From Phycisphaerales bacterium (GTDB lineage Bacteria > Planctomycetota > Phycisphaerae > Phycisphaerales > UBA1924): a stretch of DNA of 64,000 bases. Each line of letters opens with the position of its first letter. Positions within the stretch are counted from its first letter, which is position 1. A program made the translations under genes and the position numbers. The stretch is taken from positions 62,001 through 126,000 of the forward strand of contig CANHCQ010000007.1 of the NCBI GenBank assembly GCA_947459215.1. Direction: 5' to 3'. The notes below the pieces were generated by a model that searched no databases, was not told the DNA's origin, and saw nothing but the letters and a program-made list of their open reading frames with translations. Shown here piece after piece: positions 1 through 64,000 of the stretch.

Positions 1-1
1 T

Positions 2-847
2 GGCATCGTGCTGAACGACGCCGACGCGGAGAATCTGGAGTTCGCCGCCGCCCGCGTTCGTGCGAGCACCGCGGAGAATTCCCCCACGCCGACCGTGACC
101 CCGATCCACGGCAACTTCGCGTTGCTGCCGCGTCGAATGGAGCAGGCTGGCCTGAGGGCCAACGCCTTTCTGGCGGATCTGGGTTTCGCGAGCAACCAGA
201 TCGATCGGGCTGAGCGTGGATTCTCGTTCGCCCGCGCCGGCCCCTTGGACATGCGTTTCGACGCCAGCCGGGGGTTGTCGGCGTTCGATCTGGTGAACCA
301 GGCTCCGGAGCGCGAGTTGGCGCGCATCCTCCGCGAATTCGGGGAAGAACCCGCGGCCGGACGGGTTGCCAGAGCCATCGTCGCCGCCCGCGCCACAGGG
401 GCGATCGCGACGACGGACGCCCTTGCCGATGTGATCCGCTCGGTGGTTTCCAAGCCGCCGGACAGTGGCATTGACCCCGCCACGCGGTCGTTCCAGGGCC
501 TTCGGATCGCGGTCAACGACGAATTGGGCAGTCTGGACGCCCTGCTGGCCGCGATCGAGTCGGCGGCCCGGAAACTTCGGCCCGATCCGCCCGGATCGGT
601 TCCGAAAACCGTCGCCGGTCCGGGGCCGCACCCCGTCCCCTGGCTCGCACCCGGCGCCCGCGTCGCGATTCTGACATTTCACAGCCTCGAAGATCGACCC
701 GTCAAAGCCCACTTTGCCGATATGTGCAAAAGTGGGTTGGCGACCGACCTCGCTCCCGGTGGCGTAACTGCCACCGAGGAAGAGAAGCGGTCCAATCCGC
801 GGGCCCGATCGGCGCGGCTGCGAGCGATTCGGCTGAATGGTGGGTGA
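2..847 (+). CDS. rsmH: 16S rRNA (cytosine-1402-N4)-methyltransferase RsmH, 5' end missing
   Basis: This is the C-terminal nine tenths of RsmH, the SAM-dependent enzyme that N4-methylates C1402 in the decoding centre of 16S rRNA. The frame is already open at the first base; a GTG at 8 is internal, because it lies in the stretch matching the family's GIDRDxxA segment (here GIVLNDADAENLEFAAAR). Visible family motifs are NFALL, RGFSF followed by GPLDMRFD near residue 80, the PATRSFQGLRIAVNDEL stretch near 160, and FHSLEDRPVK near 225, all in canonical order. The SAM-binding N-terminal glycine motif lies outside the window. In many bacteria rsmH sits directly upstream of ftsL and ftsI; here a LysM gene intervenes. 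Identification is firm. Confidence 0.95.
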   Translation, partial: GIVLNDADAENLEFAAARVRASTAENSPTPTVTPIHGNFALLPRRMEQAGLRANAFLADLGFASNQIDRAERGFSFARAGPLDMRFDASRGLSAFDLVNQAPERELARILREFGEEPAAGRVARAIVAARATGAIATTDALADVIRSVVSKPPDSGIDPATRSFQGLRIAVNDELGSLDALLAAIESAARKLRPDPPGSVPKTVAGPGPHPVPWLAPGARVAILTFHSLEDRPVKAHFADMCKSGLATDLAPGGVTATEEEKRSNPRARSARLRAIRLNGG

Positions 848-1031
848 GAACGCTGGACGATGCGCCGGCGTTCGCTAGGATCGTCCGCTTCGGGCGAAGG
901 CCCGGTGCAGGTGTTTCGCCAAGACCCGGGCAGGGAAGCCGCGGGCGGCACATTCGGGAGTCGACGCCGAGGCCGAGGAGCCTCGTCGTTGGGCGGTCAT
1001 GACGGCCGCTGCATACGGAAGGATCCGTTCA

Positions 1032-2075
1032 GTGACCCGGGAACTCAAACTCGCACTCATCGTCGGCTTCGCGATCGTCCTCACGGTGGCGATTCTGGTC
1101 AGTGACCACCTCTCCAAGGCGAGGCAGGCATCGCTTGCCGACGTCGGCGCGGCAAACGCCACCCGAGTCAGCGCCAAGCTGCCCGAAGAACCGATCAAGA
1201 GCCCCGACGACCTGCTCCCCGCCACGCTCCAGCCCGCTATGAGCGTCACCGAGCCGGTGATGACCCGGAGCGGCGAGGCCGCGGACGCATCGCAGGCAAT
1301 GCTGCCGCCTTCGAAGCAGACGCAAGTCGCCAGCGCCGAGAGCACCGCGGCGCCGGTCGTGATCGGTCTTGGCAGTGCGGCGTTGCAGACCACGCTTCTC
1401 CAGCCGGTGAGCAGCGACGCGACGTACGCCGGCCGCGACACGGTCGAGATCGCTCCCGGGAACCAGATCACGCCGACCCCGGCCGAGAAGGCCGCGACGC
1501 TCTCGCCCGCGGGTGATGCCATCCTGAAGAGTGTGGACGAGAAGAAGACCGCCGCGGAAGTCAAGTCGGAGCCGAAGCAGTCCAAAGCGGCAGCGCTTCC
1601 GATCGGCCCCAACGACAGGGCGCACACCATCGCCGAGAACGAGTCGCTCTATGCGATCGCGAAGCGGTACTACGGCAACGGAAATCTCTGGCGGCAGCTC
1701 GCTGCGGCCAATGCCGGGCGGGTCAGTGAAAACGGCTCGGCTCGTGTTGGCACCAGGATCCTGATCCCGTCCCGGGACTCGCTGCTGGGCAAGACGGACG
1801 CCAAGGCTTCGGCGAAGACCGAGTCCAAGCCCGAGCCCAAGTCCGAAGTTCGGACCGCGACCAAGCCGGATGCGAAGTCGGAATCCAAGACCGTCGCAAA
1901 GGCGTCCGATGCCAAGGCTCGCAGCTACACCGTCAAGCCCGGCGACAGCCTCGGCCGTATCGCCGCCCGCGAGCTTGGCAGCAGCAAGCGTCTGGGCGAG
2001 ATTGCGGCGTTGAACAAGATGGATCCCGATGACGATCTGCTTGTCGGTGCGATCCTGAAGCTGCCGTCGAAGTAG
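1032..2075 (+). CDS. Membrane-anchored protein with two LysM domains
   Basis: A 347-residue protein likely to hold on to peptidoglycan. A single membrane segment (LALIVGFAIVLTVAILV) lies at the very N terminus with no cleavage site, so the rest is predicted to be periplasmic. A long low-complexity linker rich in Ala, Lys, Ser and Pro follows. Two LysM domains are visible, about residues 198-247 (HTIAENESLYAIAKRYYG) and 298-346 (YTVKPGDSLGRIAARELG), separated by a K/S/E/P-rich spacer. The GTG start at 1032 is preferred because GGAAGG lies about 8 nt upstream; an in-frame ATG at 999 would add 11 residues but has no ribosome-binding site. Its place between rsmH and the ftsL-like gene suggests a role in septal wall synthesis, which is inference. 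Confidence 0.85.
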   Translation: MTRELKLALIVGFAIVLTVAILVSDHLSKARQASLADVGAANATRVSAKLPEEPIKSPDDLLPATLQPAMSVTEPVMTRSGEAADASQAMLPPSKQTQVASAESTAAPVVIGLGSAALQTTLLQPVSSDATYAGRDTVEIAPGNQITPTPAEKAATLSPAGDAILKSVDEKKTAAEVKSEPKQSKAAALPIGPNDRAHTIAENESLYAIAKRYYGNGNLWRQLAAANAGRVSENGSARVGTRILIPSRDSLLGKTDAKASAKTESKPEPKSEVRTATKPDAKSESKTVAKASDAKARSYTVKPGDSLGRIAARELGSSKRLGEIAALNKMDPDDDLLVGAILKLPSK

Positions 2076-2142
2076 TGGAAGATGGCTGCGGCCGCGTCGT
2101 ACGTTCTGCGTATCGGCGCGGTCTGGCGAGAAAGCACGAGCG

Positions 2143-2685
2143 ATGTCCGACGCACCATCTGATCCCGGCACCATGCTGAAGCTCGGCTTCGTTGTGTTGT
2201 GTGTCGGCGGCTGCGCACTCGGCATGCTGGCGCTTCGGCAGGCGGGTTTGCAGGCCGGACACGAGCTCGCCCAGACCCAGCTCCGCATCCAGAAGGCCGA
2301 CGAGGATCTGTGGAAGCTGCGGGCGGAGATCTCAACGCTTGCCGCACCCGCGCGGATCCGCGAGCTTGCCGACAAGCTCGGCCCGCTGCACGGCTTGACG
2401 CCCAGGCCGGGTACCGACGCAGGGACCGCGGAGATTTCAACCGCCTCTGGTCCGGAGATCGCCACGGTCGAGCAGAAGCCCGCCGACGGCAAGCCCAAGA
2501 CCGCGGCGAAGCCGGAAGCCAAACCGGCAGCCAAAACCGACGGCAAGCCCGCGCCCAAAGTTCAACCGAAGCAGCCCGCCAAGCCGTCGGGCCCTTCAAC
2601 GGCGCCGACGACCAAGCCCACGGCGACGCCGCCACGATCGAATACTCCCAAGCCCGAGCGCGGCCGCGCACCGGGCGTCGCCTGA
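2143..2685 (+). CDS. FtsL-like bitopic membrane protein
   Basis: A 180-residue protein with a short cytoplasmic N terminus, one membrane span at about residues 12-30 (LGFVVLCVGGCALGML), then a short heptad-like helix (about 35-70) and a long tail of Lys, Pro, Ala and Thr. FtsL is poorly conserved and is usually recognised by size, topology and position; all three fit, because the gene lies just upstream of ftsI in a division cluster. FtsL-type proteins partner FtsB and FtsQ and activate FtsWI at the septum. The basic proline/alanine-rich C terminus (about residues 105-180) is not part of the classical family and resembles the linker of the preceding LysM protein. Only 13 nt separate it from ftsI, so co-transcription is very likely. 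Confidence 0.6.
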   Translation: MSDAPSDPGTMLKLGFVVLCVGGCALGMLALRQAGLQAGHELAQTQLRIQKADEDLWKLRAEISTLAAPARIRELADKLGPLHGLTPRPGTDAGTAEISTASGPEIATVEQKPADGKPKTAAKPEAKPAAKTDGKPAPKVQPKQPAKPSGPSTAPTTKPTATPPRSNTPKPERGRAPGVA

Positions 2686-2698
2686 ATCGGACTGATCC

Positions 2699-4876
2699 AT
2701 GCAGAGCGTGACCCCGATGCGTGCAACCCCAGTGGTCGATGCCGCCCGACGCATCGATGTTTTCGCGCTGCTCATCGGCGGCGGGATGCTGTTCATCTTC
2801 TGTCTCCTGCTCGTGCGGGTCGCGTTCCTGCAGATCAGCCCATCGACAAAGCTCAAGGGCGAGATGGAGCCTCGGGTCAGTGTGCGTCAGGAGCTGCCGA
2901 TCCGGGGCGATCTGCTCGACCGACGTGGGCGTGTGCTCTCGACGACCCGCGTCGGGTATCGTGTCGTTGTCGATCCCACGCAGATGAAGCTGCCGGTGGA
3001 CGAGGCGATCGTCAGGCTCGCGAAGGCGACCGGGCAGAGCGAAGACTTTGTCGGTGGCCGCATCATCTCGCGGCTGAACGAGAACCAGCGCCGACTGGAT
3101 CTTCGAAAGAAGATCGAGCCGATCGCCGAGGTGCAGGGGCTCACGCCGGCGCTGGCCGCCCTGAAGGGTGCCCTCGCCAGTGCGCTTGGAACGGACGAAA
3201 CGACAGCGGGCGAACGCTCGATCGAGGACGAGGCGAAGGCCGTCGCTTCGGGCGGTGTCGAACCCGAGGCACCGACGCCCGCTCTCAAGCCGATCCGGTA
3301 CCTTCCGATGTCTCGCATCCTGTCGGATCAGCAGGTTGCGGATGTTCGAGCCGCGAAGATCAAGGGGGCGATTCTCGAGCGGGTAATGATCCGCGAGTAC
3401 CCCGGCGGCCCCGAGATCGCTCCGGTCGTGGGCCTGGTGGGCTTCGGGCACGTGGGAGTGCTCGGTGCCGAGAAGATGCTGAACAAGCAGCTCGCGGGCA
3501 CGCCCGGATCGGTCTCGTACACCCGCGACGCCCGCGGGAAGCCGCTGTGGATCGACCCCGGCCAGGTGAAGCCTTCCAGCCCGGGCGCCGACATGCGTCT
3601 CTCGATCGACACCGAGATCCAGCGTCTGGCGATTCAGGAACTGCAGCGAGGCGTGACCGAGGCAGACGCTGCGGGCGGACGCTTGATGGTCTTTGACCCG
3701 CTGACAGGCGAGATCCTCGCGATGGCCGATATCGTGCGGGATATTCCGGACGCCAAGCCGTACCCGTGGGTCGAGGTCAAGCCGAAACCAACGCCGACTC
3801 CGGGTGTCAAGAAGAGCAAGAAACCCGAGCCGCGTGAGCCCGAGCCCCCGCCTCCGCCGCCGGCTCGGTACGTCACGATTCACCGCCCGCCGCTCGCCAA
3901 TGAGATTCCGGCGATGCATCGGCCGCGCTGCGTCGAGGACATCTACGAACCGGGCTCGACCTTCAAGCCATTCGTCTGGTCCAGCGTGACCGAGCTGGGC
4001 AAGGCGCGGGCCGAGGAGATCTTCGATACCGAGGGAGGTCGCTGGCACACCCCATATGGCCGATACCTCGAAGACGTGACCAAGCGGGCCACGATGACTT
4101 GGCAGGAAGTTCTGATCAACTCATCGAACATTGGAATGGTGAAGGCCGCTGATCGAATCACCTTCAAACAGCTTCACGACGCGGTGCGTCGATTCGGTTT
4201 CGGTCGGAGGACCAACATCGGCCTGACCGGAGAAGCCGCGGGTCTGGTGACGGGGATGAAGGACTGGAGCAAGTACACCCAGACCTCCGTGGCCTATGGG
4301 CACGAGATCGCGGTGACGCCGGTTCAGATGGTGCGTGCGTTCAGCGCGTTCTGCCGTCCCGGCAAGATTGCGGGCACTCTACCGCCGGTGCGGCTGGTCG
4401 CGGCGGGCGCGGACGATGTGCGAGGTTCGGTGATCGAGCGCGTGCTGCCTTCGAACATCGCGATGCTGACACGCGACACGATGCGAGGCGTTGCAGCGAA
4501 GGTCGAACGCAATCTCGCCACCGATGCGAGCCACTCTGAAGGCGGCTGGAAGTACACGATGTTCGGCAAGTCTGGAACCGCCGAGATTCCGTTGACGCCG
4601 CCGCCGGGCAAGAACTTGCGCCGCCCGCGCGGGACGTCGGGCTACTTCGACGATCAGTACAACTCAAGCTTCATCGCCGGCGGCCCCGCAGAGGATCCCA
4701 AGCTGGTCGTGCTGTGCGTCATTGACGATCCGGGGCCGGGATTGATCCGTGCCCGGAAGCACTACGGGACGTACGTCGCCGGACCGGTGGTGCGCCGCGT
4801 CATGGAGCGGTCGTTGGATTACTTGGGTGTGGCACCGTCGCCTGCCCCGATGGCAAGTGTCGCGCCGAATCGCTGA
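2699..4876 (+). CDS. ftsI: Class B penicillin-binding protein, division transpeptidase FtsI/PBP2 type
   Basis: A 725-residue monofunctional transpeptidase that crosslinks peptidoglycan, here most likely at the septum given its neighbours. A short cytoplasmic tail precedes one membrane anchor (about residues 24-45), then the pedestal domain beginning RGDLLDRRGRVL. Catalytic motifs are all present: STFK with the nucleophile near S420, SSN near 475-477, and KSGT near 624. The protein is longer than usual, about 725 against roughly 550-650. Two additions explain this: an Ala/Glu-rich insert near residues 155-195, and a proline-rich block of about 45 residues (KPKPTPTP, then EPEPPPPPP) between the first transpeptidase strand and the SxxK serine. 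Assignment as FtsI rather than elongation PBP2 rests on the rsmH-ftsL context. Confidence 0.92.
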   Translation: MQSVTPMRATPVVDAARRIDVFALLIGGGMLFIFCLLLVRVAFLQISPSTKLKGEMEPRVSVRQELPIRGDLLDRRGRVLSTTRVGYRVVVDPTQMKLPVDEAIVRLAKATGQSEDFVGGRIISRLNENQRRLDLRKKIEPIAEVQGLTPALAALKGALASALGTDETTAGERSIEDEAKAVASGGVEPEAPTPALKPIRYLPMSRILSDQQVADVRAAKIKGAILERVMIREYPGGPEIAPVVGLVGFGHVGVLGAEKMLNKQLAGTPGSVSYTRDARGKPLWIDPGQVKPSSPGADMRLSIDTEIQRLAIQELQRGVTEADAAGGRLMVFDPLTGEILAMADIVRDIPDAKPYPWVEVKPKPTPTPGVKKSKKPEPREPEPPPPPPARYVTIHRPPLANEIPAMHRPRCVEDIYEPGSTFKPFVWSSVTELGKARAEEIFDTEGGRWHTPYGRYLEDVTKRATMTWQEVLINSSNIGMVKAADRITFKQLHDAVRRFGFGRRTNIGLTGEAAGLVTGMKDWSKYTQTSVAYGHEIAVTPVQMVRAFSAFCRPGKIAGTLPPVRLVAAGADDVRGSVIERVLPSNIAMLTRDTMRGVAAKVERNLATDASHSEGGWKYTMFGKSGTAEIPLTPPPGKNLRRPRGTSGYFDDQYNSSFIAGGPAEDPKLVVLCVIDDPGPGLIRARKHYGTYVAGPVVRRVMERSLDYLGVAPSPAPMASVAPNR

Positions 4877-5174
4877 CGAACGTGCTGCGACGATCCGTCG
4901 CAATGACCCCGATTTCGAGATGAAAGCGCTTACAATCGCCGTTTTCACGGGGTTTCACCGGTTCACCCCCGCCTACCGATAACAAATTGCCAGCAGTTTT
5001 TCGGATTTTTGTGTCCTCCACCCATTGCAGGAGATGGACACTGGAGTTACGATTGAGTTGTTGCGTCGGAGATCCGCCTCCCGCGTAACTGTACGATGCG
5101 TTTTCTCCCGGTTTGCCGTGGGGCGACCGGTGCTGAATGTGTTTCATTCCGGGTTTCATAGAGGAGATTGAGAG
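4877..5174. other. Intergenic region upstream of a PEP-CTERM gene
   Basis: This 298-bp gap follows ftsI and is richer in A+T than its surroundings between about 4978 and 5060. No coding frame is convincing. The start of the next gene is set by GAGGAG at 5161-5166, 8 nt before its ATG. I see no clear sigma-70 promoter with both boxes and no clear terminator for ftsI. Confidence 0.4.
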
Positions 5175-5831
5175 ATGAAGAATGTTCTGGCCTTCGTTGC
5201 CGTCGCTGGCCTCGCCACCGCCGCGCAAGCTGCCGTCACCTACACCGACGCGCAGAACGACCTGTTCGACAACGGCTTCGGCAACCTGGACATCACCAGC
5301 GTGGTCGTGAGCCATGACGCCAGCAACCTGTACGTCACGGTCAACACCCGTTCGTACCAGAACTGGACGAAGTACATGCTGTACTTCCGCACCAGCGAGA
5401 CCGTCGACGAGACCAGCAGCAACGCGTGGAACCGTCCGGTCACGCTCAACACCAACATCGACCGCTACGTCGGTTCTTGGGTTGATCAGGGCGCCAACAA
5501 CCAGCAGAACTGGTCGTACGACGGCCTGCAGTGGAACCTCGACAACACCACCAGCAACGACCAGAGCCAGACCGGCTCGAACGCTGTGACGTTCACCATC
5601 AGCCGCGCCTTCCTCGGCCTCACCGGCAACGGCACCGTGTTCTTCGATGTCGCCACCTCGGGCGGCGGCAATGACCCCGGCGTCGACCATCTCAGCCAGA
5701 GCGGCCTGGCCACCAGCGGCTGGGGCAGCCCTTCCAGCACCGGCCAGTTCGCGGCCTACGTGATCCCGGCCCCGGGCGCGTTCGCCCTCCTCGGCCTCGG
5801 CGGCCTCGTCGCCGGCCGTCGCCGTCGCTGA
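5175..5831 (+). CDS. Secreted protein with PEP-CTERM-like sorting tail
   Basis: A 218-residue exported protein of unknown function. An N-terminal signal peptide (MKNVLAFVAVAGLATAAQAA) is followed by an acidic, Asn/Thr/Ser-rich region with alternating hydrophobic residues, as in beta-sandwich surface proteins. The C terminus carries PAPGAFALLGLGGLVAGRRRR, that is a Pro-Ala-Pro-Gly box, a membrane-spanning stretch and an arginine cluster. This is the tripartite layout of PEP-CTERM/exosortase substrates. The start is secure because GAGGAG lies 8 nt upstream. A strong terminator follows 36 bp after the stop, so it is probably a single-gene unit. No exosortase is encoded in the window. The substrate or ligand cannot be told from sequence. 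Confidence 0.85.
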   Translation: MKNVLAFVAVAGLATAAQAAVTYTDAQNDLFDNGFGNLDITSVVVSHDASNLYVTVNTRSYQNWTKYMLYFRTSETVDETSSNAWNRPVTLNTNIDRYVGSWVDQGANNQQNWSYDGLQWNLDNTTSNDQSQTGSNAVTFTISRAFLGLTGNGTVFFDVATSGGGNDPGVDHLSQSGLATSGWGSPSSTGQFAAYVIPAPGAFALLGLGGLVAGRRRR

Positions 5832-5866
5832 ACGTTCTGAGTGCACGCAGATCACCTTGATCTCCG

Positions 5867-5904
5867 CAGGCCCCGGCATCGCGCCGGGGCCTGTTTGTTT
5901 TCCC
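5867..5904 (+). terminator. Rho-independent terminator
   Basis: An 11-bp perfect stem (CAGGCCCCGGC at 5867-5877 with GCCGGGGCCTG at 5883-5893) closes a 5-nt loop and is followed by TTTGTTTT. It ends the PEP-CTERM transcript. Confidence 0.9.
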
Positions 5905-5920
5905 TGATTGTTTTCAAGGA

Positions 5921-5946
5921 CCAGTGGGACCGGCCTCCGGCCGGTC
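5921..5946 (-). repeat. REP-like palindrome, reverse copy of a REPIN-like pair
   Basis: On the minus strand this reads GACCGGCCGGAGGCCGGTCC followed by CACTGG. It is the same dispersed palindrome found at 6035-6059, 10611-10635, 21644-21669 and 39238-39262. With the forward copy at 6035 it forms an inverted pair about 90 bp apart. Confidence 0.8.
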
Positions 5947-6034
5947 CTCCGGCGGGTCGTTCGCGCAAGCAGTTTCCGGCTGCTCATGCGGGGCAGATCT
6001 GTAGATGACGCGAATCCCTTGTCGCATCCGCAAA

Positions 6035-6059
6035 GACCGGCCGGAGGCCGGTCCTACTG
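6035..6059 (+). repeat. REP-like palindrome, forward copy of a REPIN-like pair
   Basis: GACCGGCCGGAGGCCGGTCC followed by TACTG, identical over the palindrome to the copy at 10611-10635. It lies in inverted orientation to the copy at 5921-5946, the arrangement seen in REP doublets. It sits about 80 bp before the ABC ATPase gene. Confidence 0.8.
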
Positions 6060-6137
6060 AAATCCAGGGAACCCAACGTCCGCCTACCCGCTACATTCTC
6101 CCGTCCGCCTTCTCTCCGGAGCCGCGCCTTGCCCCCG

Positions 6138-7103
6138 ATGATCGAGACGATCAACCTGACCAAGAAGTACGGCGATCTCGTCGCGCTCTCCAATCTCAAC
6201 CTGGTCATTAACGAGGGCGACTGCTTCGGCTTCATCGGCCCCAACGGCGCGGGCAAGACCACCACCATCAAGATCCTCGCCACGCTGCTGAAGCCCTCGA
6301 GCGGGCAGGCGAATGTTGCGGGGCTCACCATCGGCTATCAGAACCGCCAGATCAGGCCGCTGATTGGGTATGTGCCAGACTTCATGGGCGCGTACGAGGA
6401 CATGGTGGTGACGGAGTATCTCGAGTTCTTTGCCGCGTCGTACGGCATCCACGGCACGCAGCGCGACAAGGTGGTGAAGGACGTCCTCGAGCTCACCGAT
6501 CTCACGTACAAAGCCAATGCCGAGGTGAACAGCCTGAGCCGCGGCATGCAGCAGCGCCTCAGCGTCGCGCGTGTGCTGCTGCACGATCCCAAGGTCCTAC
6601 TGATGGACGAGCCGGCGTCGGGCCTCGACCCGCGTGCCCGCATCGAGATGCGAGAGCTCCTGAAAGAGCTGCGGCGGATGGGCAAGACGATCCTGATCTC
6701 GTCGCACATCCTGCCCGAGTTGGCGGAGCTGTGCAACGTGGTCGGCATCATCGAGCGAGGGCAGCTGCTCTTTTCCGGCACGGTCGATGAGATCGTCCGC
6801 CGCGCCCGCATGGGGCACATCCTGCATGTCGGCGTCACCGACCGCATCGATGACGCCGCGAAAGTGGTGGGGGGCTTTCCGGGTGTGAAGAAGGTCGCGG
6901 TGTCGGACGTGGACAGCGTGGGGAGCACGAACGGTGCGCGGCAGAAGGTGATCGTCGTGGACTTCGACGCCGCGGGGGGACGCAACTACACCGACATCCC
7001 CAACGTGCTGGTGAACGCGGGGTTCCGGCTGACGAAGTTCACGGAAGAGCCGGTGAACCTGGAGACGGCGTTCATGCGGCTGACGAAGGGGTTGGTGCAG
7101 TAG
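6138..7103 (+). CDS. ABC transporter ATP-binding protein (ABC-2/NatA-CcmA type)
   Basis: A 321-residue ATPase that would power an ABC transporter from the cytoplasmic face. Motifs in order are Walker A GPNGAGKTTT, a Q-loop region before DFMGAYEDM, signature LSRGMQQRLSVAR, Walker B VLLMDEPASGLDP and the switch histidine in SSHILPEL. The roughly 100-residue C-terminal extension is typical of exporters that pair with ABC-2 permeases. No permease gene is adjacent, so its partner must lie elsewhere. I place the start at ATG 6138; a TTG at 6129 would add three residues and has CGGAG 8 nt upstream, so it cannot be excluded. A TACATT hexamer lies about 40 nt upstream. The transported substrate is unknown. 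Confidence 0.9.
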   Translation: MIETINLTKKYGDLVALSNLNLVINEGDCFGFIGPNGAGKTTTIKILATLLKPSSGQANVAGLTIGYQNRQIRPLIGYVPDFMGAYEDMVVTEYLEFFAASYGIHGTQRDKVVKDVLELTDLTYKANAEVNSLSRGMQQRLSVARVLLHDPKVLLMDEPASGLDPRARIEMRELLKELRRMGKTILISSHILPELAELCNVVGIIERGQLLFSGTVDEIVRRARMGHILHVGVTDRIDDAAKVVGGFPGVKKVAVSDVDSVGSTNGARQKVIVVDFDAAGGRNYTDIPNVLVNAGFRLTKFTEEPVNLETAFMRLTKGLVQ

Positions 7104-7197
7104 TTTCAGGGAGTTTCTGGCTCAAGTCTCGTCGCAACGCCTGCTTACCGACGCGGTACACTCTGAGCGAGGCAACGCCTCGTTCCGGAGATTCCGC

Positions 7198-9363
7198 ATG
7201 AAACCCCAGCGTCTTCTTCCTTCGATTGCCGGTCTGACCCTTGGCCTGAGCTTCGCGCTCGCCAGTGAGATCCCGGCCCCGCCGCCGACCAAGGTCGTGC
7301 CGGTGAAAGAGAACACCCACGGCACCGAGTGGGTCGACAACTACCAGTGGCTCGAGGGCGACAACAGCGACCCCAAGAACATGGGCAAGCTGACGCCCGA
7401 GGTCGATGCGTGGACGGATGCTCAGAACGCGTACTCGCGTTCGGTCCTCGACACCCTGCCGGGGCGCAAGGCGATTGAGGAGAAGATCAGGCCGCTGATG
7501 GAGGTCGGGTCGATCTCGTCGCCGACGATCCGCGGCAATCGCTACTTCTTCTTCAAGCGTGAGGCCAGCCAGAACCAGGCGCTGTTCTACTACCGCGACG
7601 GTGCGAAGGGCCCGGACAAGCTGCTCATCGATCCGGCCACCATCGACAAGAGCGGGCTGGTCACCGTGACGTTCGCCAGCCCCAACGAGCAGGGCACGAT
7701 GATCGCGTACGGCACCTACTCCAAGGGTGACGAGAACACCACGCTGTACGTGCTCGACATCGCCAGCGGCAAGACGCTCGACTGGTCGGTGCCGAACAAG
7801 ATCTCGAGCGCGTCGTGGCTGCCCGATAGCAGCGGCTTTGTGTACCGCAACCTCGCCGATCCGAAGAACCCGTACTCGGGTCAGGTGATGTACGTCGACA
7901 TCAAAGGCGATGTCGGCAATGCCAAGCAGATCATGCGGCAGTTCACCAAGGACGAGAACGCCAAGCTCGCCACCACCTATGGCCCCGGCGGCGGCCTCGA
8001 TCGCGGCGGCGAGTGGCTGGTGCTCAGCTACTCCACCGACACCCGCAACAACGACCTCTGGGTTGCGAAGTTCGACGAGTTCAAGAAGACCGGCAAGGTG
8101 AACAAGGTCGACGTGATGGTCGGCGAGAAGGCCGCGGCCGGCGGCGATGTCGTCGGCGACACGATGTTTATGCAGACCACGCTGGGTGCGCCCAACGGGC
8201 GTGTCTACGCGGTCGATATGAACAAGCCGAGCAAGGAGAACTGGAAGGAGATCATTCCTGAGAAGCAGGACGCGAACCTGACGGGCGTCAGCGTCTCGAA
8301 GACCCGTATCGCCGCGACGTATCTCAAGGACGCGTCGAGCGTGGTGGAGATTTTTGATCACGCCGGCAAGTCCTACGGCACGCTGAAGCTCCCCGGCATC
8401 GGCAGCGCCGGTGTGAACACCGAAGAAGACCGCGACACCGCGATCCTGACCTTCTCCAGCTTCAACTACCCGACCAGCCACTTCCAGATCGATCTCACCA
8501 AGCCCGACGCCGAGCCGGTGCTGTGGGAGCGCCCCAACGTGCCGGTCGATCCGAGCACGGTCGAGGTGAAGCAGGAGTGGTTCAGCGGCAAGGATGGCGC
8601 CCGCGTCCCGATGTTCATCGTTCACAAGAAGGGCCTGAAGCTCGACGGCAAGAACCCGACGATCCTCTACGGCTACGGCGGGTTCAACATCAGCCTGACG
8701 CCTTCGTTCAGCGCTACGAACTTCCAGTGGTTTGATGCTGGCGGTGTTTACGCGGTCGCGAACATCCGCGGCGGCGGTGAGTTCGGCCAGAAGTGGCATG
8801 AGTCGGGCAAGCTCGAGAAGCGGCAGAACACCTGGAGCGACTTCCAGGCCGCGGCGGAGTACCTGATCCAGAGCAACTACACCAACCCCGACAAGCTCGC
8901 CGTCATGGGCGGCTCGCAGGGCGGGTTGCTCGTCGGCACGTTCGTCACGCAGCGTCCGGACCTGTGCAAGGCCGCGCTGTGCATGGTGCCGCTCGTCGAC
9001 ATGATCCGCTATCAGGACTTCCTGATGGCGCGGTACTGGGTGCCGGAGTACGGCAGCGCGGAGAACGCGGACCAGGCGGCGTACCTCTTGAAGTACTCGC
9101 CGTACCAGAACGTGAAGAAGGGGACCAAGTACCCGGCGATGATCGTGACCGCGGGCGAGAACGACGCCCGTGTGCACCCGCTGCACGCCCGCAAGTTCGT
9201 CGCGGCGCTCCGCGAGGCGACGAGCAGCGGCCTGCCGATTCTGTACTGGGGCGATAAGGAGGCCGGCCACGGCCAGGGCAAGCCGCTGAACCTGCGGATG
9301 CGCGACCTGGTCGATCAGCGGATCTTCCTGATGTGGCAATTGGGGATGCTCGAGGGCAAGTGA
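7198..9363 (+). CDS. Prolyl oligopeptidase family serine peptidase (S9A), exported
   Basis: A 721-residue peptidase that cleaves short peptides after proline. A signal peptide (about residues 1-23, SIAGLTLGLSFALAS) suggests export to the periplasm. The N-terminal part (about 30-430) is the seven-bladed propeller that limits substrate size. The alpha/beta hydrolase domain follows, with the catalytic triad visible: S573 in GGSQGG, D656 in ENDARVHPLH and H691 in AGHGQGK. Length and motif spacing match the family (about 700). The start is supported by CCGGAG upstream of ATG 7198. A strong terminator 40 bp after the stop makes it a single-gene unit. Confidence 0.95.
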   Translation: MKPQRLLPSIAGLTLGLSFALASEIPAPPPTKVVPVKENTHGTEWVDNYQWLEGDNSDPKNMGKLTPEVDAWTDAQNAYSRSVLDTLPGRKAIEEKIRPLMEVGSISSPTIRGNRYFFFKREASQNQALFYYRDGAKGPDKLLIDPATIDKSGLVTVTFASPNEQGTMIAYGTYSKGDENTTLYVLDIASGKTLDWSVPNKISSASWLPDSSGFVYRNLADPKNPYSGQVMYVDIKGDVGNAKQIMRQFTKDENAKLATTYGPGGGLDRGGEWLVLSYSTDTRNNDLWVAKFDEFKKTGKVNKVDVMVGEKAAAGGDVVGDTMFMQTTLGAPNGRVYAVDMNKPSKENWKEIIPEKQDANLTGVSVSKTRIAATYLKDASSVVEIFDHAGKSYGTLKLPGIGSAGVNTEEDRDTAILTFSSFNYPTSHFQIDLTKPDAEPVLWERPNVPVDPSTVEVKQEWFSGKDGARVPMFIVHKKGLKLDGKNPTILYGYGGFNISLTPSFSATNFQWFDAGGVYAVANIRGGGEFGQKWHESGKLEKRQNTWSDFQAAAEYLIQSNYTNPDKLAVMGGSQGGLLVGTFVTQRPDLCKAALCMVPLVDMIRYQDFLMARYWVPEYGSAENADQAAYLLKYSPYQNVKKGTKYPAMIVTAGENDARVHPLHARKFVAALREATSSGLPILYWGDKEAGHGQGKPLNLRMRDLVDQRIFLMWQLGMLEGK

Positions 9364-9403
9364 TCGAACCCGCGAGCGAGTTCAAGGTACGCACATTTGC
9401 GAG

Positions 9404-9434
9404 CGGGGCCGGAGCGATCCGGCCCCGTTTTCGT
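9404..9434 (+). terminator. Rho-independent terminator
   Basis: A 10-bp stem (CGGGGCCGGA at 9404-9413 with TCCGGCCCCG at 9418-9427) with a GCGA loop, followed by TTTTCG. It terminates the prolyl oligopeptidase gene. Confidence 0.88.
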
Positions 9435-9509
9435 TGAATGGCGCCGCGCGGCAGTTCTGCGCTTTGTGCAAGCGCGAGACTGTTGGACTGTGTCGAAGCG
9501 AACCGGCCC

Positions 9510-9680
9510 TCGCGTCTCCTCGCCCCGCGCAGCGCGGAGGGGTCGTCGAGGCTTTGCGAGACCTGGGAGGGGTGAATCGCGTTGGGATGTCGCGGCGTGC
9601 ATGTGCCCGCATTCCCCTCACCTGCTTCGCCTGCGGCGAAGCGGTCCTCTCCCCGCCAGCGGCGAGAGGAGGTGAGGAGC
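9510..9680. repeat. Long imperfect intergenic repeat, copy 1
   Basis: This stretch shares an ordered series of words with 31928-32092: CCCCGC-AGCG-GAGGGG near the left end, AATCGCGTTGG, TCCCCTCACCTG, an internal palindrome, then GTCCTCTCCCCGC and AGAGGAGG. The internal palindrome differs between copies (GCTTCGCCTGCGGCGAAGC here) but keeps its pairing. It lies between a terminator and the polysaccharide deacetylase gene. The open frame that crosses it upstream of that gene is not coding. Confidence 0.7.
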
Positions 9681-9727
9681 GAGATTTCCGTTGGAAAGTG
9701 ATCGCCGACTCGGTATCTTCTCCTCCT

Positions 9728-10564
9728 GTGATTCACGGCTTCATGACGCTTCTCTGCAACGCGATCGCGGCTCTGGTCTCGACCGATCCGACGCCGCCGG
9801 TGCCGAACGTCCCGGCGGCGCGGCGGCTGGTGGTGCCGGTGCTGATGTACCACCACCTTCGCGAGCCGGGGCCGGGCATGGCGGATCGATTGAACCAGCG
9901 GTTCGACGTTTCGCCCTCCGAGTTTGCAAAGCAGCTCGATTACCTGGCTGCCAACGGATATACGACGATCGATTGCCGCACGCTGGCGGCGGCGGTGCTG
10001 GACGGCCAGCCGCTGCCGGCGAAGCCGGTGATGCTGACGTTCGACGACGGGTGGCGGGAGCAGTACACGATCGCGTTCCCGCTGCTGAAGGAGCGCGGGA
10101 TGGTGGGGGTGTTCTACGTGCACACGGGCGTGTTGAGCGATGACCCGAGCCGCGGGTACACGACGTGGGCCGATCTGTGCGCGATGCGAGACGCCGGGAT
10201 GGACATTCAGTCGCACACCATCAGCCATCCGTCGCTGCCGGGGGTCGAGTCGCTGAAGCTCGACGAGGAACTGCGGGGATCGAAAGCGGCACTGGAGAAG
10301 TTCTTCGGCGAGGAGTGCATCAGTATCGCCTACCCGTTCGGCGACTTCACCGAGCGGGAGATGACCGCGGCGAAGCGCGTCGGGTATCGCTTCGCGTTCA
10401 CGACGGAGGTGGGGTTGGTGCACGACTGCAACGAGCCGTTCGAGATCGGGCGGACGATCGTCACCTACTTCGACAACCTCGATGACTTCGCGATCAAGTT
10501 GACGGAACTCGACGGCGGGCGGGCGTACCTCGATTACCGCCAGTCAATCACGCGTCAGAAGTAG
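9728..10564 (+). CDS. Polysaccharide deacetylase family protein (NodB-like)
   Basis: A 278-residue carbohydrate esterase family 4-type protein that would remove N- or O-acetyl groups from a polysaccharide or peptidoglycan glycan. The NodB fold motifs are clear: TFDDGW with the metal-binding Asp pair, and SHTISHPSL supplying the HxxxH metal ligands. LMYHHL is a conserved N-terminal strand motif. The first 18 residues are hydrophobic (FMTLLCNAIAALVS), a probable export signal. I chose GTG 9728 because TATCTT lies 8 nt before it, fitting a leaderless transcript; ATG 9743 is the alternative. A long open frame continues upstream to 9434 but runs through a repeat element and is not part of the protein. 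Confidence 0.88.
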   Translation: MIHGFMTLLCNAIAALVSTDPTPPVPNVPAARRLVVPVLMYHHLREPGPGMADRLNQRFDVSPSEFAKQLDYLAANGYTTIDCRTLAAAVLDGQPLPAKPVMLTFDDGWREQYTIAFPLLKERGMVGVFYVHTGVLSDDPSRGYTTWADLCAMRDAGMDIQSHTISHPSLPGVESLKLDEELRGSKAALEKFFGEECISIAYPFGDFTEREMTAAKRVGYRFAFTTEVGLVHDCNEPFEIGRTIVTYFDNLDDFAIKLTELDGGRAYLDYRQSITRQK

Positions 10565-10610
10565 AACTGCCTTCCAGGCGGTTCATCCGAGGCGGTGAGG
10601 GACGTTGGAA

Positions 10611-10635
10611 GACCGGCCGGAGGCCGGTCCTACTG
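10611..10635 (+). repeat. REP-like palindrome, forward copy
   Basis: GACCGGCCGGAGGCCGGTCC followed by TACTG, identical to 6035-6059. It lies 46 bp after the deacetylase stop codon and immediately before a second palindrome of another family at 10646. Confidence 0.8.
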
Positions 10636-10645
10636 GTGCTTGTGC

Positions 10646-10666
10646 GCGGGGCCTGGAAGGCCCCGC
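10646..10666. repeat. GGCCTGGAAGGCC-family palindrome
   Basis: GCGGGGCC and GGCCCCGC arms surround a TGGAA loop. The same loop and inner stem recur at 39670-39692 inside gpmI and, in a variant, at 47565-47580. It directly follows a REP-like copy. Confidence 0.65.
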
Positions 10667-10682
10667 CCGCGGCCCGGGAATG

Positions 10683-10712
10683 AAAAAGGCCCGGCAGTTG
10701 CCGGGCCTTTCG
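10683..10712 (-). terminator. Terminator of the rpsL-rpsG transcript, possibly bidirectional
   Basis: A stem of AGGCCCGGCA paired with TGCCGGGCCT closes a short loop. On the minus strand it is followed by TTTTTC, 22 bp after the rpsG stop codon. The plus-strand side ends only in TTTCG, so its role for the convergent deacetylase gene is weaker. Confidence 0.85.
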
Positions 10713-10734
10713 AAGATTCAGAGGATGATGCGGA

Positions 10735-11226
10735 TCAGTTCGCGAAGTGGGCGAAGGCGCGGTTGGCTTCGGCCATCTTGTGGGTCTGGTCGCGGGTCAT
10801 CATGGCCTTGCCTTCCTTCTTGGCGGCCGAGTAGAGCTCGTCGGCAAGGCGGGCGGCGATCGGGCGACCCTTTTCGCCGCGGACCGAGTCGATCAGCCAG
10901 CGGAAGGCCAGCGACTGCTGGCGCTTGTTGTTGACCTGCATGGGCACCTGGTAGTTGGCACCGCCGATGCGCTTGGAGCGGACCTCGACGAACGGCTTGA
11001 CGTTCTCGATGGCCATGTGGAACAGGGCGAGGCTGTTCTCCGGCTTCTCCGGAGCGGTCTCCTTGACCAGCTTCTCGTCGATGATGTCCATCGCGTCGTA
11101 GACGACGCGCTGGGCGACGGACTTCTTGCCCTGACGCATGATGCAGTTGATGAAGCGTGAGAGGACCTTATCGCCGAAGCGGGGGTCCGGACGCAGCTGA
11201 GATTCGGAGGCGGTGAAGTTGCCCAT
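10735..11226 (-). CDS. rpsG: 30S ribosomal protein S7
   Basis: A 163-residue primary 16S rRNA-binding protein that nucleates assembly of the 30S head and contacts mRNA and tRNA at the exit site. Recognisable family stretches are FINCIMRQGKKS near residue 30, the ENVKPFVEVRSKRIGGANYQ segment, and the C-terminal MAEANRAFAHF. ATG at 11226 is taken as start, with GGGAG 11 nt upstream; a TTG at 11235 would add three residues but would leave that site too close. It lies 120 bp downstream of rpsL, the classical str order. fusA and tuf do not follow, because a terminator comes straight after. Confidence 0.97.
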   Translation of the reverse strand: MGNFTASESQLRPDPRFGDKVLSRFINCIMRQGKKSVAQRVVYDAMDIIDEKLVKETAPEKPENSLALFHMAIENVKPFVEVRSKRIGGANYQVPMQVNNKRQQSLAFRWLIDSVRGEKGRPIAARLADELYSAAKKEGKAMMTRDQTHKMAEANRAFAHFAN

Positions 11227-11346
11227 CGGACTCAAAACTCCCTGAGAGGGTTTCCGGCGTGTCCGGCGGCGACAATGCCGACGGTACCTTCACCCGCCGC
11301 GACGCGTGGGCTCACGCGAGCGCGGGGATTACTCGCCGCGTGTGAC

Positions 11347-11739
11347 TTACTTCTTGGCAGCGCCGCCGCCCTTGGACTGCTTGGCGCCGTACTTGGAGCG
11401 GCTCTGCTTGCGGTTCTCGACGCCGAGGCAGTCGAGGCTGCCGCGAACGACGTGGTAGCGCACACCGGGAAGGTCGCGCACGCGGCCGCCGCGGACGAGG
11501 ACGATCGAGTGTTCCTGCAGGTTGTGGCCTTCGCCGCCGATGTAGGCGGTGACTTCGCGGCCGTTGGAGAGCCGCACGCGGGCGACCTTGCGGAGAGCCG
11601 AGTTCGGCTTCTTGGGGGTCATGGTCTTGACGATCAAGCACACGCCGCGCTTCATCGGGGCGAGCGCGAGGTCGCGGACCTTGGACTTGGCTCCGGGGGA
11701 GCGGCGCGGACGGCGGACAAGCTGGTTGATCGTCGGCAT
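11347..11739 (-). CDS. rpsL: 30S ribosomal protein S12
   Basis: A 130-residue decoding-centre protein that controls translational accuracy. The start is ATG 11739, giving [10 protein letters not shown]; an open frame extends 33 codons further upstream but is leader. Family signatures [11 protein letters not shown] (residues 41-51) and [11 protein letters not shown] (68-78) are intact. K43, a classic streptomycin-resistance position, is lysine. Position 88 (K87 in E. coli mature numbering) is Arg: the motif reads GGRVRDLPG instead of GGRVKDLPG. That change is a known resistance substitution elsewhere. The C terminus carries a short Lys/Gly-rich tail. Confidence 0.97.
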
Positions 11740-11868
11740 GTGGCGTACCAGAAACCTTGCGAGAATCCGATGCCCGGGGCACGACGTGCCCGACCGGACA
11801 AGGGCCAAAACGATAGGCATCCGCCCCGAAAAAGGCAATCCCTGCGTCCAACCCTTGGCAAACTCCCG

Positions 11869-12360
11869 TCAACCCCCGTCGCGGAACGACCGGAGCTGCG
11901 TCAGTGCGCGCTGCAGTTCCTGCTGCATCTTGCTGATGCGGACGAGCGATTTCACGCGGGTCAGCAGCTCGAGCTTGTTCACCGGCTTGCTCAGGAAGTC
12001 ATCGGCCCCGCACTCAATGGCCCGTTCGACGTCGCTGACCTCGTTCAGGGCGGTCACCATGACGATCGGGATATCCCGCGTTGCGGCATCGCCCTTGAGC
12101 TTGGCGCAGGCCTGAAACCCGCTCATTCGGGGCATCATGACGTCCAGGAGAATGATGTCCGGCCGCTTGGCGGTGACGGCATCCAGGGCCTCCATGCCGT
12201 CGCGGGCGAGGGTGAGATCGCAGTGGAGATCCTCGAGGTAGGCCTCGAGCAGCTCGAGATTCTGCTCATTGTCGTCGACGACGAGGACGCAAACGCCCCG
12301 GCCATCCCATGAGTCGGTCAGCGGGGGGGAATTCGAGTTGGTAGGGTTCGGGGCGGTCAT
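11869..12360 (-). CDS. Single-domain response regulator (CheY/DivK-like receiver)
   Basis: A 163-residue protein with a short disordered N terminus (about 1-22) and one receiver domain. The acidic pocket is VVDDN, the phospho-acceptor aspartate lies in LLDVMMPRMSG near residue 73, the switch threonine is in MVTA and the lysine in SKPV. There is no output domain; the C-terminal 20 residues form a short amphipathic helix. It therefore acts by binding a partner, like DivK. Start ATG 12360 is chosen because the receiver begins soon after and TATTCT lies 8 nt upstream; a longer frame continues to 12663. It lies 129 bp upstream of rpsL on the same strand, but no functional link is implied. The cognate kinase is not nearby. 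Confidence 0.88.
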   Translation of the reverse strand: MTAPNPTNSNSPPLTDSWDGRGVCVLVVDDNEQNLELLEAYLEDLHCDLTLARDGMEALDAVTAKRPDIILLDVMMPRMSGFQACAKLKGDAATRDIPIVMVTALNEVSDVERAIECGADDFLSKPVNKLELLTRVKSLVRISKMQQELQRALTQLRSFRDGG

Positions 12361-12582
12361 CTGTTGAGAGAATAGCCGTTCAAACCAATTCCCGCGACAT
12401 GATTTGTACGGATTTTGATTGGTCTTTTGTCGTTGAAACAAGCACATTTTCGGGGCTTGAGTGGAGAGGGTTGTCCGCCAAAGATTCCATCCGCGAGATC
12501 GGGTTCGGTTTTCGCGAGGGGCGAAGCCGCGGCGCGATCTTTGGCTGTGTCCTTGGGGGATCGGAAAAGGGTGGCGATCTGT

Positions 12583-13092
12583 ATGTCGAGCGTGACCAAT
12601 AGTCGCCAAGCCGGCGGTCGGCAGGTGTGGGAGGATCGGTTCCGAAAACCGACCGTGGAACAACTCGTGTCCGAGTTGCCGCGAAGCACGGCGGGGGCGC
12701 TGCAGCTGCTTCGGGAGCAGCTTCTATCGGTGCCGGGGTGTATCGAAGAAGTGACGTGGAAGGGTGTCCCTTGGCGGTGGACGATCGAGCTGCGAAGCGA
12801 GCAGACGCCAGAGAAGGCGTGGGCGTATCTGGTTCCCCAGCCTGAGCAGCCCTTGATGGTGCTACCGATTACCAGCGACGGGCTTTCGGGCATCTCGATG
12901 AAGAAGCTGAACAAGCCGGTGCGAGACGCGATTATCCATGCCCGTGAGGTGGAGGGCGTTCGCTGGGCTCAGTGGCAGATCGAGAGCAAGTCGCAGGTCG
13001 AGGTCCTGGTCAAGATCGCCAAGCAGCAGATGGCGAAGGTGGCGTTGGGGACGTCGGCGGGCAGCGGCGTCGGAGCTGGGTCAATCGCCTGA
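12583..13092 (+). CDS. Hypothetical protein, about 169 residues
   Basis: I do not recognise a family with confidence. The sequence has no signal peptide or membrane segment, is well balanced in charge and looks like a globular cytosolic protein. Distinctive parts are VTWKGVPWRW near residue 60 and SGISMKKLNKPVRDAI near 110. The VTWKG pattern recalls the DUF1801-like fold, but this is only a resemblance. ATG 12583 is taken as the start because the sequence before it in the same frame has poor coding character; no good ribosome-binding site is visible. It is divergent from the receiver gene and lies 130 bp before dacB. Confidence 0.6.
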   Translation: MSSVTNSRQAGGRQVWEDRFRKPTVEQLVSELPRSTAGALQLLREQLLSVPGCIEEVTWKGVPWRWTIELRSEQTPEKAWAYLVPQPEQPLMVLPITSDGLSGISMKKLNKPVRDAIIHAREVEGVRWAQWQIESKSQVEVLVKIAKQQMAKVALGTSAGSGVGAGSIA

Positions 13093-13223
13093 GGCGTGCC
13101 GATCGCGTTGGGATGCGGTGCCCGTATCGCCGAGAACAGTAACTCCTGAGGACAAGGATCCGATTGCAGGCGTGGCTCGTCGGGCGTCGATAGATGTCGC
13201 ACGCACGTTCTTGGAAGACTCTC

Positions 13224-14768
13224 ATGCAGACTGTGTTGCGTTTCCGCGTTTTGTCGGTGCTGTCAATCGCGCTCGCCAGCGGGCTGTTGCTGCCGGCGTG
13301 GGCCCAGCCGCTGCAGGGCGAGATCGATCGCCTCTGTGGCTCGGCGAAGACGGGCAAGGCCAAGATCGGGCTGAGCGTCATTGACGTGAAGACCGGCGAG
13401 TTGCTTGCCGCGCGTCGCGATGAGGAGGCGTTCATCCCGGCGTCGAATCAGAAATTGCTCACGACTGGGGCCGCGTTGTGGGTGCTGAAGTCGAGCTTTG
13501 AATTCCAGACCGAGTTCCGGCTCGACAACGACAAGTTGGTGATCGTGGGCAGCGGCGACCCGGCCTTTGGTGATCCCGAGGTGCTGCAGCAGATGACGCC
13601 CAAGGTGACGGTCACTGAGTTGCTGAGCACGCTGGCGAAGAGCGTCACGCACGCTGGGGTCAAGCAGCTCTCAGAGGTGGTGGTGGACGACCGGGTCTTT
13701 GATCGCGAGTTCGTGCATCCGACATGGCCGGTCGAGCAGCTCGACAAATGGTACTGCGCTGAAGTTTCTGGTTTGATTTTCCACGCCAACGTGCTGGATG
13801 TCTATCCGCGGCCCGGAGCCGCCGGTCAGCGGCCCGGGGCGATCTTCGATCCCAAGACGGAGATCGTCGAGCTCGACACGTCGCGGGCACGAACGGTCGT
13901 CAACGGGAACAACACCGTGTGGCTGCGGCGCGAGCCCAAGTCCAACCGCTTCCAGATGCTCGGCGACGTTCGCAATGCCGTCACGAAGCCAGTGCAGGTG
14001 ACGCTCACGGACAACCCGCTGTTCTTCGGACAGCTTTTCGCGGAGCGGCTGGAAGCCGAGGGCGTGCAGATCGGCGGCGGCCCGGTGCCGGGCGGGGGCC
14101 GGGAGCAGGTGCCGGTGCGTGTGGTGGAGCCGTCGGAGCCGATGTCCGGAGGGCGCACCTTGGCGATCGTCAAGACGCCGCTGAAGGACGTCGTGCGTCG
14201 CTGCAATGTCGAGAGCCACAACCTTTACGCCGAGGCGCTGCTGAAGCGGATCGGCCGCGATGTGACTGGTCAGAGCGGCTCGTGGGACAACGGCGCTTCG
14301 GTGATGCGCATGACCCTGACCGAGCGGCTTGGTCCGGACAGTGCGAAATCGACCATCATCCGCGACGGCTCTGGTATGTCGCGTGAGAATCGCGTCGCGC
14401 CGTCGACGATGGCGCGATGGCTGGTTGAACTCTCGAAGGACGAGTCGGTCGGAAGGATGTTTGCCGACTCGCTGCCAAAGCCGGGCGAGGGGACGCTGGA
14501 GAAGCGATTCCGCGCCAACCCGCCACGCCACTTGGTACGCGCGAAGTCCGGATACATCCGAAATGTCCGTGCGCTTTCGGGCTATGTGATCGACGAAAAG
14601 GACAACCATGTCGTCGCGTTCTCGATCCTGGCCAACGATGTGCCCGGAGGCGAAGAAGACAGTGTCGTGCTCCAGCTCCACGAGCAGATCGTGAACGCGA
14701 TCGATCGATACCTGTCACGCGATGACGAGAAGCCAATCGACGAGCGACCGTCGAAGCGGCGTCGTTAG
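13224..14768 (+). CDS. dacB: D-alanyl-D-alanine carboxypeptidase/endopeptidase, PBP4 type (S13)
   Basis: A 514-residue class C low-molecular-weight penicillin-binding protein that trims or splits peptidoglycan crosslinks in the periplasm. A signal peptide (about 1-28, ending LLPAWAQ) precedes the enzyme. Catalytic motifs are SNQK in PASNQKLLTTGAA (near residue 80), SHN in VESHNLYAEALLK, and KSG in VRAKSGYIRNV. The large insertion between SxxK and SxN typical of S13 enzymes is present. ATG 13224 puts the signal peptide at the N terminus; an ATG at 13194 would add ten residues. Neither has a clear ribosome-binding site. A terminator follows 27 bp after the stop. Confidence 0.93.
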   Translation: MQTVLRFRVLSVLSIALASGLLLPAWAQPLQGEIDRLCGSAKTGKAKIGLSVIDVKTGELLAARRDEEAFIPASNQKLLTTGAALWVLKSSFEFQTEFRLDNDKLVIVGSGDPAFGDPEVLQQMTPKVTVTELLSTLAKSVTHAGVKQLSEVVVDDRVFDREFVHPTWPVEQLDKWYCAEVSGLIFHANVLDVYPRPGAAGQRPGAIFDPKTEIVELDTSRARTVVNGNNTVWLRREPKSNRFQMLGDVRNAVTKPVQVTLTDNPLFFGQLFAERLEAEGVQIGGGPVPGGGREQVPVRVVEPSEPMSGGRTLAIVKTPLKDVVRRCNVESHNLYAEALLKRIGRDVTGQSGSWDNGASVMRMTLTERLGPDSAKSTIIRDGSGMSRENRVAPSTMARWLVELSKDESVGRMFADSLPKPGEGTLEKRFRANPPRHLVRAKSGYIRNVRALSGYVIDEKDNHVVAFSILANDVPGGEEDSVVLQLHEQIVNAIDRYLSRDDEKPIDERPSKRRR

Positions 14769-14795
14769 CGATCCGCGATGGAGCCAAGTCCCCGG

Positions 14796-14838
14796 ACGCC
14801 CTTGGCGCGAGCGATGCTCTCGCCAAGGGCGTGTTTGT
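14796..14838. terminator. Terminator shared by convergent genes
   Basis: A 12-bp perfect stem (ACGCCCTTGGCG at 14796-14807 with CGCCAAGGGCGT at 14821-14832) is followed on the plus strand by GTTTGTATT. It ends dacB, and may also limit transcription from the small convergent gene. Confidence 0.8.
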
Positions 14839-14845
14839 ATTGATC

Positions 14846-15097
14846 TCAGCGTCTGCGGCGGAAGTGGATCCACCACGGGTCGCGATCGATGTCGATCGTG
14901 GCGATGCGCACGACTTTGCGAGTGGCGTCGCGCAGCACCGTGCGCGGGTCACGACGCGGCGAGCCCTGGTCGCGATTCAGCGTGAATCGCGTGATGGGGC
15001 GGAGACGCTGGGCGACGAACTGCACGGGACCGTCCACCAGGGCGGCGACGCCGATGGGCGGGAAGAAGGCAACACGATCGCGACGAATCTGAGACAT
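14846..15097 (-). CDS. Small hypothetical basic protein, 83 residues
   Basis: Not recognised. The case for a real gene rests on the start: a perfect AGGAGG lies 6 nt before ATG 15097, the best ribosome-binding site in this region. The protein begins MSQIRRDRVAFFPPIG, has a hydrophobic patch (IGVAALVDGPVQFVAQRL) in the middle and ends in an arginine-rich tail with IHFRRRR. It could be a small membrane-associated or nucleic-acid-binding protein; nothing more can be said. It is convergent with dacB and they share a terminator. Confidence 0.6.
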   Translation of the reverse strand: MSQIRRDRVAFFPPIGVAALVDGPVQFVAQRLRPITRFTLNRDQGSPRRDPRTVLRDATRKVVRIATIDIDRDPWWIHFRRRR

Positions 15098-15664
15098 ATC
15101 CGACCTCCTGTCGAAGGCCGCAGCTGCGGCCTGATCCAAACTCTCGAGCCCCGACCCGAACCAACCAAACTCTTCTTTCATCTCGGGCCATTCACGAGCG
15201 CCCGAGCGACAAACCGAAATCGAACCCTGCACGCCTTCCAACCTCGCCCTCGTGGGCTTGTTGCTTGATTGTCCTGTGTTGTTGGAAGGAACCGAACCGG
15301 CTTGGCGTGCGAGATCAGTCGATCTGCGAGCACAGGACTAGGCACATCGCGACGCGGCAACACGTGCGACCGTTGGTCGCCGTTTGTTGCTGCGTGATGG
15401 CTTTGAAGCGGTTCATGGTCTCTTGCCGCGGCTTCATCCCGCGGCCTGAAAAAAAGGCATTGGCTGCGAACGCCGCCCACACGACGAATGGTCGCACCAC
15501 TCATGCTATCGGAGGATGAGATGGAAAATCTAGAGCGTGGATACCGATGCAACGTGCTTGGAAACGGTTCCAACGCAGATTCATTGGCGCATGAACCGGA
15601 AACCGAACGCGGCGTGAAGCGGATGTTGATGGCGTGTTTGCGTTGGAGCGGTTCTTCGCATGGT
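15098..15664. other. Long intergenic region without convincing genes
   Basis: Between the small 83-residue gene and the acetyltransferase lie 567 bp. Short open frames exist on both strands but have poor composition and no ribosome-binding sites. One minus-strand frame near 15315-15420 encodes a Cys-rich peptide beginning MNRFKAITQQQ; I do not claim it. No clear terminator or repeat was found. Confidence 0.4.
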
Positions 15665-16324
15665 TCAGCGACGCGGGCGCGGCGTGCGCGTGCTTGCTGG
15701 TGGTTGAGGCTTGATTGTGCGCGGCGCCTTTGCCTCGTGCCATTCTTCCGCGGTGATCGCCCAGCGTTCGTGGTCGGACCACTTGCCGTTGATCTCGAGC
15801 AGGCGCAGCGCCGTGCCCTCGTAGCGGAAGCCGAGTTTCTTGACGACGCCGATCGACGCAGTGTTGTGCGGCTGGATCCCCGCCTCGACGCGGTGCAGCG
15901 CGAGCGTGCGGAACGCATGGCGCACGGCGAGCCGCAGGCCTTCGGTCATGTAGCCGTTGCGGGTGAAGCGCTCGGCGATCCAGTAGCCCGCGTTGCAGGA
16001 CTGCATCACGCCGCGGCGGATGTCGTTGAGGCCGACGTAGCCGACCGTTTCGCCGCTGACGTTTTCGCAGATCAGGAAGCGCTGGCGATCTTCGGTGTTG
16101 GCGGTCGAGAAGAACGAGTTCCAGCGCTCGCGTTCGCTCTTGACCTTCTGGTGCGGCTCCCAGGGAAGCAGGTGCTCGAGACACGACTCGCGCAGTGCGA
16201 CCCATTCGTCGCGGTCTTCGGCGACGGGGCGGCGGAGGGAGACGAGTTCGCCGCGCTCGAGTGCGTCGGCGACGCGACGCTCACTCCCACTCGATGGTGG
16301 CCGGCGGCTTGCTGGAGATGTCAT
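15665..16324 (-). CDS. GNAT N-acetyltransferase, RimJ/RimL type
   Basis: A 219-residue acetyl-CoA-dependent acetyltransferase, probably acting on a protein N terminus or a small amine. The RimJ/RimL-like layout is visible: LVSLRRP at the N terminus, [10 protein letters not shown] and [22 protein letters not shown] forming the acetyl-CoA site, then [23 protein letters not shown]. The best start, ATG 16324, overlaps the end of guaA by 44 bp on the same strand, so translation may be coupled; no other ATG or GTG lies before the conserved core. The C-terminal tail is rich in Pro, Thr and Arg. Specific substrate unknown. Confidence 0.88.
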
Positions 16325-17876
16325 AAACCACTCGGTTCACGCCCCGCACCTCGTTGATGATGCGGCTGCTGATCGTCGCGAGCACCTCGTGCGGCAATCG
16401 CGACCAGTCGGCGCTCATGAAGTCCTGGGTCTCGACCGCACGCACCGCGACCACGCTGTCGTAGGTGCGTCCGTCGCCCATCACGCCCACGCTCTGCACC
16501 GGCAGCAGCACGGCAAAGACCTGACTGGTCTGGCGGTAGAGGTTCGCGCTGATGATCTCCTCGAGCACGATCTCGTCGCAGTCGCGGAGCACGTCGAGCT
16601 TGGGCTTGGTGACTTCGCCCAGCACGCGGACCGCGAGCCCTGGGCCGGGGAACGGGTGGCGCCAGATGAACTGATCGGGGAGGCCCAGGACCTCGCCGAG
16701 CTTGCGGACCTCGTCCTTGAAGAGCTCCCGAAGCGGCTCGACGAGCTGGAAGCCCAATTCGGCGGGGAGGCCGCCGACGTTGTGGTGGAGCTTGATGCCC
16801 GCGCTCTGGCCCGCGTGGCCGTGGCCGCTCTCGATGACGTCGGGATAGAGCGTGCCCTGAGCAAGGAAATGGGCGTCCTTGATGTCGCGGGAGGTCTGCT
16901 TGAAGACGTCGATGAAGCGGTGGCCGATGCGGCGGCGCTTCTCCTGCGGGTCGACGATGCCAGCCAGATCGCCCAGGAACTCCTTCTCAGCGTCGATGAC
17001 GCGGAGGTCCATCTGGAAGTGATCGCGAAAGGTGCTCTCGACGAGCTCGCGCTCGCCCTTGCGGAGCAGGCCGGTGTCGACGAAGACGCAGGTGAGCTGC
17101 GAGCCGATGGCCTTGTGCAGGAGGGCCGCGACGACGGAGGAATCGACGCCGCCGGAGAGGCCGCAGACGACGTGGCTCTTGCCGACCTGCTTCTTCACGC
17201 GTTCGGCGGCGGTGAGCGCGAAGTCGCTCATGCGCCAGGTGCTCTTGTAGCCGCAGATGTTGAAGAGGAAGTTCTGGATGATCTCTTTGCCGTGGGGCGT
17301 GTGGGTGACCTCGGGGTGGAACTGCACGCCGTAGAAGCGGCGGGAGTTGGTGACCGAGCGCACGGCGGCGAAGGGGCAGGTGGGGGTGGAGGCGAGGACC
17401 TCGAAGCGGGCGTTGGCGGAATCGACGACTTGATCGCCATGGGACATCCAGACCGTGGTCTTGTCGGGGATGGAGGCGAAGAGATCGGAGCGGTCGGCGA
17501 TGCCGATGTGGGCGCGGCCGAACTCGCGGTGGTCGCCGGGGCTGACTTTGCCGCCGAGGAGGTGGGCGGCGATCTGGAGGCCGTAGCAGATGCCGAGCAC
17601 GGGGACGCCCAGATCGAAGATGCGTGGGTCGATGGTGGGGGCGCCCTTGTCGTAGACGCTCGAGGGGCCACCGGAGAGGATGATGCCCTTGGGGCGCATC
17701 GCGAGCATCTGCTCGGGGGTGATGCTGGGGGCGACGAGGACGGAGTAGACCCCGGCGTCACGGGCGCGGCGGCAGATGAGCTGGGCGGTTTGGCCGCCGA
17801 AGTCGACGACCGGCACGACCTCGCGTGCGGTGTCGAAGGGGGCGGGGCCGGAAGTGAGGAAATCGCGCTGCGTCAC
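16281..17876 (-). CDS. guaA: GMP synthase (glutamine-hydrolysing)
   Basis: A 531-residue two-domain enzyme converting XMP to GMP with glutamine and ATP. The class I glutaminase domain comes first, with catalytic Cys in VLGICYGLQ and the following His-x-Glu near FHPEVTHT. The ATP-pyrophosphatase domain follows with the PP-loop SGGVDSS, and the dimerisation domain closes the protein, ending TIEWE as in the family. GTG 17876 is the start because GGAG lies 6 nt upstream; the frame continues 36 codons upstream without support. guaA is divergent from the 17983 lipoprotein gene, with about 105 bp between them. Confidence 0.97.
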
Positions 17877-17982
17877 GGGCTGCTCCGGAGCGGCGAGTGT
17901 ACGGCGAGTGGGGGCCGGGTCGCGGGGTGCGGCGACCGCTCGGTGGAAGTCCTTGCGGTCCCAACGCTCGCAACTTGATACC

Positions 17983-18405
17983 ATGCGGACAGTGAACGCT
18001 CGATGCGCGCTGATCTTGATCCCCTTTGTCCTCGCGGCGGGCGGTTGCCCGACGTATCAGGCGTCGTTCGATTCCGACGACCCGCAGATGCGGCTTGCAG
18101 AAGCGGTGGAGAGCGCGACACGCAACGACCCTGCGGACTATCCGCACTTGGTCGCGATGCTTGACGACGCCGACATCGAGGCGCGAATGCTGGCGATCGA
18201 GGTGCTCGAACGCCGAACAGGGACCACGCGAGGGTTTGAGTATGACGCTTCGCCGGAGCGACGCGAGGGACCGCTGAAGGAGTGGCAACTATGGGCGCGA
18301 CAGTTCGTGCAGGCGGAACAGTCGGCGGAGGGCCGCTCGGCGAACCCGGGAGCGCTGTCATCGGGAGCATCCGCTACCACCACACAACCGGAGTCGAAGC
18401 GGTGA
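17983..18405 (+). CDS. Small putative lipoprotein with HEAT-like helices
   Basis: A 140-residue protein with a hydrophobic N terminus ending LAAGGC, a weak lipobox, so it may be a lipoprotein. The middle (about residues 40-85) contains a paired-helix pattern, [20 protein letters not shown], like one HEAT-type repeat. The C terminus is Ser/Ala/Thr-rich and disordered. The function is unknown. The stop codon overlaps the GTG start of the RsbW-like gene by 4 bp (GTGA), so it is the first gene of the four-gene operon ending in mlaE. No ribosome-binding site is visible at ATG 17983. Confidence 0.65.
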
Positions 18406-18920
18406 GCCATGTACACCCGTCCAACTCCGAGTCGATGCAGGACGCGCAGGTGCGGGTCGAGTTGCTGAGCCACCCAACCTTTATCAGCGGGGTGCGCGAG
18501 TTGGTTTCTTCGATCTGCCGTCGCATTGGATTCTCGGAACTCTGCTGCGGGCAGATGGCGTTGGCGGTGGACGAGGCCCTGTGCAATGTCATGAAGCACG
18601 GCTATGAGGGGCGCGAGGATCAGCCGATCTCCATCGGTATGCAGGTGCACGAAGACAAGGGCGGGAACGATCATTCTTCGATTCGAATCGTGATCGAGGA
18701 TCGCGCGAAGCAGGTGGACCCCAAGTCGATCTGCGGGCGCGACCTGCAGGACGTCCGTCCGGGCGGGCTGGGCGTGCACATGATCCGCGAGATCATGGAC
18801 GACGCGATCTACGAGAAGCGAGAAGGTGGCGGGATGCGTTTGATCATGAGCAAGAAGAACCCATCGCAGGGAGCCTCGTGCCGCCTGCCGGATGCTGGCG
18901 GAGGACAGAGCCATGGCTGA
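18402..18920 (+). CDS. RsbW/SpoIIAB-like anti-sigma-type ATPase/kinase
   Basis: A 172-residue HATPase of the GHKL family, the kinase half of a partner-switching module. The N-box ALAVDEALCNVMKHGY, G1-like VIEDRAKQVDP and G2-like GGLGVHMIREIMDD are in order. In characterised systems such a protein binds a sigma factor or another target and is released when it phosphorylates, or is sequestered by, a STAS antagonist. Here the next gene is that STAS protein, overlapping by 8 bp. The start is GTG 18402 in a GTGA overlap with the preceding stop, with GGAG 9 nt upstream. No sigma factor is nearby, so its target is open. Confidence 0.88.
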   Translation: MSHVHPSNSESMQDAQVRVELLSHPTFISGVRELVSSICRRIGFSELCCGQMALAVDEALCNVMKHGYEGREDQPISIGMQVHEDKGGNDHSSIRIVIEDRAKQVDPKSICGRDLQDVRPGGLGVHMIREIMDDAIYEKREGGGMRLIMSKKNPSQGASCRLPDAGGGQSHG

Positions 18921-19260
18921 TTCCACGTTGCAGGTCGGATTTGAGACCCAGGGCACGGCTGTCGTGGTCTCGCCTCAGGGCGAGATCGGTTACAGCGAGG
19001 CGACGGTGTTCCGCACATGGCTGCGCAAGGCACACGACGCGAAGACGCCGCGTGTCGTGGTAGATCTGTCCAAGGTGGACTACATGAACACGCCGGGCGT
19101 CGCGACGCTCGTGGAATCGCTGCAGATCGCAAAGAAATCCAAAACGCGGCTGATTCTGTGCGGGATGAATGAGAAGGTATTCGCGATCTTCCGGATTGCG
19201 CGATTGGATACGGTGTTTGAGATCACGCCGACCGCCGCGGATGCGGTCGCGAAGGCTTGA
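18913..19260 (+). CDS. STAS-domain protein (anti-sigma antagonist or MlaB-like)
   Basis: A 115-residue single STAS domain. The fold is evident from TAVVVSPQGEIGYSEA, PRVVVDLSKVDYMNT and KTRLILCGMNEKVFAIF. The site that carries the phosphorylatable serine in SpoIIAA (DSSG) reads MNTPGVATLVE, so Thr is the only candidate acceptor and the Asp is Asn. Two roles are plausible: partner of the upstream RsbW-like kinase, or an MlaB-type regulator of the downstream MlaE permease. ATG 18913 has GGAGG about 9 nt upstream and overlaps the previous gene. The spacing to mlaE is 40 bp. Confidence 0.88.
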   Translation: MADSTLQVGFETQGTAVVVSPQGEIGYSEATVFRTWLRKAHDAKTPRVVVDLSKVDYMNTPGVATLVESLQIAKKSKTRLILCGMNEKVFAIFRIARLDTVFEITPTAADAVAKA

Positions 19261-19300
19261 GCTTGCGTGCCGACGGATAAGAGAACGGAGCCGAATACTC

Positions 19301-20191
19301 GTGTCGAGCCTTCCCACCAGCCCGAACAGCAGCCCCGGCGTCAAACCGAGCGAACAGCCGCTGCCCGAGCCGCCGCCGCCGGCGGGTCTGGATTACTTGG
19401 TCGCCATGATCGGTGAACGAGCACTGGCGATGGTGCGGCACATCGGTGCGATCACGTTGCTGTTCGGCGATGTTTCGAAGTGGATCGTTCGATCGCTGTA
19501 TTCGCCCAAGGTTCGCATCGGGCGTCCGGCGATCGTGACCCAGATCGTTCGCATCGGGGTGCGATCGATCGGCATCGTGAGTCTGGTGTCGGGCTGCGTG
19601 GGGTTGATCCTCGCGTTTCAGTTGAGCCCGCCGCTGGACGAGTTCGGGCAGAAGGACAAGGTCGCGAACATTGTGGGTGTGGCGGTTTTGCGGGAACTGG
19701 GGCCATTGATCGCGGCGATCGTGCTGACGGGATTTGCCGGGGCGTCGATCGCCGCCGAGATCGGGACGATGGTGGTGGGTGAGGAGATCGAGGCCCTCGA
19801 GGCCCACGCGATGAACCCGGTGAAGTTCCTCGTGGTGCCGCGGGTGGTGGCGTCGATCGTTTCTCTGACGTGCCTGAGCGTGATCTCAAACGTCGTGGCG
19901 GTTGCTGCAGCGTTGGGCATCGCGGTGCTCGCACTGGACATTTCGTACGCCTCTTTTATGAGTAACTTCTTCGATCAGGTGAAGCTGGTCGACTTTGTCA
20001 CCGGCGTCAGCAAGGGCGCGGTCTTTGGCATCCTGATCGCGATCATCGCCTGTTACAACGGGCTGAAGGTCACGGGCGGCGCAGCGGGCGTCGGACAGGC
20101 CACGACCGGCACGGTCGTGCAGTCGGTCGTCGCGGTGATCATCTGCGACCTGGTGTTCACGACGGTCTTCTTCGCGTTGAAGCTTGTCTGA
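19301..20191 (+). CDS. mlaE: MlaE-family ABC transporter permease
   Basis: A 296-residue inner-membrane permease of the MlaE/YrbE family, which moves phospholipids or other lipids between membranes with an MCE protein and an ATPase. A Pro/Ser-rich N terminus (about 1-30) leads into an amphipathic helix and five or so membrane spans. The family core is clear: LRELGPLIAAIVLTGFAGAS, then AAEIGTMVVGEEIEALEAH, a motif region characteristic of MlaE. GTG 19301 is the start with GGAG 10 nt upstream. The MCE and ATPase genes that usually adjoin it are absent, and it is instead preceded by a kinase/STAS pair. Confidence 0.9.
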   Translation: MSSLPTSPNSSPGVKPSEQPLPEPPPPAGLDYLVAMIGERALAMVRHIGAITLLFGDVSKWIVRSLYSPKVRIGRPAIVTQIVRIGVRSIGIVSLVSGCVGLILAFQLSPPLDEFGQKDKVANIVGVAVLRELGPLIAAIVLTGFAGASIAAEIGTMVVGEEIEALEAHAMNPVKFLVVPRVVASIVSLTCLSVISNVVAVAAALGIAVLALDISYASFMSNFFDQVKLVDFVTGVSKGAVFGILIAIIACYNGLKVTGGAAGVGQATTGTVVQSVVAVIICDLVFTTVFFALKLV

Positions 20192-20201
20192 AGCTTGTCT
20201 C

Positions 20202-20270
20202 GGTGGCACAGGCGTGTCTCCCGCGCCGGCGCGGCGCATGACGAGGCACGGACGGGATGTCTGTGCCACC
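20202..20270. repeat. Inverted-repeat element bounded by GGTGGCACAG
   Basis: GGTGGCACAGGCGTGTCTCCCG at the left pairs imperfectly with GACGGGATGTCTGTGCCACC at the right. It starts 11 bp after mlaE and could fold as a long hairpin ending both convergent transcripts. The ends resemble those at 21511, 28600 and 60524. Confidence 0.6.
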
Positions 20271-20296
20271 CAGAGTGAGGCCGAGACTCCGAGTTT

Positions 20297-20824
20297 TCAA
20301 CCCTCGAAGTTCCAGCCCGCCTCGTCGAGCGCTCGGCGAAACTCGCGGAGGAACGCGGGCTGCTGGCCGCTGGCGGGGAACGGGATGCGGGCGTCGATGG
20401 CGTTCAGCCCGGCGTCCCGCAGCGGCTGGAACGCGACGTCGTAGATCTGCGACTTGATCAGGATCATCGCCTCGGGCTTCAGGGCCTTTGCGCGGGTGAC
20501 TGCGTCGGGCACGAGCGGGAGCAGCTTCTTCGGCGTCGGATCCTTCATGCCGCCGGAGGCGAGATCGATCAGATACACGCCGCGGTCGTGCATGCGGGTC
20601 AGGAACGCTGGCTTTTCCGCCCGGAGTGTCGCGACCGGTGTCTCGCCGAAGAGGCCTTTGCAGACGTAGATGTACAGCCAGTCGTGCTTGGGGACGTCTT
20701 CAAAGTAGACGTACCGCGCGGTGTCGCACGGCGGGGCCTCGCCGAGCAGGAGGAGCTTCACTTTCTTGGGCCGATACTTGGCGGCGGCCTTTTCACGACG
20801 AGCGATATCAGCGGCGGGGTGCAT
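20297..20824 (-). CDS. Hypothetical protein resembling the uracil-DNA-glycosylase fold
   Basis: A 175-residue cytosolic protein of uncertain role. KVKLLLLGEAPP near residue 20 and the late RIPFPASGQQPAFLREFRRAL resemble the beta-strand plus active-site loop pattern of UDG-superfamily proteins. The typical catalytic motifs are not obvious, so enzymatic activity is not claimed. ATG 20824 is the start, with AAGGA 8 nt upstream; the frame extends further upstream without coding character. It is convergent with mlaE across a hairpin element. Confidence 0.6.
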   Translation of the reverse strand: MHPAADIARREKAAAKYRPKKVKLLLLGEAPPCDTARYVYFEDVPKHDWLYIYVCKGLFGETPVATLRAEKPAFLTRMHDRGVYLIDLASGGMKDPTPKKLLPLVPDAVTRAKALKPEAMILIKSQIYDVAFQPLRDAGLNAIDARIPFPASGQQPAFLREFRRALDEAGWNFEG

Positions 20825-20963
20825 GCCGGAATCCTTCGCCGCTGATCGGTGCGTCGATGCACGCGCCTCTACAAGCCGGGACGAGCCCCGAGCTTGAGCG
20901 CGTGGGTTGTATTCATCTGAGAGAAGCAACAAGCACGCAATTCACATTCAATTCAAGGCCACA

Positions 20964-21464
20964 TCAGCGTCGCGTTACCCGAGGCGTTCCCCCGCTCGTC
21001 AGGCCGAACGAGACCAGCAGTCGGTGCATCTGCTCCGCATCGTGCTCGTCGAACGCGCCGATCGCGTAGCTGTCGATATCGAGCACGCCGAAGCAGGTGC
21101 CCTTTGCGTCCACCAGCGGCACGACCAATTCGCTCTGATCCCGCGGGTCGCAGGCGATGTAGTTCGCTCCGAGCGTCCGCACGTTGTCGATGATGATGGA
21201 ATTGTTCTCGACCATGCCGCGGCCGCACATGCCGTGGAGACCGATGGGGGAACACGCGGGCTTGGGCTCGCGGTCGATGAGCAGCATCTGCTCGGGGTTG
21301 GCCGGGTCGCGCTCGTAGAAGCCGATCCACGAGACGGTCTTTCGTTCGGCGGTGGGGGCCTCGTCGCCGAAGGCTCGCCAGGTGAGATCGAGGAAGAGAC
21401 GCATCGCCGCGACGCGGTCGTGTGCGGGCGCAGCAGCGGCGAGCAGTGGGGTGTAGTCGCGCAT
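20964..21464 (-). CDS. GAF-domain protein, probable free methionine-R-sulfoxide reductase
   Basis: A 166-residue single GAF domain. Three cysteines fit the reductase pattern: ACSPIGLHGMCGRG gives two about ten residues apart, and NYIACDPRDQSELVVPL gives the third before the conserved SE-hydrophobic stretch. VLDIDS follows as in the family. Such enzymes reduce free Met-(R)-sulfoxide and take electrons from thioredoxin. The match is strong but the family is inferred by eye. TAGAGT lies 6 nt before ATG 21464 with no ribosome-binding site, suggesting a leaderless mRNA. Confidence 0.85.
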   Translation of the reverse strand: MRDYTPLLAAAAPAHDRVAAMRLFLDLTWRAFGDEAPTAERKTVSWIGFYERDPANPEQMLLIDREPKPACSPIGLHGMCGRGMVENNSIIIDNVRTLGANYIACDPRDQSELVVPLVDAKGTCFGVLDIDSYAIGAFDEHDAEQMHRLLVSFGLTSGGTPRVTRR

Positions 21465-21510
21465 GGGGAAACTCTACGAATGCGGGGCGATCGTGATCTG
21501 GCTTGGCGAT

Positions 21511-21629
21511 GGGTGCCGCGGCTTGGCGGCTTTGGGCCAAGCCGTGCGAGGGTGTGATGATGATCGAGCGTGCGGAGTTACCCGACGCCTTCACACTGGT
21601 TGGCTCCGAGCAGCCAACCAGTGGCACCC
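21511..21629. repeat. MITE-like element bounded by GGGTGCC/GGCACCC, copy 1
   Basis: A 119-bp element whose left half (GGGTGCCGCGGCTTGGCGGC) and hairpin GGCTTGGC...GCCAAGCC match the element at 60524-60622. The right end reads CCAGTGGCACCCGG. A second internal palindrome, GGTTGGCTCCGAGCAGCCAACC, is present. No open frame spans it. Confidence 0.7.
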
Positions 21630-21643
21630 GGATTCTGAGTGAT

Positions 21644-21669
21644 GACCGGCCGGAGGCCGGTCCCACTGG
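21644..21669 (+). repeat. REP-like palindrome, forward copy
   Basis: GACCGGCCGGAGGCCGGTCC followed by CACTGG. It lies 14 bp after a MITE-like element and just before the rpsR terminator. Confidence 0.8.
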
Positions 21670-21675
21670 TGTTGC

Positions 21676-21710
21676 TCAAAAAACAAACAAGGCCCGCGTC
21701 GCGGGCCTTG
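21676..21710 (-). terminator. Terminator of rpsR
   Basis: On the minus strand CAAGGCCCGCGACGCGGGCCTTG forms a long perfect hairpin followed by TTTGTTTTTTG. It lies 25 bp after the rpsR stop codon. Confidence 0.93.
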
Positions 21711-21734
21711 TCGTTGATTCTGGATGGCGTCGGC

Positions 21735-21983
21735 TTACAGCGTCGCGCTGGTGTAGGGCAGAAGGGCCATGAAGCGGGCCCGCTTGACGGCCTGGGCGAG
21801 CAGACGCTGCTCCTGGGCCGAGGTGCCGTTGCGCTTGCGGGCGTAGATCTTGCCGTTGGGAGACATCGTGCGGCGGAGGTTCTCGATGTCCTTCCAATCC
21901 ACGAGGATGTTGCCCTTGGGCGAGCTCTTGGTGATCTTGGGCTTGGGCTGGGGGCCGGCGCTGAACTTCTGGAACTTGCTCAT
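21735..21983 (-). CDS. rpsR: 30S ribosomal protein S18
   Basis: An 82-residue ribosomal protein of the platform that binds together with S6. The family core is visible: IENLRRTMSPNGKIYARKRNGTSAQEQRLLAQAVKRARFMALLP in outline, with the signature region RNGTSAQEQRLLAQAVKRAR. GGAGAG lies about 7 nt before ATG 21983. It stands alone between nuoH (divergent) and a terminator, not in the rpsF-ssb-rplI operon common elsewhere. Confidence 0.93.
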   Translation of the reverse strand: MSKFQKFSAGPQPKPKITKSSPKGNILVDWKDIENLRRTMSPNGKIYARKRNGTSAQEQRLLAQAVKRARFMALLPYTSATL

Positions 21984-22161
21984 CGAAAACTCTCCGTCAC
22001 GGTCTGGGGCCCGGGGTCTCGGAGCGACCGCTCCGTCCGGGCGACGTGTTCTGGGCCGAGATAGTAGGCGGGAGAGCCGGTGCGGGCGACTGAGAGTCGA
22101 CCCGCGTCTTGGAGGTGGGTCGCCCATGACAGTACCGAAGGCACTCCCAAAGACAATCCAG

Positions 22162-22191
22162 TTGCTACCCGACCACCTCCCGCACTACACT
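22162..22191 (+). promoter_or_regulatory. Predicted promoter of nuoH, leaderless type
   Basis: TTGCTA at 22162-22167 and TACACT at 22186-22191 are 18 bp apart. The ATG of nuoH begins 7 nt after the -10 box, so transcription would start at or next to the start codon. No ribosome-binding site is present. Confidence 0.55.
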
Positions 22192-22198
22192 CCGCGCG

Positions 22199-23539
22199 AT
22201 GACTCTGCCTGACTTCGTCACCGCCCAGTTCTTCGTCAGCATCCACGTTCTGATCATCGTTGTCCACGTGATTCTCGTGGGAGCGGGTGGGTGCATCTAT
22301 TTGGAACGCAAGATCTCCGCGTACATCCAGGACCGCATCGGCCCCAACCGCGTGGGCTTTGATCTCGGACTGCCTTTCCTCGCATTCCTGAAGGGCTTCT
22401 GGGGCCTGGGCCAGTCGCTGGCCGACGGCATCAAGCTGTTCCTGAAGGAGGACTACGTCCCGGCCCGCGTGGACAAGATTCTCTTCGCGCTCGCGCCGAT
22501 GATCGTGGTGATTCCGCCGCTGGTGGCGTTTGCGATCATCCCGTGGGGCGGGTATTGGGATTGTCCGAACATCTGGATTCCGGGCATCGCGACGATTCCC
22601 GGCGCGACCGTGCTGGTCGCGGGCGCGAACGTCAGCGTTGGCGTTGTCTACCTGCTCACCGTCGCGGCGCTGGGTGTCTACGGCATTACCCTCGGCGGCT
22701 GGGCGGCCAACAACAAGTACACATTCCTCGGCGGCCTCCGCGCTACGGCACAGATGATCTCGTATGAGATTCCGATGGGCCTGGCGTTGCTGGCAGTGCT
22801 GCTGCTCGTCGGCTCGCTCCAGCCGCACGACATGATCCGCTACCAGTACGAGCACGGCTGGTTGCTGCTCAGCCACCCGCTGGCGGCGGCTCTCTTCTAC
22901 ATCACTTCCCTCGCCGAGGGCAACCGCGCTCCGTTCGACAACGCCGAGTGCGAGCAGGAACTCGTCGGCGGCTTCCACACCGAGTTCTCGTCGATGCGGT
23001 TTGCGCTGTATCCGCTCGCCGAGTACGCCCACCTGATCACCGGCAGCGCGATCTTCGCGATGATCTTCCTGGGCGGCTACCACCTGCCGCTGGGCTTCCT
23101 GGGCGACAACCACCTGCTCAGCCCCGACAACACCACGCTCCTGGGCGTTCTCGCCAAGCTGGGCGTGTTCGGCGGCAAGACCGTGCTGCTCATCTGCTTC
23201 GCGATGCTGATCCGTTGGACGATCCCGCGGCTGCGCTACGACCAGGTGATGACCACCGCGTGGCAGGGAGCGATCCCGCTGTCGCTGCTGGTCGTCGTCG
23301 TGACCAGCGTGATGGTGTACCTCGGGCAGACGACCCTGCTCCCGATGCTGGCGGCGAACGTCGGCATGGTGGTGCTGGCCCTGATCGCGATGCCGCTGAT
23401 GCCCAAGACCAACAACAACAAGCGGATCCCGCTCTACGGCAGCCGTTACAGCCCGATGCCGGGCGAGCGGGTCTTTACCGCCCCGATGGACCCGCTGGCC
23501 CGCGAGGACCGGCCGGTGGAGGGGTCGTTGGCGTCGTAA
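22199..23539 (+). CDS. nuoH: NADH-quinone oxidoreductase subunit H, with C-terminal extension
   Basis: A 446-residue polytopic subunit of respiratory complex I that forms part of the quinone-binding channel. Conserved loops are intact: ERKISAYIQDRIGPNRVG near residue 35, QSLADGIKLFLKED near 75, and the acidic loop NRAPFDNAECEQELVGGFH followed by TEFSSMRFALYPLAEY. It is longer than the usual 320-350 because of an enlarged central loop with YWDCPNIWIPG and additional C-terminal membrane segments ending in a hydrophilic tail. No other nuo gene is in the window, so the complex I operon is split. The start is ATG 22199, without ribosome-binding site but with TACACT 7 nt upstream. Confidence 0.95.
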   Translation: MTLPDFVTAQFFVSIHVLIIVVHVILVGAGGCIYLERKISAYIQDRIGPNRVGFDLGLPFLAFLKGFWGLGQSLADGIKLFLKEDYVPARVDKILFALAPMIVVIPPLVAFAIIPWGGYWDCPNIWIPGIATIPGATVLVAGANVSVGVVYLLTVAALGVYGITLGGWAANNKYTFLGGLRATAQMISYEIPMGLALLAVLLLVGSLQPHDMIRYQYEHGWLLLSHPLAAALFYITSLAEGNRAPFDNAECEQELVGGFHTEFSSMRFALYPLAEYAHLITGSAIFAMIFLGGYHLPLGFLGDNHLLSPDNTTLLGVLAKLGVFGGKTVLLICFAMLIRWTIPRLRYDQVMTTAWQGAIPLSLLVVVVTSVMVYLGQTTLLPMLAANVGMVVLALIAMPLMPKTNNNKRIPLYGSRYSPMPGERVFTAPMDPLAREDRPVEGSLAS

Positions 23540-23596
23540 GCTCGAGCGGTCGGGTCGGCACGGCACCCCGTGTTGACTCGTCGATACAATGCCACC

Positions 23597-23905
23597 ATGG
23601 TTGCCCCGGCCTTCCAACCTCCGGAACCGGAACACATCCGTTCCTTCTGCGAACGCTGGAAGGTGCGGGAGCTCTCTGTTTTTGGATCCGTTCTGACGGG
23701 TCGCGCCGCGGCTTCGAGTGACGTCGACGTGCTTGTGACACTCGCGTCCGATGTCGAGCGTGACTGGGATTTGTGGCCCGCCATGCAGGCCGACCTCGAG
23801 GCCATTTTCGGTCGCCGCGTCGATCTCGTGGAACGCGAGCGGTTGAGCAACCCTTTCCGTCGCTACGAGATCCTGCGAACTCGTCGGGTGCTGTATGCGG
23901 CCTGA
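23597..23905 (+). CDS. mntA: MntA-type antitoxin, minimal nucleotidyltransferase
   Basis: A 102-residue MNT protein of type VII toxin-antitoxin systems. The nucleotidyltransferase signature is exact: G30-S31, ten residues, then D42-V-D44 (GSx10DxD), followed by a later acidic strand VDLVERERL. In characterised HepT/MntA pairs the antitoxin AMPylates a tyrosine of the toxin and so silences it. ATG 23597 is preferred, with TACAAT 6 nt upstream and no ribosome-binding site. The 3' end overlaps hepT by 11 bp. An upstream TTG at 23570 is in frame but unlikely. Confidence 0.9.
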   Translation: MVAPAFQPPEPEHIRSFCERWKVRELSVFGSVLTGRAAASSDVDVLVTLASDVERDWDLWPAMQADLEAIFGRRVDLVERERLSNPFRRYEILRTRRVLYAA

Positions 23906-24263
23906 TGTCAAGGACGCGGCGTATCTGCACGACATGCTTGTGGCTTCGAACGACGCCATCGAGTTTGCGGCGGGGCTGTCGTTCGACCAGTACATGCAAT
24001 CAAAGCTGGTTCGGTCGGCCGTCGAGCGCCAGGTCGAGATCGTGGGTGAGGCTGCCCGAAAAGTGAGCCGCGCGTTCCGCGACGCTCACCCCCAGGTTCC
24101 TTGGGTGAATTTCCAAGGAACGCGTCATCGGTTGGCGCACGATTACGGGGACGTCGATCACGCTGTGGTGTGGCGGATCGTGCGTGTGCACCTGCCGGCA
24201 CTGGTGCCGCAGTTGCAGGCCTTGTTGCCCGATCCGCCTCCAGAAGATGGTGGTGACGCGTGA
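23895..24263 (+). CDS. hepT: HepT-type toxin, HEPN domain (DUF86)
   Basis: A 122-residue all-helical HEPN RNase-type toxin. The active-site motif RX4HXY is present as R77-H82-Y84 in RHRLAHDY, which includes the tyrosine that MntA modifies in known systems. Arrangement after mntA with an 11-bp overlap fits the module. The stop codon overlaps the GTG start of the next gene (a dihydrouridine synthase) by 4 bp, so that gene is coupled to toxin translation. Substrates of HepT proteins include tRNA or mRNA, depending on the system. Confidence 0.9.
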   Translation: MRPDVKDAAYLHDMLVASNDAIEFAAGLSFDQYMQSKLVRSAVERQVEIVGEAARKVSRAFRDAHPQVPWVNFQGTRHRLAHDYGDVDHAVVWRIVRVHLPALVPQLQALLPDPPPEDGGDA

Positions 24264-25429
24264 TCGCACGCCCGCTCCAACTCGGTCCGATTCGGCTCGC
24301 CAGCAACCTGCTGCTTGCGCCGATCGCTGGTTACTGCGACCTCGCGTTCCGCACCATCGTGCGGGAGTGGTCGGCGCATCCTGCGGGCGTCGGCATTGGT
24401 GTGGGCCTTGCCTGCACCGATCTGCTCTCGCCGCAGGGTTTGCTCCGCGGGACGGCCACCAGCCTCGACCTTGCCGCGACCAACGACTTCGACAAACCGG
24501 TGGGGATGCAGCTCTACGGCAGCGACCCGGAGATCATGGCCCAGGGCGCCCGCTGGGCCGTCGAGCACGGGGCGACCATCGTTGATATCAACATGGGTTG
24601 CCCGGTCGACAAGGTGACCAAGAAAGACGGCGGGAGCAAACTGCTCACCGACCTGTCGCGTGCGGTTGCGATCGCGAAGCGGGTTGTCGAAGAACTCGAG
24701 AAGTGCCCGCTGAGCCGCGAGGAATGGATGCGGCGAACGGGCAACTCGGAATTCGTGGTTGCTGGCACCACCTGCCCGGTGCCGCTCACGTGCAAGATGC
24801 GGCTGTGCTGGTCCACCTCCGACTATGAGGGTGGCCTCGCCTGCTCGCCCCACCTGGCGAAGATGCTGGCGGATGTGGGCGTGGTTGGCGTCACGGTCCA
24901 CGGACGCACCACCGAGATGAAGTTCAGCGGCGAGGTGCAGCTCGCGGGCATCGCCCGCGTGGTCGAGGCCGTGAATGGCGCGATCCCGGTGATCGGCAAC
25001 GGCGACGTGCGTGAGTCTGAGGACGCGGTGCGGATGATCCACGCGACGGGATGCCAGGGCGTGATGATCGGGCGTGGGGCGCTGAGCACGCCCTGGATCT
25101 TCCGGGATGCGTGGGCGCTCCAGACCACCGGCGTAACGCCGGCGAAGCCGAGCGAGCGGGAGATCATCGATAGCGTGCGGCGGTACTTGGCCCTGATGGT
25201 CGAATACCGCGACGAACACTACGCGATGGTGCAGATCCGGCGGCGGATGACGTGGTTCGCGAAGCGGCTGATGACACTCGACGAGCGCGGCCGGATCGTG
25301 GGAGTGAAGCCGCTGAAGGAAGCGGTGCGGAACAGCAAGTCGCCGCTGGAAGTGAACCGGCATTTGGATACGTTTTTGGCTGGAGGCCTTCGTGGGGGGG
25401 CCTATGAGGCTGAAGAGGCAGGTGCCTGA
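24260..25429 (+). CDS. tRNA-dihydrouridine synthase, DusB-like
   Basis: A 389-residue FMN enzyme that reduces uridine to dihydrouridine in tRNA D-loops. LLLAPIAGYCDLAFR at the N terminus and the family signature DINMGCPVDKVTKKDGGSKLL in outline (with the catalytic Cys of GCP) are clear, as are the FMN-phosphate site PVIGNGDVRE and GVMIGRGALSTPWIF. A roughly 20-residue insert around residues 150-175 (CPLSREEWMRRTG) is not usual. The GTG start at 24260 is inside a GTGA overlap with hepT, so expression likely follows the toxin-antitoxin transcript. DusB rather than DusA is judged from the overall layout. Confidence 0.93.
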   Translation: MIARPLQLGPIRLASNLLLAPIAGYCDLAFRTIVREWSAHPAGVGIGVGLACTDLLSPQGLLRGTATSLDLAATNDFDKPVGMQLYGSDPEIMAQGARWAVEHGATIVDINMGCPVDKVTKKDGGSKLLTDLSRAVAIAKRVVEELEKCPLSREEWMRRTGNSEFVVAGTTCPVPLTCKMRLCWSTSDYEGGLACSPHLAKMLADVGVVGVTVHGRTTEMKFSGEVQLAGIARVVEAVNGAIPVIGNGDVRESEDAVRMIHATGCQGVMIGRGALSTPWIFRDAWALQTTGVTPAKPSEREIIDSVRRYLALMVEYRDEHYAMVQIRRRMTWFAKRLMTLDERGRIVGVKPLKEAVRNSKSPLEVNRHLDTFLAGGLRGGAYEAEEAGA

Positions 25430-25744
25430 GGCCCGTCTGCGGGTTGCCGACGCGGGTGGCCATCGCCGGCCGCGGTTGACAGGCCGGTGAGAATCGGTTA
25501 TTCCTATGAGCTCGCCCGTTCGAAGATGCCGGAGTTCGTGGAACTCTGCGGCTTCCCGGGCGGATAGGCTCGGAGCGGCCGACGTGCGGGGGGCCGAACC
25601 AAACCTTTGGGGTCGAGATTTGATTGGGGCCGGTGAGGGACGAATGATTCGGCCCTCCCGTGGCCGGAAGGTCGCCGAAGCGACATCCGGGTTCGAGAGA
25701 CGCAGCGGCGGCGAAGCCCGCCCGAGTTACCAGAGGAGCCACGA
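25430..25744. other. Intergenic leader region of a membrane operon
   Basis: A 315-bp gap after dus. It holds the promoter listed separately at 25476-25504. From there to the next GTG start is an untranslated leader of about 230 nt with no obvious riboswitch that I can name. Short open frames in it lack ribosome-binding sites. Confidence 0.4.
25476..25504 (+). promoter_or_regulatory. Predicted sigma-70-type promoter
   Basis: A perfect TTGACA (25476-25481) is followed after 17 bp by TATTCC (25499-25504). It is the clearest housekeeping promoter in the window and would give a long leader before the gene at 25745. Confidence 0.55.
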
Positions 25745-26626
25745 GTGGCGACGCTCACGAAAGTCCTTGTTATCTTCGCCGCGGTCCTGAGCCTGTTCCT
25801 GTCGGCGCTCGTCATCGCCTACTCGGTGAACACGGACCGCATCGTCGCGGACCGCGACTCCGAGATCGCACGCAGTCAGAACGCTCTAGCGGGCGCGGCG
25901 TCGACGGCGACCCAAGCCAGCGAGGAGCGCATCCGGGCCCAGACCGAGAAGGACACCCTGACCAAGGCGCTCGGCGACGCGACTGCGAAGCTCTCCGAAC
26001 TCGAGCGTGTGAACGCCGATCTGACCCGTGGCAAGGCCAAGGCCGAGCAGGAACTGCAGGCCATCACGTTGAAGATCGCCGAGCTGGGCGAGACCGTGAA
26101 GACCCAGGCCACGCTGCTCACCGGCTATCGCGACGAGGTTTCGGCGCTCCGCAAGAACGAGCTTCGATTCCGCGAGCAGGCCGTGCAGTCCGACGACCGC
26201 ATCAGTGACCTTGAGAGCCAGAACGAAGTTCTCACTCAGAGCGTGCGTGCGCTTCGTGAACAGCTTGAAGAAGCTCGTCTCGCCCGTGAAGGCGGAGCCT
26301 CGATGGGCGTGGTCGGAGGTCTTGTTTCCGGCGCGTCGCTGAGCCGTGCTGGCGATCCTTTCGTGGACACCGGAATTCCGGTGACCGGCAGCATCGAGAC
26401 GGTCAGCACCGATCCTTCGACGGGCGCGACCCTCGTGAAGATCAACCTCGGCAGCAACGACCGCATCCGTGAGAACCAGAAGCTTTTCGTCAGCCGCGGC
26501 AAGGATTTTGTCGCCAATCTCGTGGTCGTGAAGACCGATCTGCGGTTCGCGATCGCCAAGGTCGACGCCTTGAGCCGCAAGGTTGAGGTGCAGTCCGGCG
26601 ATGCCGTTGCATCGCGTTTGCAGTAA
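25745..26626 (+). CDS. Membrane-anchored coiled-coil protein of unknown function
   Basis: A 293-residue protein with an N-terminal membrane span (about residues 5-27, VLVIFAAVLSLFLSALVIA), then about 130 residues of charged, heptad-rich sequence that should form a long coiled coil (about 30-170). After a glycine-rich hinge (GVVGGLVSGASLSRAG) comes a C-terminal beta-rich domain of about 90 residues with LVKINLGSNDRI and DLRFAIAKVD, recalling a small barrel. The layout superficially resembles MreC, but the family cannot be named. AGAGGAG lies 6 nt before GTG 25745. It forms an operon with the 72-residue membrane protein 46 bp downstream. Confidence 0.75.
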   Translation: MATLTKVLVIFAAVLSLFLSALVIAYSVNTDRIVADRDSEIARSQNALAGAASTATQASEERIRAQTEKDTLTKALGDATAKLSELERVNADLTRGKAKAEQELQAITLKIAELGETVKTQATLLTGYRDEVSALRKNELRFREQAVQSDDRISDLESQNEVLTQSVRALREQLEEARLAREGGASMGVVGGLVSGASLSRAGDPFVDTGIPVTGSIETVSTDPSTGATLVKINLGSNDRIRENQKLFVSRGKDFVANLVVVKTDLRFAIAKVDALSRKVEVQSGDAVASRLQ

Positions 26627-26672
26627 TCGCCGCCGTCTCTTCCAAAGCCCTCCCCGATTTCAGGAGCGTTCC

Positions 26673-26891
26673 ATGTCCCAGTTCGGAATGCAGATGCCCG
26701 GCGGCAAGACCAAGCGCGGCAGCACGCTCGACGTGTACACGGTTCTTGCCTTCCTCGCCGTCGTCGCACTCGCGGCGGCGTGCGTGGTGATGTACTTCGC
26801 TGCCATGAAGGTGGCGCCGGCCGACGCCGGCCACCCATTCGCTGTCCACGAGAAGGGGCAGCCGATCCGCCTCGCCGTGGATAAACGCTGA
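26673..26891 (+). CDS. Small single-span membrane protein, 72 residues
   Basis: Not recognised. A basic, glycine-rich N terminus (MPGGKTKRGS) precedes one membrane span (VLAFLAVVALAAACVVMYF), then a short outside tail. CAGGAG lies about 8 nt before ATG 26673. It follows the coiled-coil protein by 46 bp and ends at a strong terminator, so the two are a two-gene unit and probably work together. Confidence 0.7.
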   Translation: MSQFGMQMPGGKTKRGSTLDVYTVLAFLAVVALAAACVVMYFAAMKVAPADAGHPFAVHEKGQPIRLAVDKR

Positions 26892-26918
26892 GATTGTCTC
26901 GACAAGTCTTGCTTTGAA

Positions 26919-26950
26919 TAGACCGGCCTGAACAGCCGGTCTGTTTTTTT
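26919..26950 (+). terminator. Rho-independent terminator
   Basis: GACCGGC and GCCGGTC arms close a 7-nt loop and run into TGTTTTTTT. It ends the two-gene coiled-coil/membrane operon. Confidence 0.92.
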
Positions 26951-27163
26951 CTCGAGGTGTCACGTTCTGACCCGCCCGGGGTCGACCACGAACGTGGCGG
27001 CCGGACAGGACATCGCCCGCTGTTCCGCTCCGCGAATCTGTCAACGTCGCAGTCTTGCACCGACTCGAACGGCGTACACTCCGTCCGGCTCGCCGATCGG
27101 CGTGCATGGGGTGTGTGCGTTCTTGGTGTTGGGGCGATCCTTGGTCCTTTCTTCTCTCGGCGC

Positions 27164-27637
27164 ATGAACCTTCTCGACATACTTCGAATCGAGTGCATCC
27201 GCGCCCCGCTCGTCGCCACCGACAAGCGCGGCGTGATCAACGAATTGGTCGATGTCCTCGGCGCGGCCGGGGCGGTCGGCGATGTCGCCGCGTTGAAGGA
27301 CGCCGTGTGGACCCGCGAGCAAACCCGTACCACCGGCATCGGCCACGGCCTCGCCATCCCGCACGGCAAGTGTGCCGGGATCAACGGCCTGGCGATGGCC
27401 ATTGGCAAGCCCGCGGCCCCGATGGAGTTTGAGTCCATCGACCGCCAGCCCGTCCGCTTCATCGTCCTGCTCGCCAGCCCGCCCGACAAGACCAGCGACC
27501 ACATCCAGGCTCTGGCTCAGGTCAGCCGCCTGATGATGGCCGAGTCGTTCCGCGAGCGGATCTACGCCGCGGCCGGACCTCAGGAAGTCTTCGATCTCAT
27601 CCGCAGCCAGCAGGCGGCGACGCCGGGGCGCGTCTGA
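27164..27637 (+). CDS. PTS EIIA domain protein, PtsN/fructose type
   Basis: A 157-residue EIIA type 2 domain. The phosphorylatable histidine is in GHGLAIPHGK near residue 67, in the right place, and the flanking pattern RTTGIGHG and LLASPPDKTSDHIQALAQ is typical. Such proteins either pass phosphate to a sugar permease or act as regulators (PtsN). No PTS permease, HPr or EI gene is nearby, so a regulatory role is likelier, which is inference. ATG 27164 is the start; a longer frame upstream to 26957 has no coding character. Its TGA abuts the ATG of the polyprenyl synthase. Confidence 0.88.
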   Translation: MNLLDILRIECIRAPLVATDKRGVINELVDVLGAAGAVGDVAALKDAVWTREQTRTTGIGHGLAIPHGKCAGINGLAMAIGKPAAPMEFESIDRQPVRFIVLLASPPDKTSDHIQALAQVSRLMMAESFRERIYAAAGPQEVFDLIRSQQAATPGRV

Positions 27638-28591
27638 ATGGCGCTCGCGACGATGTCGGCATCCTCCGCGGACATCTTCGCCCCGTTGGACTCCATCGAG
27701 CGATCGCTCGAGAAGTACGTCTCCAACCTCCGCATCGGTGATCGCCTCCGCGACGCCGTCGCCTACTCGCTGCTCGGCGGCGGGAAGCGACTGCGCCCCG
27801 TGCTCGCGTGGTACGCGTGCGCCGCCGCCGGCGGCGATCCGCAGGACGCTCTGCCCGCGGCGGTCGCGGTCGAACTCGTCCACTGCTTCAGCCTCGTCCA
27901 TGACGACCTGCCCGCGATGGACGACGACGATCTTCGCCGCGGCAAGCCCACGCTCCACAAGCACGCGGGCGAGGCCATGGCCATCCTCGCTGGCGACGCG
28001 ATGATGACGCTGGCGTTCGATCCGATCACCAGCGGCGTAGTGAACCCCAAGCTCGCCGGCGAGCGCGACGCCGCCATCAGCCACCGCCTGGTGCGCGAAC
28101 TGATGGTCGCGACCACCGGCATGATCGTCGGCCAGGTCTACGACACCATTCCCGGCTCTGTGCCAGGGCTCGAGCCGTTGGCCAAGGTGAAAGAGATCCA
28201 CCGCCACAAGACGGGAGCGCTCATCCGCGCCTCGTGCGTCATGGGCGCGATCTGCGCCGAGTTGTCGGGCGTCGACACCAAGGCCGTCGAGACCCGGCGT
28301 GCCGCCCTCGCCCGCTACGGCGAGGCCATCGGCCTGATGTTCCAGATCGTCGACGACGTCATCGACGAGACCCAGTCCGCCGAGCACACCGGCAAACGCA
28401 CCGGCAAGGACAAGGACGCGGGCAAGCTCACCTACCCGCTCGCCCACGGCGGCGGACAGGCCGGGCTCGACAAGTGCCGCAGCGAGATCACGCGGCTGCA
28501 CGAAGAGTCCATGGCCCACCTCGCCCCGCTCGGACCCCCCGCCGAGCCGCTGCGAGCGCTCTGCGAGTTCCTCGCGACCCGCACGAAGTGA
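27638..28591 (+). CDS. ispA: Polyprenyl diphosphate synthase (FPP/GGPP type)
   Basis: A 317-residue trans-prenyltransferase that joins isopentenyl diphosphate to allylic diphosphates. GGGKRLRPVL, the first Asp-rich motif DDLPAMDDDDLRRG and the second motif QIVDDVIDE are all present, with KDAGKLTYP near the end. The first motif with two extra residues between Asp groups fits bacterial farnesyl or geranylgeranyl diphosphate synthases. ATG 27638 follows directly on the stop codon of the EIIA gene. The downstream neighbour dxs makes the precursor, so the two supply isoprenoids. Chain length cannot be fixed from sequence; the symbol is by similarity. Confidence 0.92.
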   Translation: MALATMSASSADIFAPLDSIERSLEKYVSNLRIGDRLRDAVAYSLLGGGKRLRPVLAWYACAAAGGDPQDALPAAVAVELVHCFSLVHDDLPAMDDDDLRRGKPTLHKHAGEAMAILAGDAMMTLAFDPITSGVVNPKLAGERDAAISHRLVRELMVATTGMIVGQVYDTIPGSVPGLEPLAKVKEIHRHKTGALIRASCVMGAICAELSGVDTKAVETRRAALARYGEAIGLMFQIVDDVIDETQSAEHTGKRTGKDKDAGKLTYPLAHGGGQAGLDKCRSEITRLHEESMAHLAPLGPPAEPLRALCEFLATRTK

Positions 28592-28599
28592 AACCGAAC

Positions 28600-28711
28600 G
28601 GTGCCACCAGTCCGCGGCTGCTCGGAGCCGCGCGACTGGTGCGACTGGAACTTTGGTCGTTGGCGCCGCGAGGCATCAATCGCGCCGCAAAGCCGGCGGA
28701 CTGATGGCACC
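28600..28711. repeat. Inverted-repeat element bounded by GGTGCCACCAGTCC
   Basis: GGTGCCACCAGTCC at 28600-28613 is matched by GGACTGATGGCACC at the right end, with one mismatch in 14. Inside is a GCGGCTGCTCGGAGCCGCGC palindrome. It lies 8 bp after the polyprenyl synthase stop codon. The remaining sequence up to dxs (28712-28948) shows no gene. Confidence 0.65.
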
Positions 28712-28948
28712 AGACTTCGGAGCCCGCACAACGCTGGCTGGCCCGAGAACGGCTCAACCCGCATCGATTTTCGCTCCCTATACGAACTCAAAGGACAAGA
28801 AATTCGTCTGAGTCTTCACGCCCCGTCAGGGATTCCTCCTTGCCTTCCTATCGTTCTTGGGGCTTGTGCGGGGTCGGGCGGTCTCGTGGACGAGTGGGGG
28901 TCGCGGCTTAGTGCCGCCGCGGCATGGATGAGCGAACGGACGGACACG

Positions 28949-31021
28949 ATGTCAGACACGCGCAACGCTGCCGGATCGAACCCTGCCGCCTCCAACGCCT
29001 CGGCGTTCCCGCTGCTGTCGGCCCTTCAGGGCCCGGCGGACCTGCGCAAGATGCCGATTGAGCAGCTTCCCGCCCTCGCCGCCGAGATCCGGCGTGCCAT
29101 CTACGACCAGGTTTCCAAGGTCGGTGGCCACCTCGCCCCGAATCTGGGCGTCGTCGAGCTCTCCATCGCCTTGCACTACGTCTTCGATTTCGCCCACGAC
29201 CGCCTGCTCTTTGACGTCGGGCACCAGTGCTACCCGCACAAGCTGCTCACAGGGCGCTTCGGCCTGCTCGAGAACCTCCGCACCCGACAGGGCATGGCCG
29301 GCTTCCCCGAGCCCGCGGAATCGCCCTACGACCTCTTCCGCGTCGGCCACGCCGGCACCGCGATCTCCACCGCCGTCGGCATGGCCCGCGGCGACTCGCT
29401 GAACAAGGAAGGCTTCGACCCCGCGACCAAGTCCGACGGCCGCCGCGTCGTCACCGTCATCGGTGACGCCTCGATCGCCAACGGAGTCGCGATGGAAGGC
29501 CTCAACGGCGCGGGCGTGCTCAAGCGCCAGTTCCTCGTTGTTCTCAACGACAATGGCATGAGCATCAGCAAGCCTCAGGGCGCGCTTGCCACCTACTTCG
29601 ATCGCTTCCGCCTCAGCCAGTCCTACGGCCAGTTCAAGAAGCAGGCCAAGGAAGCTCTCAAGAAGGTCCCCGGTGGCAGCGTGCTGAAGGAGGCCTATCA
29701 CGCCGCCGGCGAGGCCGCTAAAAGCTGGTTCCACACCGACAAGATCGAGGGCGGCTGGTTCGAGCACTTCGGGCTCGTCACAGTTGGCCCGATCGACGGC
29801 CACGATATCCCCACGCTCATCGAGTTCCTCCGCGAGGCCCGCGATTTCGACAAGCCCATGGTCCTGCACGTCAAGACCGTGAAGGGCAAGGGCTACGAGT
29901 TCGCCGAGAAGGACACGACACGCTTCCACTCGCCGGCCGCGTTCACCGTCACCAACCCCGACGGCGAGATGGTGAAGGAAGGCTGTCGCGTCGAGATCAA
30001 GAGCGAGGGCCGCTCGTTCACCGCCGCCATCGGCGACATCATGCTCGAGACGATGGACAAGGACCTCCGCGTGGTGTGCGCCACCGCCGCGATGCCCGAC
30101 GGCACCGGCATCGCCAAGCCGCTCGCGAAGTTCCCCGATCGCTCCTTCGACACCGGCATCTGCGAGAGCCACGCCATGGACATGATGGCCGGCCTCGCCA
30201 AGACCGGCTGGAAGCCTTTCTTTGCGGTGTATTCGACGTTCCTGCAGAGAGCCTTCGATCAGGCGTTCCAGGAAGTCTCGCTGCAGGGACTGGCCGTGCG
30301 CCTGCTGCTCGATCGCGCCGGCCTCGTCGGCGGCGACGGCGCGGTGCACCACGGCTTCTGTGATATCGCACTGCTGCGCACGCTCCCCAACGCCGCGCTG
30401 CTCGCGCCCATCGACGAGCCGAGCCTCAAGGCCTCGATCGAGTTCATGCGGAACTACGACGCTGGTCTCTCCGCCGTCCGCTACCCGCGCGACGTCGTCA
30501 GCGGCCGCTTCGCCAGCGAGCCCTGCCCGGCTTTCGAACTGGGTAAAGCCCGCTGCCTCACGCCCGATTTTGCCAGCGACGATGCCGAAATGGACGTCGC
30601 CATCCTCGCCTTTGGCACGCCCGCCATCACCGCGGTCGAGGCGGCCGAGAAGCTCCACGGCGTGGTCCGCATCGGCGTCTGGGACGCCCGCTTCGCCAAG
30701 CCGGTCGATACGGCGCTCATCGCCTCGCTCGTTCGCCGCGGCATCCCGATCCTCACCCTCGAGGACCACAGCGTCATCGGCGGCTTCGGCTCCGCGGTCG
30801 TCGAGGCCGCGGCGGAGATGGGACTGGAGAACGCCAAGATCACCCGTCACGGCCTGCCCGACGCGTGGATCCTGCAAGACAGCCGCGCCAAGCAGCTTGC
30901 TGAGGTCGAACTCGACGTGCCCGGGCTCATCCGCTGGATCAGCAAGGCCGCGGGCGGCCCGACCGAGCCCAGCGGCGAACAGATGCGAGCGGCCCGCGCC
31001 TCGCGTGCCCCGCGAAGGTAA
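28949..31021 (+). CDS. dxs: 1-deoxy-D-xylulose-5-phosphate synthase
   Basis: A 690-residue thiamine-diphosphate enzyme making DXP from pyruvate and glyceraldehyde 3-phosphate, the first step of the MEP isoprenoid route. Features seen: catalytic-region VGHQCYPHKLLTGR, the ThDP motif VIGDASIANG...NDNGMSIS, where many homologues have GDG and NDNEMSIS, and LDRAGLVGGDGAVHHG in the central domain. The C-terminal transketolase domain is complete. It is somewhat longer than the usual 620-640, partly because of an Ala/Ser-rich N terminus. ATG 28949 is preferred; ATG 28928 is in frame and would add seven residues. nadK follows after 21 bp. Confidence 0.95.
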   Translation: MSDTRNAAGSNPAASNASAFPLLSALQGPADLRKMPIEQLPALAAEIRRAIYDQVSKVGGHLAPNLGVVELSIALHYVFDFAHDRLLFDVGHQCYPHKLLTGRFGLLENLRTRQGMAGFPEPAESPYDLFRVGHAGTAISTAVGMARGDSLNKEGFDPATKSDGRRVVTVIGDASIANGVAMEGLNGAGVLKRQFLVVLNDNGMSISKPQGALATYFDRFRLSQSYGQFKKQAKEALKKVPGGSVLKEAYHAAGEAAKSWFHTDKIEGGWFEHFGLVTVGPIDGHDIPTLIEFLREARDFDKPMVLHVKTVKGKGYEFAEKDTTRFHSPAAFTVTNPDGEMVKEGCRVEIKSEGRSFTAAIGDIMLETMDKDLRVVCATAAMPDGTGIAKPLAKFPDRSFDTGICESHAMDMMAGLAKTGWKPFFAVYSTFLQRAFDQAFQEVSLQGLAVRLLLDRAGLVGGDGAVHHGFCDIALLRTLPNAALLAPIDEPSLKASIEFMRNYDAGLSAVRYPRDVVSGRFASEPCPAFELGKARCLTPDFASDDAEMDVAILAFGTPAITAVEAAEKLHGVVRIGVWDARFAKPVDTALIASLVRRGIPILTLEDHSVIGGFGSAVVEAAAEMGLENAKITRHGLPDAWILQDSRAKQLAEVELDVPGLIRWISKAAGGPTEPSGEQMRAARASRAPRR

Positions 31022-31042
31022 CGAGGCGGTAGACTCCAGCCC

Positions 31043-31924
31043 ATGCGCCGCCGAGCGTTCCTGATCGTCAATTCTGACAAACCCGAAGCCGGCGAGGCTT
31101 CGGGTCTCGTGCGATCGCTCATCGAGCAGCACGGCACGCTCGTCGGCGAATCCGACGCAGGGATTGAGCCGTTGCCTCCATCTGCTTCGAGTGCCGATCT
31201 GGTCATCGTCTTGGGAGGTGACGGCACCATTCTCAGCCAGCTCCGACGCTGCGAGCACCTGAACAAGCCGATGCTCGGCATCAACTTTGGCAAGCTGGGC
31301 TTCATGGCCGAGTTCGACTTTGGGGCGTTCGCCACGGCGGCCGCATCGATCTTCTCGAGCGAGGACCTGCCGGTCCGCGAGTTCCCAATGCTCGAGGCCC
31401 GGGTGGTCGATTCCACGGGTGGCGTGCGCTTCTCGTCGCTCGCGGTCAACGACTGCGTGCTCACCGCCGGCCCGCCGTTCCGCATGATCGGCATGGCCAT
31501 CTTCATCGACGACAATGTCGGCCCACGGGTCAGCGGCGACGGCATCATCGTGAGCACATCGACCGGTTCCACCGCGTACAACCTCTCCGTCGGCGGCCCC
31601 ATTGTCTCCCCTCGGCTCGACGCAATCGCGATTACACCTATCGCCGCTCATTCACTCAGCTTCCGCCCCATCGTCGTCCCCGCCGACAGCGACATCGAGA
31701 TCGCCGTCACCCGCGTCAATGACGACGGCCACGGCGGCGGCACCACGTTGGTCATGGATGGGCAGGTACACACCCAGATCCGTGAGGGCGACGTTATCTG
31801 CATCACCAAGCACGCCCGTCCCGCACGCTTTGTCGAGAACCGCAAGTCTTCGTACTGGTCCACGCTGATCCACAAGCTGCGCTGGGCCGAGGCTCCGCGC
31901 CTCCGAGGCGGCGGCGAGAGCTGA
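31043..31924 (+). CDS. nadK: NAD kinase
   Basis: A 293-residue kinase phosphorylating NAD to NADP. LGGDGTIL near residue 58, the NFGKLGFMAEFD stretch, the NDCVLTAG segment and GDGIIVSTSTGSTAYNLS are diagnostic and complete. The length is normal. TAGACT lies 7 nt before ATG 31043 with no ribosome-binding site. It follows dxs closely; both MEP enzymes downstream of DXS and many others use NADPH, which may explain the neighbourhood. Confidence 0.96.
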   Translation: MRRRAFLIVNSDKPEAGEASGLVRSLIEQHGTLVGESDAGIEPLPPSASSADLVIVLGGDGTILSQLRRCEHLNKPMLGINFGKLGFMAEFDFGAFATAAASIFSSEDLPVREFPMLEARVVDSTGGVRFSSLAVNDCVLTAGPPFRMIGMAIFIDDNVGPRVSGDGIIVSTSTGSTAYNLSVGGPIVSPRLDAIAITPIAAHSLSFRPIVVPADSDIEIAVTRVNDDGHGGGTTLVMDGQVHTQIREGDVICITKHARPARFVENRKSSYWSTLIHKLRWAEAPRLRGGGES

Positions 31925-31927
31925 TCG

Positions 31928-32092
31928 CGCGTCCCCGCCCCGCGAAGCGGCGAGGGGTGGTCGAGCGCAGGGAGACCGGGGAGTGGCGTCGGGCGCACGT
32001 AAACCAAATCGCGTTGGTATCCGCAATCCCCTCACCTGACTCGACGCTCCGCGTCGAGTCGTCCTCTCCCCGCTTGCGGGCAGAGGAGGCGC
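31928..32092. repeat. Long imperfect intergenic repeat, copy 2
   Basis: Shares ordered words with 9510-9680: GCGGCGAGGGGTGGTCGAG, AATCGCGTTGG, AATCCCCTCACCTGACTC, an internal palindrome (GACTCGACGCTCCGCGTCGAGTC) and GTCCTCTCCCCGC with AGAGGAGG. The palindrome arms differ in sequence from copy 1 but pair perfectly, as compensating change would produce. Confidence 0.7.
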
Positions 32093-32138
32093 GGCCGTGC
32101 TCCAAACCCGTTGCCCCACGCATCGGTATCCTCTGAGC

Positions 32139-33314
32139 ATGCACGACCCCCGCGTCCTCAAACTCGCCGACGTCCTCGTCAACTACTCCACCCGCGTCAA
32201 GAAGGGCGACCTCGTCGCCATCCGCGGCGACTACAACGCCTGGCCCGCCATCGAGGCCACCTACGCCGCCGTGCTCAAGGCCGGCGGCAACCCCTTCTTC
32301 GTCATCCAGTCCGAACGTTTTGCCGAGCTGCTCCTCGCCCACGGTAGCGATGAGCAGATCGCGTTCCTCAACCCGCTCGACCTCGAACGCATCGGCCGCA
32401 TCGACGTGCAGATTGCTTTCTGGTCGGAGAACAACACCAAGAGCCTGTCTCGCTTCCCTAGCGAGAAAGTCGCCAAGCAGCAGAGCGCCCGACGCCCGTT
32501 CATGAAGGTCTTCATGGAACGAGCCGCGAAGAAGGAACTGCGCTGGACCGGCACACAGTTCCCGACCAACGCCAGCGCCCAGGACGCCGAGATGAGCCTC
32601 GAGCAGTACGCCGACTTCGTCTACCGCGCCGGTCTGCTCCACCTGCCCGACCCGGCCGCGGCGTGGAAGAAGATCAGCGAGAAACAAGAGCGAGTCCGCG
32701 CGTTTCTGCAGGGCAAGAAGCAGGTCCACTTCCACGTCCCGCCGCACGACGGCCACGACGGCACCGATCTCCGCGTTGACGTTTCCAAAGCAACCTGGAT
32801 CAACTGCGACGGCCACGAGAACTTCCCCGACGGCGAGGTCTTCGCCGGGCCGCAGGGCGTTGACGGACACGTGAACTACACCTTCCCCGCCGTATATCAG
32901 GGCAAGGAAGTCGAAGGCGTGCGGCTGGTCTTCAGGGGCGGCCGCGTCGTCGATGCCTCCGCGAAGAAGAACGAGGACTTCTTGATCAAGATGCTCGACC
33001 AGGACGCGGGCGCTCGCGTCATGGGTGAGATCGCCATCGGCACCAATTACTCGATCAACGAGTTCAGCCGCAACACCCTGTTCGACGAGAAGATCGGCGG
33101 CACCTTCCACGCCGCGGTCGGCGCCGGCTACCCCGAGAGCGGCAGCACGAACGAAAGCGGCCTGCACTGGGACATGGTCTGTGATCTCCGCGGTAGTGCA
33201 GGTGGTGGTGGGGGAGCCGGCAAGTCCCGCCCCGGCGGCACCATCGCAGCCGACGGCGAAGTCTTCCACAAGGACGGCAAGTTCCTCCACGCCGGATGGC
33301 CGGGGAATGAGTAG
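32139..33314 (+). CDS. M29 aminopeptidase (AmpS/aminopeptidase T family)
   Basis: A 391-residue metallo-aminopeptidase acting on free N termini of peptides. Metal-ligand regions of the M29 family are visible: ENFPDGEVF with the acidic ligand near residue 230, GEIAIGTNYSIN, the histidine in NTLFDEKIGGTFHAAVG, and LHWDMVCDL. An extra glycine-rich loop (GSAGGGGGAGKSRPGG) lies just after the last ligand. No signal peptide, so cytosolic. TATCCT lies 6 nt before ATG 32139. The 140-bp gap downstream holds a G-rich stretch with GAGGACTTAGGACTGAGG. Confidence 0.9.
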   Translation: MHDPRVLKLADVLVNYSTRVKKGDLVAIRGDYNAWPAIEATYAAVLKAGGNPFFVIQSERFAELLLAHGSDEQIAFLNPLDLERIGRIDVQIAFWSENNTKSLSRFPSEKVAKQQSARRPFMKVFMERAAKKELRWTGTQFPTNASAQDAEMSLEQYADFVYRAGLLHLPDPAAAWKKISEKQERVRAFLQGKKQVHFHVPPHDGHDGTDLRVDVSKATWINCDGHENFPDGEVFAGPQGVDGHVNYTFPAVYQGKEVEGVRLVFRGGRVVDASAKKNEDFLIKMLDQDAGARVMGEIAIGTNYSINEFSRNTLFDEKIGGTFHAAVGAGYPESGSTNESGLHWDMVCDLRGSAGGGGGAGKSRPGGTIAADGEVFHKDGKFLHAGWPGNE

Positions 33315-33453
33315 GAAGGGGTGGGGTCGGAGGGGTGAGGACTTAGGACTGAGGGCAGAGGAGTTCGGACGGCGCGCGGTCGGCGCCTGGGTCAGCGAGC
33401 CGGGGCGTGCTCGCCCCGGTACAGTCCACGCTCAAACCAAGAAGGGTCCTCGC

Positions 33454-33711
33454 TCACGCCCCGTCTTCGCTCGGGTGCTCCGAACCGTCGCCCGCGTCTG
33501 ATTTCTCCGAAGCCCGCGTGGTCTCCTGCACCCGCGATTCCAGCCGCGTGAGCTTCACCAAGAGCGTGTCGAACCGCTGCGACAGGTCTTCGAGGGCCGC
33601 GAGCATGGCTTCCTGGTCGTGCTGGGCGTAAAGCTGTGCCTCTTCCAGCTTTTGAAGGCGGGTTTCGACCGATTCGGGTTGCTCGGGTTGCTCGCGATTT
33701 GGGGGCACCAT
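33454..33711 (-). CDS. slyX: SlyX-like coiled-coil protein
   Basis: An 85-residue protein whose core ETRLQKLEEAQLYAQHDQ and following heptads (to about residue 60) match the SlyX pattern of a short coiled coil, with an acidic C-terminal tail (DAGDGSEHPSEDG). The function of SlyX is unknown. ATG 33711 is the start. It is divergent from the barrel protein with 79 bp between, which must hold both promoters. Confidence 0.75.
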   Translation of the reverse strand: MVPPNREQPEQPESVETRLQKLEEAQLYAQHDQEAMLAALEDLSQRFDTLLVKLTRLESRVQETTRASEKSDAGDGSEHPSEDGA

Positions 33712-33790
33712 GGATTGTTGCCGCCCTGTCGCGTCCCCATGCGTGCGACTTCGACGCGCACCGTTGCCCGAGATCGGCTACATTCCCACC

Positions 33791-34438
33791 ATGGAACGGA
33801 TTCCTAGCTGCGTTGCTGTTGCTCTTTCCGCCCTCGCGTTCGCCGCCCCGGCTCTCGCCGAAGCTACCGCGCTGGATGCCTCGCCCGCGTCGTTCTCGAT
33901 GACCGGTGCCGCCTCTCGGCTCGCTGCGGAGGAATCCAAGCCGGCGGTCAAGGCTTTCGGCGCTCCCGGCTGGCAGGCCATCACGGTCGGCGCTGGCGTT
34001 GCCTTCGGCCGCACCGACAGTCAGTCCGCCACCGACATCAACGGCTCGGTTGCCTGGAACTACTTCCTCGTTCAGGACTTTGAGTTCTCCCTCGAGGGCG
34101 CCGGCTGGTACTTCAACCAGCCCGGCGAAGATCAGGGTGGCGGCAGCGCGTCGCTCGCCTTCCGCTGGCATTTCGTCAACAAGAAGTCTTGGTCGATCTT
34201 CGCCGAGGTCGGTATCGGCGTGCTCGGCGCCGGCGGCGATGTCCCCACCGGCGGCACCGAGTTCAACGTTCTTCCCCGTGCCGGCGTTGGTTTCACCTAT
34301 CAGCTCACCGACAGCGGCATTCGTCTTCAGGGCGGCGTTCGCTGGCACCATATCTCCAACGCCCGCATCAACGGCGATTCCAACAACCCCTCACGCGACG
34401 GCGTGATGATCTTCACCGGCATCATGTTCCCGTTCTGA
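33791..34438 (+). CDS. PagL-like outer-membrane beta-barrel protein (acyloxyacyl hydrolase family)
   Basis: A 215-residue exported protein. A signal peptide (about 1-23, ending APALAEA) is followed by alternating hydrophobic strands with many Tyr, Phe and Trp, ending MIFTGIMFPF, as in outer-membrane barrels. The C-terminal third has RWHHISNARI, the His-x-Ser-Asn motif of lipid A 3-O-deacylase PagL, with an acidic residue (Asp instead of the usual Glu) downstream. It might therefore deacylate lipid A or a related glycolipid, if the organism has one. TACATT is 6 nt before ATG 33791, with no ribosome-binding site. Confidence 0.75.
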   Translation: MERIPSCVAVALSALAFAAPALAEATALDASPASFSMTGAASRLAAEESKPAVKAFGAPGWQAITVGAGVAFGRTDSQSATDINGSVAWNYFLVQDFEFSLEGAGWYFNQPGEDQGGGSASLAFRWHFVNKKSWSIFAEVGIGVLGAGGDVPTGGTEFNVLPRAGVGFTYQLTDSGIRLQGGVRWHHISNARINGDSNNPSRDGVMIFTGIMFPF

Positions 34439-34475
34439 ACGCCTCGTTGCGTGCGAAGTCGCACCGACGACAGAA

Positions 34476-35450
34476 TCAACCTGCTTTGCGGAGCGGTGCC
34501 GGCTCGGTGCTCGCGGCGGCCTTGCCCGCCGACAGGTCGTTCATCACCACCCGGTTTCGACCTGATTTCTTCGCTGAGTAGACGCACTGGTCTGCTGCTT
34601 CGACCCATGCCGGCGCGGTCAGGCCTGCGCCGATGCTCGAGCCCGCGACGCCCATCGAGACGGTGACTTTCCGCTCCGGATGCCGCGGCCAAACCAGGGC
34701 TTCGATCGTCGTGCGGATGCGATCGCAGAGCGCCTGCGCGTCGGCCGGGGGCGTTGCGGGCATGATCAGGACGAACTCCTCGCCGCCGTATCGGCATGCG
34801 ATGTCCGTTTGGCGAATGCTGCGCTGCAGCGTCCGCCCGATGCCCTGCAGCACGGCGTCGCCTGCGGGATGGCCGAAGGTGTCGTTGATCGACTTGAAGT
34901 GATCGGCGTCGATGAACGCGATCGAGAGCGGTCCGGGGTGGCGCTGCACGCGGGCGACTTCATCCTGCACCCGCTGATCGAAATAGGCCCGGTTCCACAG
35001 ACCCGTCAGGCCGTCGATCTGAGCCCGCTGCGAGAGCATCTGCAACAGCGCGTTCATGCGGAGCGCAGCCCGGATTCGGACCCGCAGCTCGGTCAGCTCG
35101 AACGGCTTGGTGACGAAATCGTGGGCACCCAGGTCGAATGCCGCGACTTTGTCCTGCGGGTTTGACATCGCGGACAGGATCACGACCGGGATGTGGTGCG
35201 TCGCGCTGTCTTCCTTGAGCGTGCGCAGGAACTCGAACCCGTCAATGCCTGGCATGTCGAGGTCCAGCAAAATGAGCGAGGGACGCTGCTTCGCGACCTC
35301 GTCGAGTCCGGCCCTGCCCGATTCGGCCGAGACGATCTCAATCTCTTCTTGCTTGAGCCGGGCTCGCAGCAGACGGTGGACGTCGGGCGAATCGTCGACG
35401 ATCAGCACGCGGCTTCGCGTTCCGGCGGGATTGTCAGCGCTGCTCGTCAT
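34476..35450 (-). CDS. Receiver-GGDEF diguanylate cyclase (PleD-like)
   Basis: A 324-residue response regulator making cyclic di-GMP from two GTP. The receiver (about residues 10-130) has VDDS, the phospho-Asp in LLDLDMPG, and TKPF. The GGDEF domain (about 145-305) carries DGLTGLWNRAYFD, DADHFKSINDTFGH and the active loop RYGGEEF. RQTD lies five residues before GGEEF, so the inhibitory I-site is intact. ATG 35450 is the likely start; a GTG at 35546 would add 32 residues. It is 121 bp downstream of an Hpt-domain gene on the same strand, so phosphorelay input is plausible. Confidence 0.93.
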   Translation of the reverse strand: MTSSADNPAGTRSRVLIVDDSPDVHRLLRARLKQEEIEIVSAESGRAGLDEVAKQRPSLILLDLDMPGIDGFEFLRTLKEDSATHHIPVVILSAMSNPQDKVAAFDLGAHDFVTKPFELTELRVRIRAALRMNALLQMLSQRAQIDGLTGLWNRAYFDQRVQDEVARVQRHPGPLSIAFIDADHFKSINDTFGHPAGDAVLQGIGRTLQRSIRQTDIACRYGGEEFVLIMPATPPADAQALCDRIRTTIEALVWPRHPERKVTVSMGVAGSSIGAGLTAPAWVEAADQCVYSAKKSGRNRVVMNDLSAGKAAASTEPAPLRKAG

Positions 35451-35571
35451 CCGAGGTTCCGCATCGGCGTGACTACTCAAAGACCCAAGGGAAGGCCTCG
35501 CGACCTTCACCACGTCACCCAGTATGTCGTCAGATATGCCGAGCACCCTGAGCAGGATTGCGCTGGAATCG

Positions 35572-35901
35572 TCACGATGCCGTGGCGCGTCGGCACAGAT
35601 CGACTAGCTCGTCCACCTGCGAGCGCAGGTTCTGCAGCTGGGCGGGATCAACGTCGGACTTCAGCAGCGTCTCGACCTTGGCCGCGCTCTCGCTGATCGG
35701 TGAGAACCCATAACCCCCGGCGGCACCCTTCATCTGGTGGGCCAGCCTGCGCAGGTCTGAATACGACGACGCTGCGAGCAGCGACTCGAGAGAGTCGGCG
35801 CGGCTGGGCAGTTCCTGAACGAACTCCTGAACGAGCTCGATCATGTCAGGATCGGTCGCAAACTCGCTTCGCAACGGCGGTTGTGGTGCTGGCTGAGACA
35901 T
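35572..35901 (-). CDS. Hpt-domain histidine phosphotransfer protein
   Basis: A 109-residue protein that is little more than one Hpt four-helix bundle. The phosphorylatable histidine is in LRRLAHQMKGAAGGYGF near residue 55, with helices predicted on either side and a Pro-rich N terminus. Hpt proteins shuttle phosphate between receivers in phosphorelays. GGGAGG lies 5-6 nt before ATG 35901, a good site. The downstream gene is a receiver-GGDEF cyclase, an obvious candidate partner. Confidence 0.88.
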   Translation of the reverse strand: MSQPAPQPPLRSEFATDPDMIELVQEFVQELPSRADSLESLLAASSYSDLRRLAHQMKGAAGGYGFSPISESAAKVETLLKSDVDPAQLQNLRSQVDELVDLCRRATAS

Positions 35902-36016
35902 CAGGGCCTCCCGCGGTAACCATCGGGCAGACCATCGATTGCCTCCATGATCGTGACCCAATTCCGGGACATTCTCAGACGCAATTTGCTGCGAGCCCGT
36001 CTCAGTTCGCCCATTT

Positions 36017-38470
36017 TCACTGCCGCCGACCCGCGGTCTCGTCTTCCTGCCAGTTCTTCAGGTATTCGTTCGTAAGGTCTTCAAGGTCCTTGGAGTTCAC
36101 CACGCCGTCGCGGTTGACGTCGATCGGAGCCTGATTCTGCCTGTAGATGTCGTTGACGTCGAAGCCGCCGCTGCGAGTCACGTCGAGATCCATCCCGATG
36201 TCCACCGTCAGGAGCGTGTGCAGGATCAGTTGATCTGAGTAGTCCACGATGCCGTCGCCGTTGAGGTCGTAGAGGTGCAGCACGCCGGTCAGGACTTGGC
36301 GAGCGTTGATGCACTGGAGGAGCGCGTCGAGGCTGCGCTGGTCCACCACGCCGTCCTCCCCGAAGCGGAACTTCGAGAACTCGGCCTTGAACGCCGCCCA
36401 GTCGCTCTCGTTGATCACGTTATCGGCGTTGTAGTCCAGCCGCCGGTTGGCGTTGCCGACGGCAAGCTGCGAGCCGCTATAGATCGAGCGGAAGTACTGC
36501 CAATCGACGGCGTCGATCCAGCCGTCCTCATTGAAGTCGCCGCGCTGCTGCGTGGCCGCATTGAGGATCCAGTTGCGGATGTCGGCACGCATGGCCGAGT
36601 TGTTGTTGAGGGTTGGGGCGTCGAACCAGCACCAGTCCTCGATGCCCCGAAGCCGCGACGTGTTGAGCTGATCGAGAATCGGCGGCCGGGTCTGGTTGGT
36701 CAGGTTCGCCAGTCCGGCGACGATCCGCTTGCCCGGGAGTGCGGTCTGAGCGCGCCCCAGGTCCGTGTCGATCGCGCTCGTGCTTGTGAAATACGACATG
36801 ACGAAGTACAACTCCGCGGCATTGGTCGTACCCCACGAAGGCAGATCGATCATTTTGCTGGTGTGCGTCGCGCCGTTCCAATCCGCGAACGCCACCGCGC
36901 TGAAGATCGGCCGGGTGCTCACCGCGTCCACCGCCCCGCGGATCTGAACCAGCGCCTGCGTCACGTTGTTTCGGTTCCAGCTCAGCCACTGCGTGTCGTA
37001 CGTCGAACCGCTGGTGTTCGAGGTCGTCCGTGGGTCGCGCCCGAACTGCTGCTGGAACGCACCGATCGCCCACAAGTCGTACGACCACGGGGCCCAGCCG
37101 TTAGTCGCCAGCGGAAAGAAGTGGTAATCGGCCTGGATGCCGAAGAGTCCCTTGTAGTTGGTTGTCAGCCGGGTGAAATAGTCGTTCAGCGCCGTGCGCA
37201 CCCCGGGGTTGCCGAGGTTCACGAACCGCTGGTTGGCAAGATCGCCCGTGATCGTGACGGTCGGGTCGCGGTTGTCCACGACGAAGCCGGGGTTCGCGGC
37301 GAGGAACGCCGAAGGATTGGTGCCGAAGTCCAGATACCCCGTTTCGCACCACGCGTGGATGCGAATGCCGTAGCGTGCTGCCAGCGTGATCGCGCTCTGC
37401 AGGTAGTCCGTCGTGAATCGGGCCGGGAAATCCGGATCGTTGTTTCTGCCCGTGTCCTTGCCCCAGTAGAGCGTCTCAAGGAACACGTCGGTGATGCCGG
37501 CCTGCGCCAACGACGAGATCGTGGTCAGGAACCCGTCTGTCGAAGGCGTCGAGGTTGAAGTGTTTCCGCCCGGCGGCCGCAGCCATGCCCCGCGGATCGG
37601 TCGCGTCGTGCGGTAGACTGCGTTCGCCGGAAGCAGCACCACGCCGAGATGGTTCGCGACAGCACGGAACGAACCGCCGCTGGGCGAGTTCTGCACCACG
37701 GTGCCGTTGTCGAGCGTCGCCGAAAAGCTGGTGCTGCCGCCGCCGTCGAGATTGATCGCTCGCCACGCGCCGATCGAGATCATGTACGAGCCGAGTTCCG
37801 ACAGGTTGATGCCCGACGACGTCCCGCCGACATCGAATGTCACCATGTAGAGCGTTGTGCCCGCCTGGTTGATGCCCACCGCCGTGCGCGCGGTGCGTGT
37901 CGTCGGCTGCACCCGCGCCGTCCCGCCGGTGTTCACGCCGTCGATGACGAGCATAGTGCCCGGGTCGGTGTCCGTGTTGCTTGGCCCGACGCCCGCGACG
38001 GCATCGAAGATGCTTGGGTCCGCCGCGGTGATGTAATCAATCTTCGCAAGCTTGTTGCGATCGAACGTGATCGCCGGATCGGGGAACGAGCCGAACTGCC
38101 GCACCGGCGAGATCACGTTGCCGTTGATCGCCGAGAGCCCGATGATGTCGCCGACGGTCGCCGAGACCGTGCCATAGAAGTTTGCGTTGATCGCGACGCG
38201 GGCGCCGGTGTTGGTGCGGAACGTCGGCGCAGTCATCAGCAGCGAGTCGCCCCCGGTCGCCGTCAGCGACGGCGGCGTGGTCACGATTCGCACCCGCGGG
38301 CTGGTGAGATCGACCACCGCCTGCCAGCCCCGAGCCGTGGAACCGCCGCCCAGGTTGCGGCTGATCTGCGTGATCGTCAGCTGCGCCGACGCTGCGGACG
38401 CGAGCGTGCCCGCCGCCGCGACCAAAGCCACAGATCTCCACGAGCTACTGCGTTGGAACGAACACGCCAT
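36017..38470 (-). CDS. Large secreted protein: phosphodiester glycosidase plus GHL10-like domain plus dockerin-like repeats
   Basis: An 817-residue exported protein. After a signal peptide (to about residue 29) comes a phosphodiester-glycosidase (NAGPA-like) domain, about 40-280, with VAINANFYG, ARTAVGI and INLDGGGSTS, the family hallmarks. A second domain, about 290-640, starts IRGAWLRPPGG and has FLETLYWGKD and IRIHAWCETG, matching glycosyl-hydrolase-like family 10 (GHL10). The last 170 residues contain four calcium-type repeats such as DFNEDGWIDAVDW, DLNGDGIVDYSD and DVNRDGVVNSKD. It probably attacks an exported glycan. GGAGA lies 8 nt before ATG 38470. Confidence 0.85.
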   Translation of the reverse strand: MACSFQRSSSWRSVALVAAAGTLASAASAQLTITQISRNLGGGSTARGWQAVVDLTSPRVRIVTTPPSLTATGGDSLLMTAPTFRTNTGARVAINANFYGTVSATVGDIIGLSAINGNVISPVRQFGSFPDPAITFDRNKLAKIDYITAADPSIFDAVAGVGPSNTDTDPGTMLVIDGVNTGGTARVQPTTRTARTAVGINQAGTTLYMVTFDVGGTSSGINLSELGSYMISIGAWRAINLDGGGSTSFSATLDNGTVVQNSPSGGSFRAVANHLGVVLLPANAVYRTTRPIRGAWLRPPGGNTSTSTPSTDGFLTTISSLAQAGITDVFLETLYWGKDTGRNNDPDFPARFTTDYLQSAITLAARYGIRIHAWCETGYLDFGTNPSAFLAANPGFVVDNRDPTVTITGDLANQRFVNLGNPGVRTALNDYFTRLTTNYKGLFGIQADYHFFPLATNGWAPWSYDLWAIGAFQQQFGRDPRTTSNTSGSTYDTQWLSWNRNNVTQALVQIRGAVDAVSTRPIFSAVAFADWNGATHTSKMIDLPSWGTTNAAELYFVMSYFTSTSAIDTDLGRAQTALPGKRIVAGLANLTNQTRPPILDQLNTSRLRGIEDWCWFDAPTLNNNSAMRADIRNWILNAATQQRGDFNEDGWIDAVDWQYFRSIYSGSQLAVGNANRRLDYNADNVINESDWAAFKAEFSKFRFGEDGVVDQRSLDALLQCINARQVLTGVLHLYDLNGDGIVDYSDQLILHTLLTVDIGMDLDVTRSGGFDVNDIYRQNQAPIDVNRDGVVNSKDLEDLTNEYLKNWQEDETAGRRQ

Positions 38471-38604
38471 GAGTCTTGTCTCCGTGCTTTTACCGATATG
38501 TGTTTGTATCGGAAGCTCGCCGACGGAGCAAGGAGAAACCTAGGACATTCGCAGCCATTCCGCCGCGATTCCGTCGATTTACCCTGATGAAGCATGTCCG
38601 TGAA

Positions 38605-40323
38605 CTAATCGGGCAGCAGAGATATTCCAGTCATCTCTGTCGGCTTTGGCAGCCCCATGATCGCCAGCGCCGTCGGCATGATGTCCGCCAGCCGCCCGCG
38701 TTTGGCCCGCACCTCGGGCTTGAACCAGCCCGACGCGTCCTGGTCGCCGCGGAGCTTCTTGCCCTTGAACCGATCGCCTACCACGATCAGCGGCACGTCG
38801 TATGTCGTGTGGGCCGTGTGCGGCGCGTTGGTCGCCGGATCGAACATCTGCTCGCTGTTGCCGTGGTCGGCGGTGACGATCAGCGACCCGCCCTTGGCCA
38901 GCGTCGCATCGACGAGCGTGCCCACGCATGCGTCCACCGTTTCGCACGCCTTGATCGCTGCGGGCAGGCTGCCGGTGTGCCCAACCATGTCGGCGTTGGC
39001 GAAGTTGATGACGATGAGTTCGTCGCAGTCGGGCGCGGCGATCCGCCGCAGCACCGCGTCGCGGATCTCCTCCGCCGACATCTCGGGCTTCATGTCATAC
39101 GTCTTCACCTTCGGGCTCGGCGGGTTCTCCCGCGTCTCGCCCGGGAAGGGCTCCTCGCGGTAGTCGTTGAAGAAGAACGTGACGTGCGGGTACTTCTCGG
39201 TCTCCGCGCAGCGGAACTGGTGCAGGGTGCCTTCGTTCAGTAGGACCGGCCTCTGGCCGGTCTGCTTCTGCTTGCTGATCCACTCCCCCGCGATGTTCAC
39301 CATCCGCGGCGGTTTGGGGAACGCCACCGCCGACACGAACGGCGTCAACGCCTCCCAGTAATCCGTCATCGTCACATAGAACAGGTCGAGCTTGCGGCCA
39401 CGGTCGAACCCGTTCTTGCCTGAGTCCGGCGAGGGCTTCACCTTCGCCCACTTGTCGTCGGGGAAGACGAACGCGGCCGAGATCTCGCGGGGACGATCGC
39501 CGCGGTAGTTGAAGAAGATCACGCTGTCGCCGTCCTTGATGCGCGACGCCGCGATCTGCTCCGCGGTTCCGATGGCGGTGGGGGTGACGAACTCGTCGCC
39601 CTTCAAGGTCTCGCCCGAGGGGTTGTCGTAGTAGTGCTGAATCGCCGCGGCCGCCGACGCAGCAGTGGGGACGGGGCCTTCCAGGCCCCGTCCAGTCAGG
39701 CAATCAAACGCGATCTGCACGCGCTCCCATCGGTGGTCGCGATCCATCGCGTAATAGCGACCCATCACGCTTGCGACGCGCCCGACGCCGAGCTGCTTGC
39801 ACTTGTCTTCCACCGCCTTGGTGAACCCAAGCCCTGTGTACGGCCCGGTGTCGCGCCCGTCGGTGAACATGTGCAGGAAGACCCGCGAGCCGTCGAAGCC
39901 CAGCGTCTTGGTGGCCGCGAGAATCGCGTAGAGATGCTCGAGCAGCCCGTGCACGCCCGCGTCGGAGTTGATACCGAGCAGGTGCAGGTTGCTGTTCTTC
40001 TGCTTCGCGTGCGCCACCGCCGCCGCGATCGCCTTGTTGGTGTGCAGGCCGGTCTCGCAGGCCTTGGTCATCACCAGCGATTCCTGCGGCACCACCCGCC
40101 CGGCACCGATGTTCTGGTGCCCGACCTCGCTGTTGCCCATCGTGCCGTCCGGCAGACCGACGTCCTCGCCGCTGGTCTTGATGAGCGTCCAGGGATAGTC
40201 GTGCATCAGCCGATCGGCGACGGGCGTCTTGGCGAGCTTGACGGCGTTGAAGGAATCGTGCGACGGGTTGGGGTTCATGCCCCAGCCGTCGCGGATGATG
40301 AGAACGAGAGGAAAGCTGCTCAT
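38605..40323 (-). CDS. gpmI: 2,3-bisphosphoglycerate-independent phosphoglycerate mutase, with in-frame inserts
   Basis: A 572-residue manganese enzyme interconverting 3- and 2-phosphoglycerate in glycolysis. The nucleophile serine is in MGNSEVGHQNIGAGR, and the metal sites are in RDGWG, GINSDAGVHG, HMFTDGRDT and VTADHGNSEQM. It is about 60 residues longer than typical. Two of the extra segments coincide with palindromic DNA: LTGRGLEGPVPTAAS (near residue 215, DNA 39670-39692) and KQTGQRPVLLNEGT (near 360, DNA 39238-39262), each falling between conserved blocks, so activity may be kept. TATCCT lies 6 nt before ATG 40323. A peroxiredoxin gene with its own terminator lies just upstream. Confidence 0.93.
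   Translation of the reverse strand: MSSFPLVLIIRDGWGMNPNPSHDSFNAVKLAKTPVADRLMHDYPWTLIKTSGEDVGLPDGTMGNSEVGHQNIGAGRVVPQESLVMTKACETGLHTNKAIAAAVAHAKQKNSNLHLLGINSDAGVHGLLEHLYAILAATKTLGFDGSRVFLHMFTDGRDTGPYTGLGFTKAVEDKCKQLGVGRVASVMGRYYAMDRDHRWERVQIAFDCLTGRGLEGPVPTAASAAAAIQHYYDNPSGETLKGDEFVTPTAIGTAEQIAASRIKDGDSVIFFNYRGDRPREISAAFVFPDDKWAKVKPSPDSGKNGFDRGRKLDLFYVTMTDYWEALTPFVSAVAFPKPPRMVNIAGEWISKQKQTGQRPVLLNEGTLHQFRCAETEKYPHVTFFFNDYREEPFPGETRENPPSPKVKTYDMKPEMSAEEIRDAVLRRIAAPDCDELIVINFANADMVGHTGSLPAAIKACETVDACVGTLVDATLAKGGSLIVTADHGNSEQMFDPATNAPHTAHTTYDVPLIVVGDRFKGKKLRGDQDASGWFKPEVRAKRGRLADIMPTALAIMGLPKPTEMTGISLLPD
39238..39262 (-). repeat. REP-like palindrome inside gpmI
   Basis: CAGTAGGACCGGCCTCTGGC followed by CGGTC on the plus strand; one base different from the reverse form of the intergenic copies at 6035 and 10611. 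It is read in frame within gpmI. Confidence 0.8.
39670..39692. repeat. GGCCTGGAAGGCC-family palindrome inside gpmI
   Basis: GACGGGGCC and GGCCCCGTC form a perfect 9-bp stem with a TTCCA loop (TGGAA on the other strand). The inner stem and loop match 10646-10666. It is translated in frame as part of gpmI. Confidence 0.65.
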
Positions 40324-40346
40324 ACCCGCAGGATACGCGGGGACAA

Positions 40347-40379
40347 ATGCAAAACCGCGGGGCTCAAGGCCCCGCGGTT
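40347..40379 (-). terminator. Terminator of the peroxiredoxin gene
   Basis: An 11-bp stem AACCGCGGGGC/GCCCCGCGGTT closes a short loop and on the minus strand runs into TTTTGCATTTG. It lies 28 bp after the peroxiredoxin stop and just before gpmI. Confidence 0.88.
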
Positions 40380-40406
40380 GACTGACTTCTGGTGGAGCTC
40401 AGGGTG

Positions 40407-40895
40407 TCACGCCCCCAGCGAAGCGAGCACTTCCTCAAAGTTCATCGCCTTTCCCGGCTCGCGGTTCTGGGCCCACTTGACCTTGGCAACGCCGTCGGCC
40501 GACTGGCCAAAGACGACCGTGCCGCGCTGCGAGACGTTCAGGTCCTTCCAGTACAGCCCGAACGCCTTGCACACCTCGCGGTGCATGTCCGCGAGCAGGG
40601 GCTGCTTGAGCCCGAGCTGCTTGGACCACTCGGCCTGCACCGCGAACGAGTCGCACGAGATACCGACGACCTGCGAGCCCTTGCTCGACCACTTGGCCAT
40701 CTCATCGCTCACGCACTTCATTTCCGTGCTGCAGACGCTGGTGAACGCCAGCGGGTAGAAGCACAGGACGACATCGCCCTTCTTGACCGCGTCGCTCAGC
40801 GTCCAGTCGTTGCGGTTCTGGTCCTTGAGGGTGAAGTTCGGGGCGGTCTCGCCGACGGCGAGGGGCTTTTCGCGGGGTGTCAGGGTCGTGGACAT
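40407..40895 (-). CDS. Peroxiredoxin of the AhpC/Bcp type
   Basis: A 162-residue thiol peroxidase reducing hydrogen peroxide and organic peroxides. The peroxidatic cysteine is in AFTSVCSTEM near residue 55, in the canonical P-x3-T-x2-C spacing (YPLAFTSVC). Other cysteines at CVSDEM, ISCDSF and EVCKAF could act as resolving residues. No signal peptide, so cytosolic. CCGGAG lies 5 nt before ATG 40895, which rules out the much longer frame running upstream. It is divergent from the YggS-family gene. Confidence 0.92.
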   Translation of the reverse strand: MSTTLTPREKPLAVGETAPNFTLKDQNRNDWTLSDAVKKGDVVLCFYPLAFTSVCSTEMKCVSDEMAKWSSKGSQVVGISCDSFAVQAEWSKQLGLKQPLLADMHREVCKAFGLYWKDLNVSQRGTVVFGQSADGVAKVKWAQNREPGKAMNFEEVLASLGA

Positions 40896-41064
40896 CGGAA
40901 CTCCGGTGAAAGGGTGGGGGATAGCGATCAATGCCAGCACCGAACGGCGTGGCGGGTGCCGCTGCACATCATCTCGAACGGCGCGATATGCTATTCCCAT
41001 GCGGCGGAGCCGCAGCGTTCGATTCCCGGACGCGACGCACCCACGACGCAGGCAGGAGGCCGAC

Positions 41065-42477
41065 ATGGCACGCCCCCAATCGACACCATCGTCCGCAAAG
41101 GGCACCAAGCACGGCAAGCCGACCGCGGCGGCCTCCAAGCCAACATCCAAGGCAGCTTCCAAGACAGCCACCAAGCCCGGCTCCAAGCCGCTCGCCAAGC
41201 CAGCCGCCAAGGTCGGCCCGAAACAGACGCCGAAGGTCACTGCCAAGCGCACATCCGTTCCCGCTCGCCCCGCGGTCGTCGTCAAGGTCACGCAGATCCC
41301 AGGCAAGACCCCGGCCAAGCCCGCCGACAAGAGCGCGAGCCGGAAAGTCGCCCGAAAGTCAGCGGCGACGGCATCCGCGAAGGCCCTCGTTCCCGCGTTC
41401 GATGAGCCGCTCGACGCATTGGAACTGGACGCTGAAAGTCTGGGCGTCGAAGATCTCGACGCGGAAAGCCTCGAAGCCGAGACGTCCGACAATCCCGTCG
41501 CGATCGCGGCAGACACCGCCTCGCCCACCCGAATCGCTGCGTTGGCGAACCCCATGCCCACCTCCCGCGCTCCACAGCGTCGGGAGCCCGTCGCCGTGAC
41601 ACCAGTCGCACCCATCATGCCTACACCTCGCGCCCTGCCCGAGACGCTCGTTGAGCGTTACGAACTCGTCAAGTCCCGCATCGCCGCCGCGGCCAAGCGC
41701 AGCGGCCGCCGCGCCGAGGACATCCTCCTCGTCGCTGTCACCAAGTACGCCACGCCCGAGCAGGTGCGCGAGTTGCTCGCCCTGGGCCACCGCGACCTTG
41801 GCGAGAACCGCGTGCAGCATCTGCTGCAACAGGCCGCGATGGTGGAGGAGTATCAGGCTCGACTCAGGACGCTGCCGGCCACCCGAAAGGCCGCCGCCGA
41901 CGCAGCAGCCACGCTCTTTGACGCGGTCCCTGGCAAGCCCGGTATCCCCGACCCCGCCAGCACCAACGCCCGTTGGCACATGATCGGGCATCTGCAGCGC
42001 AACAAGGCCAAGAAGATCGTCGAACTGGTGCGCCTAACCCACTCCGTCGATTCGCTCCGCGTCGCTGAGGAACTGCAGACCCTCGCGCTCAAGAAGGACC
42101 GTGTCATCGACGTCCTGATCCAGGTGAACTGCTCGGGCGAGGATCAGAAGTTCGGCTGTCCGATCCCAGCGACGATCCCGCTCGCCGAGCAGATCGGGTC
42201 GATGATCAACATCCGTGTCCGCGGACTCATGACGATGGCCGCCTACAGCGACAACCCGGAGGACGCCCGCGCAACCTTCGGACGCTGCCGCGAGATGTTC
42301 GAGGAGCTCAAGGGCAGTGGCGTCGTCGAAGGACCGGTCAACATCCTTTCGATGGGGATGACCGGCGATTTTGAGGTTGCCATCGAAGAGGGTGCGAACT
42401 GCATCCGCATCGGGTCCGCGATCTTCGGCGAGCCCCCCGCGAGCGCGACAGACGAGGCGGAGAGCGATGAGGAGTAA
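41065..42477 (+). CDS. YggS/PLPBP-family protein with a long histone-H1-like N-terminal tail
   Basis: A 470-residue protein. The last 270 residues are the pyridoxal-phosphate homeostasis protein: the PLP lysine lies in LLVAVTKYA, followed by LGENRVQ, WHMIGHLQRNKAKKIV, LIQVNCSGEDQKFG, LMTMAAYSDNP and LSMGMTGDFEVAIEEGA. The first 190 residues are unlike the family: about 110 residues of Lys, Ala, Pro, Ser and Thr (for example SKTATKPGSKPLAKPAAK), then an acidic stretch with repeated DAESL units. GGAGG lies 6 nt before ATG 41065, so the tail is part of the protein. An insert (about residues 270-310) also enlarges the PLP domain. The stop overlaps the next gene by 11 bp. Confidence 0.92.
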   Translation: MARPQSTPSSAKGTKHGKPTAAASKPTSKAASKTATKPGSKPLAKPAAKVGPKQTPKVTAKRTSVPARPAVVVKVTQIPGKTPAKPADKSASRKVARKSAATASAKALVPAFDEPLDALELDAESLGVEDLDAESLEAETSDNPVAIAADTASPTRIAALANPMPTSRAPQRREPVAVTPVAPIMPTPRALPETLVERYELVKSRIAAAAKRSGRRAEDILLVAVTKYATPEQVRELLALGHRDLGENRVQHLLQQAAMVEEYQARLRTLPATRKAAADAAATLFDAVPGKPGIPDPASTNARWHMIGHLQRNKAKKIVELVRLTHSVDSLRVAEELQTLALKKDRVIDVLIQVNCSGEDQKFGCPIPATIPLAEQIGSMINIRVRGLMTMAAYSDNPEDARATFGRCREMFEELKGSGVVEGPVNILSMGMTGDFEVAIEEGANCIRIGSAIFGEPPASATDEAESDEE

Positions 42478-43750
42478 GGCGATCATCGTGGCGGCGTGTG
42501 TGCTGTTCGCCGCGCCGGCTGTCGAGGCGCAGGTCGGGCCACAGATTCCGACATCGCCCGTCACGGCGAGCGCCGAGGTTCAGACGCGATTGGCCGCGCT
42601 CGTGCAGGCGTATCGCCAGGGACCGACGCGGGACTCGGTGTCGATTCGTGTCAAGAACGATCGCGGTCAGACGTCGCAATCCACTGTGCAGGTCTCGGTC
42701 GATCCCGGGTCGCCGACGCGGCTGCGGATGGAACTGGGACGTCTCGTCGTGACCGCCACCGGGCCGATCGTTCACGCCACCATCAAGAGCGACGAAGCTC
42801 GCTACTGCGAGTTCACGCTGCCGGACGGATCGCTCAAGAGCGGGCTCGAGAAGCTCTTCCCGAAGCTCGCCTTGCCGCAACTGGTGCTCGCGGATCGCGG
42901 GGTCGCGAGCGACAACCTGGCCGATCTGGGCCTGGACCCGCGAGGCGTGAGCGATGTGCGCTGGCGCAGCAGCCGGCTGGAGCGCGGCACTGGTCGGATC
43001 ATGCTCGAGGGCGATATCTCGGGCGGAACGATCAAGCTTGGCATCGATCGCGTCACCAATCGCCTTCGCACTGCCGAACTGACTCTTGATGATGGTCCGG
43101 TGCGGGCGATCGATGTGTCCTGCCGGGCGATGGACGCCGGTGAACCGCAGGGTTGGGCGGTTGATGTGACGGGACGCACGAAGGTCGACGCGCTCAGCGA
43201 TCTCAAGGGCGATGGCGAGGTGATCCGCGTGGGTCACGCCCTGCCCAAGACGCTGATCTTCTTTACGACCGGCGGCTCGCGATGGGAGGAGCAGAGCGAT
43301 CAGTTCAACTCCGTGCTCATTCTCACGCGGTTCAACGTCAAACCGATGCGAGATGCCGATCCCGAAGCTCGTGACGCAGCGTTCCGCGACGCTCGGCGTC
43401 TCGTCCTTCCGTCGGTGCGGCTCCGCGATCAACTGCTCGTCGGTTCGGACGGGATCTACAGCGTTCGCTGTGCACCTCTGATCGACGAGGCGGACATGAC
43501 CGTGGGCATGGCGGCATTGCTCTTCCGTGTGTTCGACAGCGAAGACAATGTCGCGGTTCCGGACAGACGCAACGAGACTGTTCTGCTCGCAGAATCTTCC
43601 GGCGATTTCGACCCAGTGCTCGCCGGCGGCCTCGCTTCGGCCGTGGTGGTTGACAAAGAACGCGTGGTGCGAGCGATCGTGACGCTCGATGACCCGAACG
43701 CCGCCGAGAAGCGTGTACGAGCGGTCCTCGAAGAGATCGGCAAGAAGTAG
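42467..43750 (+). CDS. Exported protein of unknown function, LolA-like N-terminal half
   Basis: A 427-residue protein with a signal peptide (about 1-21, IIVAACVLFAAPAVEA). The first half has the repeating strand pattern of LolA/DUF2092-type sheets (SVSIRVKNDRGQTSQST, RIMLEGDISGGTIKLGIDRV). The second half, from about residue 240, has VIRVGHALPKTLIFFTTGGS and a C-terminal strand-helix pattern like a degenerate redoxin, but no cysteine motif. I would not assign a function. The start is ATG 42467, inside the end of the YggS-like gene with an 11-bp overlap, so translation is coupled. Confidence 0.7.
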   Translation: MRSKAIIVAACVLFAAPAVEAQVGPQIPTSPVTASAEVQTRLAALVQAYRQGPTRDSVSIRVKNDRGQTSQSTVQVSVDPGSPTRLRMELGRLVVTATGPIVHATIKSDEARYCEFTLPDGSLKSGLEKLFPKLALPQLVLADRGVASDNLADLGLDPRGVSDVRWRSSRLERGTGRIMLEGDISGGTIKLGIDRVTNRLRTAELTLDDGPVRAIDVSCRAMDAGEPQGWAVDVTGRTKVDALSDLKGDGEVIRVGHALPKTLIFFTTGGSRWEEQSDQFNSVLILTRFNVKPMRDADPEARDAAFRDARRLVLPSVRLRDQLLVGSDGIYSVRCAPLIDEADMTVGMAALLFRVFDSEDNVAVPDRRNETVLLAESSGDFDPVLAGGLASAVVVDKERVVRAIVTLDDPNAAEKRVRAVLEEIGKK

Positions 43751-43778
43751 CCGCTCGGGCCTTGATGCTGGAACTCCA

Positions 43779-43810
43779 AAAGAAAACGCCCGCGTGCGAA
43801 ACGCGGGCGT
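43779..43810 (-). terminator. Terminator of the Xer recombinase gene
   Basis: ACGCCCGCGT and ACGCGGGCGT form a perfect 10-bp stem with a 5-nt loop and on the minus strand are followed by TTTTCTTTTGG, 22 bp after the stop codon. Confidence 0.9.
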
Positions 43811-43832
43811 CAAGGGGGAACTGTGTTCGGAT

Positions 43833-44867
43833 TCAGCTCGCCTGCGCCCGCGGGTGCGAGCGGTTGAACGCGTCCTGCATGCGCTGGGCGGTGAGGTGGG
43901 TGTAGACCTGCGTCGTCGAGAGCGACTGGTGGCCCAAGAGCTCCTGCACGCTGCGGAGGTCGGCGCCGTTGTCCAAGAGGTGGGTCGCGAAGCTGTGCCG
44001 CAGAGTGTGCGGGCTGATGGTCGGGTCGAGGCCGACCTGCTTGAGGTACTTGTCGAGCTTGCGGCGGACCGAGCGGCTGCTCAGGCGGCCGCCGTGCTTG
44101 TTGATGAACAGCGGACGGAGCTTGCGGTCCTGGCTCCAGCACTGGGCGAAGCGAGGATCGTTCTTGACGAGCTCGGCGTAGCGGTTGATGGCGTTGATGG
44201 CGTGGCTGCCGAGGGGAACGATGCGTTCCTTCTTGCCCTTGCCGCGGACGTGCAGCGCCTCACCGGCGATGTCGAGGTCCTCGAGCTCGAGGCCGATCAG
44301 CTCGCTGACGCGCAGGCCGGTGGAGTACAGAGTCTCAAGCATCGCGCGGTCGCGACGGCCGAGCACGTCGTTGTCGTCCGGAGCCGCCAAGAGCTTCTCG
44401 ATCTGCTCGATCGAGATCGCCTTCGGAAGGCGCTTGCCCTGGCGGGGCGTGCGGATCAGGGTCATCGGGTTGGCCGCGGCCATGGCCTTGCGGTCCGCCC
44501 ACTTGTAGAACGAACGCAGCGTGGCGATCTTGCGCGCCATCGTCGCGGCCGAGTACTGGTTCTCGCCCAGGTGAGCGAGGAAGCCGCGGATCACGTCGGC
44601 CGACGCCTGGCAGACGGCGTCGGTGAGCGTCGCGGGCGCGAAACCGTTGCCGGCCATCGTCGGGCGCTTCCCGCCGCGGGCGTCCTCGGCGTACTTGTTG
44701 GTCGCCGACTTCTCGTGCGACTCGTCGGGCTTGATCTTGAACTCGGCAGTCAGGTACTCCATGTACTGGCGCAAGTCGGCACCATAGCAACGAGCCGTGT
44801 ACGGGCTGAAGTGGCGCTCGTCGCCCAGGTACCGAGTGAACATGTCAACGATCGGAAGGATGAACAT
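43833..44867 (-). CDS. Tyrosine recombinase XerC/XerD
   Basis: A 344-residue site-specific recombinase that resolves chromosome dimers at dif in its family. Catalytic residues appear in order: Arg in STGLRVSEL, Lys in VRGKGKKERIVPLG, HTLRHSFATHLL, then LGHQSLSTTQVYTHL with the nucleophile Tyr. The N-terminal core-binding domain is present but carries an insert of about 50 residues near 45-90 (KSATNKYAEDARGGKRP), making the protein longer than the usual 300. GGAGAG lies 7 nt before ATG 44867. It is alone in its transcript. XerC or XerD cannot be decided. No dif site was found in the window. Confidence 0.94.
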   Translation of the reverse strand: MFILPIVDMFTRYLGDERHFSPYTARCYGADLRQYMEYLTAEFKIKPDESHEKSATNKYAEDARGGKRPTMAGNGFAPATLTDAVCQASADVIRGFLAHLGENQYSAATMARKIATLRSFYKWADRKAMAAANPMTLIRTPRQGKRLPKAISIEQIEKLLAAPDDNDVLGRRDRAMLETLYSTGLRVSELIGLELEDLDIAGEALHVRGKGKKERIVPLGSHAINAINRYAELVKNDPRFAQCWSQDRKLRPLFINKHGGRLSSRSVRRKLDKYLKQVGLDPTISPHTLRHSFATHLLDNGADLRSVQELLGHQSLSTTQVYTHLTAQRMQDAFNRSHPRAQAS

Positions 44868-45151
44868 CGGCAACTCTCCGGGCCGCTCAAGCCTGATCCC
44901 GTAACCACGGCATCAGGCGCTCTCGGCGGATAACACACGTCGCGAGACGACCGCTAGACCCTTCAATCGGTTCTCGCCCCCAGCGGCTGAACGCCGTCCG
45001 CAAGGAAGAACGCAAGTCTTGTCGGACCAGCGTGTTGCTCCGCTGTTTATACGCGTCCGGAACCCTTCCGGTTTTCTCGGACTATGGCGATTTATACATG
45101 AAATCCTTATCGGAAAAGGCTTTACGAGAAATTTAGCCTGGTCCGAATCGG
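44868..45151. other. AT-richer gap with a possible plus-strand terminator hairpin
   Basis: A 284-bp gap. Between about 45030 and 45145 the sequence is much richer in A+T than the surroundings (GTTTATAC, ATTTATACATG). CCGGAACCCTTCCGGTTTTCTC at about 45058-45079 forms a small stem followed by a T-run on the plus strand, where no gene ends. A short RNA is conceivable but unsupported. Confidence 0.35.
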
Positions 45152-45997
45152 TTATTCGCCTCGCGTTTGGGGGCTGGCGGAGGCCTCAGGCGGGGTCGCG
45201 GTGGCCTTCGATGGGCTGGTTCCCCGAAGGGGGGCGGCGGTCGCCAGACGCACCGTTTCGGCCTGCATGAGGGCGTCGATGGTCCGGTACGCCGCGAATT
45301 CCGAGAACAGATCCACGCTCTTGAGGTAGCGGCGCCAGCCGTTGGCCGAGACCGCTTCGGAGCGTCCCTCGGCGAACGTGCGGATATCCATCTGCACGGC
45401 CTGGTTCTTGCCGTCAAAGAGCTCGGAGACCGCCGAGGCGGGCTCTCCGGCGTTGGGGGGCGGAGCGATCTCGGTCGCGCTGCTCTGCACGGCACGGGGG
45501 TCGACGGTGGGGGCGGGCGTGAAGCTGCCGCTTTGCATGACAGCCGTTCGTGGGACCAGAGCGAGGGCGAGCCCCAGCTTGGGGTCGTAGGGCTCATAAG
45601 TCGTGATCGTGCCGACGACGAGCGCGTCAACGCCGAGGGCGTCGGCCAGCTTTCTCGCGTCGCCGGGGGTTTGCACCAGCGGCATCTTGAGGGCCCGCAT
45701 CGTCTCGATCGTGCGGTTCATGGGCACGGCACGCACGCCCTTGACCTGCTCGACGGCTTCGACGACGCAGTCGCTGATCGCCAGCGAGTCGACCGTGCTG
45801 GTTGCTGATTCGTTGCGGAGGGGGGCGACCGCCCACAGCAATTCGCCGCGCGAGGTGTCGTACGGCGCGAGCGTTGAGCGGGGGGTGGCGAGTTCGGGCT
45901 TCGACGCGCAGCCCGAACAGGCGACCCATGCCGACAGGGCGGCGGCGCATCCCAGAGCTTGAACGCAGAAACGGCAAGTGGCGACGGGACTTGACAC
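45152..45997 (-). CDS. Lipoprotein with a LpoB/CsgG-like alpha-beta domain
   Basis: A 281-residue predicted lipoprotein: the hydrophobic N terminus ends at CSGC (lipobox VACSGC, cysteine near residue 30). The domain from about 50 to 180 has WAVAPLRNESATS, a helix with DCVVEAVEQVKG, RAVPMNRTIETMRAL and ADALGVDALVVGTITTYEPYDPK. This matches the strand-helix order of the FlgT/LpoB/TolB-N type domain in outer-membrane lipoproteins that stimulate partners or help assembly. The C-terminal tail is Pro/Ala-rich. A terminator of the upstream TolB-like gene separates the two. Function unknown. Confidence 0.72.
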   Translation of the reverse strand: MSSPVATCRFCVQALGCAAALSAWVACSGCASKPELATPRSTLAPYDTSRGELLWAVAPLRNESATSTVDSLAISDCVVEAVEQVKGVRAVPMNRTIETMRALKMPLVQTPGDARKLADALGVDALVVGTITTYEPYDPKLGLALALVPRTAVMQSGSFTPAPTVDPRAVQSSATEIAPPPNAGEPASAVSELFDGKNQAVQMDIRTFAEGRSEAVSANGWRRYLKSVDLFSEFAAYRTIDALMQAETVRLATAAPLRGTSPSKATATPPEASASPQTRGE

Positions 45998-46046
45998 GAC
46001 CGGATCCTCCAGTCCGCACGCGGCCGATGCGATCCGGGCCGGCGTG

Positions 46047-46081
46047 CAAAGAACAACGCTCGGGATTCCTTCCCGAGCGTT
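46047..46081 (-). terminator. Terminator of the TolB-like gene
   Basis: AACGCTCGGGA and TCCCGAGCGTT form an 11-bp stem; on the minus strand GTTCTTTG follows. It lies about 62 bp after the stop codon. The T-run is weak. Confidence 0.65.
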
Positions 46082-46143
46082 GCGTTTATCGGCTGGATTT
46101 CAGGCGGATCACGACTTTCGCCGCCGAGCGTCGTCGGGTGGGA

Positions 46144-47448
46144 TCACTTCTGCTCGGCGGGCTGCTCGGTTTCCTCGGCCGCGGCCTGGGCCGGGGCGTC
46201 GTGTGCGGCCGACGCGTGTTCGACGCCGGTCGAGCCACCGCACGCCAGCACGGCGTTGTTCACGTCCATCGTCCAGACGTTTCCGCGTCCGGCGCGATCG
46301 CTGAAGAAGACCATGCGGTTGTTTGCGCCCCAGTGCGGCATGAGCGCGACGGCGTTGCCGTCGGTCAGCTTGACGCGGGCCGAGCCGTCCACCGCGGCCA
46401 TCCACAGATCGCTCTGGCCCGGACGGGACTGGTTGATCTCGACTCGGCCTTCGGGAGCAGGCACTTCGGCATAGGCGATGAACTTGCCGTCGGGCGACCA
46501 GGTGGGGTTGATGAGGGCCGAGCCGCCGCTGGTGGCGATGGCCATGGCGTTGCTGGTCACGCCGTCCTTGAAGTCGATGGTCCAGACGCCGAAGGTGCGG
46601 GCGCCGCGCTCGCGCGGGAGCTGGAACAGAATGCGGTCGGCGCCGTTCTCGCCGGTGGCGGCGACGGGGCACCACTCGGGCAGCAGGCCGTAGCCGACAA
46701 AGTGCGACGCGCTGGGGTTCGAGGCGTCGGTGACCCACATCTCCCAGCGGTGGGAGACTTCACCGAGGCGGCTGAAAACGAGGTGCTTTCCGTCCGGCGA
46801 CCACGATGGGTGCAGATCGTGCGCGCCGGTGGCGGTGACCTGCACGGGCCGGCCGCCGGTGATCGGCATCACGTAGATGTTCCACGATCCGCTGCGGTTG
46901 CTGGCGAAGGCGACCTTCTTGCCGTCGGGGCTGACGGCGGGCATGACGTCGTCGGCGGGGTCGCTGGTGAGCTGGGTGACGACGCTGCCCTTGACGGGCT
47001 TGGCGTAGATGTCGCTGGTGGTGCGGTACTGCGTGCTGGCGAAGATCATCTTCTCGCCGTCGGGCGTGAGGACGGGGTCGAAGTCCTCGCCTTCTTGCGC
47101 GAACGACACCTGCGACAGACCGTCGACGCTGGCGGGGCCGGTCTCGTCGAAGCGATCGCGCTTCGCAATCACGGGCATCGGTGCAAGACGGCGCTCGGGG
47201 ATCGCGGGCAGCGCTTCGGCGATCGGCGCAGGGGCGACGGCGGGGGCCGTCGTCGCGATTTCGGGCTCGGCGGTGGCAACGTCACCGGCGTTCTGGAACG
47301 CACGGCTGGTCTCGCTGGAGGCTTGCTGTGGCTTGGAGGCGGTCGCGGGCTGGTCGGTGGGGCGCTCGGCGTACGTGCCCGAGGTGCCGCAGGCGCCGAG
47401 GCCGAGGACGGTGCCAGCAAGGACGAAACGAGCGAGGGCGGCGTGCAT
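46144..47448 (-). CDS. TolB-like beta-propeller lipoprotein (PD40 repeats)
   Basis: A 434-residue lipoprotein with lipobox GLGAC (cysteine near residue 20), a Thr/Ala/Pro-rich linker to about residue 100, then a propeller built from six WD40-like PD40 units. Repeat cores are plain to see: DPVLTPDGEKMIFAS, MPAVSPDGKKVAFAS, HPSWSPDGKHLVFSR, NPTWSPDGKFIAYAE and MPHWGANNRMVFFSD. The C-terminal tail is Glu/Ala-rich. TolB-type propellers dock envelope partners, but none of the tol genes is nearby. GGAG lies 8 nt before ATG 47448. Any enzymatic role is unlikely. Confidence 0.87.
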   Translation of the reverse strand: MHAALARFVLAGTVLGLGACGTSGTYAERPTDQPATASKPQQASSETSRAFQNAGDVATAEPEIATTAPAVAPAPIAEALPAIPERRLAPMPVIAKRDRFDETGPASVDGLSQVSFAQEGEDFDPVLTPDGEKMIFASTQYRTTSDIYAKPVKGSVVTQLTSDPADDVMPAVSPDGKKVAFASNRSGSWNIYVMPITGGRPVQVTATGAHDLHPSWSPDGKHLVFSRLGEVSHRWEMWVTDASNPSASHFVGYGLLPEWCPVAATGENGADRILFQLPRERGARTFGVWTIDFKDGVTSNAMAIATSGGSALINPTWSPDGKFIAYAEVPAPEGRVEINQSRPGQSDLWMAAVDGSARVKLTDGNAVALMPHWGANNRMVFFSDRAGRGNVWTMDVNNAVLACGGSTGVEHASAAHDAPAQAAAEETEQPAEQK

Positions 47449-47559
47449 GGTCGATCTCCGTTGGAGCAGCGCGGCGGGTGCCGGTGCCGAGTCGAAGGGG
47501 GATCGACCGGTAACCCCGGTGAGTTGAGCGAGAGTGCGATCAACGGCCGAGAACGGCGG

Positions 47560-47590
47560 CCGCCGGGCCTGGAAGGGCCCGCGCCGCCAT
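47560..47590. repeat. GGCCTGGAAGGCC-family palindrome, variant
   Basis: GGGCCTGGAAGGGCCC sits inside a larger GGCGGC...GCCGCC stem. It lies between the TolB-like gene and the terminator of the large dockerin-bearing gene. Confidence 0.5.
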
Positions 47591-47621
47591 TCCCACACCC
47601 CGGTCCCGGTGCTTGCGGCAA

Positions 47622-47652
47622 TAGAAAAGGCCCGCCACGGGGCGGGCCTTTC
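47622..47652 (-). terminator. Terminator of the large dockerin-bearing gene
   Basis: AAAGGCCCGCC and GGCGGGCCTTT form an 11-bp stem; on the minus strand it runs into TTTTCTATT, 59 bp after the stop codon. Confidence 0.85.
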
Positions 47653-47710
47653 GAGGGATTCTGTCGCTGTCAGCGAGCGAGCTCGCCGAAAGTCTGACCG
47701 AACGTTTGGA

Positions 47711-49912
47711 TTACTCCATGATGTTCGGGCAGAGCAGGTCGTTGTAGGCGCCGGCGAAGATCACGAAGTCGGAGTCATCGACGAGGCCGTCGCCGTTGAC
47801 GTCGCCCAGAGCCCAGCGGTTGGCGGCGATGAGGTCGTTGTAGGCGGACGCGAAGAGAACGAAGTCGGAATCGTCCACGAAGGTGTCGCTGTTGAAGTCG
47901 GCGGGGCAGGTCTCGTAAGCCAGGACCCACTGCTTGCCGGGGATCGTCTCGAAGTTGACCGCGCTGGCGACGCCGACGTTGCTGCCGGCGGGCAGATCGG
48001 CGTACGAGGCCGGGAGGTCACCCAAGACCTGGTTGGTGATGGTGAACCCACCGACGGTCTCGATGAAGCCGGCGACCTTGATGTCGCTGACGCCGTCGTA
48101 TCCGAGCTCGGCGAGGTCGATCGACCACTCGAGGCCGCTGTTCACAGCGAGGACGTCTTCCTCGGTGAAGGCAGCGCCGCCGACGGCGGTGACGCCCAGG
48201 AGGTTCGACTGATCCATGCGCATCAGGATGATGCCACCGGCGGGCTTGGCCGCGGCGGGGTTGCCGGGGATGCTGTTGCAGGGCTCGCCGACGTACTCGG
48301 CCATGAACTTATGGCTGGCGTAGGGAGGGAAGTTGCCTTCGAGGTCGGTGCGGGTGCCGTCCTGCTCCTGGATGCCGACGAACGGCTCGGTGACGCCGCC
48401 CGGGTAGCCCTGGAGGCCGTTGTACTTGATGACGTCGTAGATCTGACCCTGGGGATTCGGGTTGGTCTTGCTGCCGCCGTCGAAGGTGCCGTAGTCGATC
48501 ACCGCGCCGCAGACGGTCGCGCGACCGTTGGTGCGGAGCATCTGGGCGTGGGAGAAGTTGTCGACGTTGCCGCCGTTCTTGTAGTCGAGGAAGTAGGTGG
48601 GGCTGAAGTCGGCGTCGAAGGTGAGGCCCGGGTTGGGACCGGTGCCGTCGCCGCCGTGGCCGTTGAGGTAGCCGAAGTCGGCGTTGGTGTTGTCGTTGCG
48701 GATGCGGTTCTGTCCGAGCTCTTCGCCGCCGGGGGTCATGAAGCCGCCGACGTCGATGAAGAAGAGGGCGCCGGAGTAGTCGGTCTTGACGTTGCCGGAG
48801 GTGAAGAGATAGAGGCGCTTGTTGACCTTGTCAACGTAGCTGTAGAGGGCGCCGAGTTCGGAGCCGTTGGACACATCGGTGTTGCCGGTGGGGAGCGGGC
48901 AGAAGGCGGGAACGCCGAGGATATTGGAGTTGTTGATGGTGCCGAGGATGGCGGGAGCGCCGACATCGCCGCCGGCGAGGACGCCGCTGCTGGCGGCCGT
49001 CGTGGAACCGCAGTAGAAGAACGCACCGCCGCCGCTGCCGTCGTTGTTGGAAAGCTGGGCGTAATCGACGTAGAAGGCGTAGGGAGCGCCGGTGCCGTTG
49101 ACGCCGACCCAGTAGCTGGCCTTGAAGTCGCTGTCGAAGGTCAGGCCGTTGCTGGTGCCGTCGTCGCCCATGCGGAGCAGGCGGGTGCCGACGTTGTCGC
49201 TGCGGAGCTTGTTCTGGCCCTGAGCGTTGTTGACATCGAAGAAGATGTCGAGGTTGTTGCCGTTGCTCTCGAGGTTGCCGGCGAAGAACAGGTACAGAAC
49301 GCCGCCGGCGACGCGGGAGTAGCCGCGGTCGAGCTCGGAGCCGCCGGCACCATCGACGGTGCCCTGCGTGGCGTCACCGAAGCCGGTGCGAGCGCCCTGC
49401 TGGAAGCGGGCCGACCAGCCGCTGGCGTCGCGGGTGCCGTCGATGACGGGCGCGGTGCCGGCGCCGGCGAGGTTGACGGTGAAGTACTGCTTGCCTGCGG
49501 CGCGGACATCGGTGTCGATGTTGATCGCGCGGGTTTCGCCGAAGTTGGCGGGCTGGGCGAGTTCACCGGCGGGGCCGACGAGCGAGGTGCCGGACCACTG
49601 GTTGGAGGCGAAGCCGCCGTCCTGGTTGTTGATGAAGGCGGTGATCTTGATGGTGCCGGTGGGGTTGCCGAGGGCCGACAGCGGGATGGCGAGCTCGACG
49701 CCGGTCAGCACGTTGGCGAGGTTCACGCCGCCGATCGTGTTCTTGTCGCAGCTCAGCGTGGCGTTGTCGCCGGCGTTGGTCGCGAGCTTGTTGACCCAGC
49801 GGGGGTTGCCGTATTCAGCCTTCTTCTGGCCGGTGATAGCCAGCGGCTGCGCGACGGCGAGGCCGGCAAGGGCCGACAGAACTAGGGCCGAAGCGATTTG
49901 ACATTGACGCAT
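47711..49912 (-). CDS. Large secreted protein with C-terminal dockerin-like EF pair
   Basis: A 733-residue exported protein of unknown activity. A signal peptide (about 1-21, LVLSALAGLAVAQ) leads into two related halves: each contains an LDIFFDVNNAQG- or ALFFIDVGGF-like strand, then QNKLRSDN or QNRIRNDN, LTFDSDF or LTFDADF and a TYF/SYW strand, so an internal duplication is likely. The last 65 residues hold a pair of calcium-type repeats, DFNSDTFVDDSDF and DVNGDGLVDDSDF, each followed by F-A-x-A-YNDL. The same tail type ends the protein at 63395. The mRNA leader from about 50040 has a hairpin. No ribosome-binding site is strong at ATG 49912. Confidence 0.82.
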   Translation of the reverse strand: MRQCQIASALVLSALAGLAVAQPLAITGQKKAEYGNPRWVNKLATNAGDNATLSCDKNTIGGVNLANVLTGVELAIPLSALGNPTGTIKITAFINNQDGGFASNQWSGTSLVGPAGELAQPANFGETRAINIDTDVRAAGKQYFTVNLAGAGTAPVIDGTRDASGWSARFQQGARTGFGDATQGTVDGAGGSELDRGYSRVAGGVLYLFFAGNLESNGNNLDIFFDVNNAQGQNKLRSDNVGTRLLRMGDDGTSNGLTFDSDFKASYWVGVNGTGAPYAFYVDYAQLSNNDGSGGGAFFYCGSTTAASSGVLAGGDVGAPAILGTINNSNILGVPAFCPLPTGNTDVSNGSELGALYSYVDKVNKRLYLFTSGNVKTDYSGALFFIDVGGFMTPGGEELGQNRIRNDNTNADFGYLNGHGGDGTGPNPGLTFDADFSPTYFLDYKNGGNVDNFSHAQMLRTNGRATVCGAVIDYGTFDGGSKTNPNPQGQIYDVIKYNGLQGYPGGVTEPFVGIQEQDGTRTDLEGNFPPYASHKFMAEYVGEPCNSIPGNPAAAKPAGGIILMRMDQSNLLGVTAVGGAAFTEEDVLAVNSGLEWSIDLAELGYDGVSDIKVAGFIETVGGFTITNQVLGDLPASYADLPAGSNVGVASAVNFETIPGKQWVLAYETCPADFNSDTFVDDSDFVLFASAYNDLIAANRWALGDVNGDGLVDDSDFVIFAGAYNDLLCPNIME

Positions 49913-50629
49913 TTGAGAATTCTCCCTCGTTCGAGAAACGCTGTGAAACACCGAAGCCCTCCCACCAACCGAACCCGGAGTTTCGGCGGGCAGGGGCGCA
50001 AACGCGCACGGCGTGCCGTCCGGGCACGCCAAAGCTCGGCTTTTAACATACCACGAGGCGGGCGAAAATCGCACGTACTCGGCGCCCAAACTCGGAAGAT
50101 TTCACGATTTTCACGGCAGGAAACCGGTTCCAACGTCCGTTTTCAGTTCTCGATACCGGGTCTCAGCCTCGCCATGAGGGGTTTCCCCGGCGGCGGCGAC
50201 TCGATCGGTTGCGACCAACGCAATCCGGCGTCGCGCTTCGAGCCCAAATTCGATCCCAAAGTCCATCGATCGGGCCGCGGATCGGCCCTGCGGCGTCTCG
50301 GCGCCGCCGTTCGCGACCCACACGGCATCCGAAATCTGAATCGCGACTTGGCGCGATTCCGCTTGACGCGGCCTTCACTTTGTCGATAGGTTGTCGGTCA
50401 GAGACGCAGCTTCGGTGATTTTGCGGCGTACAACTTCTGGGCGTTACAGAATCAGCCAGGATGCGTTACAGTGGTGTTGGATGGGCTGAGGTCGGAGTGG
50501 TGGTGGGGACGGAGTTGGAGTGAGAGCGGCGGCGTTCTGCCGCGCTCTCGAGCGCTCGCGGCCGGGGCCGCGGGTGAGAAAGAGTTGTCGCCCGGCCGAG
50601 CGCCGGTGCGTGCTGCAAGGACGTGCTTC
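49913..50629. other. Long divergent intergenic region
   Basis: 717 bp between divergent genes. On the minus side a TATGTT hexamer near 50047-50052 would start a leader of about 130 nt for the dockerin-bearing gene; GGCGTGCC/GGGCACGCC (50010-50029) would form a hairpin inside it. Several short open frames overlap each other at 50110-50420 and none has a convincing start. I see no gene here. Confidence 0.4.
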
Positions 50630-51724
50630 ATGCGAACCAACAACACACAAGCCAACGACCGCCCCGCAAACGTCATCGCGTGTCGCACGCCGCGCCGCGG
50701 CTTCACGCTGATCGAACTGCTGGTGGTGATCGCGATCATCGCGCTCTTGATCGGGATTTTGTTGCCGGCGCTCGGGAAGGCACGGAACTCGGCGCGGTCG
50801 CTGAAGTGTCTGACGAACGTGCGATCCGTTGGCACTTCGATGCTGCTCTACGCGAACGAAAACAAGTCTTGGTACCCCACTCCGCCGCTCGCTTCGACCG
50901 CCGCGGGGGAGAAGCAGCTCGATGTCAAGAAGCCCTACACCGTTGGCGGCAAGACGTACTACACCGCCGACCGCTGGTCGCAGCAGGCACGCTATGGAGG
51001 TGTCGCAGGGCTCTTCAGCCTTCGGCAGGTCGGAAACGGTGACCGGTCAAACGTGGGTGATCCGTGGTGGGGCTATCGCAGCGGATTTCACGCTGTGAAT
51101 GGGCCGTTCACCTACGCCGACAATCGGACGCAGGCGCTCATGCCGAAGTATCTCGACGGCTTCGGATCGTTGCTGTGCCCCTCCGATCGCACGGATCGCT
51201 TCTTCCCGTATAACAAGGGCTCCAACAACATGAATGCCCCGGCGTACACCGCGCAGGCGGACTCAACTCCCGCTGGCCCGACGGGGAACTGGCAGGTTGA
51301 AGTTGCACCGCGGATTCCGGGCAGTCAGTTTGATGTTGCCTCATACAACATCAGCTACTTGTACTTCGCGGGTCTTCGCTCCGACGATCCGGACGTCATC
51401 TTTGCGGTTCCGTTCTGGGGCGACGAAACCAACGGGCCCGACAACGGCACCACCGCGTGGTATTCTGGCGGTACCGTGACCGGAAAGACCGCGGCTGGCG
51501 ACAATGTCACGTCTGGCTCGACCGCGGCGGGAGCGCAGTCATCGCAGTACTACGGCCGCGTCGACAACCACGGTCGAGATGGCGCAAACTTTGTCTTCAC
51601 GGACGGTCACGGTGAATTCGTGACCGCGAGCGTGAACTTGACGTTCTTCACGACCGGCACCGGCAGCAAGAGCATCAACGCCGTCAACCCGAGCCGAAGC
51701 AGCTTCCTGCAGACCATCGATTGA
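50630..51724 (+). CDS. Prepilin-like protein with N-terminal cleavage/methylation motif
   Basis: A 364-residue protein of the type II secretion/pseudopilin class. After a basic leader the prepilin peptidase site is [19 protein letters not shown] (cleavage after Gly near residue 24), then a long hydrophobic helix and an extended beta-rich body. The C-terminal [14 protein letters not shown] matches the H-x(n)-DG motif of the large planctomycete DUF1559-like family. The function of these proteins is not established; fibre or matrix subunits are the usual guess. AAGGA lies 8 nt before ATG 50630. Its frame runs upstream to 50471 without coding character. Confidence 0.88.
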
Positions 51725-51764
51725 ATTCCGTGCAACACGTCCTCGGACCCGGTACAGTCATCCC

Positions 51765-53090
51765 GTGACTTCCTCGACCCCCTCCGGTCCGGTTGCCCGG
51801 CCGTCTCTGCTCAAGCGATTGCTCTCGGCCCAGGAATCCGGGCTGATCTTTGTCATTCTCCTCTTGGGCCTCGCGCTCACCTTCTTCGGTGGCAGCAAGC
51901 CCGCGCAGGTGAAGTTCGCTCTGCCGTCGGACGCTGTCGTGTCCAGCGAGGGCGGGACGGTCGCGATCACCTTCCCGAGCGGAGCGGCGGGGGGGGCGGA
52001 CCTGGCCTCTGCGCTCGGATCGACGCTCCCCGCGTCCGCCGAGTCTGCGAACCTCAAGATCATCGTGGGAGGACAAGCGACGGGCGTGATCAGCGCTCGA
52101 ACGCCGCGCGTGCTCGACGGCCCGCCCCGGGAGTTGCTGGTCTCGCGTGAGGAAAGCAAGTTCCTCAACACCGAGAACCTGATCCTGCTGGCGACGCAGG
52201 CGAGTTTCATCGCGGTGATGGCGGTTGGAATGACCGCGGTGATCGTGCTGGGCGGCATCGATCTTTCTGTCGGCTCCATCTACGGCCTTGCTGCGGTGAT
52301 TGGTGCGGGCGCCCTGCAGACGCTGCAACGCAAGTACCTGGGGCTCGATGTGGACGCCATGGTCCCCAGCGAGGGCGGGGCGCCGCTGTGGTTGAGTTTG
52401 CCCATCGGCGTTGGCGTGTGCATGCTCGTCGGTGCGGCGTGCGGCGCGTTCAGTGGTAGCCTCATTGTCGGTCTGCGCGTCCACCCCTTCATCATCACGC
52501 TGGGCATGATGGCCGTGCTTTCGGGCATTGTGTTCGTGCGGACGCAGGGGCAGTCGATTACGGGCTTCCCGGAGAGCTTCACGAAGGGCTTCATGAAGCT
52601 GCAGACGGGGAATGTGTACCCGATCCCGATGATCATCATGGTGGTGATCATGTTGGCGGGCATGTTCGCGCTCAGCCGCCTGGTGATCGGGCGGCGGGTC
52701 TTTGCGATCGGCGGCAACGAGACGGCGGCGTATTACGCGGGCATTCCGGTGGGACGGGTCAAGATCATCGTCTACACGTGCTGCGGGGCTCTGGCGGGCC
52801 TTTCTGCGGCGATGTACCTGGGGTACTACGGAGCGGCGGCGCCGGGGGCGGGCCAGGGATATGAACTCAGCGTCATCGCTGCCGCCGTCATCGGCGGTGC
52901 GTCGCTCTCGGGCGGCAAGGGCTCGGCGTTCGGTGCCGTGCTGGGCGCCTTGCTGGTCCAGATGATCAACAACGGCATGCTGGTGCTCGAGATCGATCAG
53001 GCGTACACGCAGATCGTGATGGGCGCGGCGATCGTGGCGGCGGTGGTGCTGGATCAGACCAAGGCGCGGTTCACGAAGGTGGGGCGGTAG
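51765..53090 (+). CDS. ABC transporter permease, ribose/xylose (RbsC-like) type, with insert
   Basis: A 441-residue inner-membrane permease. The family signature regions are clear: GMTAVIVLGGIDLSVGS, IYGLAAVIGAG, HPFIITLGMMAVLSGI, and the late AAVIGGASLSGGKGSAFGA. Typical RbsC proteins have about 320 residues; here roughly 90 extra residues sit between the first membrane span and the core (about residues 40-130, alternating strands such as GGTVAITFPSGAAGG), probably a periplasmic domain. No ATPase or binding-protein gene adjoins. TACAGT lies 6 nt before GTG 51765 with no ribosome-binding site. Confidence 0.88.
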   Translation: MTSSTPSGPVARPSLLKRLLSAQESGLIFVILLLGLALTFFGGSKPAQVKFALPSDAVVSSEGGTVAITFPSGAAGGADLASALGSTLPASAESANLKIIVGGQATGVISARTPRVLDGPPRELLVSREESKFLNTENLILLATQASFIAVMAVGMTAVIVLGGIDLSVGSIYGLAAVIGAGALQTLQRKYLGLDVDAMVPSEGGAPLWLSLPIGVGVCMLVGAACGAFSGSLIVGLRVHPFIITLGMMAVLSGIVFVRTQGQSITGFPESFTKGFMKLQTGNVYPIPMIIMVVIMLAGMFALSRLVIGRRVFAIGGNETAAYYAGIPVGRVKIIVYTCCGALAGLSAAMYLGYYGAAAPGAGQGYELSVIAAAVIGGASLSGGKGSAFGAVLGALLVQMINNGMLVLEIDQAYTQIVMGAAIVAAVVLDQTKARFTKVGR

Positions 53091-53101
53091 GGCCGGGCGC
53101 C

Positions 53102-53192
53102 GATGGCAAATAGCGAATAGCAAATGGCAAAGGGGAACACTTCTCCGGGGTTTTCATTTGCGATTTGCCATTTGCCCTTTGGCTATTTTGCA
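53102..53192. repeat. Inverted repeat of CAAATGGCAAA words, upstream of sppA
   Basis: The left arm (about 53104-53132) has GGCAAATAGCGAATAGCAAA followed by TGGCAAA; the right arm (about 53155-53191) has CATTTGCGATTTGCCATTTG and more. They pair as a long imperfect hairpin. A related repeat lies at 55023-55166, on the other side of sppA. Confidence 0.7.
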
Positions 53193-53235
53193 TCCACCCC
53201 CCAACGATCCCGAATCACAGTGCACGGAGGGATTC

Positions 53236-55017
53236 ATGCTGACCTTTTCCCGGCGTCGCGTCTTTGTTCTTGGGTTGGTCTTGTCGAGCGGCCTTGCCGT
53301 CGCGGGCGACCGCATCGGCTCGGTCGAGATCAAGGGCAAGCCGCACAATCAGCCGCCGGCTTCGGCGCTCTTTGGTGGCAAGCACTCGGCGACGCTCCGC
53401 GACTACGTGGAAGCGATCGACGCCGCCGCGACCAATGACGATGTCGGGACGGTGCTGGTGCGACTGAAGGATGCGCAGCTGAGCATGAGCCAGACCGAGG
53501 AGCTCGGCGCGGCGATCAAGCGTGTGCGGGCGGGCGGCAAGAAGGTGTCGGTCTTCAGCGAGGGCTACGGAGCGACCGACCTGATGCTGGCGTCGTACGC
53601 GGACAACGCGGTCATTCAGAGCGGCGGCGCGGTGTCGCTGCCGGGCATGCACATGGAGGAGATGTTCCTCGCCGACACGCTGGCGTGGGCGGGCCTGAAG
53701 GCCGACATGGTGCAGGTCGGCGACTTCAAGGGTGCGAACGAGCAGATGACCCGAAGCGCCCCGAGCAAAGCGTGGGACGAGAACATCAACCAGTTGCTGG
53801 ACAGCCTCTACGCGAACCAGCGGGCCGCGCTCAAGAGCGGGCGGAACATGGACGACGCGAAGCTCGACGAGGCGATGAAGGCGGCGTGGATGGCCAACGG
53901 CGACGACGCCGTGAAGACGGGCTTGGTGGATTCGCAGATCGATCTGCCGCTGCTGCACGACACGGTCGCGAAGCAGGCGGGCCTCTCCGAGACGCGGATC
54001 ACCAGCCTGACCAAGTCGGACAAAGAGATCGATCTGGAGTCGGCGAACCCGTTCACGCTGCTCTCCCAGATCATGAAGCCCCAGCAGCAGACGATCACGA
54101 GCGAGACGATCGCGATCCTGCACATCGACGGGACGATCGTGGACGGCGACTCGAAGTCGGGCTTCAGCGGCGACAGGAGCGTCGGCAGCCGCACCGTCCG
54201 CAACGCGATCGAGGACATTCTCGACGAGAACCTGATCAAGGGCGTGATCGTGCGGGTGAACTCGCCGGGCGGCTCGGCGATCGCCAGCGAGATCATGTGG
54301 CAGGGCCTGAAGCGGCTCGCCGCGAAGAAGCCGGTGTGGATCAGCGTCGGCGATATGGCGGCGAGCGGCGGGTACTACGTGCTTGCTGCGGGATCGCGGG
54401 TGTACGTGAATCCGTCGAGCATCGTGGGCAGCATCGGCGTGGTCGGCGGCAAGATCAGCATGGGCGGGCTGTACGAGAAGCTGAAGGTGCACACCGTGAG
54501 CCGCTCGCGCGGGCCCATGGCGGGCATGTTCGATTCCTCCAGCTCGTGGAACGATGAAGAACTGAAGACTGTCAAGAACAAGATGACCGAGACGTTTGAC
54601 CTCTTCAAGAAGCGCGTCGCTGAGGGACGCCACGGGATCGATCTGACCAAGACCGCGGGCGGCTGGCTGTTCGCCGGGCAGAAGGCGATCGATCTGAAGA
54701 TGGCCGATCGGCTCGGCGGCCTGCACGAGGCGATCGCGGACATGAAGAAGGAACTCAACCTCGAAGACGCCGAGGTTGCGGACTATCCGCCGGCCCCGTC
54801 GCTGGGCGATGTCCTTGAGGACATGTTCGGCGGCCAGGCCGCCGCGCCGCTGAACTTCGCGGCGCCGATGGCCACCGAGGCCCAGCTCGCCAGCGCCGGT
54901 CGCCTGCTCTTCGGCGACGCGACGTGGCAGCAGCTCGCGCAGTCGGCCAATGGCCTGCTGCAGCTCCGCAAGGAGCCGGTGCTGCTGATGCACCCGGGAG
55001 TGCTGGTGATCCGCTGA
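53236..55017 (+). CDS. sppA: Signal peptide peptidase SppA-like serine protease (S49)
   Basis: A 593-residue protein with a signal sequence or anchor (about 1-24) and two tandem S49 halves, as in long-form SppA. The first half supplies the lysine region in QVGDFKGANEQM, the second the nucleophile serine in GDMAASGGYYVLAAG. GVIVRVNSPGGSAIASEI and SSIVGSIGVVGGK are the typical crotonase-fold strands. The enzyme degrades signal peptides in the membrane and may act in the envelope. GGAGG lies 6 nt before ATG 53236. The C-terminal 80 residues are Ala-rich with a helix. The gene is flanked on both sides by the same inverted-repeat family. Confidence 0.93.
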   Translation: MLTFSRRRVFVLGLVLSSGLAVAGDRIGSVEIKGKPHNQPPASALFGGKHSATLRDYVEAIDAAATNDDVGTVLVRLKDAQLSMSQTEELGAAIKRVRAGGKKVSVFSEGYGATDLMLASYADNAVIQSGGAVSLPGMHMEEMFLADTLAWAGLKADMVQVGDFKGANEQMTRSAPSKAWDENINQLLDSLYANQRAALKSGRNMDDAKLDEAMKAAWMANGDDAVKTGLVDSQIDLPLLHDTVAKQAGLSETRITSLTKSDKEIDLESANPFTLLSQIMKPQQQTITSETIAILHIDGTIVDGDSKSGFSGDRSVGSRTVRNAIEDILDENLIKGVIVRVNSPGGSAIASEIMWQGLKRLAAKKPVWISVGDMAASGGYYVLAAGSRVYVNPSSIVGSIGVVGGKISMGGLYEKLKVHTVSRSRGPMAGMFDSSSSWNDEELKTVKNKMTETFDLFKKRVAEGRHGIDLTKTAGGWLFAGQKAIDLKMADRLGGLHEAIADMKKELNLEDAEVADYPPAPSLGDVLEDMFGGQAAAPLNFAAPMATEAQLASAGRLLFGDATWQQLAQSANGLLQLRKEPVLLMHPGVLVIR

Positions 55018-55022
55018 CGCGG

Positions 55023-55166
55023 AAATGCCAAATGGCAAAGGGCCAAATGGCAAAGTCGGACTCAAGGCCCGCGGCCACGCGGGATCGCTTCGCCAGTTTC
55101 CACTCGGTCTAAGGCATCGTGTTCGCGATGCCTTGATTTGCGATTTGCTCATTTGCGATTTGAGAT
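55023..55166. repeat. Inverted repeat of CAAATGGCAAA words, downstream of sppA, with terminator
   Basis: The left arm (55023-55055) has AAATGCCAAATGGCAAAGGG and CCAAATGGCAAAG; the right arm (55135-55165) has TTGATTTGCGATTTGCTCAT and more. Between them AAGGCATCG/CGATGCCTT at 55111-55134 is a stem that may terminate sppA. The right arm ends 6 bp before the start codon of the aldo/keto reductase. Confidence 0.7.
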
Positions 55167-55172
55167 CTTCCC

Positions 55173-56177
55173 ATGAACTTCCGCACCCTCGGCCGCACCA
55201 ACATCCGTGTTTCTGAAATCGGCTTTGGCTGCTGGACGATGGGCGGGCCCAACTGGTCCACGTCCAACGGCCAGCCCATCGGCTGGGCCGATGTCAACGA
55301 AGACGAAGTCATGGCCGGCATCAAGGTCGGCCTCGACGCCGGCGTCAACCACTGGGACAACGCCGACGTTTACGGCAACGGCAAGGCCGAGCGCCTGCTC
55401 GCCAAGTGCCTCAAGAAACTCGGCGTCAAGCCAGGCTCGCAGGTCATCGCGACCAAGGTCGGACACTTCGCGGGCACCGCGCCGCACGCGTTCGAGCCGC
55501 GGCAGATCCGCAACCAGTGCGAGCAGTCGCTGCGCAATCTGGGTGTTGATGCGATCGACATTTACTACTTCCACCACGGCAGCTACGTCGGCCCCGGCTA
55601 CGACGGCCAGCCGCACGATTACCTGCAGGAGGCCGCCCAGACCATGCACGCTCTCGTCAAGGAGGGCAAGGTGCGAGCCGTCGGCCAGAGCGCGTACAGC
55701 GATGAGGACTTCGAGCGGGCGATCCAGGTCTTGAAGCCCGACGTCTTGCAGAGCAAGGCCAACATGCGCTACGACCCGTTCATCCGCCCCGGGAGCAAGC
55801 TGCAGGCGCTGATGAAGCAGCACGGCTGCACGTTTGTGGCGTTCGGCCCGCTCGATCAGGGCATCCTGCTCGACAAGTTTGATCCCGAGAATCCGCCCAA
55901 GTTCGCCGAGGGTGATTACCGCAATCAGCGGAAGGACATGCTGCCGGAGTCGCTGCGGACGCTCAAGCCGAAGATGCAGCAGTTGAAGGATCGCTTCGGG
56001 CCGACGACGGAGGCGCTGGCCTCGGCCGCGTGTCGCTTTGTGCTCGGACACGATCACGTGTGCAGCACGATTCCGGGCTTCCGCAACGCGCGTCAGGCGG
56101 CGTGCAACCTGAAGGCGGCGAGCGACCCGGCGATGAGCGAGGCGGATCTCGCGTTCTGCCGCGGGTTGTTTGCGTGA
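55173..56177 (+). CDS. Aldo/keto reductase
   Basis: A 334-residue NADPH-dependent reductase of the TIM-barrel AKR superfamily. The catalytic tetrad is visible: Asp and Tyr in NADVYGNGKAERLL, Lys in VIATKVGHF, and His in IYYFHHGSY. GFGCWTMGG begins the first barrel strand. The late segment CSTIPGFRNARQA is the cofactor-binding region. Length is normal. The substrate cannot be predicted. ATG 55173 follows directly on a repeat element, and no ribosome-binding site stands out, so its expression signals may lie inside the repeat. Confidence 0.92.
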   Translation: MNFRTLGRTNIRVSEIGFGCWTMGGPNWSTSNGQPIGWADVNEDEVMAGIKVGLDAGVNHWDNADVYGNGKAERLLAKCLKKLGVKPGSQVIATKVGHFAGTAPHAFEPRQIRNQCEQSLRNLGVDAIDIYYFHHGSYVGPGYDGQPHDYLQEAAQTMHALVKEGKVRAVGQSAYSDEDFERAIQVLKPDVLQSKANMRYDPFIRPGSKLQALMKQHGCTFVAFGPLDQGILLDKFDPENPPKFAEGDYRNQRKDMLPESLRTLKPKMQQLKDRFGPTTEALASAACRFVLGHDHVCSTIPGFRNARQAACNLKAASDPAMSEADLAFCRGLFA

Positions 56178-56188
56178 ATGCGGCGAGC

Positions 56189-56392
56189 GAAGGCGGAGAG
56201 GCGGAGGGTGTGGAGGTTCGCGGAGAGGAAGTTCGGGGAGAACAGATCGAACCAGTCGCTGGCTTCGAGGTGATCCCGTTGAGAGGCTGGTTGAAGTGGA
56301 ATCAAGCAGGCGTGCCATGAAGCAGCATGCCTTGAACCCACTCTCCCCTCCGCGTCACTCCGCCTACTCCGCTTCTGCGCGTTCTCTTCCTT
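56189..56392. repeat. Long imperfect inverted repeat of GGCGGAG words
   Basis: The left arm (56189-56235) carries AGGCGGAGAGGCGGAGGG and CGCGGAGAGGAA; the right arm (56344-56390) carries CTCCCCTCCGCGTCACTCCG and CCTACTCCGC. They pair in part and bracket 100 bp of non-repeat sequence. It fills the gap between two convergent genes. Confidence 0.6.
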
Positions 56393-56405
56393 TCTTGGGA
56401 CCGAC

Positions 56406-57593
56406 TCAGCGCTTGCGGCGGCTTGCGATCAATCCCGCCGCGCCGAGGACCATGAGCGCACCGGGAGCCGGAACCTGCGGGTTCTCCTTCGGATCTGACG
56501 GCTTGTCTTTCTTGGGCTGAGTGGCGTCGGTGGGGTCGGTCCCGTCTTCGCGGCTGTTGTCGGTGGCGGGCATGAGGCCGAAGTTGTTGGTGGCGAAGGG
56601 CGCGCGGGCGATGGGCGAGTTGTCGGAGTTGTACGCGTAAGGCGAGAAGGCGCCGCCGCCGCCGGCCATCGCGCCCGAGTCGGGGACGAGGGCGAGAACG
56701 ACGTTGCTCAGGCCCCAGACAGCGGTCTCGCCCTGTTCGGGCAATCCGTGGGCGAAGAACTCGATGCGCACATCGTCGGTGCCCTGGCTGTCGGCGCTGG
56801 GTGGGCGGTCGAAGCGGAACATCAGGCGGTAGACGGTGGCGGTCTTGCCGTCGTTGGTGCGGAAGGTCTCGATGGCCTGATAGCCGGCATCGAAATCGGC
56901 CTTGCCGACCGCGTCGGGATAGGCCTGAACGTTGCCCGGCTTGGTGGCAAAGTTGGTCTCCATCAGTGTCGCGCCGTCGACGACGCGGACGCCCCAGACC
57001 TGCGGCGAGGGGGCCGAATTGCCCTGCCAGTTCCCCAGGGCCAACACGTCGCACTGAAGGACGTATGCGCCCGACTTGGGGGCCTTGTTCACCGTGAGCG
57101 TGGTGGAGCCGTTGCCGATGGTGCCGAGGAAGCGACGCCCCTCGGGAGTGGTGCGAACCTCGCCGTAGGACCACTCGTCACGGATCGACTTCTGGAAGTC
57201 TGATTCGAAGTCCGAGCGATAGATGACGCGTGCGGCCTGGTCGGCCGTGCCGCGCTGCACGATGATCATGCGATCGGAGTCGGAGACCTGGAGCATCTCG
57301 TCGATGGTTCGGATCGAGAACGCCGACGGGCCGCTGTTCCAAGGCATGCCAAGGTCGAAGTTGAGACGGTGGCTGTTGGCGGCGGTCAGCAGTGTGACGC
57401 CGGGGAGCATGCCCGAGAAGTTGGCTTTGTTCAGCACATCGACGCGGCGGGTGAGCGAGGGCATCTGGACGCCCTTGCCGTCGCGGAGACTGATGCGATG
57501 GGAGAGATCGGCGGCTGCGAGCGAAGCGAGGCCCGCGAGCGCACCGACAGCGGCGACGGCGTAACGCCGTCCATTTCCAGTCTTGGAAAACAT
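56406..57593 (-). CDS. Secreted protein with PEP-CTERM-like sorting tail
   Basis: A 395-residue exported protein. A basic signal sequence (MFSKTGNGRRYAVAAVG, cleavage likely after LASLAAA) is followed by a body with many strand-forming stretches, including YVLQCDVLALGNWQGN and RIEFFAHGLPEQG, that look like a jelly-roll or laminin-G-like domain, though no family is certain. A disordered Asp/Lys/Pro linker precedes PAPGALMVLGAAGLIASRRKR, the same tripartite tail as the protein at 5175. GGGGAAAGGG lies close before ATG 57593. It is divergent from the acyltransferase gene. Confidence 0.82.
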   Translation of the reverse strand: MFSKTGNGRRYAVAAVGALAGLASLAAADLSHRISLRDGKGVQMPSLTRRVDVLNKANFSGMLPGVTLLTAANSHRLNFDLGMPWNSGPSAFSIRTIDEMLQVSDSDRMIIVQRGTADQAARVIYRSDFESDFQKSIRDEWSYGEVRTTPEGRRFLGTIGNGSTTLTVNKAPKSGAYVLQCDVLALGNWQGNSAPSPQVWGVRVVDGATLMETNFATKPGNVQAYPDAVGKADFDAGYQAIETFRTNDGKTATVYRLMFRFDRPPSADSQGTDDVRIEFFAHGLPEQGETAVWGLSNVVLALVPDSGAMAGGGGAFSPYAYNSDNSPIARAPFATNNFGLMPATDNSREDGTDPTDATQPKKDKPSDPKENPQVPAPGALMVLGAAGLIASRRKR

Positions 57594-57968
57594 GTGCCCT
57601 TTCCCCTTCCGTTCAGCCCGGCGAACTCAACTTCCTAAGAGTCGTGTGTGCCGTGCTGAGTGAGAATCCCTTCTCTCTCTCCAACTATGTCCTGCGTCTA
57701 CAAACTTGCCACGGTTCCGCAATCCCCGCGGCATGATCCAAGTTGGTAGACGCTTCCCAAACGGCACACGCGTCACGGGCGAACCTGAAAGCCCTTTCAG
57801 CCGCGGGTATTTCAGGACCTGCGATTCCTGCATGGTTCCCTGAGGGTTTTCGCTGTTGTGGGTGGAGGGATCGAAGGAACAGATGCGGACGTCGCGACGG
57901 CGGTGATGCGCGGATCGTGCAGCGACATTGGCGAGCGATGCTCGCCCGCGCCGATACTGTCGGCTGCG
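57594..57968. other. Divergent intergenic region with a 15-bp inverted repeat
   Basis: 375 bp between divergent genes. GCGTCTACAAACTTG at 57694-57708 and CAAGTTGGTAGACGC at 57739-57753 are inverted copies with one mismatch, 30 bp apart. It could be an operator or an RNA hairpin. TACTGT at 57955-57960 lies 8 nt before the GTG of the acyltransferase. Confidence 0.5.
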
Positions 57969-59255
57969 GTGATCAAGCCTCACACCAGTTCCGGAACCAG
58001 CGATGACGTACACGATGGTGCGAACGGTGGCATCGCGCTCCAGGTGAGTGATCGCGTTGGTGTCGGGTCGCACGTTCCGGCGCTCGACGGCATCCGCGGG
58101 CTGGCGATCCTGATCGTGATGGTCTTCCACATGAACATGATCGCGGGCGTGCACAAGGTGGACGCCGCCGCGAAGTTCATCTCGTCCGCCGGCTGGACGG
58201 GCGTCGACTTGTTCTTCGTGCTGTCGGGCTTCCTGATTACCGGCATCCTGCTCGACACCAAGCACGGCGAGGGGTACTTCCGACTCTTCTACGCCCGCCG
58301 TGCCTTGCGCATCTTCCCGCTCTACTACGCGGTTGTCGCCCTTTCGCTGATCGTGCTGCCCGCGGTCGCGGCGCATCTGCCGCCGGTGGCGCAGGCGAAA
58401 CTCGACCGCTTCGGGACGATCGGCGGCGATGCGTGGATGTACTGGGCGTATCTGTCGAACTTCGCCATCGCCAGCGCCGAGAAGTTTCGCCACGGCATTC
58501 TCGACATCTCATGGTCGCTCGCCATTGAAGAGCAGTTCTATCTCGTGTGGCCAGCCGTGGTGTACTTCCTCTCCCGCAGGCGGCTCATCGATGTGTGCAT
58601 CGGCGCCGTGTTCTTCGCGATCGGGTTCCGGTGCTGGCTGGTGTGGAACGGGGCGCACCCGATCGCGGTGCACCTGCTTACGCCCAGCCGGATCGACGCG
58701 CTGGCGGTGGGGGCGTTCATCGCGGCCGTCTCCCGCGGTCCCGGCGGGTTCGAGCTGCTGTGCCGTTTCGGGCGAGCGGTCGGCGTCGTGGCCTTCGCCG
58801 TCGTGACCGCGGCGTTCGCCTATCGCTTCGTGACCAATACCGGCCGCCCCGGCGAAGAAGGTTTCGCGAGCGCCAACCTGCCTGAAATACAGACCGTCGG
58901 CCTGACGCTCATCGCCGTCGCCTTCGGCGGGCTGCTCGTGCATGTGTTGGCGCTGACTCGCTCGCCCGAGCCGACGAAGCACCGGCTTGTCCGGTTCTTC
59001 GAGTCGCCGTTGCTGCGGTCTTTCGGCAAGTATTCGTACGCGATGTACCTCTTCCACCTGCCCGTCCGAGCTCTGATCCGGGACACGGTTTTCGGCAAGG
59101 ATTTGAAGTGGATCGCGAACTCGCAGATCGGGATGCAGATCGCGTTCACGAGCATCTCGATCGCGGCAACGTTCGCGCTCGCGTGGATGTCGTGGAACCT
59201 CTTCGAGAAGCGGTGCCTGGCGCTGAAAAAGTACGTGGAGTACAAGCGCGGCTGA
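57969..59255 (+). CDS. Acyltransferase 3 family protein (OafA/YrhL-like)
   Basis: A 428-residue polytopic membrane acyltransferase that O-acetylates surface glycans, lipids or peptidoglycan in its family. PALDGIRGLAILIVMVFH near residue 37 with the catalytic His, DLFFVLSGFLITGILL, RRALRIFPLYY and SWSLAIEEQFYLVWP are diagnostic; about ten membrane spans follow, ending FEKRCLALKKYV. GTG 57969 gives a 36-residue lead before the core and has TACTGT 8 nt upstream; in-frame starts at 57906 and 57858 are possible but have no ribosome-binding site. It is convergent with holB, 13 bp apart. Confidence 0.9.
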   Translation: MIKPHTSSGTSDDVHDGANGGIALQVSDRVGVGSHVPALDGIRGLAILIVMVFHMNMIAGVHKVDAAAKFISSAGWTGVDLFFVLSGFLITGILLDTKHGEGYFRLFYARRALRIFPLYYAVVALSLIVLPAVAAHLPPVAQAKLDRFGTIGGDAWMYWAYLSNFAIASAEKFRHGILDISWSLAIEEQFYLVWPAVVYFLSRRRLIDVCIGAVFFAIGFRCWLVWNGAHPIAVHLLTPSRIDALAVGAFIAAVSRGPGGFELLCRFGRAVGVVAFAVVTAAFAYRFVTNTGRPGEEGFASANLPEIQTVGLTLIAVAFGGLLVHVLALTRSPEPTKHRLVRFFESPLLRSFGKYSYAMYLFHLPVRALIRDTVFGKDLKWIANSQIGMQIAFTSISIAATFALAWMSWNLFEKRCLALKKYVEYKRG

Positions 59256-59268
59256 ATCGCTGCGGTGC

Positions 59269-60474
59269 TCAGTTCACGGACACGAGTCCCGCCGCGGGCT
59301 TGCCGCTGACGCGGCTCGACAGCCACTCCATGGCGAAGTTCATGTTGACGCCCGCATCGACTGCGCGTTCGGCTTCACGGACCGACTCAATCACGCGGAT
59401 CGCTCGCTCCGCGTCTGTGGGCGTGCGCCGTATCTGGCGTCGCGAGCGTTCGGAGATCACGCGGAAGAGCAGGTCGGCCCCGGTGCGGTTGGCGGCGTCC
59501 TTGCTTGCCTGTTTTTCCTTCTCGACCACCGCCGCGGCCCAGTCGTCGACCAGCTTGGCCATTGTCGGCCCCAGTTCCACGCTGTACTTCCCCGAGTCTG
59601 CGGCGGCGAGCATCGGCTCGAGGGTGCGTGACCAGTTGGCCAGCCCGCCCGCGTGGGCCCGCAGGAACTCGCCCGGCGAGCCCGCCGCGAACGAGTGCAG
59701 GAAGCCGAGATCGTCTTCCTCGATTGGCGGGTCGATGATCTTCTTGGCCTGATCCAGCCACACCCGCATCGGCCCTTCCATCAGCGGCACGAACGCCACC
59801 TGCTGCGAGCGACTCCGAATTGTCGTCAACAGTCGATCGGGGTTCGTCGTCACCAGGATGATCACCGTCCCGGCGGGCGGTTCTTCGAGTGTCTTCAGGA
59901 TCGCGTTCTGCGTGGGCGCGTTGGTGGGGGAGCGATCGAGCAGCTCGGCCTCGTCGATGATGAAGACCTTGCTCGCGCGCCCGCCGGGCATGGCGGGGGC
60001 GAGGGCCGCGGGCTCGAGCAGGTGGGTGTCGATCACGTCCTTGGGGATCGTGAGCAGCTTGCGCTCGCGGACCTGGGCGTCCTCGCTGTAGCGGGCGAGT
60101 TCCTTGGTGATGATGTGAAGGTCGGGGTGCGTGCCGGCGCGGAGCAGGCGCTGCACCGGGGATTCGTCATCGACCGAGGGCACGCCGTCCTTGCCGACGT
60201 TCGCGGTCGGATCGAGAATCGTGGCGGCGAACGCCAGCGCGGTCGTGAACTTCCCAACGCCCGCGGGGCCGTGGAAGATCCACGCGTGGTGGACGCGCTC
60301 GGAGCGGACCGCATCGCCGAGGACCTTGATCGCGCGGTCCTGGCCCAGGATCGCGGTGAAGGGGACGGGGATCGGGTGCTGCGGCGACGCCGCCCGCGCG
60401 GACTCGGCCGCGGCGGCCGCCAGCGGCGAATCGTCCGCGCCCTTGGATCGAGATTTGGCAGGCTTCTTGGCCAC
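59269..60474 (-). CDS. holB: DNA polymerase III delta-prime subunit
   Basis: A 401-residue AAA+ clamp-loader subunit. After a disordered Lys/Ala/Ser-rich N terminus (about 1-35) comes GQDRAIKVLGDAV, a Walker A-like GPAGVGKFTTA, the Walker B-like KVFIIDEAELL, NAILKTLEEPPAGTVIIL and the sensor region IRSRSQQVAF (SRC motif with Ser for Cys). It lacks the zinc-binding cysteines of DnaX and is of delta-prime size. GTG 60474 is the start, with TACTCT 6 nt upstream and no ribosome-binding site. A MITE-like element lies between it and the divergent B12/MeaB gene. Confidence 0.88.
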   Translation of the reverse strand: MAKKPAKSRSKGADDSPLAAAAAESARAASPQHPIPVPFTAILGQDRAIKVLGDAVRSERVHHAWIFHGPAGVGKFTTALAFAATILDPTANVGKDGVPSVDDESPVQRLLRAGTHPDLHIITKELARYSEDAQVRERKLLTIPKDVIDTHLLEPAALAPAMPGGRASKVFIIDEAELLDRSPTNAPTQNAILKTLEEPPAGTVIILVTTNPDRLLTTIRSRSQQVAFVPLMEGPMRVWLDQAKKIIDPPIEEDDLGFLHSFAAGSPGEFLRAHAGGLANWSRTLEPMLAAADSGKYSVELGPTMAKLVDDWAAAVVEKEKQASKDAANRTGADLLFRVISERSRRQIRRTPTDAERAIRVIESVREAERAVDAGVNMNFAMEWLSSRVSGKPAAGLVSVN

Positions 60475-60523
60475 GGGGCCAGAGTATGCGATTCCGAGGC
60501 CTTTGGTGTACGTGTCGTTGCCT

Positions 60524-60622
60524 GGGTGCCACAGCTTGGCCGCTCTGAGCTAAGCCGTGTGAACTCGCCCGGGATCGAAGCCCCGGCACTGCATGGCTCA
60601 AGGCGGCCAGGCGGTGGCACCC
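60524..60622. repeat. MITE-like element bounded by GGGTGCC/GGCACCC, copy 2
   Basis: A 99-bp element matching 21511-21629: GGGTGCCACAGCTTGGCCGC, then the arm TAAGCCGTGTGAA, and the right end GCGGTGGCACCCGG. It sits between holB and the divergent GTPase gene. Confidence 0.7.
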
Positions 60623-60665
60623 GGTGCACCGCCGATGGCGTTCGAACAATTGCGTACCATCGTGC

Positions 60666-61838
60666 ATGACCACTGCGCTCAGCACGCCCACGACCGAGTT
60701 CGAGAAGAAGGACCGCTGCGCCGATCTCTCCCACCGGCCTCGTGTGCTGCTCGGCAAGATGGGCCTCGACGGCCACGACCGCGGCGTCAAGGTCATCGCC
60801 CGCGCCCTCCGTGACTCCGGCGTCCACGTCATCTACAGCGGCCTCTGGCAGACCCCCAAGTCCCTCGCCATCTCGGCCCGCGACGAGGACTGCGATGTCA
60901 TCTGCGCCTCGATGATGAGCAATAGCCACCTCGTCCTCGGCCCCAAGCTCATCGGGGCGTTGAAGGACGTGGGACGTCCGGATCTGCCGGTGTACATGGG
61001 CGGCATCCTGCCGCAGGAAGACCTGCCCACCCTCGCCGCCGCGGGCGTGGCGAAGTGTTTTACCACCGGCACGGGCTTGATCGACATTGTGAACGCGGTG
61101 CGCGACGCAACCAAGGCCAAGGCCGCGGCGCTCACCTCGACCAGCCACGCCACCGCGCAGCTTGCGCGAGACATCTCGCAGGTGCACGACGGCAAGGGCC
61201 TGCGTGCGAACGCCCGCCGCCGCAAACCCAAGCGTGTGATCGGCATCACCGGCTCGCCCGGCGCGGGCAAGAGCACGTTGGTCGCCCAACTCGTCGGCGA
61301 GTTCACCCGCCGCTCCAAGGCGGGCGATGCCGCCTGCTCCGGTCGATGCGCGGTGGTCGCGTTCGACCCGATGAGCCCGATCACCAGCGGTGCTCTGCTC
61401 GGCGACCGGCTCCGCGTCGACTTCAACAGTCTTGATGAGGCTGTCTATTACCGCTCCCTCGCGATCAGCGGCGAGGATTACCACGCCCTCCCCGAGATCA
61501 TCGAACTCATCGGCGGCGCTCACGAGCCCGGCACGCCCGGCTGCTTTGACACCGTCTTTGTCGAGACCGTTGGCGCTGGTCAGAACGAGACCCGCATCCG
61601 CCAGCATGTCGCTCGCACCGCCGTGGTGCTGACGCCGGGCATGGGCGACGCGGTACAGATGGACAAGGCCGGCATCCTCGAGATCGCTGACCTCTTCGTC
61701 TGCAACAAGGCCGACCACCCGGGCGAGAACGAACTGGTCCGCGACCTCAAGGACATCGCCGGCAAGCGGCCGATCGTCGAGACCATCGCCACCCGCGGCC
61801 AAGGCATCCCGGAACTGCTCGACGCTCTGCTCTCGTAA
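60666..61838 (+). CDS. Fusion of cobalamin-binding domain and MeaB-type GTPase
   Basis: A 390-residue protein. Residues about 25-155 are a B12-binding domain: GLDGHDRGVKVIARAL has the DxHxxG base-off motif, and YMGGILPQED completes the site. Residues about 175-390 are a MeaB/ArgK-family G3E GTPase with Walker A GSPGAGKSTL, FDPMSP, VETVGAGQNE and CNKADHP. MeaB chaperones load and protect adenosylcobalamin mutases. The order B12-domain then GTPase is that of the IcmF mutase fusion, but the mutase barrel is absent. ATG 60666 has TACCAT 5 nt upstream and no ribosome-binding site. No mutase gene is in the window. Confidence 0.93.
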   Translation: MTTALSTPTTEFEKKDRCADLSHRPRVLLGKMGLDGHDRGVKVIARALRDSGVHVIYSGLWQTPKSLAISARDEDCDVICASMMSNSHLVLGPKLIGALKDVGRPDLPVYMGGILPQEDLPTLAAAGVAKCFTTGTGLIDIVNAVRDATKAKAAALTSTSHATAQLARDISQVHDGKGLRANARRRKPKRVIGITGSPGAGKSTLVAQLVGEFTRRSKAGDAACSGRCAVVAFDPMSPITSGALLGDRLRVDFNSLDEAVYYRSLAISGEDYHALPEIIELIGGAHEPGTPGCFDTVFVETVGAGQNETRIRQHVARTAVVLTPGMGDAVQMDKAGILEIADLFVCNKADHPGENELVRDLKDIAGKRPIVETIATRGQGIPELLDALLS

Positions 61839-61847
61839 GACCGATTT

Positions 61848-62012
61848 CACCACGAGAGGCACAGAGACACAGTGGGGAAAGAAGCAGAAAGAAGCGGGTG
61901 TTGAGGTGCATTTGGTCAGTGTGGATGGGGGACGATCGCATCTGGCTCTTCGGCCTCCTCCCGTCCAAATGACTCCTCTCTGTGCCTCTGCGTCTCTGTG
62001 GTTCGTCCCATC
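61848..62012. repeat. Inverted repeat of GGCACAGAGACACAG words
   Basis: The left arm reads ACCACGAGAGGCACAGAGAC then ACAG (61850-61873); the right arm reads CTCTGTGCCTCTGCGTCTCT then GTGGTTCGTCC (61978-62008). They are imperfect inverted copies bracketing about 100 bp. It fills the gap between the B12/GTPase fusion and scpB. Confidence 0.7.
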
Positions 62013-62075
62013 TTGCACCGGATTCCAAGACGTGATATGCTCCCCTCGCCCAAGGACGGGTACGCGAGAACGCGC

Positions 62076-62828
62076 ATGAGCGACACGGAAGTCAGCGACA
62101 ACCACGAACAGCCCACCGGCAGCGCAGTGCCCGCAGCGGCACCCTCGCAGCCGACTTCTGGCGAAGCCGCCGCGCTCGCTCCTGAGATCCTGACCCTCCG
62201 CGGTCATCTGGAAGCGTTGCTCCTGTCGATCGACCGCCCCCTTGCCGCCGAAAAGGCCGCTCGGGCGCTGGGCCTGATCCCCGAAGACAAGCCCGAAGAG
62301 AAGCCCGAGCCTGCCGCGACCAGCGACACCGACGCTCCCGTCGAAGAGTCGCCCGCGAAGAAGCGTGCCAGCGCGCGGCGCTCCGCGGTCATCGAGTCCG
62401 CCGAGCGGATCATCGAGCAGCTCGTGGCATCCCTCAACGAGGCGTACGAGACCACTGGCCGCTCGTTCCGCATCGAGCGCGTCGCCGGCGGCCTGCGGGT
62501 GATGACACAGCCCGCGTTCGCACCCACCCTCGCCCGCTTCCACAAGGACCGCCAGCAGACGCGGCTTTCCAAGGCCGGCGTCGAGACGCTCGCGATCATC
62601 GCCTACCGCCAGCCCATCACCCGGGCGGAGCTTGAGTCCATCCGCGGCGTTTCCTGCGGCGAGGTACTTAAGTCTCTCCTGGATCGCCGACTCGTCGGCA
62701 TCAAGGGCCGCGCGGAAGAACTCGGCCGCCCGCTGCTCTACGGCACGACCAAGCAGTTCCTCGACCACTTCGGCCTCGCCACCACGGCAGACCTGCCCAG
62801 CCCCGAGGAACTCCGGGCCAGCCTGTGA
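62076..62828 (+). CDS. scpB: Segregation and condensation protein B
   Basis: A 250-residue SMC-accessory protein with two winged-helix domains. The second domain is unmistakable: LSKAGVETLAIIAYRQPITR, then IRGVSCGEVLKSLLDRRLV, GRPLLYGTTKQFLDHFGL. The first domain (about 40-160) is interrupted near residue 75 by an acidic, Pro-rich insert of about 35 residues (DKPEEKPEPAATSDTDAP) and has a disordered start. ScpA, its usual partner gene, is not next to it. ATG 62076 is the likely start; no clear ribosome-binding site, and a TATGCT hexamer sits 35 nt upstream. Confidence 0.92.
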   Translation: MSDTEVSDNHEQPTGSAVPAAAPSQPTSGEAAALAPEILTLRGHLEALLLSIDRPLAAEKAARALGLIPEDKPEEKPEPAATSDTDAPVEESPAKKRASARRSAVIESAERIIEQLVASLNEAYETTGRSFRIERVAGGLRVMTQPAFAPTLARFHKDRQQTRLSKAGVETLAIIAYRQPITRAELESIRGVSCGEVLKSLLDRRLVGIKGRAEELGRPLLYGTTKQFLDHFGLATTADLPSPEELRASL

Positions 62829-62944
62829 CGTCAGGTCGCTGCAGGGTTGTTTGGAGGTCCCGAGCGCGACGTGCACCGGTTCTTCACAGCCGCGAACCCG
62901 TTGCCACCGATAGACAGTGAGGTTTGGGGCGCATTGGAGCACGC

Positions 62945-63349
62945 ATGAAGACCCTTGCACGCGTTTTGTCCACGACCTCTGTTGGTTTTTTCTCTGCCCT
63001 TCTCATCGGCTGCGGCACCGGCGCTCCGGACATCACGGGGCGCGTGATCTCCGGACCGAGCTCGATCGTGATGGCCGCCGACCCGAAGGACCCCCGAATG
63101 TCTCAGGACGGCATCGCGTCGACCAACATTGTCGTTCGGAGGTACGCGGGCGACGGTTCGACCGGCCCGATCATCGCCAGCGGGGTCTCGACCGAGAAGG
63201 GTGAGTTCCGCGTGCCGCTGTCGGACATCGATGCCCAGAAGTTCGAGCTGGTGCTGACGGCGACCACGCCGGACAAGCGGATCAGCCGCGGGCGTTTCTT
63301 CATGCAGGCGGGAAGGCCGATCCTGGTCGTGGTCCGCGAGAACAACTGA
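62945..63349 (+). CDS. Small lipoprotein with carboxypeptidase-regulatory-like domain
   Basis: A 134-residue lipoprotein: lipobox LLIGC (cysteine near residue 23) after a hydrophobic signal. The body opens DITGRVISGPSSIV and continues with GVSTEKGEFRVPLSD, a beta-sandwich like carboxypeptidase-regulatory or transthyretin-type domains. Such domains bind surface partners or act as spacers. GGAG lies 6 nt before ATG 62945. It is convergent with the dockerin-bearing gene and 45 bp from it. Confidence 0.75.
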   Translation: MKTLARVLSTTSVGFFSALLIGCGTGAPDITGRVISGPSSIVMAADPKDPRMSQDGIASTNIVVRRYAGDGSTGPIIASGVSTEKGEFRVPLSDIDAQKFELVLTATTPDKRISRGRFFMQAGRPILVVVRENN

Positions 63350-63394
63350 GCACGCGCGGGTCATCACCCGTTCCCGGCTGCGTTGTCCGATCGC

Positions 63395-64000
63395 TCACTC
63401 ACAGATCAACTGGTTGTACGCCGCCGCGAACAGCACGAAGTCCGCATCGTCGACAAACCCGTCGGCGTTCAGGTCTGCCGGGCATCCCGGCGCCATCCCC
63501 GGGTCGCCGCAGACGACGACGTCGTACTGCACCACGAAGATCTGAAAGTCCGCATCGTCGACGAACCCGTCGGAATTGAGGTCCCCCGCGCAGGCGGATC
63601 CCGGCACGCCGTCCACGACAACATTGTCAAGCGCCCAGTACTCATCGGAGCTGTCGCCGAAGTTCTGTGTACCGCTGTAGCGTGTCCATTCCAGCGTCGC
63701 GGTCGCGCCCGTGGCGACGAAGGACGGGGCGGGATTCCCCGCTCCGCGTCCGAAGTAGTAGATGCCGCAATAGCCGCTGTAGCCAGGCCCTTCACGCCGT
63801 GAGAACTCGGCTCCGCTGAAGGCGGGAACATCGGCGCTGATTGGCGTGGTGAAACTCGAATCGGTGTACCGCTGCGGGGAGTACGCCCCGTAGTCACGGC
63901 CCTGATCGCCATTGGAGAAGGATGTATCAATGAGCCGCGTTCCGTTGGCGGCGAAGTACCACAGGTCGTTCCCGTAGCCCTGCGCCGCGCCATCCCACGA
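63395..64000 (-). CDS. Secreted dockerin-bearing protein, 5' end outside the window
   Basis: The C-terminal 201 residues of a protein whose start lies beyond the window edge. The frame is open from base 64000 down to the stop at 63395. The visible part has an Asn/Gly/Tyr-rich strand region (GTRLIDTSFSNGDQGRDYGA; ATLEWTRYSGTQNFGD; WALDNVVVDG), as in jelly-roll domains, and ends with two calcium-type repeats DLNSDGFVDDADFQIF and DLNADGFVDDADFVLF, with CPADL before the second. The tail is the same kind as in the protein at 47711. There is no in-frame ATG in the visible part. Activity unknown. Confidence 0.8.
   Translation of the reverse strand, partial: SWDGAAQGYGNDLWYFAANGTRLIDTSFSNGDQGRDYGAYSPQRYTDSSFTTPISADVPAFSGAEFSRREGPGYSGYCGIYYFGRGAGNPAPSFVATGATATLEWTRYSGTQNFGDSSDEYWALDNVVVDGVPGSACAGDLNSDGFVDDADFQIFVVQYDVVVCGDPGMAPGCPADLNADGFVDDADFVLFAAAYNQLICE

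Follow-up and report, generated by a model that had tools for sequence, protein, structure and literature searches.

Why does a YggS/PLPBP-family protein in this bacterium carry nearly two hundred residues ahead of its domain? PLPBPs are described as single-domain proteins in the partial text of PMC9605639, and an excerpt of PMC11602438 gives the plant N terminus and the human C terminus as only ~20 residues longer than YggS. In the window (the whole stretch of 64,000 nucleotides that was analysed), a gene of this family at 41065-42477 on the + strand runs from an ATG at 41065 to a stop codon at 42475-42477 and encodes 470 residues, 188 of which precede the domain. The protein departs in this from the single-domain description. 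Since that description is the usual one for the family and no curated criterion, the core still belongs to it. A sequence-only reading of the locus had seen a histone-H1-like tail that could tether the protein to DNA, RNA or polyphosphate. The parts of the gene are these:

41065..41388, + strand: residues 1-108, a basic arm rich in Lys/Ala/Pro/Ser/Thr, with a net charge of +24 and predicted to be disordered
41131..41211, + strand: degenerate 12-bp tandem repeat GCCGCCAAGCCA within the basic arm, 6.8 copies, 74% matches (Tandem Repeats Finder)
41389..41499, + strand: residues 109-145, an acidic stretch that lacks Lys and Arg and has a net charge of -13 (by composition)
41425..41480, + strand: degenerate 15-bp tandem repeat of LDAES type within the acidic stretch, 3.7 copies, 65% matches (Tandem Repeats Finder)
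41500..41628, + strand: Pro/Ala-rich linker, residues 146-188
41629..42477, + strand: YggS/PLPBP domain, residues 189-470 plus the stop codon (TIGR00044, Ala_racemase_N, YggS fold)

Residues 1-108 (K20 R5 A23 P14 S12 T12 D1 E0) and the acidic stretch that follows agree with the earlier description of some 110 Lys/Ala/Pro/Ser/Thr-rich residues and then an acidic segment ahead of YggS/PLPBP, and the span given there for the extra part, 41065-41640, was correct to within a few bases (the non-domain part ends at ~41628). With the acidic stretch counted in, the tail as a whole has a net charge of only +13. AlphaFold2 gives residues 1-188 no secondary structure, with block pLDDT values of 44-69, and this segment is predicted to be a disordered arm. 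A signal or membrane segment was judged unlikely from the lack of predicted secondary structure and from a VLIMFWY content of 16% of tail residues. Pfam and NCBIfam profile searches, taken to E values of 1, returned no family matching the tail; on this result a fusion with a known domain was rejected. Searched against its own genome at E values up to 10, the tail matched only itself.

An open frame alone is weak evidence for the tail because other frames here are open too. The initiation signal lies just upstream of the gene:

41054..41059, + strand: AGGAGG ribosome-binding site, spaced 5 nt from the ATG

The sequence GGCAGGAGGCC around this site is identical in all seven PLPBP homologues of the window genus, six of which start with ATG and one with GTG. 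All seven run in frame through to the core, with 226, 171, 80, 82, 72, 86 and 82 residues ahead of the PLP lysine. Because GGCAGGAGGCC and the in-frame continuation recur in 7/7, sequence comparison leaves the start at 41065 well supported as the true start; a broken gene was rejected on the same in-frame count. The comparison of start regions in relatives that the sequence-only reading had proposed therefore bore out its single start with a good ribosome-binding site, the site, the start and the in-frame continuation being the same across the genus (7/7), and a downstream start with loss of frame in the tail was not seen among the seven homologues. Outside the genus, the tail is missing at nearly every locus compared. 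GC content by codon position in residues 1-108 is 0.57/0.66/0.81 and in the core 0.68/0.44/0.85, both peaking at the third position; the values for the 150 bases upstream, taken in frame, are 0.60/0.72/0.68.

The assignment of the core to YggS/PLPBP was upheld by TIGR00044 (174.9 bits against a curated cut-off of 106.25, with the domain at approximately residues 189-460) and by the fold of the predicted model, which matches the TIM-barrel PLPBP structures 7ubq, 7uat and 1w8g (E 8e-20 to 5e-19, TM-score ~0.9 by target length). Ala_racemase_N (PF01168) scored 70.2 bits against 24.1. AlphaFold2 core blocks are mostly at pLDDT 87-96, the exceptions being the loop listed below (57-71), the C terminus (56) and a single block that reaches 77. 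Three features lie within the domain:

41743..41745, + strand: K227 codon; the residue corresponds to K36, the PLP lysine in E. coli YggS, and is invariant in 31/31 aligned proteins
41827..41964, + strand: enlarged domain loop, approximately residues 255-300 (lower model confidence, alignment)
42148..42150, + strand: codon of K362, equivalent to E. coli YggS K137, which is needed there for RNA binding; invariant in 31/31 aligned proteins

K227 aligns with the alanine of the K36A-bearing mutant structure 7ub4, and K362 with that of the K137A-bearing 7ub8. The core domain, the PLP lysine, the K137 equivalent and the fold are common to the window protein, E. coli YggS and human PLPBP/PROSC (COG0325, TIGR00044), and by analogy the binding of PLP and of RNA is presumably common to them as well. 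The window protein differs in its ~188 extra N-terminal residues and in its larger loop, which has ~44 residues versus ~10 in E. coli YggS and varies in length across aligned family members. The C terminus (42439-42474 of the window) is acidic, as by eye it is in many of the 31 aligned proteins.

Two genes flank the locus:

40407..40895, - strand: gene whose sequence looks peroxiredoxin-like, starting 169 bp upstream of PLPBP
42467..43750, + strand: downstream gene overlapping the PLPBP end by 11 bp, start chosen by eye

A homologue of the former lies upstream of PLPBP in 94 of 126 family/order loci, a count that includes near-duplicate records and some short flanks. The downstream gene gave no match in a Pfam search; a homologue of it adjoins PLPBP in 7/7 genus loci and was not found at the other loci, many of which have little downstream sequence (100 bp in some). 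Its product is apparently secreted, judging by eye from a hydrophobic start.

How widely the arm is distributed can be read from the number of residues ahead of the PLP lysine. A PLPBP gene was found in seven of the eight window-genus genomes, the eighth (G005) giving no PLPBP match. Elsewhere in the family and order we compared 109 distinct loci, the window genus and a second genus (g13) set aside: 96 have at most 52 residues before the lysine (median 40), nine have 53-75 and four have more, by automatic start. Two of the 109 (L049 and L184) were flagged as basic, but their automatic starts are implausible. By inspection, such a tail is absent from 108 further measured loci drawn from the phylum and from contigs of named genomes, the phylum loci being 50 among the matches listed (30 chosen as the best, 20 for their long open frames) and those from named genomes being drawn from the best 80 of 584 matches. 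Loci without the anchor were left out (L025, L041 and L045, 3/189; L204 and L220, 2/110). On the 96/109 and the 108 we rejected the idea that the tail is general to PLPBP. Because the genus has 72-226 residues where 96 of 109 outside loci have 52 or fewer, the arm is, on this sequence comparison, an addition made at the level of the genus; two neighbouring species have its longest forms.

A tree built quickly from 75 core sequences places the window genus in one group (SH-aLRT 100), within which the two long-armed species are neighbours (91). Short basic leaders occur also in g13, in each of the three genomes where the gene could be read (64, 70 and 75 residues; 3-5 Lys, 0-1 Arg). In the same tree g13 falls among loci without a basic leader, the deep forks being weakly supported, and the basic leaders of the two genera are likely, from the sequences, to have had two origins. 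Within the window genus the tails hardly align position by position beyond their ends; the excess of Lys over Arg persists. The five shorter tails have 3-8 Lys, and that of G004 has 3 Lys and 3 Arg with a net charge of +4. Among the seven homologues, the acidic stretch occurs in the window species only and is missing from the other six.

To what extent does the lysine content stand out from the genome? In residues 1-108, Lys:Arg is 20:5, compared to ~4.0%:6.8% over the genes called in a 464-kb sample from this genome (binomial P ~1.5e-5) and 12:23 in the core of the protein itself (Fisher P 0.0005). Of the 312 genes called in that sample, two, PLPBP and RsfS, contain a stretch of 108 residues with 20 or more Lys and no more than one Asp or Glu. 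Summed over the seven genus tails, K:R is 63:31 against a genome background of ~4.0:6.8; the pooled P value of 4e-9 is optimistic, as the seven share ancestry, and the bias of a single tail is not always significant (0.13 for L003, 0.40 for L005).

In 864 kb of this genome, five of 610 called genes have a Lys-rich tail segment anywhere. In three of these (PLPBP, RsfS and a SnoaL-like protein) the tail is N-terminal and lacks a TM-like segment; of the other two, one is a TM-like protein and the other, 404 residues long, has the segment well away from its N terminus. A proteome-wide habit of Lys-rich tails was rejected on these 3 of 610 cases, a count made with a simple gene caller that misses genes. 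The SnoaL-like protein (L252:15933-16442) has a Lys/Ala/Pro/Ser-rich start behind an AGGAG motif. At 2143-2685 the window also encodes a protein with a TM-like N-terminal segment and a Lys/Pro/Ala-rich C-terminal tail. A 400-kb sample of another family genome (G059; 295 called genes) held a single comparable tail, on a HARE-HTH protein, where it is likewise N-terminal (L275:6987-7460). The sample from G002 was under-called (198 genes in 400 kb, the stretch with RsfS not included); its zero hits were not used as a rate.

RsfS, the ribosomal silencing factor, carries Lys-rich N-terminal tails in all eight window-genus genomes; the tailed loci of the genus and the wider family are these:

G000:C7, domain 10809-11093, - strand: RsfS with a Lys-rich tail (L308)
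L301-L307, L312, L336, L363, L364, L367, L368, L371, L376, L380, L382, L385 and L386: further tailed RsfS loci

These tails resemble the PLPBP arm in composition and N-terminal place, and in G019, a g13 genome in which RsfS lies shortly downstream of PLPBP with a small ORF between, the order is also basic, acidic, then domain (the domain match starts at residue 188; the stretches were assigned by eye). They differ in sitting on a ribosomal silencing factor domain and in being more widespread, present in 10 of 51 family genera by a 40-residue Lys-window rule applied to whatever open frame precedes the domain, which need not begin at the true start. RsfS was measured by tblastn, and the 51 are the genera with both genes measured; G005, G009 and G145, which have no PLPBP side, were left out. 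The starts of RsfS in the genus are less certain (GTG or TTG in 7/8, with weak motifs). The association between the two tails is weak: Fisher P is 0.035 over 51 genera, uncorrected for kinship and with only two PLPBP-tail genera, and rises to 0.20 under a slightly stricter PLPBP threshold. Eight of the 49 genera with an untailed PLPBP have an RsfS tail. The PLPBP of G127 (g13) passes the 40-residue rule and its RsfS does not, and the PLPBP leaders of G004, G019 and G101 fail it.

What, then, is the arm for? We favor, at a probability of roughly 0.44, the reading that PLPBP, an RNA-binding protein to begin with, holds RNA more strongly through a polycationic arm. According to excerpts of PMC11602438, E. 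coli YggS and human PLPBP were reported in 2024 to bind RNA, with tmRNA and RNase P RNA as the major RNAs found with them; no tRNA complex is described for YggS K36A or K137A, and the apparent Kd of YggS for tRNA is 5.1 uM in the apo form versus 23 uM in the holo form, PLP weakening binding. Because the E. coli and human proteins bind RNA, RNA is the best supported of the three ligands that the sequence-only reading had offered, and we infer it here by analogy. Prokaryotic Lys-rich low-complexity regions are linked to nucleic-acid binding in the partial text of PMC6821194. In the mechanism we propose, YggS/PLPBP would have gained an N-terminal disordered polycationic arm in one Planctomycetota genus, which its best named matches place in the Phycisphaerales. 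The core, ordinary in itself, would still bind PLP and would use its conserved lysines to bind RNA, as E. coli and human PLPBP do. The arm would most likely add affinity of an electrostatic, non-specific kind for tRNA, tmRNA, RNase P RNA or ribosomes, and its benefit, if any, would be a raised local concentration and residence time on RNA, with sequence specificity not set by the arm. In the window species, the acidic segment that separates the arm from the core may restrain the arm through its charge, or it may serve as a spacer. Counted for this reading are the Shine-Dalgarno context and in-frame arms (7/7), the Lys bias kept in place of sequence, the predicted disorder, the retained K36 and K137 equivalents, the RsfS tails (8/8) and the rarity of such N-terminal tails (3 of 610). 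Counted against it are the repeats, which fit slippage without selection, a GTG with GGAG at residue 178 and the weak RsfS association. For the SnoaL-like protein we know of no RNA link.

A bolder version, which we consider unlikely, would make PLPBP a dedicated translation-associated protein in these bacteria: the arm, like that of RsfS, would anchor it to ribosomes or structured RNAs, its apo/holo state would control occupancy, and the acidic segment would be an intramolecular brake competing with RNA.

The degenerate 12-bp and 15-bp tandem repeats suggest that the arm grew by repeat expansion, and they also feed the strongest rival of the RNA reading, near-neutral low-complexity growth, in which slippage lengthened a tolerated disordered leader whose charge has no specific partner. 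A spread of 72-226 residues within one genus, with no positional conservation, would be expected of such growth, as would an acidic repeat in the window species only, among seven homologues. Harder to reconcile with it are an excess of Lys over Arg that persists (63:31 over the seven tails) despite an unconserved sequence, a basic leader in every one of the seven and the rarity of such segments among the called genes (the 3 of 610 above). We regard neutral growth as possible but doubtful.

The likeness to bacterial H1-like tails leads to two further ligands. Extracts of PMC9239181 describe AlgP of Pseudomonas aeruginosa, and PhaF, as having a long Lys/Ala/Pro-rich predicted-disordered segment on an unrelated domain, as the window protein does. 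In AlgP this tail is C-terminal with 25 perfect KPAA repeats, whereas the window arm is N-terminal with degenerate repeats only; and AlgP is associated with DNA and polyphosphate granules (same extracts), while for the window arm any such binding is putative. The comparison with AlgP- and HctB-type tails therefore held for composition (Lys/Ala/Pro-rich, acid-poor) and predicted disorder, and failed for family match, KPAA array and C-terminal position. That the arm binds polyphosphate, placing the protein at granules as the AlgP KPAA tail does in Pseudomonas, is quite unlikely in our estimate: a polyphosphate kinase match was found in 8/8 genus genomes, but the enzyme is widespread (7 of 14 control genomes had a match too), a regular KPAA array is lacking from the tail and nothing observed links PLPBP itself to polyphosphate.

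A histone-H1-like DNA tether holding the protein on the nucleoid is improbable. It draws on the same compositional resemblance to AlgP and on the HARE-HTH protein, whose domain binds DNA and which has the only comparable tail in the sample of the other family genome. Against this, the tail has no Pfam match, its net charge is cut to +13 by the acidic stretch, and the published nucleic-acid binding of the core family, in the excerpts of PMC11602438, is to RNA.

It is very improbable that the true start is internal, near the usual family position, such that the tail would be missing from most or all of the protein or that both forms would be made. A start-capable codon does lie 39-42 residues ahead of the PLP lysine, near the usual family start, in all seven genus homologues (an ATG in three, namely the window species, G001 and G004, and a GTG in the remaining four), and the linker of the window gene has in-frame ATGs at residues 164 and 185 without a Shine-Dalgarno motif and the GTG at residue 178 with GGAG. 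The codons near the family start lack a good Shine-Dalgarno motif, with a weak GAG in G003 only, in contrast to the AGGAGG at the upstream start in 7/7, and frame and Lys bias are maintained in the tail; a minor short form may nevertheless be made. We infer the evolutionary route from these same codons, which we take for relics of an earlier start: an upstream start shift probably created the arm and left a start-capable codon near the former position without a good ribosome-binding site. Hardly credible at all is a PLP sponge, in which arm lysines would form reversible aldimines with PLP and buffer free cofactor: PLPBP is a PLP-homeostasis protein, residues 1-108 include 20 Lys and aldehydes react with the free amines of Lys, but only 3-8 Lys occur in the five shorter tails, and the same tail type is found on RsfS and the SnoaL-like protein, for neither of which we know a PLP role.

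A further parallel is of another kind, an RNA-binding housekeeping protein whose disordered N-terminal extension is reportedly Lys-rich. Like the window PLPBP, the RNA-binding housekeeping protein of PMC6213541 has, in the excerpt, a disordered N-terminal extension missing from prokaryotic counterparts; that extension orders on tRNA binding and sits on a different core, whereas AlphaFold2 predicts no helix in the window arm. H1-like tails (AlgP, extracts of PMC9239181) and Lys-rich low-complexity regions on prokaryotic nucleic-acid-binding proteins (partial text of PMC6821194) were already known. The titles and abstract openings listed from open-licence papers showed no report of a YggS/PLPBP extension or tail, of a Lys-rich or disordered RsfS extension, or of Lys-rich or disordered N termini in Phycisphaerae. 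What is new here is a real, lineage-specific, long Lys-rich arm on PLPBP, with a putative role.

The parallel RsfS tails hint at a common target, for example ribosomes or ribosomal RNA. Armed, disarmed and naturally unarmed PLPBP homologues would offer a natural experiment on whether RNA contact matters for the function of the protein.
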